In this document: in pieces, positions 1 through 64,000 of the stretch
How the letters are laid out: every line of letters begins with the position of its first letter
Numbering within the stretch: position 1 is the stretch's first letter
Source: Hysterangium stoloniferum
Taxonomy: Eukaryota; Basidiomycota; Agaricomycetes; Hysterangiales; Hysterangiaceae
Reading direction: 5' to 3'
NCBI GenBank assembly: GCA_015178975.1
Contig: WHVD01000006.1
Coordinates: 496,001-560,000, forward strand
Length of the DNA: 64,000 bases
Notes under the pieces: model-generated
What the model was told of the DNA's origin: nothing
Databases searched by the model: none
Seen by the model: the letters and a program-made list of their open reading frames with translations, nothing else
Program-made: the position numbers and the translations under genes

Positions 1-1
1 T

Positions 2-469
2 GTGGATGATTGGAAGAGGGCTGTTTGGTTAGATGAGACAAAAATCAATTGTTTGGAGTCAGATGGGAGGAAGTAGGTGTGGAAAAAGGCAGGAGAGGGG
101 CTCAGTGATAGGGTGGCTGAGGTTACAATCAGGTTTGGAGGGGGAAATCTGATGTTGTGAGGCTGTATGTTGTGGGAAGGACCAGGATATTCCACCAAAA
201 TTGATGGAAGGATGGATGCTGACCTTTATGTTAGCATTATGGAAGATGAACTTCAAGAAATCATGGAGTATTATGGCAAGAACACAGGAGATGTGGTCTT
301 TCAGCAAGACAATGACCCCAAACACAAGAGCAAAAAGGCCACCAATTGGTTTAAAGACAATGGATTTGTGGTCATGGTATGGCCACCTCAGTCTGCTGAC
401 CTTAATCCAATTGAACACCTCTGGTATTACCTCAAAAGGAGGCTGGGTGGCACCCAAGAGTATTCATGA
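2..469 (+). pseudogene. Tc1-type transposase fragment with two in-frame stops
   Basis: One frame holds the catalytic domain of a Tc1 transposase: WLDETK near the start (first Asp), QQDNDPKH (second Asp), and NPIEHLW (Glu). There are exactly 34 residues between the second Asp and the Glu, which is the DD34E signature of the Tc1 group. A TAG at 74-76 and a TGA shortly before GCMLWEG interrupt the frame; both fit single G-to-A changes of Trp codons. The frame ends at 467-469 with TGA. The protein cannot be made as a whole. The DNA-binding half would lie upstream of the window. Confidence 0.9.
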
Positions 470-623
470 GTTGTAGGAGAGGGTTCAGACAGAGTGGGAG
501 AAGATCCCTGCTCTACTTGTCAGAACTTGATAGAGAGTATGCCTAGAAGGGTTGAGGCTGTTTTGAAGGCCAAGGGAGGCTATACCAAGTACTAAATTGT
601 TTAATTTGTATTTTTTATATACC

Positions 624-644
624 AGGGACAAAACCCTTCCAATG
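624..644 (+). repeat. Subterminal inverted copy of the Tc1 terminal repeat
   Basis: These 21 bases are an exact reverse complement of 807-827. With the terminal copy they frame a 162-bp spacer. Inner repeats of this kind can be second transposase binding sites (IR/DR layout) in Tc1 elements; that role is inferred. Confidence 0.8.
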
Positions 645-806
645 TGTTTTTATTGGTGTTTTATTTATAGCGTGGGAAATACTAATGCTTATGTCATAAT
701 ATTTCAAGGGCATATAGATAACATATAAACCTAACAACCTCCAAATTTCAGGTCTGTATCTACAGTAGTTCTTGAGTTATTCAAGAATCTTTGCACAACT
801 AAAAAT

Positions 807-832
807 CATTGGAAGGGTTTTGTCCCTCACTG
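807..832 (-). repeat. Right terminal repeat of the Tc1-like element
   Basis: Read on the minus strand the end begins CAGTGAGGGACAAAACCC and abuts TA at 833-834. The 21 bases at 807-827 match the inverted copy at 624-644. This marks the right boundary of the element. Confidence 0.8.
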
Positions 833-834
833 TA

Positions 835-1395
835 AGTCTTCCATACTCATGTACTTACTCTCTAGTTCAAATCTCAAACTAGTTACACCCCAAATACATC
901 CTGATCCAGTCTCTACTCCTCTTGTCTGTCTGCACACTTGATTCCTGGAACTCCCATGGGAACTCCAGAATCTACATCTTCCTTGTAGGCATTCCATCAG
1001 CTTGAAATATGGACACCCAAATGAGTGTACGAGGGCACAACACATACATATGTAAGCTGAAGCCAAGTCCATCTCAGTTACTCTGGTAATTATTCTGATA
1101 CACTCCTTGTACTAATCCCTGGAAACTCCCCAGACTATTACCTGGGGACTCCACAGGACATTCCTGGGAAGTGTTCAGAATTATTACCAGAAACCTCCAT
1201 GGGGCTTGAGGAGAGATCCTTGTTTCAGAACTTAACATGCAACACATACATTGAAGCCAAGCTCCACTATAGTTATAGAGTCAGACCTCCTAGTACAATC
1301 TCTATTGTCAGCCCCCAATTATTTCCAATCATTGGACCCCTGACTTAGAGCCCTCCTTCCCCTTTTTAGCTTAGATCTTAACACAAATGCAGTGG
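835..1395 (+). repeat. Two fragments of the LTR family also found at 50-56 kb
   Basis: Two copies of a conserved box (core AAGCTGAAGCCAAG or ATTGAAGCCAAG) lie at 1031-1070 and 1237-1264. The second is followed by sequence closely matching the reverse complement of about 55030-55090, including a stretch reading GTACAATCTCTATTG. It then continues into the same leader seen downstream of the minus-strand LTR at 55 kb (TTAGAGCCC.., then CTTAGATCTTAACAC). So the second fragment is an LTR 3' end plus element leader. No intact gene is present; the short minus-strand ORF here lies inside the repeat. Confidence 0.7.
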
Positions 1396-1833
1396 ATGCA
1401 ATTCTGAGTATCAGAAAAAATTGAATGGTATCCAACAGCTCAGTCATTTGATGACCAAATGGCTAATTCCAGGTACAGGTGATACATATGTAAATTGGCA
1501 TACAGAACAGATGCTTAAACAATGCATGAAAACCCACCATATACTTTCAACACCTTGATATGATTCACTCACTTATCATGAATGCCTCACTAATTGGGTA
1601 TTGGGCAGCATCACTTTCTGGACTCCTAAGTCCTCTGTCTAATTCACCAACTTCAGTTCCTTTTTCAGCCAGCACTGTGATAGCTCTGCTGGCTACCCTT
1701 CCACATAGACGTCCATCTGGTTTCTTATTAATGCTAACACTGTCTTATGTGCTAGAAAACTAGATGGATCTGAGATTTTTCATTAAATGCCCCTGACCCA
1801 GCATGTCCATGCCATTTACCCCCACCTGTTAAC
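1396..1833. other. Repeat-derived stretch without a recognised gene
   Basis: Only short ORFs are seen. The segment lies between an LTR fragment and a gypsy remnant and is probably decayed retrotransposon, but no diagnostic motif was found in it. Confidence 0.4.
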
Positions 1834-2140
1834 TTGACTAGAGTCCTGGAGATGTACCTTGACTTCATGGATGTCTTTAATAAACAGAAAGTACACAATT
1901 TAACACTCCATAGCTCTGATGACCTCAAATTTGATCTTGAGGATGGACAAAACCTCCTCTTGATCCCATGTAATGTTCTCTAAACTAACTATGGAACACT
2001 TTCACACATGGTGTCATTCAACCTTCTCAGTCACCTCATAGTGCACCAAATCTGCTTGTTAAAAGAAAGTGACTCTGTACGCATTTGTGCTGACTTTAGA
2101 GGTCTCAACAATGCAGTGAGACTTTGGAAGGTCAAGGAGG
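1834..2140 (+). pseudogene. Ty3/gypsy pol remnant (protease-RT linker and start of RT)
   Basis: Conceptual translation gives YLDFMDVFNKQKVHNL and, after a stop codon, SDSVRICADFRGLNNA. These match the conserved gypsy order in which a Y-x-D-VF-x-K segment precedes the RT start with (K)DGSLRxCVDYRGLN. A TAA at about 1982 interrupts the frame, and homology stops just after RGLN. This is a short dead fragment with no protease, RNase H or integrase in view. Confidence 0.7.
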
Positions 2141-2634
2141 GACTTATATTTGAAATTCATCGCAATTGTAAACAAGGGAGGCTTATAGCCTGTTGGAATC
2201 AAATCCTATACTGGGAAAAACCCCGGATCTGCAAAATTTTTGAATCCAGGGGCATTACCCTGTCTAGTTGTAATATTCTGTGTCTCGTATTACTGTATAC
2301 CAACAAAGGTAAAAATGACGTGCGGCCACAGAGCGGAAAAACAAAATGAGCTGGGCCCATGGTGACGCAAAAGAGCGGCTTCAACGGGATTCTTTCATCC
2401 ATTATAACGGCTCCTGTGTCTGTTGTCTTTATAACAGTGATCCTTGAATAGATTACAACATACTACAGAACCGTAAAGCTCGCACAATATTCGGTCTAAA
2501 GTCGGGCAAAACATCATAAGTGAGAGTAAACAGAAGAAGCGAGTAAACGTAAGTAAAGAGAGGGTGGGTCGCAAAGGACGCAACTAACAATGTATTTACA
2601 ACAATCGTGAATAGCAGGCTGAAATTGACACTAG
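2141..2634. other. Intergenic, transition from repeat debris to genes
   Basis: No gene, RNA or clear repeat boundary was recognised. Short overlapping ORFs on both strands show no family motif. Confidence 0.5.
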
Positions 2635-3390
2635 TCAATTAGTAAACAAAAGAGGAAGAGCCTGTGCCCTAGAAACAGTCGTTTTCGCCACCATCAAATC
2701 TCCCATTTCCTCCTCAAAGTTACTAGGCTGCAATGACGGCTCCCGTGATGACGTTCGAGGCCTGATAATCGACCCGGAAAACGAAGGAGAGGTAGCGCTA
2801 GGTTGATTGGCATCCATACCACGCAGGAGATTTAGTCTTGAAGGAACAGCTAGTTCACCTTCCCCAGGTGTAGGCGTCCCTGGATGATCTGTCTTTACTA
2901 TCGGCGTCATAGACGGCTCGCGAGAGAAAAGGTGACTGTTCTCCCTTTCTAAATCCAGATCAATTTCCTCTATCGTCGTCATGACATTGCCATTCAGCGA
3001 GCCTGCACCGTTATTATGCGTCCCAAGAATATCCAACGTGGGGCCATGATCAGTCCTCTCGATTGACAATTCCTTCGAATCGCTCAATCCACCCATCTCA
3101 TCTTGAATTTGGCTACTTGGTGCATTATTGGGTCTATTCGACGATGGTCCACCTTCAGACAAGGAATTGTATGACGACGCTAATGACATTTCAACATCAA
3201 TCTCGGCCGGATGAAAGAACAGGCCAAATGGAACCGGTCCTTCATGAAGAGGGGGAGGAATCACTGATGTGGAGGATACCGCAACGGGAATAACATCTAC
3301 ATGTGTATCTTGTCCTTCAATATAAGTAGATATTATATGGTTGACTAAATGAATTTGTGAGAAATGACGAAAGGCAATAAAATCTTTCAG
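2635..3390 (-). CDS. Coding-like ORF downstream of the CHFR-like gene; possible C-terminal extension
   Basis: An uninterrupted minus-strand frame of about 250 codons starts near 3390 and ends with a stop at 2635-2637. It is Ser/Thr/Pro-rich and acidic, with a run reading IDLDLERENSH, and looks like disordered eukaryotic coding sequence. No Met opens it, so it is probably a 3' exon. It follows the cysteine-rich exon of the CHFR-like gene. A clean phase-matched junction could not be fixed: the obvious intron (GTATGG..CTATAG) leads into another frame that stops at 3317. A very short intron (43 nt, from GTGGAC) would join this frame. It could be the CHFR tail, an alternative isoform, or a separate gene with an unseen first exon. 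Confidence 0.5.
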   Translation of the reverse strand: MKDFIAFRHFSQIHLVNHIISTYIEGQDTHVDVIPVAVSSTSVIPPPLHEGPVPFGLFFHPAEIDVEMSLASSYNSLSEGGPSSNRPNNAPSSQIQDEMGGLSDSKELSIERTDHGPTLDILGTHNNGAGSLNGNVMTTIEEIDLDLERENSHLFSREPSMTPIVKTDHPGTPTPGEGELAVPSRLNLLRGMDANQPSATSPSFSGSIIRPRTSSREPSLQPSNFEEEMGDLMVAKTTVSRAQALPLLFTN

Positions 3391-5157
3391 GCTGACATTC
3401 TTTGCAATGTACTATAGTGCAAATGCATCAGCATCAGTCCACGCGTGTCCAGAGTAGTTGAAAATCCATACCCGCATCATTCTGTCTGTCACAGAGACTT
3501 CCCTCTACGCAATCCTTGCGAGACGCTATGTCCGCCGGCAAGTTTCCATGCCTGCGCTCCCTGATCCACCACTCCTTGAATCCATAAATCAATATCTGTC
3601 CCGCGCAAAGCCTGCAGATCCTCCGACGTGGCGCCGTGGGATCTGGATCGTCGCCTCCAGATACCCCATGTAAGTCATCAAAAATCCCCTTATTGATGAG
3701 GGGCATAAACCCTCTTGACTGTTGAAGAGTGTACGCAACAATCTACAACTTCTGGTAAGACAAAACCAAATTATGTGAGTTGGCTTGTTAGTCACCTCTT
3801 TGTATACGCTTCGTAAAGTAATATCGTGTCCCCTAAGATAATCTACTAAGATATCGACCTATGACATAGAAACGCTAAGCACCAAACACACAGGGACAAA
3901 AGTAATATACCTCAACAGAATTGCCCTGAAATTTATCGTATACAGCACCATTGAGAATAATATCTGGAAGATCATTCAATCCATGTGGCTGTTGAGAATG
4001 CAGCCCTAAAGCACAGCAGCGAGCCTGGATACCGACTCCACAGAAGGAAACTTGACAGAAATCACATCTCGTCGTTGTGGGAGCCTCAAGGTTATGTAAT
4101 TGATCGCAGTTACCACAGAATGCGTGTCCTGGTGGAGTCCCGTCGTCAAGATCAAAGGCATTCTCCGTATCCATGGCTGGGTCCTGAATAGGAATAGGGC
4201 AACGCCAGCCGTAAGGATTTCCAACAAGGCAGGTAGGGCATGGGCGCGCAAAGTTATCATTGGGAGGTTCAAGATTGGGCTCTGGAGATGGAGGTCTAGG
4301 TGTCGGCAGCTAAAAGGAACTCAGTGAACATATAAAGTGGATATTAACAATGTGTATTACCTTAAGCGCTGTTCCAGACTTATAGGCTTCGTCTGCCTGT
4401 GCCCGTTCATTTGCTGTCCTAGCTTTCGATGGATCCGAGCGCAGGAGAAGGTCAATCATAGACTGCAGCACACGAGATGGCACGACAGAACTTGATATGC
4501 CGCGGCATGCAGGGCAGTTAGTACCACCGTTCTAAATCGGAAAGATGTCACGATACGCCACACATAGAAATAGTTTACGTACCCGAACCCATAAAATACA
4601 ACAACTGAAATGTTGAAGGTCATTCAAAATCATGAAGAGGGAATAGGAAATTCATATACCTTCCACAAAAGAAATGCTGACAAGGGTTGACAATAACGGG
4701 CTAAAAAGGTGTTTCAATTCCCCACTCAAACGGCACTGCACGGACACCAACCACTCACGTTGTAACATAATTCAGTACAACATCCACACTTCAACTCCTG
4801 GATATGATATGTTGGTCGGTGTCTAAATATTATTGGAGGCGGAAATCTGCTAACCAACGCTAATTCATCGATGATAGCTGCGGACACACCACCCCCTAAC
4901 CCTGCGTGGCCCGCTTTCGTCTTACCCTTGCCTTTGTTGTTAACGCCATCGACCCCAACAGATACAGCTTCGTCGCCCTCTTCTGGGATGCTCTGTTCCA
5001 GGAGTGAACTATCTAAATTACCCTTGGTTCGCTTCCTCTGGCGAGCCGATTCACTCTCGCAAGGAGCAGAGGTAGCACGAGGACGCTTCAAGAACGAGGA
5101 CGATTGGGATACGAGTACCCCCCTGTATGACCCGCCCGTATGATTCAGAGACTTCAT
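3317..5157 (-). CDS. CHFR-like RING-finger E3 ubiquitin ligase
   Basis: Exon 1 (5157 to 4759) encodes a basic, disordered N-terminus and the first RING ligands (KCGCCTELC). Following exons give NPCQHFFCG and NCPACRG, completing a C3HC4 RING. Next comes a Cys-rich block (CPTCLVGNPYGWRC, CGNC, CDFCQVSFCG). The final block reads CRLCAGQ, then GFKEWWIRERR, then CVEG..CDRQNDA, the conserved C-terminal region of CHFR ligases. In animals CHFR is a mitotic checkpoint E3; fungal relatives ubiquitinate mitotic or septin-ring targets. No FHA domain is seen before the RING, unlike animal CHFR. At least six introns are inferred. An ATG at 5312 (MAKKRQTS..) could supply an extra 5' exon. The 3' end is uncertain: stop at 3317, or at 3434 if the last intron is retained, or an extension to 2635. 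Confidence 0.8.
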
Positions 5158-6167
5158 ATGCTTGAGTCAAACGAATGTAGAATGAGGGCAAGGTGAATGA
5201 GTGGTGACTTGTCGGACTCCGATTTCGAACGTCACTTCCATGAGTTTCCCACGAAACCGGGTTGTTTCCTAGACAAAGCCTTTGGGGGCGAAGTCTGCCT
5301 TTTCTTAGCCATTTCGTATACAATAAAGTATTGGTTTCCTGGCAGCGTATAAGTTAACACCAGGCAGACAATGCATTCTTCAAAGATGCACCCCACTGTG
5401 GGGTCAAGCCGCCGCACGGGCCCTTGATACAATTGCTTCCGAATTCAATTGGAATGACCCTCTCTCTCATCAAGCCTCTGATGCCAACCATCTAGTTCCT
5501 GCTTCTGGAAATAATTACTGTCTAGCAATACTGCAATAGATTAAATGTATTTATAAAAGTAACCCTAGAGCCCCAAACTTTCCGGCCATGCAACCCAAAT
5601 ACTACTGTGTTCAAAACAAACCAGGAGCTCGGATGTGAAGAGGGTGTCAGTAGTTAAAATCTGTACGACGATGGACCGGGTTTGGCTTGACTTTGGAATA
5701 GATAACAAGTTTAACAGTGCCTTACTGAAAAAGCAGTTTGAGTATGATTGTTATTACATAATGGCGTGTGCAAGTATCTGCACCCTGTTAATACGGAATT
5801 CCACAATAAGTTCTCAAGTAGTCGTATGCTCATTAGACAAAATATTGAAGCTTCCATAATAAGGAGTAAAAGTTACCGTTAAGATATTATAAGTGAGATG
5901 TGATGGATCACATTTCGCGCCGTGACCATTGATCACGTTGAGGCTGAGATAAGCCCATACGAAGACAAATACGTTAAACAAAGGCAAACTTAGGATGCGC
6001 CACAGCATATACCGGGTCCAATATATAAAATGCCAGACGACAGTCAACATGCGTGACAATCTGTGACACCTCGCGCCTCACGATCACCAGTTCTTAAAGA
6101 TAGGTTTCCAGGTATAGATTAAGGTATACAACAATAACAATACAACGTATACAGCGAGATAACAAAA
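5158..6167. other. Intergenic between CHFR-like gene and H3
   Basis: About 1 kb holding the CHFR-like promoter and the H3 3' flank. Short ORFs (for example 5635-5859 plus) show no recognisable motif. No RNA gene or repeat was seen. Confidence 0.5.
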
Positions 6168-6738
<571 letters not shown>

Positions 6739-7286
6739 TTGTTAGTAGGAGTAGTAGATGAGGTAGACCTGAAGATAGAAGGCTTGAAGTACTTGAATGT
6801 TGGGGATGTCCATGGAGTCTTATAGTATTTCGCGTCGTCACGTGATTCAAGCACGAAACAAGAACCTTATTTCATTTCACCAAATAAGCAGCCAAACAAA
6901 ACCGACGCAATCGAGTGACATAACTGAAACTGTGACGAAAATTTTCGGGAGACTCACTTGATTGGTCAACAATATTTTAAGGTCCAAACGTTCTGCAGAA
7001 AATTTAATATACTGTCTCCCAAGTATCATGCCAATAAGCCAGGCGGGGTCAGAAAGCCCAAAAATTCAATGTATCCAACAAGCTTAACATGTGCTAAACA
7101 TGTAATGATCATTTTCTCACTTTGATTAGTTAGCACACTATGAAATACATTGAGCGGTATAGAAAGATACAGGGAGATCAATAGCATGTTGATAGACAAT
7201 TGAGAGTTCAATGGGCAAGATCGACAATCGGCAAGTTGGAACAGCAACAACAATAAACAGGTATAAATATAATCATGCCCTTCCGG
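6739..7286. other. Intergenic between H3 start and the Zn2Cys6 gene end
   Basis: Contains the H3 promoter on the minus strand. No H4 or other ORF with known motifs was found, and no confident TATA box or histone element could be fixed. Confidence 0.5.
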
Positions 7287-10200
7287 TTAGACAACAGTAA
7301 CCGGGGGCGATCCCGGCGCGAGTAAATCAAAGTTAGGGGGGGGTGGAGAGGGGAGACCGGCAGTTTGACAGGCTTGTGCTAAGTTAGCATGGAGAGTCAG
7401 GTATCGCGACCGTTGTGCTAAAATAAATGTAATCGGTCGGTTTTAAAGGGAATGTCGATACGATAAGACTTACCTGGACATGGCCATAAGCAGGATAAAT
7501 AATCCATTGGGGGGAAGAAGGCTCGGCAAACCTCAAGGGCAATAATAAGCGAGTTGTCGCATCGCCACAACGATAACGACCTAAAGAAAATCGAATATTA
7601 AAGGATCGAAAGTACAACTGCGAATGGTATATACCTCGCTACCTGACCCATGAACCACCAAATGAAAAACGGACGCTGTGCTAGGATATTGTTTTTGTGA
7701 CCGGTAATTGTGTGCAAACCATGCATCATGCGCTTTGCTATTGTAGCTTGGTGAAGGACTATTAAAAAGATGGTTATGTCCTGCGTCTGCCAAGTGAAGT
7801 AGTGACACGTACGCCATGCCTCGGCCTTCTTACGATTGAACAAGCCACTGACCTCCCTGAAACCTATCGTAAATACGTGGATAGAGATACACAAAAGGAC
7901 TTACGATTCGGGGTGGGGAATATACCTCTGGAAATCATGCGAAATACACATCCTAGTACTGAAAAATATCTTAAAATTGTAGAGAAGCCAGTATAATCAA
8001 GGTGACTGACATGAATAAAAACTCTCGACCCTGATACATGAATGCTTGATCACAGCCACATGTGTGTGCGTCAAGAGCCTCTTCAATGGCTGTTGATTCT
8101 ATCCAGGCGTGTACTGCAAATGTAGCCTTATCACTATCGCTCACGCTGTCTCCTCGCATGCGTAAGCAGCTATTCCATAACAGCATCGCCCGGGAGTACA
8201 ATGCCCAAATCGATTCTTTGGGTGAGTGCGTGGTCGAAAAAGAGGAGGACTGAAGCAATGCCTCTCCAGGGAACAAAAGAGCGTACTAAACAGGACAGAT
8301 ACAGAACAGATCAAGGGGGAGATAATAGATGAAAAAATTGCTCGCGTACGTTTGAGGGCTGAATGCAGAAATAATCCAGGGGTGGCACAGAAAATGCTGC
8401 TGAATGAGATGTGTGCCCCGCGGCAATCTGCAAAGAGCTCCAGCATAGACGTCGACTTTCCTCCTTCCTGATTTCAGCAACAGTCCAATCGGGATTCCAC
8501 GCGGCTGTGGCAACCCACAACGGCGTATGAACATGACTACTGCGGGAGTTGTGACCAAGAGTGAGTGCCAGACACGAACAGCCCTCGCTCGATACACGGG
8601 CAGTCGCAGGAACGGGAACAACGGGAACAGCCCGGGATTTAAATAAGGAGACCCTAGGATTATCCGCGTCGATAGCAGTCAGTCCGAGAGACCGAATAAT
8701 AGAGTCGAGCATAACCATAGCAGAATTGGATCGTTCATACGAATGACAAGGATGTGCACACATCTCAAAGAGAGCCAGAAGCTGTGGAGAAGTGAAAAAT
8801 AGTACACTCAATTACACAGAGAAATCACATACCCAAGCTGCTTGGGCAAGCGTCGGCTCTATCCACTGTGCGTTGAAGCTCGCCTCCAGAGAGCTCTGGG
8901 CAGCATCTCGAAGCCACATGGCACGCAGACGGCCCGCGCTACCTCGATTGATCTCGCTCGATTTCATGAAGGTCGACAGAGCAAGACCGGCAAGAACAAG
9001 CGACGGCTGCATTTTATCACGCTCAATCGGATTACAAAACACACCAAAGAAAAGCTGCAAATCCATCAATAAAACATATGGATGTAGAAATTTTGATAAC
9101 GCACTGGGACATTGAAAAAACTAAGAAAATAGTTGCTTGAGTAGAATCTGATTACAAAAATCAACAGACTGTTTGAAAAATAAATGCAGATGCATACAAA
9201 AATTGCAGATCGGCCTGAATTTGACGAGCACTACATGATTTCAAGTCAGAGAGACAATGTGAGAGACATATAACGGAATCCTATGGTAAACTCACGCAGC
9301 GCCTCGATTGGAACCTGGTAAATAAGTCGCTAACAAACTATCCCACCACGTTTTACGACTAAAATCGAGGGACGGCTCCGCTCCAATCTCATAGGAGTCC
9401 CATTTAGGTGTTTGAGATTGAGGCTGATTTTCTTCTGGGCTATCGACTGTGATGTGACCGGAAGGATACCAAGGGAAACCAAAAGTTTGAATGTGATCAG
9501 GAATGAAAGCATGAGTCTCGGAGTGAGTAATAGTAGAAGGGACGTCTTGGACACGAGAATTTTCGACTTCAAGACTGAGGCCGAGGGAAAATGCACCTCT
9601 GTGATGCGGAGTGGACTGTTGCTGAGTTACCATTTAGCCTTCATATTGTTTAAATTAGGCCATAAACTACTCACCATATGAGGAACAAACCCAGGTAGTC
9701 GATCTATAGTGCTTGTCTCGATCTTGTGGTGGGTTGCGGTGGTTAAATCACAAACATCCGAAATCGACGCATGAGTCGGCAGGATGTGAATATGGTCTCT
9801 GGGAGAGGGTGTAGGAGCCTCTGCGGCGCCCGAAGTCGAGTCTCGAAGGCTCTCCGGGCAATTCCCTGCGTCCGCGGGCAAGCAAAAAGGTCGGGTATTT
9901 GTTTCGCTTGATTTTCTACGCTTTCTATCACTGCCAGTATTCGTGTCGAGACATTCAACATGCCTCGCGTCATGGGAAATTACATGTCCTGTGATGTTTT
10001 GGAACCCACAGGCTTCATTCTTCGCTGCCTTTGCCTTTTTACTTATACGTTGTCTGGCACCGGGCTTCTTGTCAGGACCCCTTCTTTTCGGCGCTGCATC
10101 ATAGTCACATTCGTTCGAACGCCGGGCACATTTTTGACATTTGGGTTTTCCGCCATCGCAGCGTATTTTCCTCATACGGCTAAAAAGAAGGAAAACTGAG

Positions 10201-10998
10201 TCTGTAAAAAGTCATAGATGACTAAATTTACCATTGCAGGCAGGCCACATATACTCTTGTCCGCATTTTCCCTTGAGCAGTGGGCGGTTGGTCTTCGGCA
10301 AGACCGTTAGGACCTAGTTTGACTTGTGACACATCAGGACTGCTCCCACTGAATGATCCACCAGGACTAGGATGTGCGTTACTAGACCAACGGCACTCAT
10401 TACCTCGCGAATGAATAGGGGATACACTGGGAAGAGCTGCGGAGTCAGATGAATGTGAATTCAAAGGAAAAGATATCGAATCAAAGGATCGACCAGGAGC
10501 CGACGGGGAAGAATCATCGGTCCAAGTAAGGTGTTCTCCAGGAGATCTGGAGCGGGATCCAGTAGAAGAGGGGAATGTTGGGAATGTGTGGGAAGATATT
10601 TCAGGAGCGGCCGAAGGGATGTGAGTGGAAGGGGAATAATTAGACTCGTGGCTGTGAGACGGTATCTGAGGATCATATGAATGATGAGCATGTTCATTAG
10701 ATTTCGAGGGGGGATGATGATCGAGGAGACCTGAAACAAAAAATCGAATTAATAACAATAACTAGGAACTTTTAGGGCCAAACCTGGGCTTACACCTACA
10801 TTGTTCAGAACAAGAGATCTTAGCGTCGCTTAGTTCATCTTCTAGACGTAAATCAAAGCCAAAGGGAGCATTTGGATCAAAGGAGCGTTGGGATGCCACT
10901 CGTAATTCTTCTTGCAAAGAAGAGGAATGGTCGGCAAAAGACTGTTCTTTGGGATGTTGACAACTAGGGACATCGTGGAATCTGGCCATTGAAAGCAT
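7287..10998 (-). CDS. Zn(II)2Cys6 fungal transcription factor
   Basis: A large multi-exon gene for a sequence-specific nuclear regulator. The N-terminus (10998 down to about 10300) is Ser/Pro/His-rich. The zinc cluster is split by an intron inside its second Cys codon: ACLQC joins RMRKIRCDGGKPKCQKCARRS and then NECDYD, giving C-x2-C-x6-C-x6-C-x2-C-x6-C. A basic linker follows (KRRGPDKKPG). The middle-homology region runs from about 9070 to 7500: IERDKMQPSLVLAGLA, then WSSLQIAAGHTSHSAAF, then WALYSRAMLLWNSC. Further exons give RKKAEAWRT, HGLHTITG and RPFFIWWFMGQ, then SLSLWRCDNSLIIALEVC and DYLSCLWPCP. The last short exon ends at a TAA at 7287-7289. The target genes cannot be inferred from context. 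A second Met at 10989 is an alternative start. Confidence 0.88.
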
Positions 10999-12099
10999 AG
11001 GAGAAAGATACAGAAATTATGGCGGCAGCTGAAGATGAGCAGAGGGTAGATCAATAGAACAGAACAAGGCAGAGCGGTGTCCCTGGACTCAACGAGATGG
11101 CGGCATGACACATATTCCCATGCCTCTCACGCTCGGAGGAATCGGACTCAAATTGACTATCTTGCCTTGATTTGCTTTTCTCAAAAATTTCTCTCTTTTT
11201 GTTTACATTGCTGCGTTTCAATTACTGTCGATCGTCTATCATAAAATTTCTTGGAATACTTTCTTTCATTTTCAGCCTTTTTGTATTTCCCGTGCCCTCA
11301 GCTGTCTCCCTGGACCACCACGGGCTATAGGGTCCTCCCACCCAGCTAGTGCAGCTCAGTAAAGTTAGCATGAGGCAGACCTAGCTAGAGCAGTCGGAGA
11401 TGCAATGACAATATAAATTAGGCGTGACAGATCACTTGTTGCTATTTCCAAAAATATAACCAATCTTAAAATGGACTTCAGGGGCTGTGGGCGGTAAATT
11501 TCTTTGACGAGACACCAATTAAAATGCACGATCTTTTAGTGACACCCCTCTCCCATGGTATGTATAATTAGCAAGCAGATAAAGCAATACTGCCCAGAGT
11601 CACCCGGAGTCCTATGAAGCTGGGAAGACCTTTTTTTTTCAAAATCGGTGATCTTTGTCTCGGGAAATTAAATTTGCCTAACCTGGTTACTATGGTCACG
11701 TGCGGATTAGTATTGAGCCACACTTCAATTTATCTTATAATTTCAACTACCTTGCAGTCTCTTGCAGGCCTGGGTCAAGCTCTTAGACTCTATTCCAGTT
11801 CTTCTCTCTCGCTACCACCTCCACTCTTGATGCGCAATCCGCAGATCTCATAACGTTATAGCGTTGGGCGTGTTCGGCTGAACCTCTTCCGACAGCTCCC
11901 CTCGTATATGGAATGACGTACTCACACAAGCTTACACGTGGATTTTTCTGAAAAGGTGAAAAAAACATGTTTGGGGTATTCGGCAGGCCGTACAATCATG
12001 ATGTGACTTTATGACTTGTTAATCTATTTTTTGCGGACTATTTCATCTTTCTTCGGCACTAGTAAGTCATTGATTGCGTTGCCGTCTCGCTCTGTTAAG
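10999..12099. other. Intergenic, upstream of the Zn2Cys6 gene
   Basis: No gene recognised. AT-rich promoter-like sequence with short ORFs lacking motifs. Confidence 0.5.
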
Positions 12100-12265
12100 T
12101 ATAGTCGAACCTCCCTTGACCCATACCTCTGGCAACTATAACCCCTTATCTCCCATAACTTGGTCTGAATCCCCAACTCGGTTTATAGCTCTCGGATCCG
12201 ATACACCCTAACAACCCATCACCTCTGCTTCCCGAGGAGTAGGGTTCATGGGAAGTTCGACTGTA
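12100..12265. mobile_element. MITE with pogo/Tigger-like inverted ends
   Basis: A 166-bp element. Its ends are TATAGTCGAACCTCCC (12100-12115) and, reading inward on the other strand from 12265, TACAGTCGAACTTCCC; 14 of 16 bases match. TA dinucleotides sit at both outer edges, as expected for Tc1/mariner/pogo insertion. The CAGTxGAACCTC start resembles pogo/Tigger ends. There is no coding capacity. Confidence 0.6.
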
Positions 12266-14385
12266 TTTGCATTATGAGATCAATTGGTATACCTTCGCGT
12301 GGCTCATCAAGTCACATCTTCCCTCATCGAGGCAAAACATATGCTGTGTTTTCATCATTTCATTCCCTACCGATCTGGAATCGCTCGGTGTGTCCGCACA
12401 GCTAAGATATAGCTGATTTAGCGCCCTGTTGACTGGTGTTCCACTCTCGTAGGCGCGGACAAAATAGATGTATGGCTTCACATGCGGGCCTCACTGGTGT
12501 TAAGCATATCGATTGTGGAAATGCGGAAACAATGCTGTGTCACAGTGAGTATAGGCTCTACCTGTTTTAAATGTATATTTCATGGTTCTTATATAAAATT
12601 TCCACTAGTATTGATGACAACGTCGTTACAGGTATTGGTTAGGCTGAATATTTCAAGAGAACCAAACACAAGTAAAAAGGCACTCACACTGTGGCTATTG
12701 GTAGTATGAGCAACTGACCTGTTTGTAGCTAGCCGGCCTTTGAATGCCCAGGCTACTCGGACAACAAATAAAATGCAAAGAAACCACATGGGTTCACATA
12801 CCGACTACCCAAGCTAGTCAGACACCGGCTACTCGATACTAGGTGTTCTAACCAGCTACTCTCGATTGAGTTATTGGTCGGTGAGCCTAGAACCGGTGCA
12901 TATCTTCCAGTCAAGCTGGTCTCGTCCGCAAAGCGGGGCTTCCTCCGTATTTTTGGGCAAATATCTCCTTGCAGATATAATAGGAAAACTACATTTCACC
13001 GGCGGAACACCGGATCTTCTGAAATTATTACTCAAATCGAGTTCTACGGACCAAATGACCAATGGTTGGAGGTCAGCCGTCCACCACTCATGGCCTTTCT
13101 ACCCGATGCGCAGCTAAAAGACTGGGAAAATGTGGCTTAAAATTAGCTTGTACCAGTCCAATCGCGGGGGAGGCGTCAATCATTGTTCCTTGCCTGACAA
13201 AAGAGATTGGTACCACCATATCCCATTCGTATATGACAGGTATCTCGGTGTGCCACAAGAGTCATCGCTCGTGCATGATCACTCCGGTGTCCTACGAGTG
13301 CCGGTAGCCCTCTTTTTTCTTTTTTTATATTACAATGTCATGCTCACTTCCCAATCTCCTGTAGTGCACTGTGTCTTTCCACCAGCATGCCTCCCTCTCA
13401 CTGATTTCGAGCGAACAGTGCATGTATTTATTTTGCTTCCAGCCGTTTCCACCCTTTCGATTTTGCTCTGGCACGCGCCGCTTCCCATCATGGCACTTAT
13501 TTTCCCCCATTCTCTTGTCTTCAGAGTGTTCTTTGCTTTCTGCGCGGTTTCTTCTCGTACCATTAGTTGCCTTGTATTTATCGTACTGCGCGACGACAAG
13601 GCAGCCGACAGCCCACTGTCAGCCACGTGCGGAGGCGCTGTATTCTTGTCCACCGCTATTCGGACAAGTACAAGGATATATCTGTGTTTGCCCAGCTATC
13701 GTCTAGCATATAGTAGGTGTCAAACGCGTGGCCAGTGGGGCGTGCGCTAGTATCTTGGCACTGCCGCCTTGGCATGCCACGAACAGTTTTCAAAAAAAAT
13801 AGTCATGTAGAAAGGACTCGACGTCAGGATGAGATCATCGCACGCACGCCTGTCCGTCGTTAAGCACCAACGATTAAATTACTAAAAAATTTATAACACT
13901 GGTCCCTAGAAACCGTGAGAGAAGGTAAATCTGAGGCATTTATGCCGCATATGCAGTTTTATTAGGTGAGTCTGTTTCTCCACTTCACCGTGCCAAGTCA
14001 ATTTCCAAAAAAATCCAGCACTTGTTTGATTATGTGCGACTACCGAGTATGACAGTCAAAGGAGTGCAACAAATGCAAAGCAGAGTATTGGAGAGCTAAA
14101 TGACCCATGATAATAACCCCAAATGAACCTCATAAAAATGTAAGAAATGGATATTGATGATTGTGAATGGCTGACGTGGCAATAGCAATATGCATCGTTT
14201 ATAAAAAGTCGTACCCAACATAGAGTCGTGACTAAATAAATTGGGGGAGACGGCAATTTGAGAAATATCCAAATATCCAAACTGGGATTCTGGCACTGCT
14301 TCTGCCTCGTGATAATGACGGTTGATGGTGGCCCTGGTATAATTAATCATCCCCCCAAAGGCAACAACGTGAATACGACCATTAA
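12266..14385. other. Long gene-poor stretch
   Basis: About 2.1 kb without a gene I can support. The longest ORF is 13130-13750 (plus), 206 codons, rich in hydrophobic and Cys/Ser residues, with no motif and no intron-exon signature; it is probably chance. Several CTACTC-type short repeats occur near 12740-12870 without clear structure. Confidence 0.45.
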
Positions 14386-15258
14386 TCAGTCGCTGGCTTC
14401 ACGTTCAAACTCGGGTTGATATGATTGCGTGTCGGGTTCCGTTACTTCTCCACCGTGCTCCGCGAGAACCCGGCGGTGTAGATCGCTGTGCGAGATGGCA
14501 TATGCAAATCCTTCATGTTGGGGAGTGTCTGCTTCTTCGCGATCTGCGGGCTCGTCAGACACGCCCGACCCCATACGCCGAGGTTTACCCTTCCGAGTCT
14601 TCCATCCAGCCGCGCGCGATCGGTGATCAGCACGCTGCTGCACATTCCCGGATATGGATACCGTGGCAGACTTTAGGTTATGAGGAGTATCATTAAGCTC
14701 CTTGGGCGTGGCATGTTGGCCCATAAGGTCCGTGAGTAGTTGGAGTCTCCCAAATATGCTTGAGAAGGCTGTGTGAGCTCCGCGGTGAGGATGTCCCTTC
14801 ATCGAAGATCCATAGCGATGTTGTAGATCATGTTGTAGATCATTATTTGGAATATACCCCGCCCCAGTAAGGGCACGAAAGAACGTTACAGTGTAAAAGG
14901 CGAATGCAAAAATCACGATCAACTGCCATGGGGTGTAATGGCCCAAACGGCATCCCAAGTTTCGCAGTAAACCTGGTGATAACGGTGAAGTGGCACCTTT
15001 TGACTGATGCGCTGTCTTCAATGGGCCTTGCAAAGGGTCCAACAAGAGGCTGCGAATACGGTCTGCCAGAGCGGACTGATGGACACCCTCTGCCGTTCTA
15101 TTGCCTGCACATTTCTGTTTGGATTTCGCAGGACCTGTGCCCGTGGGGTTGGAGGGGAGCCGACTTTTCTCCTTGGTGATAGGAGGGGGTGAGGGGCAGG
15201 GGGAGATGGGTACTTTGACAGGTGAAGTCAGGATTTGTCGTGAATCATGTGAAGGCAT
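14386..15258 (-). CDS. Hypothetical single-pass membrane protein
   Basis: An open frame of 290 codons from ATG at 15258 (MPSHDSRQ..) to a stop at 14386. The frame stays open upstream to a probable splice acceptor near 15340 (TTCTAG), so a short 5' exon may exist. Residues 1-100 are Pro/Ser-rich and basic. One hydrophobic segment (WQLIVIFAFAFYTVTFF) lies near residues 112-130. The C-terminal half is hydrophilic with charged patches (RRMGSGVSDEP, DREEAD). No signal peptide or known domain is visible. I do not recognise the family; membrane anchoring is inferred from composition alone. Confidence 0.6.
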   Translation of the reverse strand: MPSHDSRQILTSPVKVPISPCPSPPPITKEKSRLPSNPTGTGPAKSKQKCAGNRTAEGVHQSALADRIRSLLLDPLQGPLKTAHQSKGATSPLSPGLLRNLGCRLGHYTPWQLIVIFAFAFYTVTFFRALTGAGYIPNNDLQHDLQHRYGSSMKGHPHRGAHTAFSSIFGRLQLLTDLMGQHATPKELNDTPHNLKSATVSISGNVQQRADHRSRAAGWKTRKGKPRRMGSGVSDEPADREEADTPQHEGFAYAISHSDLHRRVLAEHGGEVTEPDTQSYQPEFEREASD

Positions 15259-16152
15259 AACTAGCGGAGGCTCACACACAAACGTTGAAGGTTGGGAAGA
15301 GGAGAAGGTTCGAGGAGCTGGTGAAAAACGCTTGTTCACTAGAACATAATAAGTATGGGATTGGACTGTGCGAAGGTTCTACTCAGAACTGTCGAGTGCA
15401 AACATAGGCGATCAAGCTGTCACCTGCCAGGGAGATGCTTCTGAGACGCCCTCGCGACTGTGCCCCTGAGCATATAACTACAAGATGGTGCCTTTATTGG
15501 CATGAGAATAAATAAACGATCCTGTTTCCATGTGGGATGACGGGGAATAATGAACGTGTATAACATGGATGACGTTGAAAAGTTGATTACGTTCAAGTTC
15601 AACCGAGGATATTTGGTGAAAAACCATTATTACGATTGGCGCCCGATGTCGGACTCCACACACCCAGGCCCCTTTGCGTTGAATCGGAGTTAAAATAGGG
15701 TACATTTCAAGCTGGCAATATTGAATAGTGAACACTACATACATCACACATCATTACAGCCTCATGGCCGAACAGTTCTGCCGCCTTGAAGAAGTCAGAC
15801 GTAAGGAAGTATATGCGAGATGATCTGTGAGATTCAGGGGACCACTTCAACAAAAACTTTGGATAGTGATCACGTTTCTTCTATGTAGATTATGTAAAAT
15901 ACACGATTGTTTCACGTGATTTTATGTTACATAATCGAAGCTCGCTTGGCTACCTTGATAATTCTAGTATCTTTTATATTCAATGTGATTCGATGTTTTA
16001 CCGGTAATTCCTAGATGCTTACAAGTATTTTTTTATATTTCTGGCTGCAGTTGAATCGTTACATTCATGAGAGCCGGATCAAACTCATGCAATCGTCGGG
16101 ATTGAAATCTTGTCGGGAGTTGAAACCTTTCCATTCCTCGACGCCACACCCA
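15259..16152. other. Intergenic, divergent promoters of the membrane protein and MON1
   Basis: No further gene seen. Short ORFs at 15420-15747 (minus) lack motifs, although part near 15420-15480 may be an untranslated 5' exon of the preceding gene. Confidence 0.45.
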
Positions 16153-18804
16153 ATGACGTCGATACAACCTCAAACCCCTCCTCGGCCATATACGCCGTCT
16201 TCTTCAACTGGAAGAGAAGGCCGCGAGCGTCTCCTTTCAATTCGATCTCCATCTGCCCCGCCGCTGCCAGTGAGACTTACTCCATCTCGTGGGATATCTC
16301 AAGCAACACTCACTGCACTTCCTCCTCGGCTACATGTTTCCTCAGTGATGTCGAGCCCTGGCTCGTCTGTGCTCAACCTTGATCTCACAGAAGGCATCAT
16401 CCTACGAGATGTGGATGCCGAGGACAGCCCTGACGTTGGCGAGACGGACGAGCAAATCGAGGGTGTGTTTGCTGAATCGAGTGAGGATGGCGAAGAGAGG
16501 AAGAAGTTATTGAGAGACCAGTTGCGGAACACACTGAAGACGAAGCATACGCGTACGCATGTCGTTATATAATGTGGTGGCTGTCTGTCGAGTGTTCCAT
16601 TAGAGCACATTGCATCGCAAGATCACGGCATCGGACGATCTAAAGACCCACCATCGGACATCAACACCTTACCAGATACCCAGGGTACGTGTCAATGTTT
16701 AATAAGCTCTGATTGTGTGCATATTGGCAATTGGGCTTTATATACCCATGAAAATAATTCATGGTATATAATTAGTTATTCATGCTGAATTCCACCCATA
16801 GTTCCCAGAGACCGATTTCCACAAAGGCAATTTCTTATATTTACTGATGCTGGCAAGCCCGTCTTTGTTAGGTTGGTTGCGGAGATCACTCTATTCGCTG
16901 CTAAGGGCCCTTATCCTATTCTCATTGGCAGTCGTCCTCCCGAAGCTACAGAAGACATCACATCTATTACTGGCATTACATCCGCACTAATATCTGTCTT
17001 TGCGGATAATACACTTTCGCCGTCATCGTCGGCATCCAACGCTGACAAACTCCGGTGTATAAACGCAGGCTCAACCCGGATTACTTTTTTTTTGAGAGCC
17101 CCTCTATATTATGTCTCTGTCAGCAAATGGGGGGAACCAGAGAGTGTGGTGCGTATGTTTCTTCATTCACCGCAAGCTAATAAGCTTATACACGCCCCTC
17201 GTGTGCGATATAGTCACGAATGCAGCTAGAATATCTTCAACTACAAATTTTCAGCGTCCTAACCGCCTCTCAACTTCGTCGAATATTCGAGCGTCGTTCC
17301 AATTTTGACCTAGGACGCCTCTTGGAAGGTATGTACCAATTTACCATCTGCTTAGAGAGCTTTCACGTAACACCCGCAGGCACGGAATCATTTTTATACA
17401 CATTAATCTCACGTCTGCAATGTAGCATCGCTTTATATACCACTCTTTCCGCTCTTTCCTCATTAAGAATCGATCCCTTACTCAGATCTCGCATAGGGGA
17501 CACACTAGTTCCGAACTCAAAGGTGGGCAGCTTGGTGAGTCATTCTCGAAATTTTTAGTATGGCAGATTTTCTCTATGATGGTGCATTGATTCGCTATGG
17601 ATTATTTGATTTTAGGATATTTTATATGCTATCTTAGTATCCGGCGACCGGATCGTCACCATAGTGCGGCCCAAGAAGCACAGCGTGCACCCTACTGGTA
17701 AAATATAATTTTTGCGAATACTTTCATCGTCTCAACTGTTGGTAATTCAGACCTTCATATTCTCCTCAATGCCCTGCATACCCCATCCATTGCTGCAAAT
17801 CCAGCGTCTTGGCTTCCTATCTGCCTTCCCAAGTTTAACCCACGGAGTTTTGTGCACGCTTATGTGTGCTTCTTAGATCACGATCAACCGGACACATTAA
17901 TAAAAAACCCTAACCAAGGGAAACGATCATTCGAGGAGCTTCCGACAATTTCAGTGAGTTCAGAAGAGAGCTCGGTAAATTTAGCGACAGCTACGCCATC
18001 TCTCTCTGACCCAGAGGTATCCTCAGCAGAGGGAAGCCGCGACCATACTACTGGGTCTGACTCCCTTAAGATACCAAATAACTTCCGGAAAGGCAGTGTT
18101 TTCTCAGATTCTTTCTCTGATAAGGGCGGGTTAGCCCTTGTCACAGTGAGTGGCGGTGGTGAGTTCGACGCTGTTCGGAATTGGAGCGATAACGTTGCGA
18201 AGGTGAAAAATCCATACCATTCAAGCTATAGGCTTGTTAAATTGATTGGTCCCCATGTCCAGACACTAGAGACAACGAAACTTTTAGCACAACTTCGAAC
18301 AGCAGCGAAGGAAGCGCCGTATGGCTGTTCCGAGCTGGGTATTCCCGGACTGTTACATTTTTTGTACAAGAGTCGAGTACATGTGCAAGCAACTTGCCCT
18401 GTATGGGATGACGACTACCAGTCTAGTGACGATCAACATCGGTAAGACTTTCCTAAATGACGCATCCTGTCAACATTAGACAAGCTCGATTTTATTTTAG
18501 GTTAATCACGCTATATCAAACCGTCCATGATGCTATCCATGCAAAATCTGGACAAGGCGGTCCGCTTAAGCTGCAGTATATTCGCACAGAAAAGGAAGCC
18601 GTTATGGGTTGGGTTAGGGGATTTTTTTTACATAATTTATTCGTTGACGAATTTTGCAACCAGATAACCCAACCTTTCGAACTTTATATTGCATTATCAC
18701 CTCGACTACCAAAGACTGCCGCCGTTGGGGCTGCAAATGCAGTGGCGCGTTGGGCCAAACGGGAAGAAGCACGGTTGTTTCTGCGTGATGCACCTGTTTT
18801 CTAG
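16153..18804 (+). CDS. MON1: Vacuolar fusion protein MON1 (Rab7 GEF subunit)
   Basis: MON1 pairs with CCZ1 to activate Rab7/Ypt7 during endosome-vacuole and autophagosome fusion. Exon 1 starts at ATG 16153 and encodes a Pro/Ser-rich tail followed by an acidic segment (DVDAEDSPDVGETDEQ). The core then begins with RQFLIFTDAGKPVFV, the family hallmark opening the first longin domain. It continues with LRCINAGSTRITFF, the block SQLRRIFERRSNFDLGRLLEG, and ALVTVSGGGEFDAVRNWS. The last exon has KAKSGQGGPLKLQY-like and FELYIALSP segments and ends KREEARLFLRDAPVF, as in animal MON1. About eight introns are inferred, including one splitting the Ser codon after KPVFV. The gene converges on mS41, with stops 72 bp apart. 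ATGs at 16015 and 16087 are alternative starts. Confidence 0.92.
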
Positions 18805-18876
18805 GCAGTTGGCAATTAATAATGGCCTTATTTGAGTTTGCATTTCATAGTTTGACTGAATTGCGCAAAAATGATG

Positions 18877-19433
18877 CTACCGATGCCGACGAGATCGAAT
18901 GCGTTTCCCAAACTGGACAGAGGGTCCCCACCTATAAAATGAAATTTGTTCGATCAGTATTAGCTCGACAAGGCGTAATGAAGACAAACCCTCGTATCTT
19001 TTTCTTGGGCTTTTCGGGGTGGGCTATCTCAGTTAAATCATGCCCAGCTTTAAACTTTTCCATTGCCCACAAGATATATCTATAGAGGCGGGGTTGTGCG
19101 ATCATAGACACCCCTGGTAAATAGCGTACTTACCGACGATCTTGAATACCGACTCCTTCCTTCTTCATGCCGGTACCACCCATTTTCCACATCGTTTCCC
19201 AGTCGCCGACCTTTAACTTGGTATCGCATGATCGACCAATTGCGGTGAGAAAATCCTGAGGAGTTTGAATGGGACCTGTGAAAATGTCCATTACAATCTA
19301 TGGTCGTATCGAAACTGGAAAACAGACCCCGAGGTGCTGGAACCGGCCTGAACGCTGCTGGCGTGCGGTATTGTCTAGCGATTGCGTATACGCGGGGCCA
19401 CAGCACCTCCCGGTGAAGAGTGCCTAGTAGCAT
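18877..19433 (-). CDS. FYV4: Mitochondrial small-subunit ribosomal protein mS41 (FYV4, IGR motif)
   Basis: Four exons from ATG 19433 to a TAG at 18877-18879. The N-terminus (MLLGTLHREVLWPRVYAIAR) is basic and hydrophobic, consistent with a mitochondrial targeting peptide. The spliced core has TPQDFLTAIGRSCDTK, then GDWETMW, GTGMKKEGVGIQDRR and YILWAMEKFKAG, matching the IGR domain of mS41 (yeast Fyv4). The protein ends WGPSVQFGKRIRSRRHR. mS41 is a structural component of the mitochondrial 37S subunit. Length (about 130 residues) fits the family. The last two introns are 54 and 58 bp. A plus-strand ORF at 18822-19085 is antisense to this gene. Confidence 0.88.
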
Positions 19434-19722
19434 CTCGCTGAAGGATTCCGAAGCCTGGCTTGCTGGGTTTCAAATTGACTTGCTCCCAAAATGGTAAGTA
19501 AGAGTTGGTCAGTTCATAAAATGCTATGGTTAAAGATACTTCTTTCAATCCCAATTTGGCTGTGAACCTAGCCGTAGCGGTCTAAGAAATTTGGCTTTTA
19601 AAGATATAGTGACTCAATTCAAGGGCTTTTTTGCTGGTTACTTTTACTTTTACTACGCGTCCACAATATGTGCCGTGCGAATTCTCCCAGATTGAGGTTT
19701 TTGATTTTTACTCTGCTCAACA
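19434..19722. promoter_or_regulatory. Shared divergent promoter of mS41 and EBP genes
   Basis: 289 bp separate the two start codons, so both promoters must lie here or overlap the genes. No specific factor site was identified. Confidence 0.5.
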
Positions 19723-20686
<964 letters not shown>

Positions 20687-20851
20687 AAGCACTTTGACCA
20701 ATTGTTTTTTCCGAAGTTTAATGATACCTGGATATCAACTATGAAGGGTGTTTGATTTGGTCACTTCGAGTGAACTACATGCAATGATATTACACAATTA
20801 CTCCGGCCTTCCCTTATCTACTTTCTTGTGTAAAATGCGCCAAATGAATCG

Positions 20852-23800
20852 ATGGCTTTGAATATAGTGCTGTTACCCGAAGGCCTAAATATGGGGATCC
20901 GATCGCAGGGAGGTGAACTTTATTGTTTTCAAATACGACGTGCGTCACGTGAACACACTCCAGTCTGGCGGCTGGTTATGATTCAGAACCAAGTCTCGAT
21001 CCCCTTTGACCATGTCGACATGATGCTGCGACACGCTTCAATTGGCCCCATACCGCGCGCCAGCGAGGTCCGATCAATGCCTATCTTCGAATTGGGCGCG
21101 TCGCTAGAGAATACCGAAAAATGCGAAGTAAGCTTTGATCAGTGGCGCGACCGTTTGATCCTTCACTTCGCATAATCCCAGAGTTTCATTTTGGAAAAGG
21201 TCATCGGCATTGGGACAACTTCCGTCGTTTATTTGGCAACCTGTACCAAGGGCAGGCTGATTGGCCGACGGGTAGTGGTCAAATCGGTACGTTTTCCGCT
21301 TGATTAATTATTTCACGAGAAAGTTTGGGGAAAGAGGGCCAAATTTGCGATTCGCTGGAGCCCCCGTCCCTCTCGTCAATAACACATACCCTATCATGTC
21401 GGCACTGCTAACTAATTTTCCGAATCCCACACTCCTGAATGAAGATGCCAGCGCCTGAATCTCCTGTCACGGCGCATATATCATTACATCATCCAGCTCT
21501 GGTCTCCCTGCACTCTTCTTTTGGTGTTCCTGGTTTTGAGTGTCTCATACTGGAGCTATGCGAGGGAGGTAGTCTATGTGACTTCCTCGTCTCGAGGGGA
21601 GGACTCACCAACCCATGTGCGAACCCTCGTTTGACGGAAGAGCAACTGCGACCTATTATTCGTAAGACTGCCGAAGGACTAATAGCTTTGCACTCTTATG
21701 GCATTGTTCATGGGGATGTAAGACCCCATAATGTTTTTGTGACAGGCGATGGTCGAACAGTAAGGCGCCGCCGCTGTTTCTTACATACTCAACTTGCCAA
21801 ATTCAATTTATTCAGAAGCTTGGAAATTTCGGCAGAACATGCAGCAGATTACTCGTTAATCATCAACCCCATTACTCCGACTTATGCGATAGAGCTAAAT
21901 ATACTTCAGCGTAAGCAAGCAAAAACAGATACTTTACACTGACGCTATTATTAAACCAAAGTGAATACAACAACGCCCGCTCCCCAGATGTTGCATCAGA
22001 TATATGGTCCTTGGGTTGTATGGTTGTAGTCCTCTTAACGGGGCGCACGTCATTTCTGGTGGGTATCCTCAGGCGCCACACTTCAGTACTAACCTCAACC
22101 ACATCAACGGACACTGATGCAATCTCTTTAACCAGCCAAGGCACCAGGGAAGGAATGAAAAAGCCATCTATGAATTGCCAGCATTTCTGAGAATTTCGCC
22201 AGTAGCTGAAGACTTGATCCAAAGGCTTTTCAACGCTGTTCGTTTGTTACCCCTTCGGTGCGGAAGCTGATGCTGATGGCTATTAGGATCCTGCTCAGCG
22301 GCTGCCCTTGTGTGACGTCCTCACTCATCCGTTTCTAGACGCTTCTCTTCCGAGTCGCAATCTGGAAAGTCACTTTCGAAATTCTGCCGATCATGACAAA
22401 GAACTGGTATTTACTGAGAGTGGCTCCGCTAGCAAGACAGCCCCTTTAATGGTGATGGGTGGTCGTAACACTGCAAAGATGAATAGATTCGCCCGTCAAA
22501 CCCCTAAGCTTGCCAACCCCGTTCTCTCTGAGGGTAATGATATATTGACAACGGTCATTAGCACCGAATCTGTTCTTCCGCTGCAGTCGCCGCTACAGCT
22601 AGATCCCCCCTTTATTTCGCGTGTGAAGACTCCGTCTAGCATAAGAGAAGCCTGGAGAAGACTATCGGCCCGTCCAGAATCAGAAAATAGCAATGCAGCG
22701 TATAATAGAGATTCTAGACCTCCCTCTGTAGCATATGCCTCAGGGCCGGTCGATGAACAGCAAAAGATCGCCAGAAAACCTCTTGGGGAGATAGGAAATA
22801 TTAATTACGTCTCCAGATGTATGGGCAGGAGAGGACCGGGAGAGAAGGAGGATGGGGAGATTAGGGGGGGAGAGGATGTCCAGGCGCGATCTTCCTCACT
22901 TTCGGCAATACCATCCCCTCCGCCGACCTTTCCGAGCAGTTTACAGCCCAAAGACGTTGTTCAGACTTCATCTGCTGCACCGAATGTTGCGTCCTCGCAT
23001 CCATCAGAATGTGATGATCGTGACATTGGCATCCACTGCCTGCAAGAGAAGGGCATCTTGACCGCCAACTTGAATGCTGCGTCGTCGAATGAGGATTGTC
23101 CGCCCGCTATACTCCGAACGAGTGCTCCGACTTGCCTGCATATTGCGCCACTTCTTCCTCAGACCCATAAGGTTGCACAAGGTCAATTAGTCGTCATGCC
23201 GTCGCGTAGTCTGCTCGTGGACCTCAGAGAAGGCGAACGACGAGCCGGAGGTAAAGGGACGAGCGTTTTGGTTATTAGCCCCGACGGACAACAGGTACGC
23301 GGTTGTCCTATTAACGACAAAAGTAATAACCAGTAGTGCTTTATTATTTAATCAGATAAAAGTCTACGAGGCGCTTCACCTAAGTACTCCATCTGTACTT
23401 TCCGAACCCCAAGCTATATGGGTTCTTGATGAATTGCCGGAGAGGTACTGGGGAAGTTACAGGTTTGCCTCTCTATATATTGAAACACTCAAAAAACGAA
23501 CACCATGGGTAGGTTTGAACTCTAAAGGTATGGTACGGTAGTGTTGAGATTAAAAAATTTTTTTTGAATAGATTGTTTGGAATACCCCTGAGGCGAAGTT
23601 CATGGTGATGTCCAACGGACCTAAAGGGGACATACACGCGACATTTCCTTGCCCAACGAATAGCTTGAAAGAGGGTCGTTACGTCTCTCGCGAAGTCGCT
23701 GAGTCATCTACGAGAATGAAGATAAGATTTTCTCGGCAGCAGGGAACAGTGGAAATCTCACGTTTCAGGCCTTCTACCAAAAAGAGAGGAAAGGGGGAAT

Positions 23801-24021
23801 GGGTATTCAAGTCTGAAACAATCATGCAGGAACAACTTGTCGTTGGCGACACATCATTCCAGAAAATGACTGTGGAAGAGCGGCTGGGACTTGGTTACAT
23901 TATTGAAGGGCTCAAACTTGTGGAAGCTGCGGAAAAAATCTACAGGGACGCCGATCGATGCGGTGGGAGAGAAGATCCAGTGGCAAGAAGACGTTCAGAT
24001 CTGCCCGGATCAGTCGTTTAA
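20852..24021 (+). CDS. PLK4/SAK-like protein with cryptic polo boxes and a degenerate kinase domain
   Basis: Exon 1 encodes about 92 residues of no known domain. The kinase fold follows: EKVIGIGTTSVVYLA (Gly loop), RRVVVKS (ATP Lys), LILELCEGGSL, HGDVRPHNVFV (catalytic loop), KLGNFG, TSAE, SDIWSLGCM, then YELPAFLRISPVAEDLIQ and DPAQRLPLCDVLTHPFL. The last two closely follow the PLK4 C-lobe. A 300-residue disordered linker is followed by PLK4-type cryptic polo boxes: VLVISPDGQQIKVYE, DELPERYWGSYRFASLYIE, KRTPWIVWNTPEAKFMVM, and MKIRFSRQQGTVEISRF. HRD is HGD (21709-21717), DFG is NFG (Asn codon 21825-21827), and APE is SAE. The catalytic-loop Asp and ATP Lys remain. This suggests a pseudokinase or very weak kinase. 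In animals PLK4 triggers centriole duplication. The last 20 codons are uncertain, since another frame stays open to 24154. Confidence 0.8.
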
Positions 24022-26172
24022 GGTTGAGCGGACGCGAGATGCAAGATTGGCCACAGTTCTGGATCTACACTTGAGGCTCAGAAATGTATTGGTTTCCGCG
24101 TCTTCGCATATGTATAAAAGAACGCAAGCCCCATGCCAACAGGGCGATCAGTGACAGCAATTCAATTCAATTGTGAGAACCCAATTGGGGAAGGTACAAG
24201 AAGCTCGGCTGCTTAGATGGAAGGGCTTGTGTTCTTCTAGGTTGTGGCTGAAGCTTAGAGGACGTCTATGGAAATAGAATCAAATACTTTGCCCACAACC
24301 CTAGGGATTATGACTATTAATGGTGCGATCTGAGCATGTGGACAGACTGGGAAGGGGGCGAATATTAAAGCTGCAGTCGGAAATCGGGCGGGAATGGAGG
24401 GATCGTCATTATTGTCATAAACAAACGCTTACATAAATAGAACGTGTTTGCAACATGTTCTTGCTACCATCTGTGCGACTCAATGAAGGATTTGATGGAA
24501 GACACTGGCTAATAGAGAAAGCGGAGAGCTTAGGGGTTGCTACGTGGAGTGTATAAGAGAGGACATCAGACGATAAGGATAAGGACTTGACGCCTTTCAT
24601 TAGGGGGTGTAACTTCAGTTTGGCAAGGGGCGGCTTACACGGCCCCACCCCGGGACCCCGGCGGGAGAACACGCCGTGACACAAGTGTGACAAAGAAGAA
24701 CGCGCTATGTCACGCGAGTCACACGTCCGGTTCATACGTCCCCTTCATAAAGGGGTAATCGGCTGAATTGGCGCTTGTTTTTGATGGCGTCATCACCATC
24801 GATGCGATGTCAGAAGATCCCCCAAACAACCGTCCACAAACACATTCATCTGCACTTTGCGTACCTGTCCAAGGCTTCGCAAGCAGTCCTCAAGTGCATC
24901 TCGTTAATATCCATCTTCTGTTCCACGACATGCACGTTAGCAGGCAATTGCAGATCTTAACTTAGCACAGACCTTCTCCAACTGATCAGCCCATCAGTCA
25001 CGCGGCTAACCATGTGTTTGGATCCAAGATTAAAAGATTATCTTTCAGCTGTCTCTTCAGTGGCTGAGCTCCAAAATACAGTGCTATTTCAGCCTTTTCA
25101 GGTCCAATCATCCACACAGCTCGCGATGCCCCAGTGTCGCCGAGACGCCACAAAGTCGTTGGCTTCCGGATTACCCATGGTCGTTACATGAACCACGGGT
25201 ATCCCCATGGAATCCCCTTTCAGCCTGTTTGGGAGTGTTTGCTTGCCGAATACTCAACCTTTAATTTCATTTCCGATCCAGACATGATGAAAGTGGTGCA
25301 GTGCGGTCGAAGTGCAGACCACTGGGCGCTGATCTTTGCATGGCGCTCACACTGGTGCAGCTGTTAGTTCGTCGTGCCAGCCATAGCAAACTTTATTCTC
25401 GTCCGGATCTCGACTCGAAAGCAGAATGGAGTGTAAACCTTGGCCCCTTCAGACAGAGTCTCCTGCCACCTGTTGTTGTCCATCCCCTGTTTATTTGAGT
25501 TTCGACCTGCCCTTAGGTGCAGGTGTCAGTGTATATTACTCATGATATTTTCAGCGTTTGATGTCCTTGTTGAGAATTGCCCTCCAGAACCATCGGCTAG
25601 TGCCTGTGCTTACAAGGAAGAGGGAGGGTTTCCTCGACAACGCCTTTGTATGAGACAAGGCCATTGAAAAGCTGTGCAGGATCGTACCTCAAGCATATGC
25701 TTACTGGGAGAATATAGAAATAGGGATCTGAAGTCTCCCGGGCCGTGTATCAAAACTCACGATCGGATAGGTCGCCTAGTAATGATCCCTGGGTCAAGGC
25801 GCTCATCGAAGCTGAATTGTAGAACGAGATATGAGAACAGTGGACCAAAACAAGCAGATCCTTAGGATAAAGAGATCTGACGCGGCTGAGAAGAGAACAT
25901 GGAAGCAGGAGACAAGAAGCTTAAATTACCAACGTAATCAGCCGTTGAACATAAATGATAATAAATAATATAATTATTATTCGTCGGAGTTGGACTGATT
26001 CATTCAAGGCCTCTGCCATTTGGCCGTTAACCTGGCTGGCATTTTCTCGGTGCCTCTGCATTCTCCCTTTCTGTTCTCTTAAAGTGCTCCAGCCCGTTGT
26101 CGAGCACGCCGGGTCACAGAAAGTCCTGCTCAGAACCTCCCTACCAAGTCGCATTGCGATACCGTGCGTTCT
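24022..26172. other. Intergenic about 2.1 kb
   Basis: No gene supported. Short ORFs on both strands (for example 25134-25367 plus and 24415-24735 minus) have no motif. A GC-rich stretch lies near 24630-24680. The last 250 bp are the 5' flank of the HTH gene. Confidence 0.45.
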
Positions 26173-29100
26173 ATGGTGCACGACCAGGAGATGCATGCCC
26201 ACCACACCATCCACGATGACCACTACAGCCCAATATACCCATCTGACGTCCATTCTTATTCTACTTCCTCCTCTGACTTTATCATTCAAGCCGAAGTTGC
26301 TCGACAAAGATTCCCCTCTTCGGATGCATTCGGGTCCCACAGTCACCACGATCACCACGAGGCTGAACACGTTTATAACTCGCCTCAGCTCACCCTTGAC
26401 CCTTCTACCCTTGATTTACGTTCAAATCCCAACGACGACCCCTCTACTTCTTCTGCCAATCCTACCGGCAGTAATAATACCACGCCCACAGGTTCACTCC
26501 GTCTCGCCGCTTACAACTCGCCGAATTTCAGCTCTCCTGGTGTTGTAACACGACGCAGAGCTAGAGCAGCCCTAGGGCAGCTACGGATTCCCATACACGC
26601 CGGCCCCAACCCCGACGTGCACGTCCAATCCCCACAGGAGCAGCACCGTCCCAACACAGAAGATCGACACCAGGACCAGCACCAACCTAGTGATATGCAC
26701 GATGTACAGATGCTTGGTGGGGAGATCCAGGTCCATATTGACAGTCACAGTGACCATGCAGTGATAGACTCTATCGGCCACGAGCAGGTAGAAGGCATGG
26801 ACCGTTCGCCTCATGTATGTGTCACCGACTTCCCATTACACTGCACCCCGTACTAAATGACCGTAGATGTATGCTATATTGAACAATCCGACGCAGCGAT
26901 CAGGATACTATCTGGGGTCTGAACCATACTCGAACTCGCCGACAAACGCGCCGACCCCCCCGGATGCTTCCCCTCACTCGGACTTGCAGACGATGAGCCC
27001 TTCGTCCTCGCTCACGTCGCCGACTTCTTCGTCCACTGCCTTCTCTCGCACCTTCCGTTCCAGTTCGCTCTCGATGGCTATACCGCCGAGCAGGTCCATG
27101 TCGTTAATACCTTCCCCTCCTCAAGGTTCCCCTGCTCAACAGTCCCTTTCGCACCAATTGTCGCCTCATCCCCACATGCATCCGGCGCCGTATTACCCAC
27201 TCCCTCACAATTCGGGATCGCCGGGATTTCCGTCGACTCCCTCGCATCATGTTCAAGGGTCCTCTTCGTCCTCCCACTCATCAGGGCAGACTCGCTATTC
27301 ATTCCGTGGCTCGCCTGCCCCACGCAACTTCGGCCGTGGCCACGCCCGTTCTAACAGTTATGGGACAGTGAGCACTACGAGTGTCCGAAGTAACTCCCCG
27401 ACCAACAGTGTAACGAGTGCTCTGACTTCGCTATCAGGTGGCGCTGGCGGAAGTGCGCCCTCTTCCACTGGTCCAGTCCACAGTCCAATCTCTTATGGAG
27501 ACACCGGCGACATTCAGATGCCTTTCGCGACGTCGCCGTCGTCTGAATTACCACATATTTCAGGCAGCCACCTTTCAAGGGCACAAAGCCACCCTCCACT
27601 GTCAATGCCAACAGCACACCCCGCCTTGGGGTACTCATCCCTCCTACATCATCCAAGGAAGGGTTACCTCCACCCTAGTTCGGGAGGGTACGCTGGGCCA
27701 GGGGGCGGAAGTTTCATGGAGGACTGTCGCGAATCTACCACTTGGCCGAACGCATACGTTCCCTCCTCAGGACCACGATTGACAGAGGAAGAATTCCAAG
27801 CCCAATTTCCGCCAAAGCCCATTGTTCCGCGCACCCCCCATCGCAAGCAAAAGCTGGCAAATTCTGACAGGAAGGCGATTTGCATGTACGCGAAACTGCA
27901 CCCTAGTGCTCGCCAAGAGGATATTGCGGCGCGGTATAACGTCGAAAGGAGCACGATAAGTAAGATATTGAAGAACAAGGAACGTTGGCTGGGCTGCCCT
28001 GATGATGATGCCAAGGTCGCACGCAAAAGGTGAGTTGTTGTGTCCGTGTGGAATCAAACTCAAATAGATACCTTCACATCGCCTCCATTGTTCGCTTTTA
28101 TCGGTATTTGAATTGGATATTGACTTGTTTGTCTGTTTCGATAGGAAACCCAGATTCGATGACCTGGAACTCGTCCTCAAGATCTGGGTGGAGGAGACGC
28201 GTCCTCAGAAAATCGTTCTGTCTGATGCACTCATACGGTGTGTTCTCTCGTATCTAAACGCCTCAGCATGTCTTAACAGCAGCGTTTGCTTTGCCCCCAG
28301 TTCCAAAGCCAAGGAAGAGGCGCGGCGACTAGGTATTCTAGAGGATAAATTCAAAGCATCCTCGGGATGGCTCGAGAATTTTAAACATCGAGTGGGCATC
28401 AGAAAGGGCAAGTACATCGGTCGCGACCACTTCCAGGAAGCGAGTGAATCTGACAGGGAAGCATCCCCCGCTGCCAAACTCCCGCCAGATCAAAGACCAA
28501 TGTGGATGGACGTGAGGGAGGAGTCGAGCCAGTCTGGGAGGGATCCTTGGTCAACCTCGCTCCCTGACCACGCTGCACACGATGTCACACAAGCCAAGGT
28601 GGAGGATGCGCCGTTATCGCCTCCTTTCCCGGGTACACCCGACAATTCCATGAATCAAATTGGATTTCAACTAAGCGACATGCACTCCTCGCCCTCACAA
28701 GACCACGTGTCGCAGGCAAGCGGTGCTCGGCCGAGTTCCAGACAAGAAGGCGGCAAGGCCAATGTATGCATGCGCAAGACGCGCAGCAAGACATTGGCTG
28801 AGGCTCGTCACGCCGGAACGGTGCCCCCAGAAGGAGAGTCTCCAGGTAATATTGGTTCCGTGTCAGCGATGGCTACCGGCGGACCCCCAGCGCTCGCTCC
28901 GGCGGCGCACATTGATAGTCAGGGTTATGATAACGTTTCCCGGCGGTCTCATAAGAGTTCCTCTTCGTCAAGCACGCCTGTAGCTCCAGGGGACAGTCGA
29001 GACGCGTCTGCTGGCCTGGATGCAGCCATTGATTTCATTGGGAGCCAGCCTGAGGGATTCGCCACACCAGAAGAAGTCGCCGTTCTGAAGAAGCTCAGTC

Positions 29101-29180
29101 GACGGATGAGTCGTGCCGATATTCCACGCCATAATTCCACTTCGTCGGTACAATCATGTTGGAACGCCACCGACGTCTAA
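26173..29180 (+). CDS. CENP-B/Tc5-type HTH DNA-binding protein, no transposase domain
   Basis: Four exons from ATG 26173. A His-, Ser- and Pro-rich N-terminal half of about 500 residues is probably disordered. It leads to KQKLANSDRKAICMYAKLHP and DIAARYNVERSTISKILKN, a pipsqueak/CENP-B N-terminal HTH. After an intron come FDDLELVLKIWVEETR and ASSGWLENFKHRVGIRKGKY, the second CENPB-type (Tc5) HTH. No DDE catalytic domain follows; instead there is a Ser-rich tail ending near EEVAVLKKLSRRMSRADIP. Such proteins derive from pogo-like transposases. Fission yeast relatives (Abp1/Cbh) bind centromeres and retrotransposons. Here the likely role is chromosomal DNA binding or transcription control, by inference. 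Introns: 26815-26866, about 28031-28144, and about 28239-28301. Confidence 0.85.
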
Positions 29181-30057
29181 TTTCCTTGTCCCCCATACTT
29201 TTCTTATACTCCCAATTGGATGGATATATGCCGTCCGACTAGTGTGTCCGCCGCGTCTAATTTTCTTTTTTCCTTGCTTTCGTCTTGCTTTCGTTGCCTT
29301 GGGCTAATTGGTTGTCGATACCCACTGTCAGACCCTTTTACATGACGTCGGGGTTGCTGTGCGCAAAATGGCATTTTACGCCACATCTGTGTTTTTCTCC
29401 TTCATTGTCTCGCAATCATTACATTTACACATGCAAATTTCTCATTTCACAAGTATGCATATCATCACTCACATTCATTCGCCCAATTCTGTGTTTTTTT
29501 CAATTTTCGCATTTTCATCACGGTTTACGCCCGCATGTCAATGCAGCCTGATTCCAATTACGAACAATCGATACCTTGGCATATGTTACCCCCTACCCCA
29601 TGCGTGGTTTGACGCATCGGGGATTGGACTACTCATTTCGGTATTCTCTTCCCATCCATCCCATCCTAGTACCTTTTCTTCAAATTGATGTAGAATCTAG
29701 CTGTCTGCTTCTCTGTGCTCCGATTTACATAACGACCTTTACGATTTAGGCATTGCGTGCCTGCATTAACAAAATGCTTTTGATAGTACTTTGGGAGAAT
29801 GGTTGCAACGAGATAAATTAAAAACTCTGGCGTGGCACATTCAGGTGTCGGACTTCCTTCGGTCAGGCACAACTGTGGCGGGGAAAAGATAGCTTAAGAG
29901 CCTATTCATTTTTGAAATATCAAGGAATACAGATTAATTATACTTACGTGGAAGAGAAATTAGACTTGTGTCATCGCCTTCATCGCTTAGTTCCAGGCGG
30001 TCTATCATGATCGACGCATTATTAGAGGCGCACAAGTCGCATAATCCATACAGCCGC
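29181..30057. other. Intergenic between convergent genes
   Basis: Holds 3' untranslated regions of the HTH gene and of the DUF2462 gene. No ORF with a recognisable motif. Confidence 0.5.
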
Positions 30058-30356
30058 TTACTGGGATGCATTTTTCACGATTAAAAGCTTTCCACTTGAC
30101 TCTGATGCGCTCGCCATTTGTCGCTCTATCGAGTTATTAATTTTGGCTGAGAGAGACTGCAAAATAAAGAGTGTTAGAGCGCCGGGTTTAATTCAATCCA
30201 TATGCAGTAGATTATCACCTTTTGCAACGTAGCATGCTTTACTGCAGCTGCCTTCTTTGGAGGAATAGAGCGTTGCCCTTTCTTTGGTGCTTGTTTCTTC
30301 TGTGATGCACGGGATTCCTTCTTCCGTTGAAGGTTCTTCGTCTGACCCTGTACCAT
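30058..30356 (-). CDS. DUF2462/UPF0390 small basic protein (LYDG10/C19orf53-like)
   Basis: Two exons (30356 to 30219 and 30156 to 30058) encode about 78 residues. It starts MVQGQTKNLQRKK, then KKQAPKKGQRSIPPKK, and after the intron SLSAKINNSIERQMAS and GKLLIVK. This is the full UPF0390 pattern: an M-x-Q-G-x start, a Lys-rich middle with PKKG, and a KxINxxIE C-terminal block. The human homologue is nucleolar with a poorly defined role; the Lys-rich middle fits nuclear or nucleolar location. Its ATG is 142 bp from that of FEN1 on the opposite strand. Confidence 0.85.
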
Positions 30357-30498
30357 TTCCTGTATGGACGAAGGCGGGCAAGGATAGAGTTCGCTTACAA
30401 CGCGCGTGACAACACATAAGCATAAGCTGGGGTCACGAGTTGTCACATCGCGAAATCCTACCACATAAGTATCCTGTTGTCAAAAATCGTTTCGGATC
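30357..30498. promoter_or_regulatory. 142-bp bidirectional promoter, DUF2462 gene and FEN1
   Basis: The two start codons face away from each other over 142 bp, so transcription initiation of both genes must be within or very near this gap. No defined site was assigned. Confidence 0.55.
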
Positions 30499-32324
30499 AT
30501 GGGGATTAAAGGCTTGACTGCTCTTCTCGCAGAGCATGCGCCCCACGCGATCAAGGTAATTAAACGGCTTATACCATTGCGGGACACCTAATAACAACAA
30601 CCCAAAGGAACACGAGATCAAGACCCTCTTTGGCCGCAAAGTCGCGATTGACGCGTCCATGTCCATTTACCAATTCCTTATTGCTGTCCGTCAAAAGGAC
30701 GGAGAGATGCTCACCAATGATCAGGGAGAGACGACGAGGTGCGTTTTGTCTCTCATATAAAGCTATATCAGTCGATTTACTTGATTGTATAGCCATCTTA
30801 TGGGGTTCTTCTACCGGACCATTCGTATAGTCGAGAATGGCATCAAGCCAGCGTATGTTTTTGATGGAAAACCGCCGGAACTGAAATCTGGTATCGTATG
30901 TACATTAACCGCCTGATATTGAATTGCATTACACATGCTCCCTGATAGCTGGCAAAACGGTTTGAAAGGCGAGCAGAAGCCAAAGAAGAAGGCGAAGAAG
31001 CCAAAGAGACGGGTATGCGTTCTTGTCTCTTCATACTCTGCTAATATCCACGCCATGGCACCCAACAAATAGGCACTGCGGAAGATGTCGACAGATTTTC
31101 GCGTCGGACAGTCAAAGTAACTAAGGAACACAACGAAGAATGCAGAAAATTGCTTCGCTTGATGGGGATTCCTGTGGTTGTCGTGCGTTGCCATCTCGAG
31201 AAAGATATGCCAATATGTACCTTCTGAGATCACCCACAGGCGCCATCAGAAGCTGAAGCTCAATGTGCAGAATTAGCACGTGGTGGCAAGGTTCGTCTGT
31301 TCGAATTACTGACAATGCCGGCTATACTGATGCCTCCTCATCTGTATGGCCATCTCGGCATGAAGGTGTATGCGGCCGGATCAGAAGATATGGACACCCT
31401 GACATTCAACGCTCCAATCTTATATCGACATCTGACCTTCTCTGAAGCCAAAAAGCAACCGATTAGCGAAATATCCCTGGAAAAGGCACTAGAAGGGCTT
31501 CAAATGAATCGCAGCCAGGTAAGTTCCCGCCCTCAATTTGTATCTATATCAATTGATCTATTATGAATAGTTTATCGACCTCTGCATATTACTCGGCTGT
31601 GATTATCTAGAGCCCATCAGGGGGGTAGGACCAAAATCAGCGCTTAAACTCATGCGTGAACATGGGGATTTACCAAGCGTTGTAGAACATCTAAAAGAAA
31701 AGTCAGTCGGGCGTACCATAATACCCAAGTCTTACCTTGTTGCTGGCCAGGGCGGCGGAGCGGGAAGAGCACGCTGAAGATGGCAAGAAAAAGAAAGGTG
31801 GTGTTTCCATCCCTGAGTATTGGCCCTGGGATGAGGCAAAAAAGGTATTTGAGAAGCCCGATGTCATCCCTGCCGATCAAGTCGAGGTATGCATGCTGCG
31901 AACATCACCCTAAAATATCATCATGTTCTGTGCTAACTTTGGGATAGTTGGAGTGGACAAATCCGGACTTGGAGGGCCTCGTGGATTTCCTTGTGAAGGA
32001 CAAGGGTTTTAAGTTTGTTCGTCAATGCTCCCTGCTATTGCATATTAATGTTTTTACACAGCGAGGATCGGGTTCGGAAAGGCGCCGAAAAATTAACAAA
32101 GCACCTCAACGCCAAACAGCAGGGTCGTCTAGACGGTTTTTTTACAGTGAAATCTAAACCTTTGCAGGACACATTCAAAGGGAAGGGAAAGACTAAAGAC
32201 GACAGTAAAGGCAAAAAGCGTAAGGTAAGAGGTTTGCACTTATCATTTCATACGCATGTTAAACATGCTGCACCAGGCTGATGATAAGAAGGAAGAATCC
32301 AGCAAGAAACCCAAAAAGAAGTAG
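30499..32324 (+). CDS. FEN1: Flap endonuclease 1
   Basis: FEN1 (Rad27) removes 5' flaps during Okazaki-fragment maturation and long-patch base excision repair. About nine exons are inferred from ATG 30499 ([15 protein letters not shown]). N-region: [19 protein letters not shown], then [23 protein letters not shown]-region: [17 protein letters not shown], then [14 protein letters not shown]. Then [19 protein letters not shown], the helix-hairpin-helix. Metal-binding acidic residues of both sites are present (DAS, FDG, EAE, EDMD, GCDY). The C-terminus has [11 protein letters not shown], a PCNA-interacting box, followed by a Lys-rich tail ending SKKPKKK, a likely nuclear signal. Length (about 460 residues) is somewhat above the usual 380 owing to this tail and an insert with GKKKKGG. 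Confidence 0.95.
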
Positions 32325-32407
32325 GACTTATCCTTATCTGATTGGCTTTGTTTATTTCTATGAGAGGGATCATTGTTTTCGTGATGGCTATGGTAGCTTG
32401 TATGTAT

Positions 32408-32425
32408 CATCATCATCATCATCAT
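32408..32425 (+). repeat. (CAT)6 microsatellite
   Basis: Six uninterrupted CAT units in the 3' flank of FEN1. Likely length-polymorphic. Confidence 0.9.
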
Positions 32426-32568
32426 CGTGACTGTACTGGACATAATGTATCTACGCATTTTTTTGGGAACCAAGTTCTCATATACTGCGGCATATTTGCT
32501 CAATGCTTACGTAGTCCCGGCACTCTTTAGAAACACGTGACAGAAGTCGTATACTTTCGTAGTATCCA

Positions 32569-35555
32569 ATGTCTGTCTCATTAGGCAAGAGAAAGAGAAC
32601 GCTGGAATTAGGACCTCAAAAGCGTGCGGCTCACCCTTTGTACTTCATATGACCAAGTGACACTTAATCCTACTTAGATGAATTACTACGCCAGGTTGTG
32701 ACTGAGCAATTAGACCTTGAGATCGGGCTGAAGAATCGATTGTTGGCTGCAGTACATGCCCGTATGGAATGGGCGAACATTTTAAGAAATGCGATTTTAC
32801 AAAACGATGTCCAGTTAGCGAAAGTGGACGCGGTAGAGTCGACCCTGGGATCTCCCAGTGGCACCTTTCGTGAGGCTGCATTAGCTGCATATGAAGCCAT
32901 CGAGACATCTTGTCAAATTATTTCCTCACGCCGCAGTAGCCTTCTTGCACCTATAACCAGTGGTAGACCTCCCCTGCAATCGCCAGTGCCCCCGCCTGAA
33001 GCACCGCGGACACGAAAACGAGTTACATTAGGACTTGCTCAGGTCGCCTCATCGGCCTCTGGTCCTATATTATTTCAAGACCGGTCGACGGGAACGGTTG
33101 TGAAGCTCGTGTGCACCGACTGTTCAAGACAGGATTTTCCCACTATACAGGGTTTTCTAAACCATTGCCGACTAGCTCACGGTCGCGTATATGGGACCCA
33201 CGACGAATGTATTCGACAGACTGGCGTGCGGATGGATGACACCGAACGCGATTCCCTAGTGGCTGCCGGCGTTGACATCAACGCAATATATTTGCCGTCG
33301 CTGAGGGGCATGTTTGAGCAGGCTGTAGGGTTGGGTGCAGGTTCTGGGACTATGGGCAGCGACCATGATGGCTCGTCAACACATTTATCGCAGACTCTGG
33401 GATTTCATATGGATACTCCGATGCTGGCGCCATTCCTTGGCAAGGAGGTGAAAAAGAAAAAGATTCATGTGTGGGATGACGAAGATGTTGTAGACATATT
33501 GTCTCAAGACAGTCTTATTGAGCCTCCACCGTCGACGTGCATAATCAAATTGAGATCAAGGAAGAATGCCACTACTGATTGGTCTGTCAACGACGCTGCA
33601 CTTGCTGCAGAGCAAAATGGCAACGTGTGCGCCTCACTGTCTTCATTACCAGAGACGTCCGGGAACCAAATGTCTCGTTTCCATGTTACCCGTCGTGTTA
33701 CGGTGTCGGACCGAAGCTTGTACCTTTCTGAAAGTTGGTATTTTATTCACTTTGAGTATTGGTAACAGTAAACTTATTTTTCCAGGCAAAAGACCTACGA
33801 GTGCCAGTTCTCACACTCATCGCTGGCAGTTGAGTATATCTACCCCCTCATATGTAAGCCATCGTTAGTTTCCAGTAACATCTACTAATCTCATGAAGGG
33901 ACAACATATTTCCACTTTCCTGGATCGGTTTACTGTTACATGTATTACACAACCACCAGTATTCAATCGTCCAATTATGGTCGCAGGTCTACCTTTCATC
34001 GCATGTAGCACAACGGACAGACCCTTTCTGGCCCGGATAACATTACATTGGGTTGGTGAACAAAATCAAGCTTTTGAGATTGACCATTGGGTAGAGGTGG
34101 GCATATGTCACTTCAAAACGTCTATGTCTATTTATTTAGTCGTAGCTTGATCAATCCAAAGCCGCTCGGCCAGTTTTGGGCGAAGAACAGATATTTGACG
34201 TAGAGCTAGATCGTCATACCGTATTTTCGCCTGTCCAAGATCTAGAAAACACATTACCTTGGGATGGAGACAGCGACTATGTAGATGACATCTTTAATCG
34301 TTTGGCGCCTGGGCTGCAAGATGTTGGTCTAGTGCGCGCTCCCGGAGCAATAGGTTTTGTCGTCTTCACCTTTAGCAAACGACACCATTCATGGAACTGA
34401 TTTAAACATAGAACCAGAGCATTCGAGACTGTTGAAAACCATCGTCGCTCGCTTCCCCATGACTATGCAAGGTATGCTTCTTCTTCTCCAATTTCAGAAC
34501 ACATTACATCTTTACTAGATTTAGGCAATCGCCAGTCGGCATCGATCCCGTATCCTCTACAACCTACTCGTGCAAAGCTACTGAACCTGGTTCCAGGGAG
34601 GCGTAAAGCGTTAGAGGTAAGTGGGTTGCTTGGCCTCAGATAACCGTCATTTATCTATCAAATACAGTGGCGTCGCGCTTTGGCGATCCGGGTTGAATAC
34701 AACACCGTACAATCTACCTATCCTATGGAAAAGAAAGTCACATTCACCACTGGTGAGGTATTTCGGTGGCTGGATAGCCACGGTCTCTTTCCTAGACCTC
34801 CTGTTCGGCGGCCGCAATTGCCAGCCTCAACAGAAGCATCTCAGTCCACAAGTCATGCTATCAACTTGCCAGCGGTATTTTGTCCCGTCTGTGGCGTGAA
34901 CGTTCAGCATCACAATCCCATCAGTGGAAAGCACTATAGGAATTTTAATGAAACAAATGGTTACCGATGTTCACCAGAGCTGGAACGACGGCGCACGCCT
35001 ATTATTCATGTTTATGCTCTCGTGGCGCCGTCGGGCGCCCAGCATGGCAGTTCACATATGAGTGGAAGCATAATCATGCAGAGTACACCCCGCGAACTTC
35101 TGGCCGTCGCGCATCCACAGCTAACACGGTTCGTGAGCCATGAAGTCGCGTTGTTATCACTCCCGTGCTACAGCCGATCACAGCAACAAGCTCCCTCACT
35201 GCTAGGAAGGCTATTACCAGGAAAAGATGGCAAGGAAGTAGCAGAAGTTCTTGCACCGCACGCACTTCTCGCCATCGCACTGGAAAAGGTTGTGAGAGAT
35301 TTGGTGAAAGATGCCCTGCAAGTTGCGGTGGACATGCAAGCACGCACGAAGGCGGTTATCCCGGCAGGTTCTTCGAACGGTTCCCCCGTATCGTTATTGA
35401 CACCGACCCATTTGTTGCAAGGGTTATTGTGGAGGGATATTGGACAGGGGAATAAACGAGAGGCATTGTGCAAGTGCTTTTCGAGGTTGGGGACGCTGTT
35501 ACAAGTTGAAATAGCTGGGGACCGCTCTAGTAACATTCTTCAACGATCCCAATAA
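32569..35555 (+). CDS. YEATS-domain protein with Ahc1-like zinc finger (YEATS2-type chromatin subunit)
   Basis: Exon 1 (ATG 32569) is short: MSVSLGKRKRTLELGPQK, joined by a phase-1 intron to HELLRQVVTEQLDLEIGL. A zinc finger follows at LVCTDCSRQDFP..LNHCRLAHG (C-x2-C-x13-H-x4-H), matching the Ahc1/YEATS2 finger. After the acidic KIHVWDDEDVVDILSQ comes a YEATS-like fold: HRWQLSISTPSY, ISTFLDRFTVTCI, PFIACSTTDRPFLARITLHW and EQIFDVELDRHTVF. This parallels THKWMVYVRG.., PFHLTRRGWGEF.. and DVELHRHS in animal YEATS2. The C-terminal part has WRRALAIRVEYNT and FCPVCGVNVQHHNPISGKHY. Relatives are subunits of ADA/ATAC-type acetyltransferase complexes. The acyl-lysine pocket motif is not conserved (see findings). 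At least seven introns, the last at about 34616-34668. Confidence 0.8.
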
Positions 35556-35789
35556 CATCAGTAGATTGCTTTTACAAATGGAGGATACTCATAAATTTCT
35601 CTGATCCACTACTTTTGTGAGTCGTGACCTCTGTGACGGTAACAGCAACAGTCGATCACCTCTCATCCCCTTCAAACACTAAAGAATATATCGTTCGTGC
35701 TTTGCTGCCGCAGGGTTAAGGTTTCTTAGCCAGGTATATACCCCGGGCTATCGTCCTTCGAGACGGTCTCACCCTTGCAGCTTCTTAAT

Positions 35790-36753
35790 ATGTCGTTCTT
35801 CAACTCCATAGGGTATGCAAATTGTCTGGTGGTTCCTGAGTATGAGGCTAACACGAACATCGCATCAGACGTTCCATGGGACGTCAACCCCGCAATCCGC
35901 GTCGCTCCCCGACTACGCCGACCTCTGCGTCCTTTGAACACTCCAACTTTCCCCCGCCTCTTCCCCCCGCCAGCCCAGCCGGGCAGAAGCCGCTCTACCT
36001 ATGCAGTCCATTCGCCGAAGCGGCCCTTGTAAAGGGGAACTTCAAGACGATCGTCATGCTTCCAAAATACGTCGACGTGACCGAATGGGTCGCCGTAAAT
36101 AGTGCGTCATGTCCGCCCTTTATCCGAGGTGGTGGCGGCGGTCTGAAGCCCGCGCAACAGTGTTTGACTTCTACCAGAATCTGAATCTATTCTATGGCGT
36201 CGTGGCGGAGTGCTGCACGGCCGCGTCCTGTCCCACGATGTCCGCGGGGGGGAAGTGCGTATCGCCGTCTCTACACCTTGATTATTCGCCTCAATTTTCT
36301 GCCAGCCTTGATTACACCTGGATTGACCACAGTCGCAAGCAGGTCAAGCTGCCTGCACCGACGTACATCGACTATGTGATGACCTGGCTTCAAAACCTCC
36401 TTGACGACGAGGCCGTCTTCCCCACCAAATCAGGTATGGTTTTTTTTTGGCCCAAGGCAGTGCGCTGAATGTCGCCTGCAGGACATGAATTTGCTCCGAC
36501 ATTCCCGTCGACAACGAAGCACATGTACCGCCAGATGCTGCGCGTCTTTGCGCATATCTACCACGCCCACTACCGCGACATCCTGCATCTCCGCAGTGAG
36601 CCGCACTTTAATTCATTGTTCGCCCATTTCCTTGCGTTTGGGCGCGAGTACGAACTACTCGAACTTAAGGATGTCAAGGGCACAACAAATGCCCCAGTCG
36701 GAATTGGCGATCTATGGGAGAAATGGAAGGAGATGGGTATTCTGGAGGGATAA
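35790..36753 (+). CDS. MOB2: MOB2-like kinase activator
   Basis: Mob proteins bind and activate NDR/LATS kinases; MOB2 partners Cbk1/COT1-type kinases in polarity and cell separation. Five exons: MSFFNSIG, then RSMGRQPRNPRRSPTTPTS, then LPKYVDVTEWVAVN and FDFYQNLNLFYGVVAECC. The zinc ligands are in CTAASCPTMSAG (C-x4-C) and HIYHAHY. Between them are LDYTWIDHSRKQVKLPAP and YVMTWLQNLLDDEAVFPT. The C-terminus has RVFAHIYHAHYRDILHLR and FNSLFAHFLAFGREYELL, closer to MOB2 than to MOB1 (which has EAHLNTxFKHF). The first exon is only 23 nt, starting at ATG 35790. The stop is at 36751-36753. Confidence 0.88.
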
Positions 36754-37179
36754 AAGATCGATGGGATGTCACAGTTGGAGTACTTGATCTGGGATCAAAT
36801 ACACAACTTGCGTCTGTAGGATGCATGGCGTATGAGCCTGTTGCATTTTGTATCTCAAAATTTTGAAATCATTGACTGAGCCAGATAAGGCACTTCACGT
36901 GACGGAAGGACTATTCACGCATGCCATGGCTCGGAATGTTAATCACGTAAAGTCTCAGTCACTCACACCACACCAAAAGGATCTTTGCAAGTCGATGCCA
37001 ACCGCAATCTGGAATTCCATTATCTAAGCTGCACATGGAAGATCTATTCTTGCACCCCAGGGCTATAATCCGCCAGGAATACATCAATTACAAGGTATCG
37101 TTAGAAAGGACACGGGGAAATGGCATGCCGAGTGGCCGCAACGAAGGAGTAAGCCTCTTAGACTTCTTAGACTAGCGAA
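36754..37179. other. Intergenic between convergent MOB2 and desaturase genes
   Basis: 426 bp of 3' flanks; nothing recognised. Confidence 0.6.
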
Positions 37180-38896
37180 TCATTTGCAGAGTTCGACACC
37201 AGAGTCACTCATTGAGCCATCTGAGAAGACGCCTCGAGCAGCGGCCATGCCACGGGAATTTTTATAGAAGACAACATCCCCGGTATCTTCAACGAACTAC
37301 ATAGGGGATAATCAGTTGGATGTTAGTGTATGGGACGAACTGCAATATGATCATACCTTGCATTGACGGAAAACCCTGACAACCTCACTCCAACCTCCGG
37401 GGGCGCCTTGAAGGTCATACCCCGCTTCAATCAACCGCTTTCGGAGAACATCTGAGGCCTCCCATCTAAACCAGGAGTATAAGCCTGCGCACACATGACA
37501 CAAGAGAAATAAATTCGATCTTACGCATTATAGTGGGGAATTTTGCTGCTGACATGGTGCAAAACGTGCGTTTCCGAAATTCCGTGGGTAACAGTGGCGC
37601 CGATCCATCCAGCCAACTTGCCAGCTCCCCCCAAGAGCGACCGGTCAAGAGTTGCAAGCGCACCACGGGGGAATGTGAAGGCACCCTGACGGTAGTGGGG
37701 GAGGAGGGGATCGGTGTGTTGAAGGAAGGTGATAAGCACGAGCCAGTGGTTGACCCATAGGTACGGGACAAAGTAGACGCGGAGCATCTCTGCGGTCCCA
37801 CGTGTCATCGACCAACCGACCAGTCCGGCAAGCCAAAGGAAAATGCCAAGATCGGAAATGAGAACCTGTCCAGTTTGATGAGGTGCGAACAGTGGTTGGG
37901 AAGGCGTGAAATCTGACAAATGAATTTAGGTGTGACACCTCGTCAAGAAACAAAAAACGGAAGTCAACTTACGGGACGTTCCAAGAGGATAATGCCTCTG
38001 GCCAGAGGCATTGCGAATGAGGTACATGGGCCACCCGACAAGCTAAATCGAAGATGAGACTCCACTTGTCTGTAAGGCTTTAGTGACATACCAAGTAACC
38101 GGCAGCACCGAGAGCAGAAGCAATTGGGCTATCGCTGAAAGCCTCGCGAAGTTCACGTTGAACCTCTTCAGAAACTGATGAACCCGCCAAGTCCTCTTTA
38201 GACGGATTGAAATTGGGTAGGCCAAGTTGTGACCGGGTGCGGGGTACAAATACTTGGTCATTGGTGAGATGTGCAGTGCCGGCGTGGTGTTTTGCATGTG
38301 AGATGCGCCATGAATGGTAAGGAACTCCGAGGCTGTTTGTTATATATTAATGGTGCAACTAAAAAGACAGACAATAATAACGACGAACGAGGAATGAAGG
38401 ATCCATCCTACGGTGTTATTGATGAACTTGGATTCTGAAAAGGCCTGGTGACCGCACTCATGTGCGATAACCCAGAGACCAGTAGCGACAAGGCCGGCAG
38501 TGAAGCCATATACAGACCAGAGGGCGAACCGGGCAACCGAGTACATAACTGGGTAGGGGAATGAGACATGGGCGGGAGAGAGGAAGGGCTCCGCGAGGGT
38601 GGTCAAGTTATAGATAACATAGAGCAAGATGGAATCCCAAAGACTAATGTGGAGGTGAGCTTGGGGTGTTTCCACAACACACTACTTATTTGGAAGATTT
38701 CTCACATATACAGGGATGACCTGAATGCTGACCGTTTAAAGCAGTGAACACTGGAAAGGGAATTTGTGAGCCATTTGAGCCTGAGGACGAAGAAGGCACA
38801 TTACGGTATAACGGAAAGCAAATCTTTTACGGTGAGGTCTGGGACAATAAAAGTGACTTGTTCAGGAGGCTCTGGAGTACGTCTTTTCACGGTCAT
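37180..38896 (-). CDS. Membrane fatty-acid desaturase, delta-12 (oleate) type
   Basis: A di-iron ER desaturase introducing a second double bond (oleate to linoleate) by family inference. ATG 38896 gives MTVKRRTPEPPEQVTF and DLTVKDLLSVIP, a typical start of this family. All three histidine boxes are present: HECGH, HAKHH (within SWRISHAKHHAGTAH) and HVLHH (within ETHVLHHVSSKIPHYNA). Membrane stretches flank them (WDSILLYVIYNL; VATGLWVIAHECGH; LGIFLWLAGLVGWSM). NDQVFVPRTRSQLGLP is typical of fungal delta-12/omega-3 enzymes. The C-terminus reads RVFRQCK, then FVEDTGDVVFYKN, and ends GVELCK before TGA at 37180-37182. About six introns. Delta-12 versus omega-3 specificity cannot be decided here. 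Confidence 0.88.
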
Positions 38897-39778
38897 GACT
38901 GTTTATGAGTTGTCGTGAGTACTTCTAATGGTGGGAAGCGCAAAGAGAGGTCTAAGTAGTGGACTTGGGAGCAGCGCAAATTTTTACTTTTCCGTGGGGT
39001 GATAAAAATAAGCGCCCCCCACATTTTCAATGTCCGTTTCCAACGTTTCAACGTTCCCGCTTTTCCGACATCTCAATTCAATAATAATCCCAACAATTTA
39101 GGCTGCGTCCAGGATCCAATTGACCCACCGGGGACGGGATTCAGGAGACGGCGGTCTAAACTGCCGTTCTTTTCGGCCATATGAGACCGGAGGGAGTGAT
39201 CATGACTTGCCATTTTGGGGCGTATCACTAAGTACTGAGGGATATATGCTCGGTTGTACACGGCAGAATGTAAGAAGTATGTCCGTGGCAACAAGAATGA
39301 GCGAAACCACGTTTAAAAGGAAATTTTAGGCGGCGGTCCTTGAGAGGGAACGAGGTTGCAACGAGGCCGGCTTGCATCGATGAATTCACCAGATATGAAG
39401 ATGAGTCCGACTCGGAGAATCTTGATCAAGCATTATGAGTTAACAAATACTAAACGAAGTCGAGGCAGGATTTTCGCTTCAAGTTGACCCACGAGTCTTG
39501 ATCATAGTACACTCATACTGGTGACTAGTGACTGCCTATAGCATTTCTTTCCACGACATGTACAGGATTGTGAAAACTTACAAGCTAATGATATGGCTTT
39601 TTGTCCCTATCGACGTTACGTGCAGGATTAGTGGAGATCAACGGGCGCCAATTGTATGTACACTTTTGGCCACTACCATGACCGACATTGCACAAAATCA
39701 CATTCTTTTTCTTTAACTGTCCCTACGATCGCTCAAACACCTACATATCTTCAAGCATTCATATCCTACTACTCCAAA
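38897..39778. other. Intergenic, divergent promoters of desaturase and one-TM protein
   Basis: 882 bp; no additional gene recognised. Short ORFs have no motif. Confidence 0.5.
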
Positions 39779-41036
39779 ATGGCTTCAACTACTTCAGAAA
39801 TACGTATGGTGATGTTATGTTACTCGTCAAATTCTAATAGTGTTTCCACTAGTTCTCCCTGGGATTATATTTTTCATTGTCGTTTTTATTCTCAGTGTTA
39901 TTGTTCTAAGTGTTGTCATCGCAATGGGTAGGAATAACACGCCCCTCAAAGATCCAAGCAGTCTCGAAGCTGGTCCTGCCGTTCCCGATGTGTCTATGAC
40001 TGAACGAAACCGTCCAGAACTGCAAGACTCGGTGGAGAAGAGGCCGTATCTGAAGCTTCTACTTGAACCCGTGAAGGGCATTTTGCAAATTCCAAGAAAA
40101 CAGCTTGTTCCCCTTCTCACTGCTATGCGTACCGTCGATCCTATGACCCGGACGTCGACTGCAACTTCTGATAACCCCTTGTCTACTATTCACGCAGAAA
40201 GCTCTATCGATCATCTCGAACTATTCAGACGGCAAGGATGGATCCTTCATGCTATAACCACAGAATTAGATCTAGGCGCAGAGTTATGGCCTAGCCTAAC
40301 GTCAGGGGCTGCGCTTGAACTTCTTTTTGGTGATACAGAGAACCTGACTACGAGTGGAATTGTACGGCCGGCACTCGAGCTAATGAATGCGCACTCGGTC
40401 AACGATGACGATGTATCCGAATATCAACGGCTGAAAACATTCTCGTCCTCCATTGCTACACCTAGTCTCCCTGTTTTTCAATCTCCTATGAGTGCCACTA
40501 CACTTCCCACGCTCATTTTCACATCAGCTTCTTTCAGAAGCATTCCGATTGAAGATCCCAACTCGGAACAGCACACTCTAACTCCACTATTAACTATGCC
40601 CTCCACTCATTGTGGTTTGCATTTGGCCGTCGCAGACTACGCGGATAAGGTCGGGGATACGGCTGGTGTCGAAAGTGATCTTGGGCTGTGGAGCCATGTG
40701 CCAATCTCCGACGACGCTTTGGATGAAGAATACTCTTTCCTGGATGATGCATCTCTTCGTCTTCTGGATGATTTCCCTAGCCCACCGCAGGAGCCTCGTT
40801 CGAGTTGCATTTTATCCGCCGCATCCACCCGTCAAGCTGAGTCCACCGTTGAAGATATGGACTCTTTGCAACGGAAAATGTCACATCGAAAAAAGGTTCC
40901 GTCGCTGTTGGAAACAGATGGCCTAAGGGATGAAGACATTATGGAGATCGCATTCGACCATACTGGCATTTGTGAAAGTCTGACAGCCTTTCGGCGGCAG
41001 TACGACGAATATACGTCGAGTGTGCCTGACTCTTGA
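39779..41036 (+). CDS. Hypothetical protein with one N-terminal membrane helix
   Basis: Exon 1 (25 nt from ATG 39779, MASTTSEI) joins by a 37-38 nt intron to a long exon ending at 41036. Residues 9-37 form a very hydrophobic helix (LPGIIFFIVVFILSVIVLSVVIA). The remaining 370 residues are soluble, acidic and Ser/Thr-rich (SVNDDDVSEYQ; EEYSFLDDASLRLLDDF) and end FRRQYDEYTSSVPDS. No signal peptidase site or known domain is evident. The layout suggests a type I/III single-pass protein with a cytosolic or lumenal tail. I do not recognise the family. Confidence 0.65.
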
Positions 41037-42517
41037 CATTATGACGACGTCGATTTCGACAGGCTCCTTGCAAGGAACTGGTCATCATCTGTCATGTGCG
41101 ACATCCCAAGAACGAACGTAAATGGCTCCCCTCACTCACCATTTTCTCCCTACTCGCATCAAACTATTTTCATTTCCCTTTAAAGTCCCTTCCGCCCCTT
41201 CCGCCGTTGGACACCACCCCAGATGTTGACATTTAGATCCGGGGTGCTCTCATTGTATTGCTGCGTCAGTTCTGTACCCTAAATGGATCTCGCTGTTACT
41301 GTTTTCGTACCCACATTGCTATACATGTATCGATCCATGCATTGTCTTGTAGGCTTCCGAATCTTTGAACTCGTGATAAGCATCTAATTTACATGAAATT
41401 ACACCTTTCTATAACCGACTTTCATCCATGATAGTCTCGAGCAAGGTACCAATACTGAATTTACCGTGACGCAAATTTGATGTGTCACCACAGCCACAAT
41501 CTTCGATAAAGGGGGAGGATAAGTGATCCGTATGTATGCCGTCATTGTGGAGCGATATCCACTGCAGATCTGCTTTAAACTCGGACTTGATATTCATGTG
41601 GATATGTTGTAGCCTGGGCACTGTATGTTAATATGCCCTTGTAGGTAGGTCCTCGAGTTTGTGGCATGGCAGTGTGAACCTGGCCCGTTGGCTTGGCCAT
41701 TCGTCACCTGATGCCTGGCACGACTGAATTGAGAGATCCGTTTTCTGGGACTTTTCATCGAGTAAGATCTTGAAGTGCGGAGGCTGCCGCATATATCCCA
41801 TCTATTTCAAAGCATGCACACCCGCCCCTAGGTATAAATAGAGAAATGGGGTGGCGTTTGAAATGGGTGGCGCCCCCTCTTGATTGTTAGCGCCGCCGAA
41901 AGTAAAGTGTCCAGCAAGGCCCGGGCACCAACCTAAATGTTGCAGGAACGGCGATCTGAGATCTCTGGCACCGTTAGTGCCGGAGGAGACGGGAAACGAC
42001 GAGATTTTTGTCAACCTCGTCTGGGAATATGTTAAACGGGAATAAGGACGTGTGGCGGGCGCAACGAGTGTACCGGGCGGTAGACGACACGGAAACAGTC
42101 GTCGGGCAGTCGGGCAGTTAATTTTACATCCGGTTGGTAATCGGTGATAAACCAATTACCGTGACAGTCTTCTGGGCAGCGACCCGAGCTCGAGACAAAG
42201 TACAAGCTCAAGGACAAGACAAGGTACTATTTTTAAGGAACTATTTCAGCATTTGAAAATTCAAGTATTCATTTAAAGGATACCTTATCTGCCTCTCTCA
42301 ACTCAACACGCCCCCACCCATCATATTGAATTCCAAGGTAGTCATTTTCGTTTATTAAGTTAGAGGCAACATAGAGGCTGCAGAGTTTTAACCAAACACC
42401 CTCTATTAAAGCAGTTACCATTCCTCGTGAAGTCGCATCCCTTGAAGCGTTGCATTCATTTGCGTACGACCCTTTACGGCTATTCAATTCCAATCGTCTA
42501 AATACCCCCACCGCGCA
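41037..42517. other. Intergenic about 1.5 kb
   Basis: The first 350 bp are probable 3' UTR. A minus-strand ORF at 41802-42155 (117 codons) and overlapping ones lack motifs and are not supported. The last part is the promoter of the antiporter gene. Confidence 0.45.
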
Positions 42518-45500
42518 ATGGGTTTCGATCCTGTACGTCTTTCCCTTTCTTTTGCGGGATAATGGTTGAGACTATCAACTCCTTTGCTGCCGATTTTCGC
42601 AAGTTCGATATCACTCCTGTACATCTTGCTATTACATGCATCGGTGGATTCATCGTAATCGTACGCATTCATAAACTCCTCGCGTTTCCTGTGCCTTCGC
42701 TGACTGCATTTTCCACCTTACAGTTTGGCATGTTCTCTCTGTTCTTGAGAGAAAAGGTGCATAGTGACACCATAGAGGTCTGGCGGTCATTCACGTTTCT
42801 TCTAGCTTTACATTGGCGAGTCTTGTTGGGCATTTCTTTTCGGAATCATCATAGGACCGTACGGCGTGGCTCTCTTTAGTCCGCGAAGCTGGGTCAATGA
42901 AGAAATGACTCTGATAGATTCCGAGGCGTTGAATCACATCACCCTGGAAGTTACCCGTATCGTCTTGGCGATAGGTGTTTTTGCCATCGGCGTCGAACTA
43001 CCCAAACAATACCTGAAGAAGCATTGGCGGAGTTTATTCTTCCTCTTGGTGCCAGTTATGACTTGGGTAATCATCTCCAATCCTGTAAATTTTTAACATT
43101 TTACTCATTGCGATTTTTAGGGCTGGTTTGTCTCCGCAGGACTGATATATGCTCTTATCCCCGGCCTTTCATTCCTCTCCTCGCTCGCGGTAGCAGCCTG
43201 CTTGACACCTACAGATCCTATTCTTGCCGCAGCTGTTATAGGAGGCAAGTATGCCGACAAGCATGTACCTGCCCATTTGCGTCACAGTACGTCCATGCCC
43301 ACCCCCAAATATTCTGGCAAAGCCACTGCTATCCTCGGACTAATAAATCTGATCAGTGCTAGCTGCCGAGAGCGGTTGTAATGATGGCGCAGCCTTTCCC
43401 TTCCTGTTCATTGCCATATACCTCACACTGGACAAAAGCACGGCGCACGCCGTGCAAGACTGGTTTCTCATAACAGTTTTATGTCAGTAATATTCAATCG
43501 GCGTTCCTTATCTGATCTTAATCCCCCATAATCCCCTAATTAGACCAAGTGATGCTCGGTGTTCTTTTTGGCTCATTATTGGGTTACGGCTTCCGGCATT
43601 TGATGCGGTTTTGTGAACGCAAGGATTTAATCGACCGCAAATCATATGTCGCCCAATATGTGGCCCTAGCCATGCTTTCTGTGGGCTCGACCACCTTGCT
43701 CGGCTCAGACGATCTCCTTTCCGCGTTCGCCAGCGGGACCGCTTTTGCCTGGGATGGTTTCTTCAATAAACAGATAGAAGACACTGCGTTCAGTTCCGTT
43801 ATCGATTTGCTGTTCAATATCGCCGGTATGGACCATCTATTTTAAGCATTCATTTAACCGTTTTAAACTGACACGCCGTGTCCGGCCAGCTTTCATCTAT
43901 ATTGGCGCATGGATGCCTTTTCATCTATTCTCGTCTCCAGTGCTCACGCTCACCGTGTGGCGGCTCGTTGTCCTCGCCCTCCTCGTGCTGATTCTGCGCC
44001 GTTTACCCATTGTTCTGGCGCTCTACCGCTGGATCCCTAATATAAAGACATTTAGGGAAGCGGTCTTCTCAGGTCTGTATCTCACATTTAATCCATGTCA
44101 ATGTACGTCGTCTGATCGATTCATATGTCCTAGGGCACTTTGGTCCTATCGGAGTGGGTGCTATCTTCATTAGCACCCTTGCCGTTGAACAACTCCCGCA
44201 CCCCCACGACCCTCCCCAGAACCAGGTCGAATTTCTCGCGGCGAGCATTCAGCCCATCGTGGCCTTTATGGTACTGACGAGTATCATCATCCACGGACTC
44301 AGCATTCCATTCTTCTCCCTCAGCCGACGTGTACATTCCGTATCTCGGACATGGAGTAGACACCAGAGCACTGATGCTGGTATAGGCCCCGAGTGGGCAA
44401 CACAAACAAGGCGGGTTGTGCGTGCGGAAGATGTGGTTATTAATCGTGATAGGGACACCTCCGCCAATGCCATGGAACTCGGGCAGAGTGAGAAGGTGGA
44501 TTCGGATATCATGACAGCGTCGGGGTCTGGGGATACACCAAAAACAAATGCACCTGTGGGAGACGCTGAACCGAGAGGTGAAGTTACAACGAAGGACCAG
44601 AGTCCCCTTGATGGCACTGCTAGGGCAGAAGAGAAAACCGAGTGGAGAGAAGGCCAGCATCTTGTTATTGAGCGTAGCCGTGGTCCTGGAAACGAGGTAC
44701 GCATTCTTGTCATTGAGAGAAGATTTATTCACTCTCTCCCAGGTGGAAGTAGAAGTTATACCTAATGCCTTTGATGACAAACCAGAAAAGTTGAGCACTG
44801 CTTTCAAAGGGACCGAGAGGGCTGTGAAGGGGGAAGTCGCCAAGTATATGCAGAAGATTAAGGATATACCAGGGGTGACGGAGCAAGAGCTGGCCCAAGA
44901 ACTTGAAGGATTGGCGCACGGAGCACGTCATGTTCGTGACGAAGCGGCAGCAGGGGTAGGACGTGCGGAAGATACGGTCTTACCCGCCCACGACAATGAT
45001 GACCATCAGAACGATAATGATAATGAAACTGACGACAACTGGCAGGATGAAGAAGTGCAAGAACAAGATGCAGATGGAGAAAAGGCAGGGTCATCCTCCG
45101 GGGTTCGCCAGACGCCTGCACTGGAGGGGGGACATTCAAAACGCCCCAAGTACAAATATAGCCCACGGGCGATTATCGGGTCATCTCGTATCGCAGCTGG
45201 GAAACGGCGTGAATCCATTCACCGTGTCATCAATCAGCGGACTAAGAGACACCCCTCGAAAGCCATACCGCCGCCTGCAGCTGCCCCCGATGAAACACCA
45301 TGCTCTGTGGAAGAACATAGAGGACGTGTAGTGACGTCCAAGGCTGTCTCTGCAAGCGGGCGGCCTGATACAGGACAGTCTACCGCATCACGCGCGTCCC
45401 GGGGCAGAGGCGCACACGCGCATCGGGACTCTTTGAGACGCTTGCGATTTGATTCGGTACATGCATCTTCGCCGGAACGGTCTATTCGGTTCGCGGATCA

Positions 45501-45606
45501 GCAGTCTCCGTCTGGCACGCAGACACCTGCCCTTCCCGGCACACCTTCTTTAGACGTGCCGTCCGAGGAAGGACACGACACATCAGATCGTATTCGACCA
45601 TCCTGA
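42518..45606 (+). CDS. NHA1/SOD2-type plasma-membrane Na+/H+ antiporter
   Basis: Exports Na+/K+ for H+ across the plasma membrane, setting salt tolerance and cytosolic pH. A 15-nt first exon (MGFDP, ATG 42518) probably joins FDITPVHLAITCIGGF, the family N-terminus; ATG 42562 is an alternative start. Then come FGMFSLFLREK, LYIGESCWAFLFGIIIGPYG, FAIGVELPKQYLKKHW, VAACLTPTDPILAAAVIG, ESGCNDGAAFPFLF (ion-binding region), LLSAFASGTAFAWDGFF and HFGPIGVGAIFISTLA. The membrane part ends near FMVLTSIIIHGLSIPFFSLS. A long hydrophilic tail of about 430 residues follows (acidic DNDDHQNDNDNETDD, then basic SRASRGRGAHAHR), as in yeast Nha1 where the tail is regulatory. About ten short introns. Converges on the next gene. 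Confidence 0.9.
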
Positions 45607-45830
45607 TGATCACAACTCTTTAAGAGACCTTAGCAAGCCGTTCGGCGAGAGGTGTCCCGCGCACTGTAACAATATTCGATGATATCAATCTTAAAAAAGG
45701 CGCAGAACTCTCATCTGAACACTCTACGTTGTATCAATAGGGGGCACCATTTTACATTTTTTCTATTCATACCACATTTTATGCCCTGTGCTCTAATAGC
45801 TGGCTGAGAGAATACAGTTATACAATTGAA

Positions 45831-47945
45831 TTATGCTCGCTTCGCCTTAGGCGTATGAATAGCAGTAATAGCACGTCCAGCCAGATTGAGTGCAGCAACC
45901 AGTATAAATGCCAACAATCTTCGAATACCGCTAAATTCCACCAAGTCAAATATATATGCAGGCCATAAACTCCCCGGACTCCTGTTAGGATAGCGTATGC
46001 CAAATGGCACCTTTGCTGAGAGTGGCGAGGCAGTCGCTGCTCTAAGACCTGACGTGAAGCCATCTTCGTGAAAGCCAAATGCGGTCCACGCCCCAGCATA
46101 GGAAATTCCACGTGTGTTCTGGATCGAGGGTAAGGCATGTTGTGCTGACCAAGCCTAGATTCGAGGGAGGCAAATTATTTGGTCAATCACAGGCAAAGCT
46201 ACAGCCGCACTTACCCGGGAGTCCATGACTGGATGCTCATACTTATATCGACCGATAACGGTCTCGGGTCGAGGCTCAAAGGATGGGTTAAGGGACACTA
46301 AGACAGGACCGTGTTTCTCTTCGGAAATATGCTGAAGATCATTCATGTAATCTGTGTCACAGATAACGTTTTTTAAGAACGCAGAGATATGGACATTTCA
46401 AGACCTACATGTTCTGGAGAAGTCAGTCAATATTATCGGCCTGTCATTCTGTTCCGTGTGAAGCTGAAACACTCACAAAGCAAGATGGTCGCTGTTTGCC
46501 TTGAGTTGCCCGTTTTCATTGGTGGAGGATGTGAGATAGTTCCAACATGACCATGCACGTCGGCGACGGGGCATCAGCTTTGAAGTAAAGCCACTCGATT
46601 GGGGTCATCATGTCGACGCTCGGGTGGATGTATAACTCACTGCGGTATCGGAATGAAGTATAGCTTCATTTGTGCTCCACCCGAACGAGCCCAAAATATT
46701 CTTTTCCTCTGGAGAAACATATCCACCTTTTTCAAGTAATTGGAGTGTCATATTAGAATGGCAGGCCATGATGACATGATCGTACGCCACAGTGTCGCCA
46801 CTGGCGCTTGTAAGTAAGACTGACGGTTTCGAGGAATTGTGGGTGGTTTTAACGGCGACTATGGGAGTTGAAAGATGCAACTGGCGCGCAGGCAGTCGAG
46901 AGATAATTCTTTCGACATATAAACGACTGAATTTATGTAAGGTCCATGGGCAATGGATATATAGGATAATATTTACTGACCTGCCACCCTCAATCGTCAG
47001 CCAAGATGGTTTACCGGATACTTGAAGTAGGTGATGGTTATTCATAAACTGGATCTAAAAAGCCGTTGTCAATTCCCCACGTCGCCGTACATCTAAATAA
47101 CATTGAACCGACCAATGTTCTAGCCGGGAAATCCGTTGCACATAGGCCTGGAGGTGTACTCCATATAGCGGCAGTCATTGGCTAGAAGGGCTTCTGGTTA
47201 GGTCAAATGCTTAGAAGACAAATGAAGGAGCTCACAATGAGATAATTGTCTCTGAAGGAATCAGAGTAGCCTTCTCTTTGTAAGTAGGTTCCAATAGAAA
47301 TACTAGGGTCTTCTGTTTGTGACAATAAAAGCTTTCGCGCAGATGCATTGAAACGTAAGATGTCCCAGATCATACGCCACATAAATGGCTGCATCAAGTT
47401 CTCAATCTGGCAGAATACCGTGAAAAGGTTCTTTCCAGCCCATTCAAATGCACCAGCATTTCGTGAGACGGAAAAAGTCATCTCAGTGGGAACAACGGGA
47501 ACTCCTTTGAGCTTGAGGAATCTCAAGAAATTGGGATAAGTCGATGGATTGAGAACGATCTTTGACCAAGAGTGCCATATAAGCACATAGCACATACTCG
47601 GCCATGTTTACACTATGACACTCACGAAACCTCTGATGGATGGTGCAAGTTAATTAGAAATCACTCTCTCAAGTGGCTCAGTGTATCTTGTGATATACGC
47701 ACGTATCAACATTCACGCTACTCGATTTGTCTTTATTGGGCCTAGTGAATAAGACTGTATTGGCGTGTCCCCCAGGTCGAGCATCTGCTTCATAAAGATG
47801 AACCTCATGGTCGCCGAATTCGTTAAGCGCCTGTGGATGAAGATTACGAGCCACTTGATCGGTCCGATCACAATAAACCACTAATTCGACTTACCCAAGC
47901 GGCAGCCAAACCTGAGACACCACTGCCAACAATGGCAACCTTCAT
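45831..47945 (-). CDS. FAD-dependent amine-oxidase-like protein (COG2907 type)
   Basis: ATG 47945 begins MKVAIVGSGVSGLAAAW, a Rossmann FAD-binding start (GxGxxG). The next exons give VHLYEADARPGGHANTV, the second dinucleotide-binding segment, then VPVVPTEMTFSVSR, FCQIENLMQPF and SIGTYLQREGYSDSFRDNYLIP. Further on are MTAAIWSTPP, SRLPARQLHLSTPIVAVK, YDHVIMACHSNMTLQLL and WSTNEAILHSDTA. The C-terminal motif GISYAGAWTAFGFHEDGFTSG is the flavin-contact region of COG2907 proteins. A terminal hydrophobic helix (LLAFILVAALNLAGRAI) suggests membrane attachment. Substrate unknown; bacterial and plant relatives occur next to cyclopropane fatty-acid synthases. At least seven introns; TAA at 45831-45833. 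Confidence 0.82.
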
Positions 47946-48480
47946 GATGTACAACGAAGTTCTGAGAAGTTGTCGCTGAGTCTAAAACTCAAACCAGCGT
48001 GTATCCGCTGTCAACCATTACGACGAACCCTATTGGACAAAAGCATATTATCCCACCCTAATAGCGTCAGTAAGACCAAGTGAAGATCCAAATGTGAGAT
48101 GCCAGACCAGATATGCCTTTCTTTTGTTGGCCACCGGTCATCTTTTGTCAAACGTTGCCAGTTAGTAGTACGCACTGGAACGTCGTCCCCCCAGTGCATC
48201 ATACTTGATGTTTCAGCTAACTTTGCAGGTACTGAGTCTAACAAATTCATATAGTTGAGAGTCCACGTAAGTACATGCGACCATGACTCTGTTGTATGCA
48301 TACATTATGGGTCTGAAAGGATAAGTACTTCCAATTTTTCTTATTAGGTATAACGAGCATTAAAGAAGTAAGCACTTGTATGAAGAAGGTGAGACAAAAA
48401 TGTCTCAAAAAGATGCAATACGTCATATGTTCAATCTCCTCTCGAATGTACTATTATATACGCGTAGTATAGCTAGGGAA
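47946..48480. other. Intergenic between the flavoprotein gene and the repeat island
   Basis: A 96-codon minus-strand ORF (48011-48301) has no recognised motif and is not supported as a gene. Confidence 0.45.
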
Positions 48481-48481
48481 T

Positions 48482-48509
48482 CTCTCAGCGAACGTTTATT
48501 TGCTGAGAG
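48482..48509 (+). repeat. Perfect 8-bp hairpin in the copia LTR-like region
   Basis: CTCTCAGC (48482-48489) and GCTGAGAG (48502-48509) flank a 12-nt loop. The loop sequence GAACGTTTATT recurs at about 48596, and TACTTAAACATCTTTAGGT occurs twice (about 48565 and 48617), so the segment is internally duplicated. Confidence 0.7.
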
Positions 48510-48697
48510 TAAGTGATATGTTTATTGCCTCTCATGAAACAAAACTTGTATATGTATATAGTACTTAAACATCTTTAGGTATTGTATAATATAGCGAACG
48601 TTTATTCACTGAGATACTTAAACATCTTTAGGTTATGGGCCCCGGCTCTTTATATTGATAGCAAACAATTAACAAGCCATCCTAATTAATTGCTGAA

Positions 48698-50563
48698 ATG
48701 ATTACCCTGGACAAAATTAAGAATTATGAAATAAGCACTGGGAGTGCTTACCAAGTTTTTCCGAAGTTATGCAAAGACAATTATTTTACTTGGAGTGTGA
48801 GTATGAAAACCGTGCTGGAGTCTTTGAATTAATGGAAGGTTGTAACTGGAGAACTGGTGGATCCTATACGTGTAGATGTGAAGGTTCCAATGATGGAGGA
48901 ACTTGAGATCGAAGAGGCCTGGAAGCTTCGAAAAAAGAGGGCCTACAGCGAGATAATGCTCCACATTGAAGACGAGCCCAGAGTGGCTATAATGGTGGAT
49001 AGTAATCCGGTCAATGCATAGGAAACTTTGAAGACAACTTACGGAACACAATTGGCCAACAGTCGTGCAACACTACTTTCCAAACTCGTTCGTATGTGTT
49101 ACGATGGGACAGAAATTATTGAATATAAATCCCAAATGGACTTCATCAGACTTAAATTGTTGGAGGCTGGTCATGCCATCACGAATGCTGACTACCTCAG
49201 CCTATTTATGAGTATGCTGCCCGAGGATTTCAATATAATGTCAATGACAATTGATTATGACGTTGATACTGTGGAGGAAGTAGTCAATAAACTGCATCAA
49301 GTAGAGATTCGAAAGGAAATATGTCCAGGCTATGGCAAAGGTTCCACATTTCATGCCCAGAGGGGCAAAGGTTCCACGTTTCGCTTCCAGAGGGGAATCA
49401 GTATGCAGCGAGGAGCATATTGTAATAGGGGTCGCGGTCATGCCGCCATTCCGCGAGGAACACAGATCAGGAGAAGTACTCCACAATCTGGTTGTTTCAA
49501 ATGTGGGGATTTGTTGCATTGGGCAAGCGATTGTCCTAAAAGAAAACAAAGATATGCTCAGCGATCTGAAAATTGGAAGAACCAAAATAGAAGCAACGAC
49601 TCATCTGGAAATATGCCATCTCCCTCAGTAGCAAGTAGGGGAATGTTTACTGCCATCAAATCCACATTTTTCTTGAGCAAGGAGAGTGTGCCACATAAAT
49701 ATTTCCTGGATTCCACAGCATCAGGACATTATGTGCCAAGTATGTGTGACTTACATGATTTTATGGCATATAAAAATCCAAAGAAAATCCAAACGGCAAA
49801 TGGTGCTTATATTCATGCCAGAGGTATTGGAACATTGTGTTTCAAGGTTACGGAACATGGTCTGGAGTTTATAGGCAAAATTCCCAACGTCAAATGGACT
49901 CCAGAAGTTAAGGTGCGACTCCTTAATCCCATGCAGTTTTTCAAAGATGGATATCATGTTATGTTGAGCAAAACAGGTTCTACAATTGTCGATTCATCAG
50001 GCTGTACACTGATTGAGGCGAATGAGAGGGATAATGTATACCCTTTCCAGCTGGATACAATCTCCGTGTCACCGCCGCTATGTGAATATACAAATTTATC
50101 AGAAGATGAACTACAAAATAGGTTGGAAGACGTACCTATGATGTTTTCCATGAATTCAACATGCAATATTATGAAATGGCATCAGCGTTTGGGGCATTTG
50201 AGCACGAATGCTATTAGGAATATTGTGCGACATTTTGCGACCGGAATGGAGATTGAAGAAATTGAAGGTTTTGAAGCTGGCTGCATTGCATGTATTGAAG
50301 GTAAACAGCACAGAAACCCATTCAAAACTGGATGTACCAGAGCAACGAAATTGGGAGAATTACTCCATATGGATTTAGCTGGACCTATGGAAACGATAAG
50401 TTTCGACAAAAAGCATTATTTCATTATCGTTGTTGATGACTTCTCCTGTGCTGTATGGGTTGAAACATTAGCAAGCAAGCTGGAAACAGTGTGCAAAATA
50501 AAAGAATATATAACTCAATTGGAGATGTTATTCAATACAAGGGTCCAAGTGATCGCAACCTGA
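48698..50563 (+). pseudogene. Ty1/copia gag-protease-integrase, two stops and 3' truncation
   Basis: The frame starts MITLDKIKNYEISTG and contains a gag-type region, then a CCHC knuckle (CFKCGDLLHWASDC). A protease segment reads FLDSTASGHYV, where most copia proteases have DSGAS. The pre-integrase motif is WHQRLGHLSTNAI and the integrase starts at LLHMDLAGPM..YFIIVVDDFS. A TAA (48830-48832) and a TAG (49019-49021) lie in gag; both fit single C-to-T changes of Gln codons. From 49028 the frame is open for 511 codons and ends at 50561-50563. A GKGSTF-x2-QRG unit is duplicated near 49340-49390. Dead by truncation. Confidence 0.9.
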
Positions 50564-51282
50564 CGGTCCCTGAGGTTATCACCACCTATGGATGACTCAA
50601 GTCATCGCTCAAGCCCTCACATTGGAAGCTGTTGGTACCCCGATGCTGACGTATACCTTCGCGGTGATCAAACTCTGTTTACGCCCCTGTCAAAATATAC
50701 TCATACTATCTGGTTAAACTCTGATATGTCCCTTTCCATTATGATGATCCATTCTACTCTATGTTTCACACATGTCTAAAAATACTTGTAACTCTTGGAC
50801 TCTTTCCTTTTCTCGTAATCCCACTCTCGGTTAATGTACGGCCTCTGAACTAATCATAACCTTCCCGTTCTTAGTCAAGTTTATTTGTCAATACCATTTT
50901 CCACTTTTCTCCTAGTTAGTGTTTTTAGATGCCTGATATTTGTATATGAACCCGCTGTAGTTGTAGTTACTAGGCAATCAGAATATCGACTCAGAATACC
51001 CTCTTATGCCTATAGTAATCTCATACTAAGTATTCCACTATCCACCTTCGTGTGCACTCACCCCCTCTCGGTCTCCGATCCCTTGGCCTGACACTCGACT
51101 TATCCCTCAATTCCGATCAGCAGTTTCGCCAAGAGGTATTTGTTAGGACTAGTCTTTGCCTGCCTGAAATTTAAGGACACCCGACAGATAACTGCGAGGG
51201 TGCAGCACATAAGCTGAAGCCAAGTCCTTCCGATCAGTCCCCGTCGGTCCACCGACATTAGTCAGTTTTCAGTTCTTAACAA
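50564..51282 (+). repeat. LTR-family copy A abutting the truncated copia element
   Basis: The first 370 bp match the reverse complement of about 53260-53580 (both contain GCAATCAGAATAT and TCTACTCTATGTTTCAC). The conserved box is at 51196-51227. About 55 bp further the copy ends near CAGTTCTTAACA. Terminal TG..CA logic suggests an LTR, but the exact left edge was not fixed. Confidence 0.6.
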
Positions 51283-51454
51283 TGCCCCTCTGCCTCCTGA
51301 TGTATTTTTGGAATGGATGATTTTGTCTGTTTTCCGAGGATACATGAGTCGCATTTGAGGATGGGCAGGTAGGATTGGACTGCACACCTTCGATGGAGCC
51401 ATTGTTGAGCATGTTACTAATTTATTTATAGTTCACATGCCCAAGATGGTGGTG

Positions 51455-51960
51455 TGTTAGGATCCCAACCATTTTGGAACCACTGCAGGCCACTTTAGCC
51501 TTGTTACTCATCTGTCATCCCACTATCAGTACCCCTACTCATGGTAGCACTGCCTGCAGTGCCCCTGACATGTAACTGTCTAAGGAATTCCCCCTGTGAG
51601 GTGTGACCCATAGGCACCCAGTAGTCTAAAAATAACTCTACCTAACACAGAACAAGGACTCTTTCCACAAAGGAACACTAATGCCACCAGACTCTGGAGT
51701 TAGCCACTTACTTCTCTAAGGTATTAGCAGGAATAGTTGATTTCCACAAGGAGAGGGAAGGGGGAGGGGAATGGATAGGGATGCCTGGAAGGAGGCCAGA
51801 AGGTCTGGGAAAGGGATGGCAAGACTCAAAAGGCAAGGGGTTGGACTCTGGACTCAGGGGATTCAATAATACATATAAGGAACCATGGTTTGAAAGAAAT
51901 GACAGTGTTTTTTGGGGTTTGTGACAGAGGGTCCCCTTACAATTACCCTCTTTGAGTTCT
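51455..51960 (+). repeat. LTR-family fragment starting TGTTAGGATCC
   Basis: This matches, in opposite orientation, the copy at 56318-55560. Shared stretches include TGTTAGGATCC, CTAAGGAATTCC and AGTCTAAAAATAACTCTACC. Similarity fades near 51960. No coding sequence. Confidence 0.65.
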
Positions 51961-52016
51961 CAGTCCTATTTCTCCTATTCTAATACCTTTGAAAGTGTCT
52001 TCAGCAAAGCTGTGTA

Positions 52017-52267
52017 TTAAGAACAGAAAACTGACTGATGTCAGTAGACTGACAGGGACCAAACAGAAGGACTTGGCTTCAGCTTATATGCTGTGCTCTC
52101 ACAAGTTACCGTCAGGTGCCCTTAAATTTCGGGCAGGCAGAGAAACTAATCCTGTTCCTCTTGGTAAGTCACTGATCAGAAGCTGAAAGATAGTTGAGGG
52201 TCAAGAGGTTAGAGACTGAGAATGAGTGAGTGCAAGCAAAGGCAAGGAGTGGGATATTTAGAGCAGG
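52017..52267 (-). repeat. LTR-family fragment B
   Basis: Carries the conserved box at 52069-52100 (minus orientation) and flanks similar to copy A in inverted orientation, including AACTGACTGATGTCAG upstream and CTTAAATTTCGGGCAGGCAG downstream. With copy A it forms an inverted pair of about 130 bp. Confidence 0.6.
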
Positions 52268-53583
52268 TGTTAGGATACGTACAGGGCAGGTCTCTGGAGA
52301 AACCTGCAGAATATCCAGTAGGACTTGGCTTCAGCTTATAGGCTGCGCCCTCGCTAGATCGTGTTGTCCAATTTCAGACGGACAGATGGGAATCCCGGGG
52401 AGTCCAGGCAGGGTTGTGGGTTGAGGGGTCGTAGGTCGGATGTCATGGGTTGTGAGTTGAGAGTGGTGAGAGAGATAGATGTGCCGGAGCCCATGGGCTC
52501 CGACTAGTGTGCACGGTGTGATTCAAGTAGGGTTTTTAGAGCAGAAAATGTATTAGATTACTGGGGAGAATCTAAGCCGATTTTCTGACTGGATTGTATG
52601 TACAACATCTGCCAGTTTAAATAGACCGTGGAGTAAATGTCATACTGAATCCAGTAATAATGAAACGAAATGAGCAAAACATAAAACGGGAATAGTAAAC
52701 ACCAAATTGGTGTTAGGGATGGGACAGAACAGAGCGGAGTCCAAATAGTGACAAATCATAAACCATAACGGGAAACGGAGCGGGAGCGGAGTCTGAATCG
52801 TGACAGGTCATTTGACTAAAACAGGAATGGGGCTCAGTTAGAGGGAAGACAGGTATTCTGAGCGGGGTCCGGTGACTGATGCGTGGGACGAGGTTGGATA
52901 TAGACAGAGACAGAGTCTGGTGGGTTTTCCGGTGACTGAAACACAACGTAACGAAGACAAACGTGATGAGTCTAATGTACGGAGTCTGGTGGGAATTCCG
53001 GTGAACTGACAATGGGTGCGTATAGGGTGTGAGTGCCTATAAGTTAGTGCCCGGAGTCCGGTGGGATTTCCAGTCGTAACAGCAGGACTATGAGAGAGGT
53101 ATACAAGTGTTCTGAGTCAATATTCTGATTGCCTTGTAGCTACATTACAGGTGGACTTAAATACTAGTTATCGGCATCTTGAAATACTAACTAAGGTAAG
53201 AGTGGAAAATGTCCAACTAGTGACAAATAAACTTGACTAGAAACCAGAGGGTTACGATATGATCAGAAGCCGTGATTAACCGAGAATGGAATTATGAGAA
53301 AAGGAAATAGTCCAAGAGCTACAAGTATATACAGGTGTATGTGAAACATAGAGTAGAATGGATCAACATAATAAAAAGGGACATATCAAAGCATAACCAG
53401 ATGGTACAAGTATAACTTGACAGGGGTGTAAATGGGGTTTGATCGCTGTGAAGGTATACATCAGTGTCAGTATACCGACAGCTGCCAATATGATGACTTG
53501 ACTCGTGATTTGAAATGCAGGCAACCATTGTATCATTGGTGACTGTCGGGTTGCGATGGGGTTACGCCATGGTTGTAACACTG
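52268..53583 (-). repeat. LTR-family copy C, about 1.3 kb
   Basis: Read on the minus strand it starts TGTTACAACCATGG at 53583 and ends GTATCCTAACA near 52268, with the box at 52321-52352. The TG..CA ends and length suggest a complete LTR. No matching 5-bp target duplication was found, so it may be part of a rearranged element. It contains repeated CGGTGACTGA/CCGGTGAACTGA-type units near 52870-53060. Confidence 0.6.
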
Positions 53584-53589
53584 TGACCC

Positions 53590-53735
53590 TTTACCTCACG
53601 ACTCTTAGTAATATGGTAAGTGTTGATCTCTGTTTCCATCATACTATCTGCTCTGTTTGAGATACTAGAGCATCCTAACAGTTAGTATGAGGGTGCAACA
53701 CATACGTTGAAGCCAAGCTCCACTATATTAGGTGT
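53590..53735 (+). repeat. LTR-family fragment D
   Basis: A 3' LTR fragment with the box at 53689-53721. It directly abuts the broken protease frame of copia element 2, so it marks a breakpoint. Confidence 0.6.
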
Positions 53736-54979
53736 ACAACAGCACCAGGAACATAGAATGAGTACATCTCTAAGAATAATATTAGTTCCACATCCTATGC
53801 ATATTTTGATATCACCAATACCAATTGCCCAGATAGAGGAACCACCTAGTCCTTTCACAGAATGAGGAGTAACAGCTCTTAAAGTAAGGAAATCTGCTTG
53901 ATCCAGTGATATGTGTATGGTAGCACCACTATCCAGCCAAAAAGGGTGTGTTGGTGGATATCATGGTTTGTTTTGTTTGTGATAATGGTTCTACAATAAG
54001 ATGTATTGAGGCATTAGAACAGGATTGGCTATGCTTGTTCCAATCAATTGTGGTCTTCAACTCCTCCTCAAGCACAATCCAGCCATCATATTTTATATGT
54101 TCCAATGACAGAGGAAGAGATGTTGTCTGTGGAGATAGTGGTGTGGTGATACCAATGAAGTCTGTGGATGTGGGATCAGGGACAGACTGTGTGGAAGGTG
54201 TTAGATTTAGTGACTTGGCACATTAGCTACAACCTGTGTACCATTGTGGGTCCATAGTGTGCACTGGTGAATCTATGTATCATTCACTTGATCATGTCCA
54301 TATCTATGTCTGAGCTCCTGCACATCTAGTGCTTTGCATCCACCTCTCTTCTTCATTATAATAGAAGGGTACCATCAGCCCCTTGCATATGGACAGGAAT
54401 ATCCACAGCAGTGGGGTTGGAGACAGAAGTCTTTCTCCTTATTGCATTGTCTGGCCAGTTTGGAGTCTTCAATAGTTTTTCCCACCATGTCACCACCTGA
54501 CATGATACAGTAATCAATGGTGTGCTGGTGCTTCTTACAATTGGAGCACACAGGAGAATTGGTAGGTTTGGCTACAGCAGTCATAGTCATGGAACACTTA
54601 GAATTCATCAGCACCTTCTCACTGTCTGAGTAGGAGCATAGCCGGGTGGAAATAAATGGGTGATATTTGGTGGACTGAGAAATGTCTTGGGTGATAATAG
54701 AGTGTAAATGTTGAAAGTCAGTGCCCAAGGCATTAAGGAGGCCAATAGATTTGAAAAGGTCCCTGGAGATGTCACCATGTCAAAGGTACAGTCAATTGTG
54801 GTACAAATTATCTTGGTGGTTGTGGGTAGTGGGGTGCTATGTAGAAATTGTGTAAGGAGTGTGGTTTGGAGTAGTTGCACTTGGTGAATGAGACCCCTGC
54901 TGTTGTAGCAGAGGAGTAGGTGTCCCAATAAATCTTTGCCCCAAGTCCAAATCAATGTATTCCCACTCTGTTGGTTCAA
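53736..54979 (-). pseudogene. Ty1/copia element 2, gag and protease only
   Basis: Read on the minus strand from about 54979: a gag region with several frameshifts, a CCHC knuckle (CSNCKKHQHTIDYC) near 54510-54550, then a protease with the canonical PFWLDSGATIHIS active site near 53910-53945, followed by IWAIGIGDIKICIG. The frame is lost at 53736 where LTR fragment D starts. No integrase or RT remains. The element lies just downstream of the minus-strand LTR at 56318-55027, whose leader carries CTTAGATCTTAACAC. Confidence 0.8.
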
Positions 54980-55923
54980 TGGTGGAGTGTTAAGATCTAA
55001 GTAAAAGAGATAAAAAGGGGGCTCTATGTCAGGGGGCCAACAATAGAGATTGTACTAGTCAGGAGGCCTGACTCTATATGTAAAAAAGGTGGAGCTTGGC
55101 TTCAGCTTATGTGTTGTGCCCTCATATAAACTGTTAAGGTGCTCTGGTATTTCAAGCAGAGAAGATAGTACAATAAGAATTAAAGACAACACTTAGCTCA
55201 CTCAACCAGAGGGCCAAAATGCTAAGAGTCAAAGGGTAAAGAGTTGTGGCTTGCCAATGATGTCATTGAGGGAATTAGAGAGGGAGTAAAGTGGCTGAAG
55301 ACTAAACAGGAGTAATTTAAGTTGATATTAGAACTAAAGGTTAGTAGCATACATGATAGGAACTTTACTGTATATGAAGGTATAACAGATGAATGGAGGT
55401 CTGATCAAAGAAGTGAGAAGTAGTGATGGGTTGAAAGAAGCATGGAAAAGAGTAAGAATCAAAATACAAGTGAATATGATGTAATTAAAGTATACTAAAT
55501 GGCATGAGGTGGCAAAGTATTGTTTACATGTCATGCAGATAATGGGAGAGAGTTAGGAAGAGACAGTGTCAGGGGACTCTCTGTCACAGACCCTAGGGAG
55601 CACCATTTTCTCATCTTATTGAAGCCCCAAGTCCACAGTCCAACCCCATGCCTTTCATCACTTTCCCTCTCCTTGTGGATATCAACTACTCTGGCTAATA
55701 CATGCCTCTGAGGAGAAGGTGATTAACTTAGAAGCTCACAGCATTAGTGTTCCATTGTGGGAAAGGCCCCTGTTCTAGGTAGAGTTATTTTTAGACTACT
55801 AGGTGCCTATGGGTCACACTGTTGGGATAACACCGTAAAACCTTATCATCACATGTAAGGCACATACACGGTCATCGTTCCCCATGCGGTATTTAAACTG
55901 CATAGTTACAACATTTACACCTC

Positions 55924-55952
55924 AGTCCGTTATACACTAATACGAGACTGAG
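55924..55952 (+). repeat. 29-bp direct repeat, copy 1, inside the solo LTR
   Basis: Identical to 56031-56059. It begins AGTCCGTTATACAC and ends GAGACTGAG; with the preceding CTC it forms a CTCAGTC..GACTGAG stem. Confidence 0.9.
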
Positions 55953-56030
55953 GTGAGTGTTGCTCTGCATAGTATTTCTTTTACCTTTATATTAATTGTA
56001 TATATCAGATACATATAGGTATATACACTT

Positions 56031-56059
56031 AGTCCGTTATACACTAATACGAGACTGAG
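56031..56059 (+). repeat. 29-bp direct repeat, copy 2, inside the solo LTR
   Basis: Exact copy of 55924-55952, 107 bp further on. Degenerate inverted versions also occur near 56458 and 56571. Confidence 0.9.
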
Positions 56060-56399
56060 ATACATATAGAGTTACCTTTTAACACACACCTTGCAGGAGG
56101 AATTCCTTAGACTGTTTCTCTTCAGATTCCCTCCTGCTAGCCTAGTGTGAATACTAGGTAGTAGGGGTTGCCCTTACAGATAGGACAGAATGACAAAAGG
56201 GGAAAGCTACAGTGAACCAAGTGTTGGGGTGCCATAGGCAGTGACACTGTGGTTGGGCTACCAATAGTGGGATCTCAGAGGGTGAGGAGGGTAAAACAAG
56301 GTTGTGGGGATCCTAACATGGAGGCAATGAGGGCCACTGTGAGAGAATTATTGCTGTCCCAATTGGTCTGAGCACAAGGATCTTCAGAGATGTATAGTC

Positions 56400-56640
56400 A
56401 GCTTATACAGATGAGGTAAGGCCCATAACCTGTGGGGGGGGAGGTAACTGATGGTAATGAGTCTCATATAAGGTGTATAATGGATTAGGTTAGTTGCCTA
56501 ATAGTAATGCTATAATGTACATGAGTGAGTAAAGAAAATGGAAGTGTGAAGAATGGAATGCAACCCACCTCAATCTCATATCAGTTGTATAATGGACTAC
56601 TGAGGTGTGTTATTTGCCTTAATGACAGTATATATACCAA
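56400..56640 (-). repeat. Older, inverted relative of the solo LTR
   Basis: Contains GTATAATGGACTACTGAGG and GTGTATAATGGATTAGG, degenerate reverse complements of the 29-bp repeat of the solo LTR. Ends are not definable. Confidence 0.45.
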
Positions 56641-56689
56641 ATAGAACTCCCCCATACCAACCAAGCTGCCATTGCCCTCCATAAACCCC

Positions 56690-56980
56690 CTCCCCTAAAA
56701 CTCTCAAAATTCCACAAAGACTATGGAGGCCCCACCACATCCACACCTACATCATCCAGGTAATCATGGGCCACAGCTTCTACAGCACCTACTACCACTG
56801 CTTCCTGACCTTCCTACCTCCTGCCCCTGTGGCACTGCAGACATCCAGTCCCACCTCCACATCCTCTTTAAGTGCCCCCTCTATGAGGAGCACTGACACA
56901 CCCTCCTCTCTGCCTCCCAAGACCTGTCACCTGCCATCATCCTTGGCATCCACAAAGGCTTTGAAGTGCTAGCTGAATTC
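56690..56980 (+). pseudogene. Non-LTR retrotransposon (LINE) 3' remnant
   Basis: Two frames together give GHSFYSTYYHCFL and, after a shift, HLHILFKCPLYEEH followed by a stop, then AIILGIHKGFEVLAEF. This order (GH-F--YY, C-x-HIL--CP-YEEHR, ILGT--G---L--F) is the conserved region after the RNase H domain of fungal LINEs. Frameshift and stop make it dead. Confidence 0.6.
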
Positions 56981-57069
56981 CCACCTCCAACACCTTCCAG
57001 AAGACATAAGCACCACCTCACCACCCTCAGAACTCCATCAGTTCACCCCACCCCAGGCCCTTTCTCTAT

Positions 57070-57077
57070 CTTCCCTG
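57070..57077 (+). repeat. Left 8-bp target duplication of the hAT-like element
   Basis: CTTCCCTG, matching CGTCCCTG at 57723-57730 in 7 of 8 bases. Confidence 0.6.
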
Positions 57078-57722
57078 TAGTGATTGGCAAGGCCTGGCCC
57101 AGCCTGAAAGCCCAGGCTTGGGCTTGGGCTTGGGCCTGCCAATATCTCAGACTGGGCTTTAAGAGGACAGCTTGGCCTGGGCTCAGCCAGGCTTGGGCCC
57201 AGGCTGCAGGTAAAAGTGGTACAAGATGGCATTTGTGAACTTTAATAAAATAAACTTCTCAAAAATATTATGAATGTATATTACATATAAATTTCCTCTG
57301 CAGAGGATAGCTCAACTTCAAGTAATGCAGCCTCTGAATCCCCACTAGCCAAAATTTCCTGCCACAAACTTGTTTCAATTTCTTTGTCACTCTCAATATC
57401 CCCTGGGGACTCACTTGGCCATCCCAGGCAAGATTTTGACTTTGGCGGAATTGTGTACTAAGGGGCTGAACAGAAATTGAACTGGTCACTTACATTATAC
57501 AGAAGAAAATCTGACCATCTTTGACCATGTGGTACCTTGTCCTTCCCCTTCCCTTGTGGCGCCACTAGCAGGCGGCGGCCTGGTGGCCCGGCTTGGGTTT
57601 ACAATATCCCAGGCCGGGCCCAGAGTGGATGGCTTAAGTAGTACTCGGTCAGGTTTGGCTTGGGCTTTTCAGGGCCCGGCTCAGCTCGCCCATGGCCTGA
57701 GGCTGGGCCTTGCCAATCACTA
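57078..57722. mobile_element. Non-autonomous hAT-like transposon, 645 bp
   Basis: Both ends read TAGTGATTGGCAAGGCC on their own strand (17 bp, perfect inverted repeat), flanked by 8-bp near-identical duplications, the hAT hallmark. Subterminal regions are crowded with GGCTTGGGC/GGCCCGGC-type motifs in both orientations. The interior (57240-57530) is AT-rich with no transposase frame. Confidence 0.75.
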
Positions 57723-57730
57723 CGTCCCTG
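57723..57730 (+). repeat. Right 8-bp target duplication of the hAT-like element
   Basis: CGTCCCTG; one mismatch to the left copy at 57070-57077. Confidence 0.6.
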
Positions 57731-57760
57731 CCCTCCACCTCCCTTCTCTCGTCCCTCCTG

Positions 57761-57785
57761 CCCCCCCCCCACTTCCCCCCCCCCC
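57761..57785 (+). repeat. Two long C runs (C10 and C11)
   Basis: Ten Cs at 57761-57770 and eleven at 57775-57785 separated by ACTT. The minus strand carries G10/G11, a potential quadruplex and a likely sequencing or slippage hotspot. Confidence 0.85.
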
Positions 57786-57829
57786 AACCCACTGCTTATT
57801 CGGTCATGTGTGATTATGGAGCGTCTACG

Positions 57830-58640
57830 GTATTTTCTAACAATCTGACCATTGTTTGTGAACAGATTCCTTAATTTGCCATCAGTAATCTTCTGAGCAA
57901 TCTCTGCCTTGCATCCAATCAGCTCTTCAGTTGTCGGTTTCTGAAATATACAGGTAGCCTGATGATATCCGAGAATTGTTCATTTACAAACGGGGAAACA
58001 ACCCAAGAGACAAGAAGTCAAATCCCTATCCTTAATTTCTACATTGAATTCACTTCCTTCAATATGTCCGCTGGTCGCTGAATACCGCCCCCAGTCATGT
58101 TCCGCATTCATCGGGCTAGATTGGCAAACCTGCAAGAGAAATTAATAAGATGCCTCGCAAGTCTCTCGAAAACTGTCACCCCACTCTGTAGCTGGAAGAG
58201 CAAAAGATTTATAACAAATTGCTCTTCATGTGCTATCAAGGACAATACACCCAGAGATTCCAGAGGTCACCGAGGCCCACACAAATTCCTTCCTGAGGGA
58301 AGTCCCTTTGAAATTCAGCTTCTAATTGTTCCACAACAAGTTCGACAGAATTTACTAGCTGATCATCGATTTCATATTTCGATTGGAATAAATTGCAGTT
58401 GACTTGGTAGCTGCAGTAATCGCACTTGTAATTTGGCCACAAGGGATTCCCCTTGATTGACTAGATTTTGCAATTGGTCCATTAGGTTGCACCCACATAA
58501 CTGATGTAGAATTTTCGTCTGGTTAAATAGACTCTTTAACAATGCCACAACTTGAACTAGACTATTTCTGCCATTCCCGAGAAGGGGACCTAGGAGCTGC
58601 TGAGAGATCTGGAAACATCGGAACAAGCGGCTTTGGTAGA
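57830..58640 (-). pseudogene. Possible decayed or multi-exon coding region, unassigned
   Basis: Minus-strand frames show coding-like runs such as VELVVEQLEAEFQRDFPQE, GDLWNLWVY and, after a TTTCAG, KPTTEELIGCKAEIAQKIT. They are in different frames and could be exons of one gene or a broken one. No domain was recognised and start and end are not defined. The hAT-like element lies just downstream. Confidence 0.3.
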
Positions 58641-60318
58641 CAATTTAAATATTTGCAACTAATGGTGCAGGAATGTCTGCCGCGCCATTATAGCACGGGC
58701 TCCTGAAACCGTCTAGTATACATTATCAGTTCTTTGAGGTACAAACTGCAATAGTAATGAAGTCAGTTGGGTCCAGATAGTCTGTACGAAGGTCAGTAAC
58801 GGACGAAATAAAATACGATAGCTTCTCTCACAAAATAATCCTAGAGTATAGTATCTGGAACCGATATGGGAATGAGATCAAATGGCAAATAAGTTCGTTA
58901 CACAATGGCTAACGGCTAAGTATAAACAAGAGTTCGTGAAAGTGAGTTGAGTGACCAACAACTCACACTGTAATCGCTGTAAGGAATTAATATCCGTTCT
59001 GACTGGTATAGAAGGATGTCGACACCCTATGTATAACATAAGAGCACTAAAAGGTGTGGTGAAGACGCTCACTGACTAATTGTGCGAAGAACGCCAATCA
59101 GGTCATAGTTGCCAATGTCAACACCAAAGAATTTGACAGGGAGGTTAGCATCATAACAATCAGGAATCCTGAATTCCTGTGGTCAAATACATTGGACTAC
59201 AGGAGTGTTAGTATCGCGTCACACAATAAGGAGAGCCCAATAAACCTCCATGGTTTTGGGTGATTTGTCTATTGTTACTTTTGGAACTCGGCCAATGTTC
59301 TTGCAAATATTGCCGGATGTGAACAATTTGAACTGTCATTGTCCTGGAATCATTTCTGGTCTGTAACAATAAGCGGTGTTAGAGACAGTGGTATAAAGAA
59401 ATAATACTGTACATACACCAGTCATTACGGACTCCTCCACCGTTATTCTTTTCACAACACTCCATGCATCCAGAACGTCTGGGAGAAAGCAGCCAGCAAG
59501 GCACATAATCAACAAAATGTGTGGGAAGAGTGGAATCAAGGCTTACACTTGCACATCCAGTGGCACATCCTCATCGTGACCGCCTCGCAACTCGGGATCA
59601 TAAACTATCTGAGTTCAGACTTTTTATACACCAAGCTGTGTAATTCAGGTTAACGACGTAGCTGGGAGTTGTGATGGCAGAGATGTGCTTACCATATCCT
59701 CAAAGATGAAAATTAAGCCTTCAGAGCCCCAACTCAAAAGAAGAAAGAGAGAAAGAAAAAGAGAGAGGGAGAGAGAGAGAAAGAGAAAGAAAAAAGAGAA
59801 GAGAAAGCTGAAATGAACAGAGAACTCTTCTATTTCCGCCTCCTCCCACCCTTTTTCGTAAATTTCTTGCTTGAATGTAAGTCGAATTCAATTATTGTTT
59901 TTCTTCCCGCATATTTGACTCAAATTAAGCGCCCTTCCGCTTATATTTCGGTTTGTCTCAAATTCTTCGACAATTCGCTCATTGGAGTCGCTAAATCTTT
60001 TTGACACCCGTGAGTCATTGATTTCCATTTTTTCATCATTAATTATCACATCCTCCTTTGGACCTTTCGGCCTTGGTGACTTTAATAAGGCTTTCTCCCA
60101 AACTTAGAAAATTTGATTTCTGTAAAAAAATATAGACTTCTCAGCCCGCGTCGACGTACTTTGCACATCTATTCCCGGTGACGGAGAGGGTCGGTGCACC
60201 GTCACTGTTTATGCCACTAGTGAGTTTCATCATTGATCCAGACTTCAGAGCCTCATGAATCACCCCAGAGTGTGGTCGCGCCGCCTCCGCCACCGCCACC
60301 GCTTGCGTCCGAGAATCT
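58641..60318. other. Sparse intergenic stretch
   Basis: No gene supported. Contains the purine tract at 59736-59807. Short ORFs on both strands lack motifs. Confidence 0.4.
59736..59807 (+). repeat. Purine-only GA-rich tract
   Basis: 72 consecutive A/G bases with GAGAGA and GAAAGA units and no pyrimidine. Could form unusual DNA structure or act as a promoter GA element; no gene is assigned directly downstream. Confidence 0.8.
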
Positions 60319-61261
60319 TCAGGACGAACCCCAACCCCTTGCACCAACTCCGAGCCTGCGCAAGGGGGGAGTGCCACTGACTTCTACGCCTTCTTCCAGT
60401 GAAGTGCGTAGCAGCCTGCTCGGCTGAGGAAGTGGTCGGTAATACAAAGCCGGAGTTTTGGCTTCCATTCCTGATCCTTTGCTTTATGGGCACATTAATA
60501 ACATGGTCATGAACGGCTATGTAAAATTTCACTCACAATTTCCTCCGAACTAGCCGGAAAAGTGACCTTGTCCTTCCCATGCCTATCTTTCTCATCCTGA
60601 ATTTTTTGCTCGGATGGGAGCCTGCGCGAAATGAGATATGGCAATGACAAAATAATCAAACGGAAGGAATGCCCATTCAGGATGGGCCATCTGATCCGAG
60701 GGATCTTCAATTTTGGTATAGAGACCACAGAAGAGTTGTCGACAGGCTGGAGGGAGTCAAGCTGCTGCTTGTGTGCATTAGCGCCATGCTAACGGAGAGC
60801 TATACACATGTCGACTCACAGGAGTCTCCATTTTATTCAGGAACAAACCCGTGGCTTCTACGGGATCCCCGACACTGAAACGTGATAAGATGGTGACTAT
60901 GAAATTTGGGCACGAAGGATACCTACGGAATAGACTTCTGCCCATCGTCAGACCTGTTGACATGTGAATTTGTTGCTGTCTCTAGGATAGAAGTGAATAG
61001 ACGTTACCTTATCAGCGTTTCAGGTCTCTTGTCAACAGTGAGTGGTGCAGACGCCGGAATCAATTTTTCTATATGGAACGCAAATGTTAGTACTTCACAT
61101 AATGAAAAGAAAGCCGACTTAGTACCTTCTGCGGCTTGCTGTTCATAATTCCTCTCATCATTCACCAACGCAGTGTCACCACTGTCAGAAGACGAATCGG
61201 CCTGACATGGTACGTCGGAATCAGTAGACGCGGCTATTGATATTATGTGTATACAATTCAT
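60319..61261 (-). CDS. Hypothetical multi-exon gene
   Basis: Seven short exons can be joined in frame with GT..AG introns of 50-60 bp. They give VPCQADSSSDSGDTALVNDE, then EKLIPASAPLTVDKRPETLI, then RSDDGQKSIP, VEATGLFLNKMETP and LQPVDNSSVVSIPKLKIPR. The end is LPSEQKIQDEKDRHGKDK and PSRLLRTSLEEGVEVSG, closing with WGSS and TGA at 60319-60321. The first Met is tentative (61261, MNCIHI); the true start may be further upstream. No domain is recognised; composition suggests a small soluble, partly disordered protein. Confidence 0.45.
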
Positions 61262-62432
61262 ATAATACTATTGAATTTTTACTCAAATTAATACCATTTG
61301 TACAACAACGAAACGTTGTAACACGAGGTTGAAAGCATCAATCCTTCGTGCCAAATTCTCCCCTATCATGATCAGGAAATGGAATTCCAATCCGCTAGCT
61401 CCTTAGGCAAGATAACCAGCTCATCTAACAATTTTAGTTCACTAGCCCGGTTCGACTATGCTACACTATATGGTCTAGGCGCTCTAGGTAAAGCTAGATA
61501 GCTGACCCCACTTGCCAGACGTTTTCCAAATAAGGCCAGTGCCCCATTGGGCTCTTGATTGCATTCCGTCGGGTGCCTCACAAGTGTTACTTACCAGTTC
61601 CTATGGAACCTAGTAGAGTCCCATCTTCTAGACGTTTACATAAAGAGTGGAGTTCGAGTTTAATACTACTACCGCGCCCCGAATTGGGACAGGAATCTAG
61701 GCTCAAAACTTTTATTTTGGAAATATATGCTCAATCAACGCTAGTTTACAAGGAAAGGACACGAAAGCACAGATGGGACGACAATCAAAATGATAAGGGA
61801 AGAAAGGGTACGGATAACAAATGGTCACAATCGACCGAACCTGCATCAAAAAGATGTGAACCAACCGGAAACAGCATCATATTTTTGGCTCACCGAAAAG
61901 CTCTACCAACGATCAGGCAGTGTACCTTTACAGATATCACTGCAATCCGCAAACGGCGACAGGCATGCAAAATAGCGTCCATGGATAAATTCAGCTGATA
62001 CTCAAATGAGATTTCAAAAGGAATTATCCTTTTGTGGAAATATGAATTAAATACTGCCGACGATGCAATGCAACTGATTGAGCTCACCGTAAGAAACACT
62101 AAATGATCGGGCGGCAATATCCACAATATCGCTGCCGCATGCAATCATGTAACCATATGAGGGGTTGATAAGCTATTGAGAGACCGACTTCAGTTTATAA
62201 ACTAAAATATGTAGGCAAAAACTTACCACAGAGCCAGACGCGCCGATCAAACATCATTTATTGATGTAAAAATCAATTGAGACCAGATCTGAAATCCGCA
62301 GACAAAAAGACGATCCAAGAAATATGATCATAAAACAAAACCAAAACAATAAAAGGGATGGCATAGCGGTGAGGATAAATAAGACGGTTCACATAAGCCA
62401 GACAAAACAAGGCTGGAAACACTGGGAGGAAT
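61262..62432. other. Intergenic about 1.2 kb
   Basis: A plus-strand ORF at 61555-61998 (147 codons) has no motif or intron support. Nothing else recognised. Confidence 0.4.
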
Positions 62433-63611
62433 CTAGTTTTCAAACCACATGGCCATCATCCTCGCAAGAAGTACCGGTTCCATCTCATATGCAGGAAGGT
62501 AAAAGTCGCCACTGTAAGAGACGGCGGGAGCTTGCCGATTCATACCATTGTCATCTATCCCCAGGTCATCATCGCCCAGCAAGGAATCCGAGTCAGAGTT
62601 GGAGTCGCCGGAGCTCGAACTAGTGTCAGACGATGCATAGTAGTCCTCAGAAGACCATACGGCGGGGGGAAGGTGGCAGTTGATATCGGGGTACGGGGTA
62701 TCATATTCGCCCTCCGTGGCGGTCATGGTATTCCGACTGAGAGACTCCAACAGCGCGAGCGGTTGTCCGTTGCAGGAGAGGACGCGGTCATTGACGGGCC
62801 TGGTGATAGGAGAGCGACCGTAGGCGAGGAAAGGACCCTTTGCGTCAGGGGACTGATGACAATAATCAACAGACAGTCATAGATTAGTCTTAATAAAACA
62901 CATTACTTTCGCAGACGCGGCAGCATCACGTCGCCACCTAGAGCTGACGATCTTGTGATCGGTACATTCGGCGTCCGTGCCGGCAGGTGGTGATTTAGAA
63001 CGAGAAGCTCGCTTTTGGTAGGGGGCGAGCTTCTGACGGGCCTGCGTGTTTCTTCCATTGCGCGATCGGGTTCTCCTATCGTAGGAGTCGTCCGTATCGG
63101 AGTCTCTCTCCGTAATCCTGAAATGGGCGCAGAGTCATTAGCATAGAGACATGACTAGTGAGGAGAATGGGAAACGTACAAGTTGAGCGTCTTCAACTTG
63201 GTGATGCACTGCGAGAGAGGACATTGGTGAGATAAATGAGTGTACAGCAATGTCGAGTAGCGCTTACTGCATCAATGCAAGACTGAGAGGACGCGGCCCT
63301 ATATATAGCAGGTAGCGTCAGTGATATATATATGGTTAAGCACTAGTGAACCTTACAAATGCATGTTGTCAAAATCAGCCACAAACTGATGGAGGGCATG
63401 AAGGAGAGGAGGGCATGAGGGAACGTATATGAGATATCATTTGACGACCTACACTTTCAATCAGAGCCTGATCGACGTCAGGGTATTTGGTGGTGATATC
63501 CTTCACTACACGCGTCTTGCAGACCGGGCGTCCCTTGGGTAAAGAGGCAAGGTGCTGGGAACGATGGTGAGGAAGAGAGGACGAAAGGGATCCTAGATCG
63601 AGGGTAGACAT
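62433..63611 (-). CDS. Hypothetical multi-exon protein, Ser/Asp-rich C-terminus
   Basis: Six exons join in frame from ATG 63611. Exon 1 reads MSTLDLGSLSSSLPHHRSQ and KTRVVKDITTKYPDVDQALIES. Short exons follow (FVADFDNMHL; AASSQSCIDA; CITKLKTLNL). A basic stretch comes next (DDSYDRRTRSRNGRNTQAR, KRASRSKSPPAG). The last exon has PVNDRVLSCNGQPLALLESL, then YYASSDTSSSSGDSNSDSDS, and ends ARMMAMWFEN before the TAG at 62433-62435. The charge pattern (basic middle, acidic tail) fits a nuclear protein. I do not recognise a family. Intron lengths are 55-65 bp. Confidence 0.6.
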
Positions 63612-64000
63612 GTGTTTCGGTATGGGGTTGGTGGAAATCGATGGTGGGTGGTGGTGAAAAGACAAAGAGCGGAGCTCCGTAGACGCCTAACATCCCTTTT
63701 TATGGTCGAAGCCGTCACAATTTCTATTGAAAACCAGATCCAACTGACAAGGCGAATCAAAGTTTCAGAAGAGTCCCCGAAAACTCCTGAGAATAATGAT
63801 CATATTTGATATTTTCGAAGATTGGTAGGAAATAGAAAAAAAAAAGGCTGAAACATTGTTCTCCAACTTCATGTGACTTACATCAACCAGTGCTAGTGTC
63901 ACAATATCATCCAATACAAGGAAAATGACAGGTAGAGCATCAGCGCAATGAGCAGAGACGATCCTTAACGTGTCACAGCGGCGGTTGGTCCGAACATAGT
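63612..64000. other. 5' flank of the last gene
   Basis: Promoter-side sequence to the window edge; nothing else recognised. Confidence 0.5.

Follow-up and report, generated by a model that had tools for sequence, protein, structure and literature searches.

A PLK4-descended gene with an altered kinase active site in an apparently basidiomycete genome

The locus and its gene model

The window, by which we mean the whole stretch of 64,000 nucleotides that was analysed, contains a PLK4-like gene whose nine exons, spliced from the window sequence, code for 866 residues with no internal stop (Table 1). All eight introns are of the GT–AG type (49–158 nt), and the joined sequence has 38 and 53 stops in the other two frames. 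The frame of exon 7 (1008 nt) stays open in 0 of 20,000 shuffles, those of exons 9 and 3 in 5 and 117 of 20,000, respectively. The codon periodicity of the coding sequence (chi-square 49.8 over 2598 nt) compares with values of 9.8 for the introns (569 nt) and 9.7 for the downstream DNA (1900 nt), stretches whose lengths differ from that of the coding sequence. This is a real, intact gene. Its long linker is an open frame with no recognised domain.

Within the gene model, certainty is lowest for the start codon and for intron 2. Intron 2, which is 158 nt long and adjoins the alphaC region, ranks as the least certain because 10 of the 75 splice combinations that we enumerated outscore the model used, when compared with PLK4; each of these ten uses at least one donor that we judged to be weak (GTCCCT, GTTTTC or GTCAAT).

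Partly overlapping the last exon, and extending beyond its stop, is another open frame of 94 codons; by eye, no splice joining it to the PLK4-like gene was seen. Upstream, on the same strand, lies a MON1-like gene with a longin domain. The gene that stands between the two looks by eye like an EBP-type sterol isomerase, and Pfam gave no match on the one piece of it that was scanned. Elsewhere in the window are a Zn2Cys6 transcription-factor domain, a group of open frames with a weak helix-turn-helix of the CENP-B/transposase type (both matches are below the curated cut-offs), and a Copia-type retroelement open frame with gag, zinc knuckle and pre-integrase domains, inside which a 30-bp unit is repeated 2.1 times.

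Table 1. Coordinates of the features found in the window
Feature	Position	Strand	Content
Zn2Cys6 domain	9627–10211	−	
MON1-like gene	~16000–19090	+	Pfam Fuz_longin_2 and Fuz_longin_3 in open frame 17702–18442
Sterol isomerase-like gene	~19722–20690		
PLK4-like gene	20852–24021	+	nine exons
Exon 1	20852–21127	+	N-terminal extension, 92 residues, no Pfam match; start codon uncertain
Exon 2	21182–21286	+	glycine loop and beta-3 lysine (VVVK from 21272)
Exon 3	21445–21759	+	alphaC region to catalytic loop; HGD 21709–21717
Exon 4	21816–21910	+	NFG for DFG at 21825–21833; activation loop HYSDLCDRAKY
Exon 5	21962–22058	+	end of SAE motif, DIWSLGC
Exon 6	22136–22237	+	YELPAFLRISPVAEDLIQRLF, kinase C-lobe
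Exon 7	22287–23294	+	end of kinase domain (to ~22346), long linker, first strands of polo box 1 (from ~23259)
Exon 8	23356–23508	+	remainder of polo box 1 (LPERYWGSYRFASLYIETLKKRTPW); sole Plk4_PB1 place found in the genome
Exon 9	23572–24021	+	candidate polo box 2, supported over its first strands; stop codon; leaves no space for polo box 3
Second open frame	23870–24154	+	
Open frames with helix-turn-helix	26867–29180	+	matches in 26867–28030
Copia-type open frame	49022–50563	+	
30-bp repeat	49334–49395		

Relationship to PLK4

Among PDB chains, the best match of the kinase domain is PLK4 (3.5e-33, 118.6 bits), followed by PLK1 (87 bits), PAK4 (82) and MELK (79.5). The activation loop of the best-scoring PLK4 chain contains an Asp at a position where other PLK4 chains have Thr; the latter score 116.7–116.9. 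The kinase domain is 32.9% identical to that of human PLK4 (SAK), over 82 of 249 columns. In a likelihood tree of five kinase sequences, the window kinase groups with human PLK4 in 99% of 200 bootstraps; a topology test gives this arrangement a p-AU of 0.994 and rejects both alternatives, that of a fungal PLK1 duplicate (0.001) and the remaining one (0.008). The branch of the window kinase is long, 1.65 substitutions per site versus 0.33 for human PLK4, and a long-branch effect must therefore be kept in mind, but the polo boxes point to PLK4 independently.

The assignment to the PLK4 family, proposed by the first-pass annotation before any database search, finds support in the PDB ranking, the Pfam profile Plk4_PB1, the polo-box match and the tree, and we consider descent of the gene from PLK4 as shown by these comparisons. 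As a control, the kinase encoded at the genome's own POLO_box locus (contig C68, spliced by eye) scores 270 with PLK1, 243 with PLK3, 227 with PLK2 and 216 with PLK4, and no more than 170 with other kinases among its 60 best matches. The window gene does not combine, as a PLK1/Plo1 member would, a closest relationship to PLK1 with a pair of Pfam POLO_box domains. It is PLK4 by descent, and we do not file it as a standard PLK4 because PB3 and the active-site motifs of PLK4 were looked for and were not found.

The active site

Aligned with the PLK4 chain, the window kinase has HGD for HRD, NFG for DFG and DRAKYTSAE for GTPNYISPE. Relative to PLK4, the Arg of HRD has become Gly, the Asp of DFG Asn, the activation-loop GTP DRA and the Pro of SPE Ala; the SAE motif is split between exons 4 and 5 (21906–21910 and 21962–21965). 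The Asp of DFG binds Mg in active kinases. Its replacement by Asn amounts to a single base (GAT to AAT, at 21825). A Pro occupies the alphaC Glu column, a Glu precedes it by two residues, and a Ser is found beside the activation-loop Thr column. The kinase does retain the VVVK Lys, the HGD Asp and the Asn of the catalytic loop.

HGD, NFG and the AAT codon are present where the first-pass annotation had seen them, and so are the ATP Lys and the catalytic Asp that it had listed as kept. Its reading of SAE as an altered APE holds for the change of P to A and not for the S, as PLK4 itself has SPE, and the Arg in place of the catalytic-loop Lys does not count as a loss, as PLK4 itself has HRDLT, with a Thr there.

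With respect to alternative splicing, NFG starts within exon 4, ten bases from its beginning, and we saw no splice by which an Asp would be placed there. All 75 splices were checked for the alphaC Glu: the 48 that keep the LHHPALV motif all have the Pro in this column, and the other 27 skip the motif. We predict that the kinase domain is a pseudokinase, the loss of catalysis being well supported by its residues. Weak ATP binding or activity may remain, given that the beta-3 Lys, and the Asp and Asn of the catalytic loop, have been retained.

The polo boxes

The C-terminal and C-lobe segments by which the gene had been recognised as PLK4-like are all present in the spliced protein. The last 215 residues alone match PLK4 polo-box chains in the PDB (E 8e-8), and the protein matches Pfam Plk4_PB1 with an E-value of 8.4e-6 and 26.3 bits, 0.1 bit below the cut-off of 26.4. 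Aligned with PB1–PB2 of PLK4, the C-terminal part scores 123, versus a maximum of 71 for shuffled sequences, and the PB1 part taken separately scores 79, versus a maximum of 47 (in both cases 0 of 2000 shuffles reach the score). From these matches, PB1 is clearly of the PLK4 type.

The situation is different for PB2. For the PB2 stretch taken whole, 7 of 2000 shuffles attain the observed score; for the remainder after the first strands, 412 of 2000 do, so that this remainder is not recognisable by sequence. The Plk4_PB2 profile has no match in the window protein, nor in the genome at E 10. The claim that the cryptic polo boxes are kept is consequently upheld for PB1 and for the first strands of PB2, over which alignment supports the latter, and not for the rest of PB2. 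PB3 is absent from the gene model, which stops after PB2; a diverged or downstream exon may have escaped notice. The lack of this box had gone unremarked in the first-pass annotation. A single-sequence structure model of exon 9 alone has a pLDDT of 46.8, and its Foldseek matches are uninformative, none reaching E 0.001 or better. No relative of exon 9 was found in viral contigs. The POLO_box profile, searched in the genome, has no match near the PLK4-like gene at E 1 or better.

Polo kinases and centriole families in the genome

Profile searches of the genome (111.1 Mb, 554 contigs) found a single POLO_box locus, on contig C68, which codes for a canonical PLK1 with HRDLK, GDFG, APE and two Pfam POLO_box matches. 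Since this canonical PLK1 exists elsewhere in the genome, the window gene need not carry the duties of a Polo kinase. A second PLK4 was sought with the Plk4_PB1 family only: the first look passed on one candidate, and the one place at E 10 or better is the window gene itself (E 0.65). SAS-6_N and STIL_N have no match in the genome at E 1 or better, and Tcp10_C has one, at E 0.69, which is below its cut-off; for all three families, the control genomes gave no true positive. Exon-wise profile searches miss diverged exons, and the window's own PB1, found at only E 0.65 in this manner, is missed at the default threshold. The lack of centriole families and of a second PLK4 is a weak test because the window's own PB1 was barely found.

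From its placement as a basidiomycete, the source organism presumably has no centrioles. FunK1 kinases give 106 exon matches across the genome (the FunK1 model also matched in 2 of 14 bacterial control genomes), and DUF6534 gives 21. DUF6534 is typical of mushrooms, and richness in FunK1 and DUF6534 fits a mushroom-forming basidiomycete. The basidiomycete mating family Mating_N has no match in the genome at E 0.01, which counts against this placement, although that family diverges fast. The FunK1 places on contigs C196, C235, C442 and C527 have identical scores and open-frame lengths, which suggests recent copying.

Comparison with known systems

The window protein has its parts arranged as in human PLK4, with a kinase domain, a long linker, PB1 and the beginning of PB2; it differs by HGD, NFG, the altered activation loop and an N-terminal extension, and its gene model has no PB3. 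The degron of PLK4 is of the DSG type. The window linker has ESGSAS at residue 374, where PLK4 has this degron, in what is described as its first PEST region (PMC2955731). PB1 and PB2 are reported to dimerise and localise PLK4 and to bind Cep192 and Cep152 through acidic regions of these two proteins; PB3 is described as the distinguishing feature of PLK4 and as binding STIL with an affinity in the nanomolar range, and linker L1 contains a further site for STIL (PMC4530586). ZYG-1 of C. elegans, which is PLK4-related, is described as recruiting SAS-5–SAS-6 in a kinase-independent step (PMC11169420); the kinase activity of ZYG-1 is nevertheless required for centriole assembly, whereas the window protein is predicted to be inactive. 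The canonical fungal Polo kinase (Plo1/Cdc5 type), here that of contig C68, belongs to the polo family as well, but it is encoded by a separate gene and has the complete motifs and the two POLO_box matches described above.

Regarding the distribution of PLK4, an older review places homologues in most opisthokonts (PMC2955731), and another review states that chytrids have PLK4 whereas yeasts have lost it (PMC6070874). A survey reports the animal centriole-assembly proteins that it sought in no fungal genomes but those of chytrids, and lists fission yeast as having no Plk4; fly Plk4 expressed in fission yeast is reported not to localise to the spindle pole body (PMC6559791), which argues mildly against the idea that targeting was simply carried over. 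S. arctica, an ichthyosporean without centrioles, is described as having neither Sas6 nor Plk4, and in Amoebidium no centrioles were seen although gene profiles led the authors to expect some (PMC11153136); centriole genes and centrioles therefore need not be lost together. Our search of the literature, in titles and the openings of abstracts, met no report of PLK4 in Basidiomycota. In mushrooms, genes of this kind may already carry labels from automatic annotation.

Discussion

The explanation that we put forward, to which we give about even chances, is that the gene codes for a PLK4-descended, dimeric, non-catalytic scaffold which keeps its targeting polo box or boxes. The kinase domain, having no DFG Asp, HRD Arg or activation-loop GTP, would be a pseudokinase; PB1 and at least the start of PB2 are kept, PB3, the main STIL-binding box in humans, being gone from the gene model. 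By analogy with human PLK4, the PB1/PB2 cassette would dimerise the protein and dock it on an acidic partner, most plausibly at a microtubule-organising centre, and the pseudokinase domain and linker may hold a client protein, perhaps a substrate of the canonical PLK1 of this genome. A scaffold fits what is seen because the targeting half is kept, while the main STIL box and the catalytic residues are lost; that it works at the spindle pole is what we infer. Against it, most of PB2 is unrecognisable and the very long kinase branch may also mean decay.

An active or weakly active PLK4-type kinase, tolerating NFG and HGD and phosphorylating a fungal substrate, would agree with the retention of VVVK, of the HGD Asp and of the catalytic-loop Asn, and with the Ser that adjoins the activation-loop Thr column; we consider it unlikely, since the Mg-binding Asp is Asn, the activation-loop GTP and the SPE proline are also lost, and these several independent losses point one way. 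It is less likely still that the gene is under relaxed constraint in this lineage and heading for loss: the branch is very long and the catalytic motifs and most of PB2 are eroded, but 866 codons are open, the eight introns are all GT–AG, the long linker has stayed open without any recognised domain, and PB1 is still strong.

That an error of assembly or of the gene model makes the kinase look worse than it is appears very improbable. The change of D to N is one base, and intron 2 is long, adjoins the alphaC region and can be spliced in ten better-scoring ways; however, HGD, NFG and the DRAKY activation loop are all inside exons, all ten of these splices need a donor judged weak, and none of the 75 combinations keeps LHHPALV without the Pro. 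As for a fast-evolving duplicate of fungal PLK1, both are polo kinases and long branches can mislead a tree of five sequences, but the topology test and the PLK4-type polo box argue against it, and the genome's true PLK1, taken as control, gives the top score to PLK1, with PLK4 behind both PLK3 and PLK2; we give this reading hardly any credence.

Returning to the scaffold, a broader proposal, which we regard as possible but doubtful, is that a basidiomycete kept PLK4 long after centriole loss in this stripped form, with PB1/PB2 reused at the spindle pole body or at another microtubule-organising site. If true, the protein would be a molecular relic of centriole duplication, persisting in a centrosome that has no centrioles. 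More generally, if a PLK4 relative is intact in this apparently basidiomycete genome, the PLK4 lineage outlived the centriole there, which would offer a way into the replacement of centrioles by spindle pole bodies and into the non-catalytic roles of PLK4.
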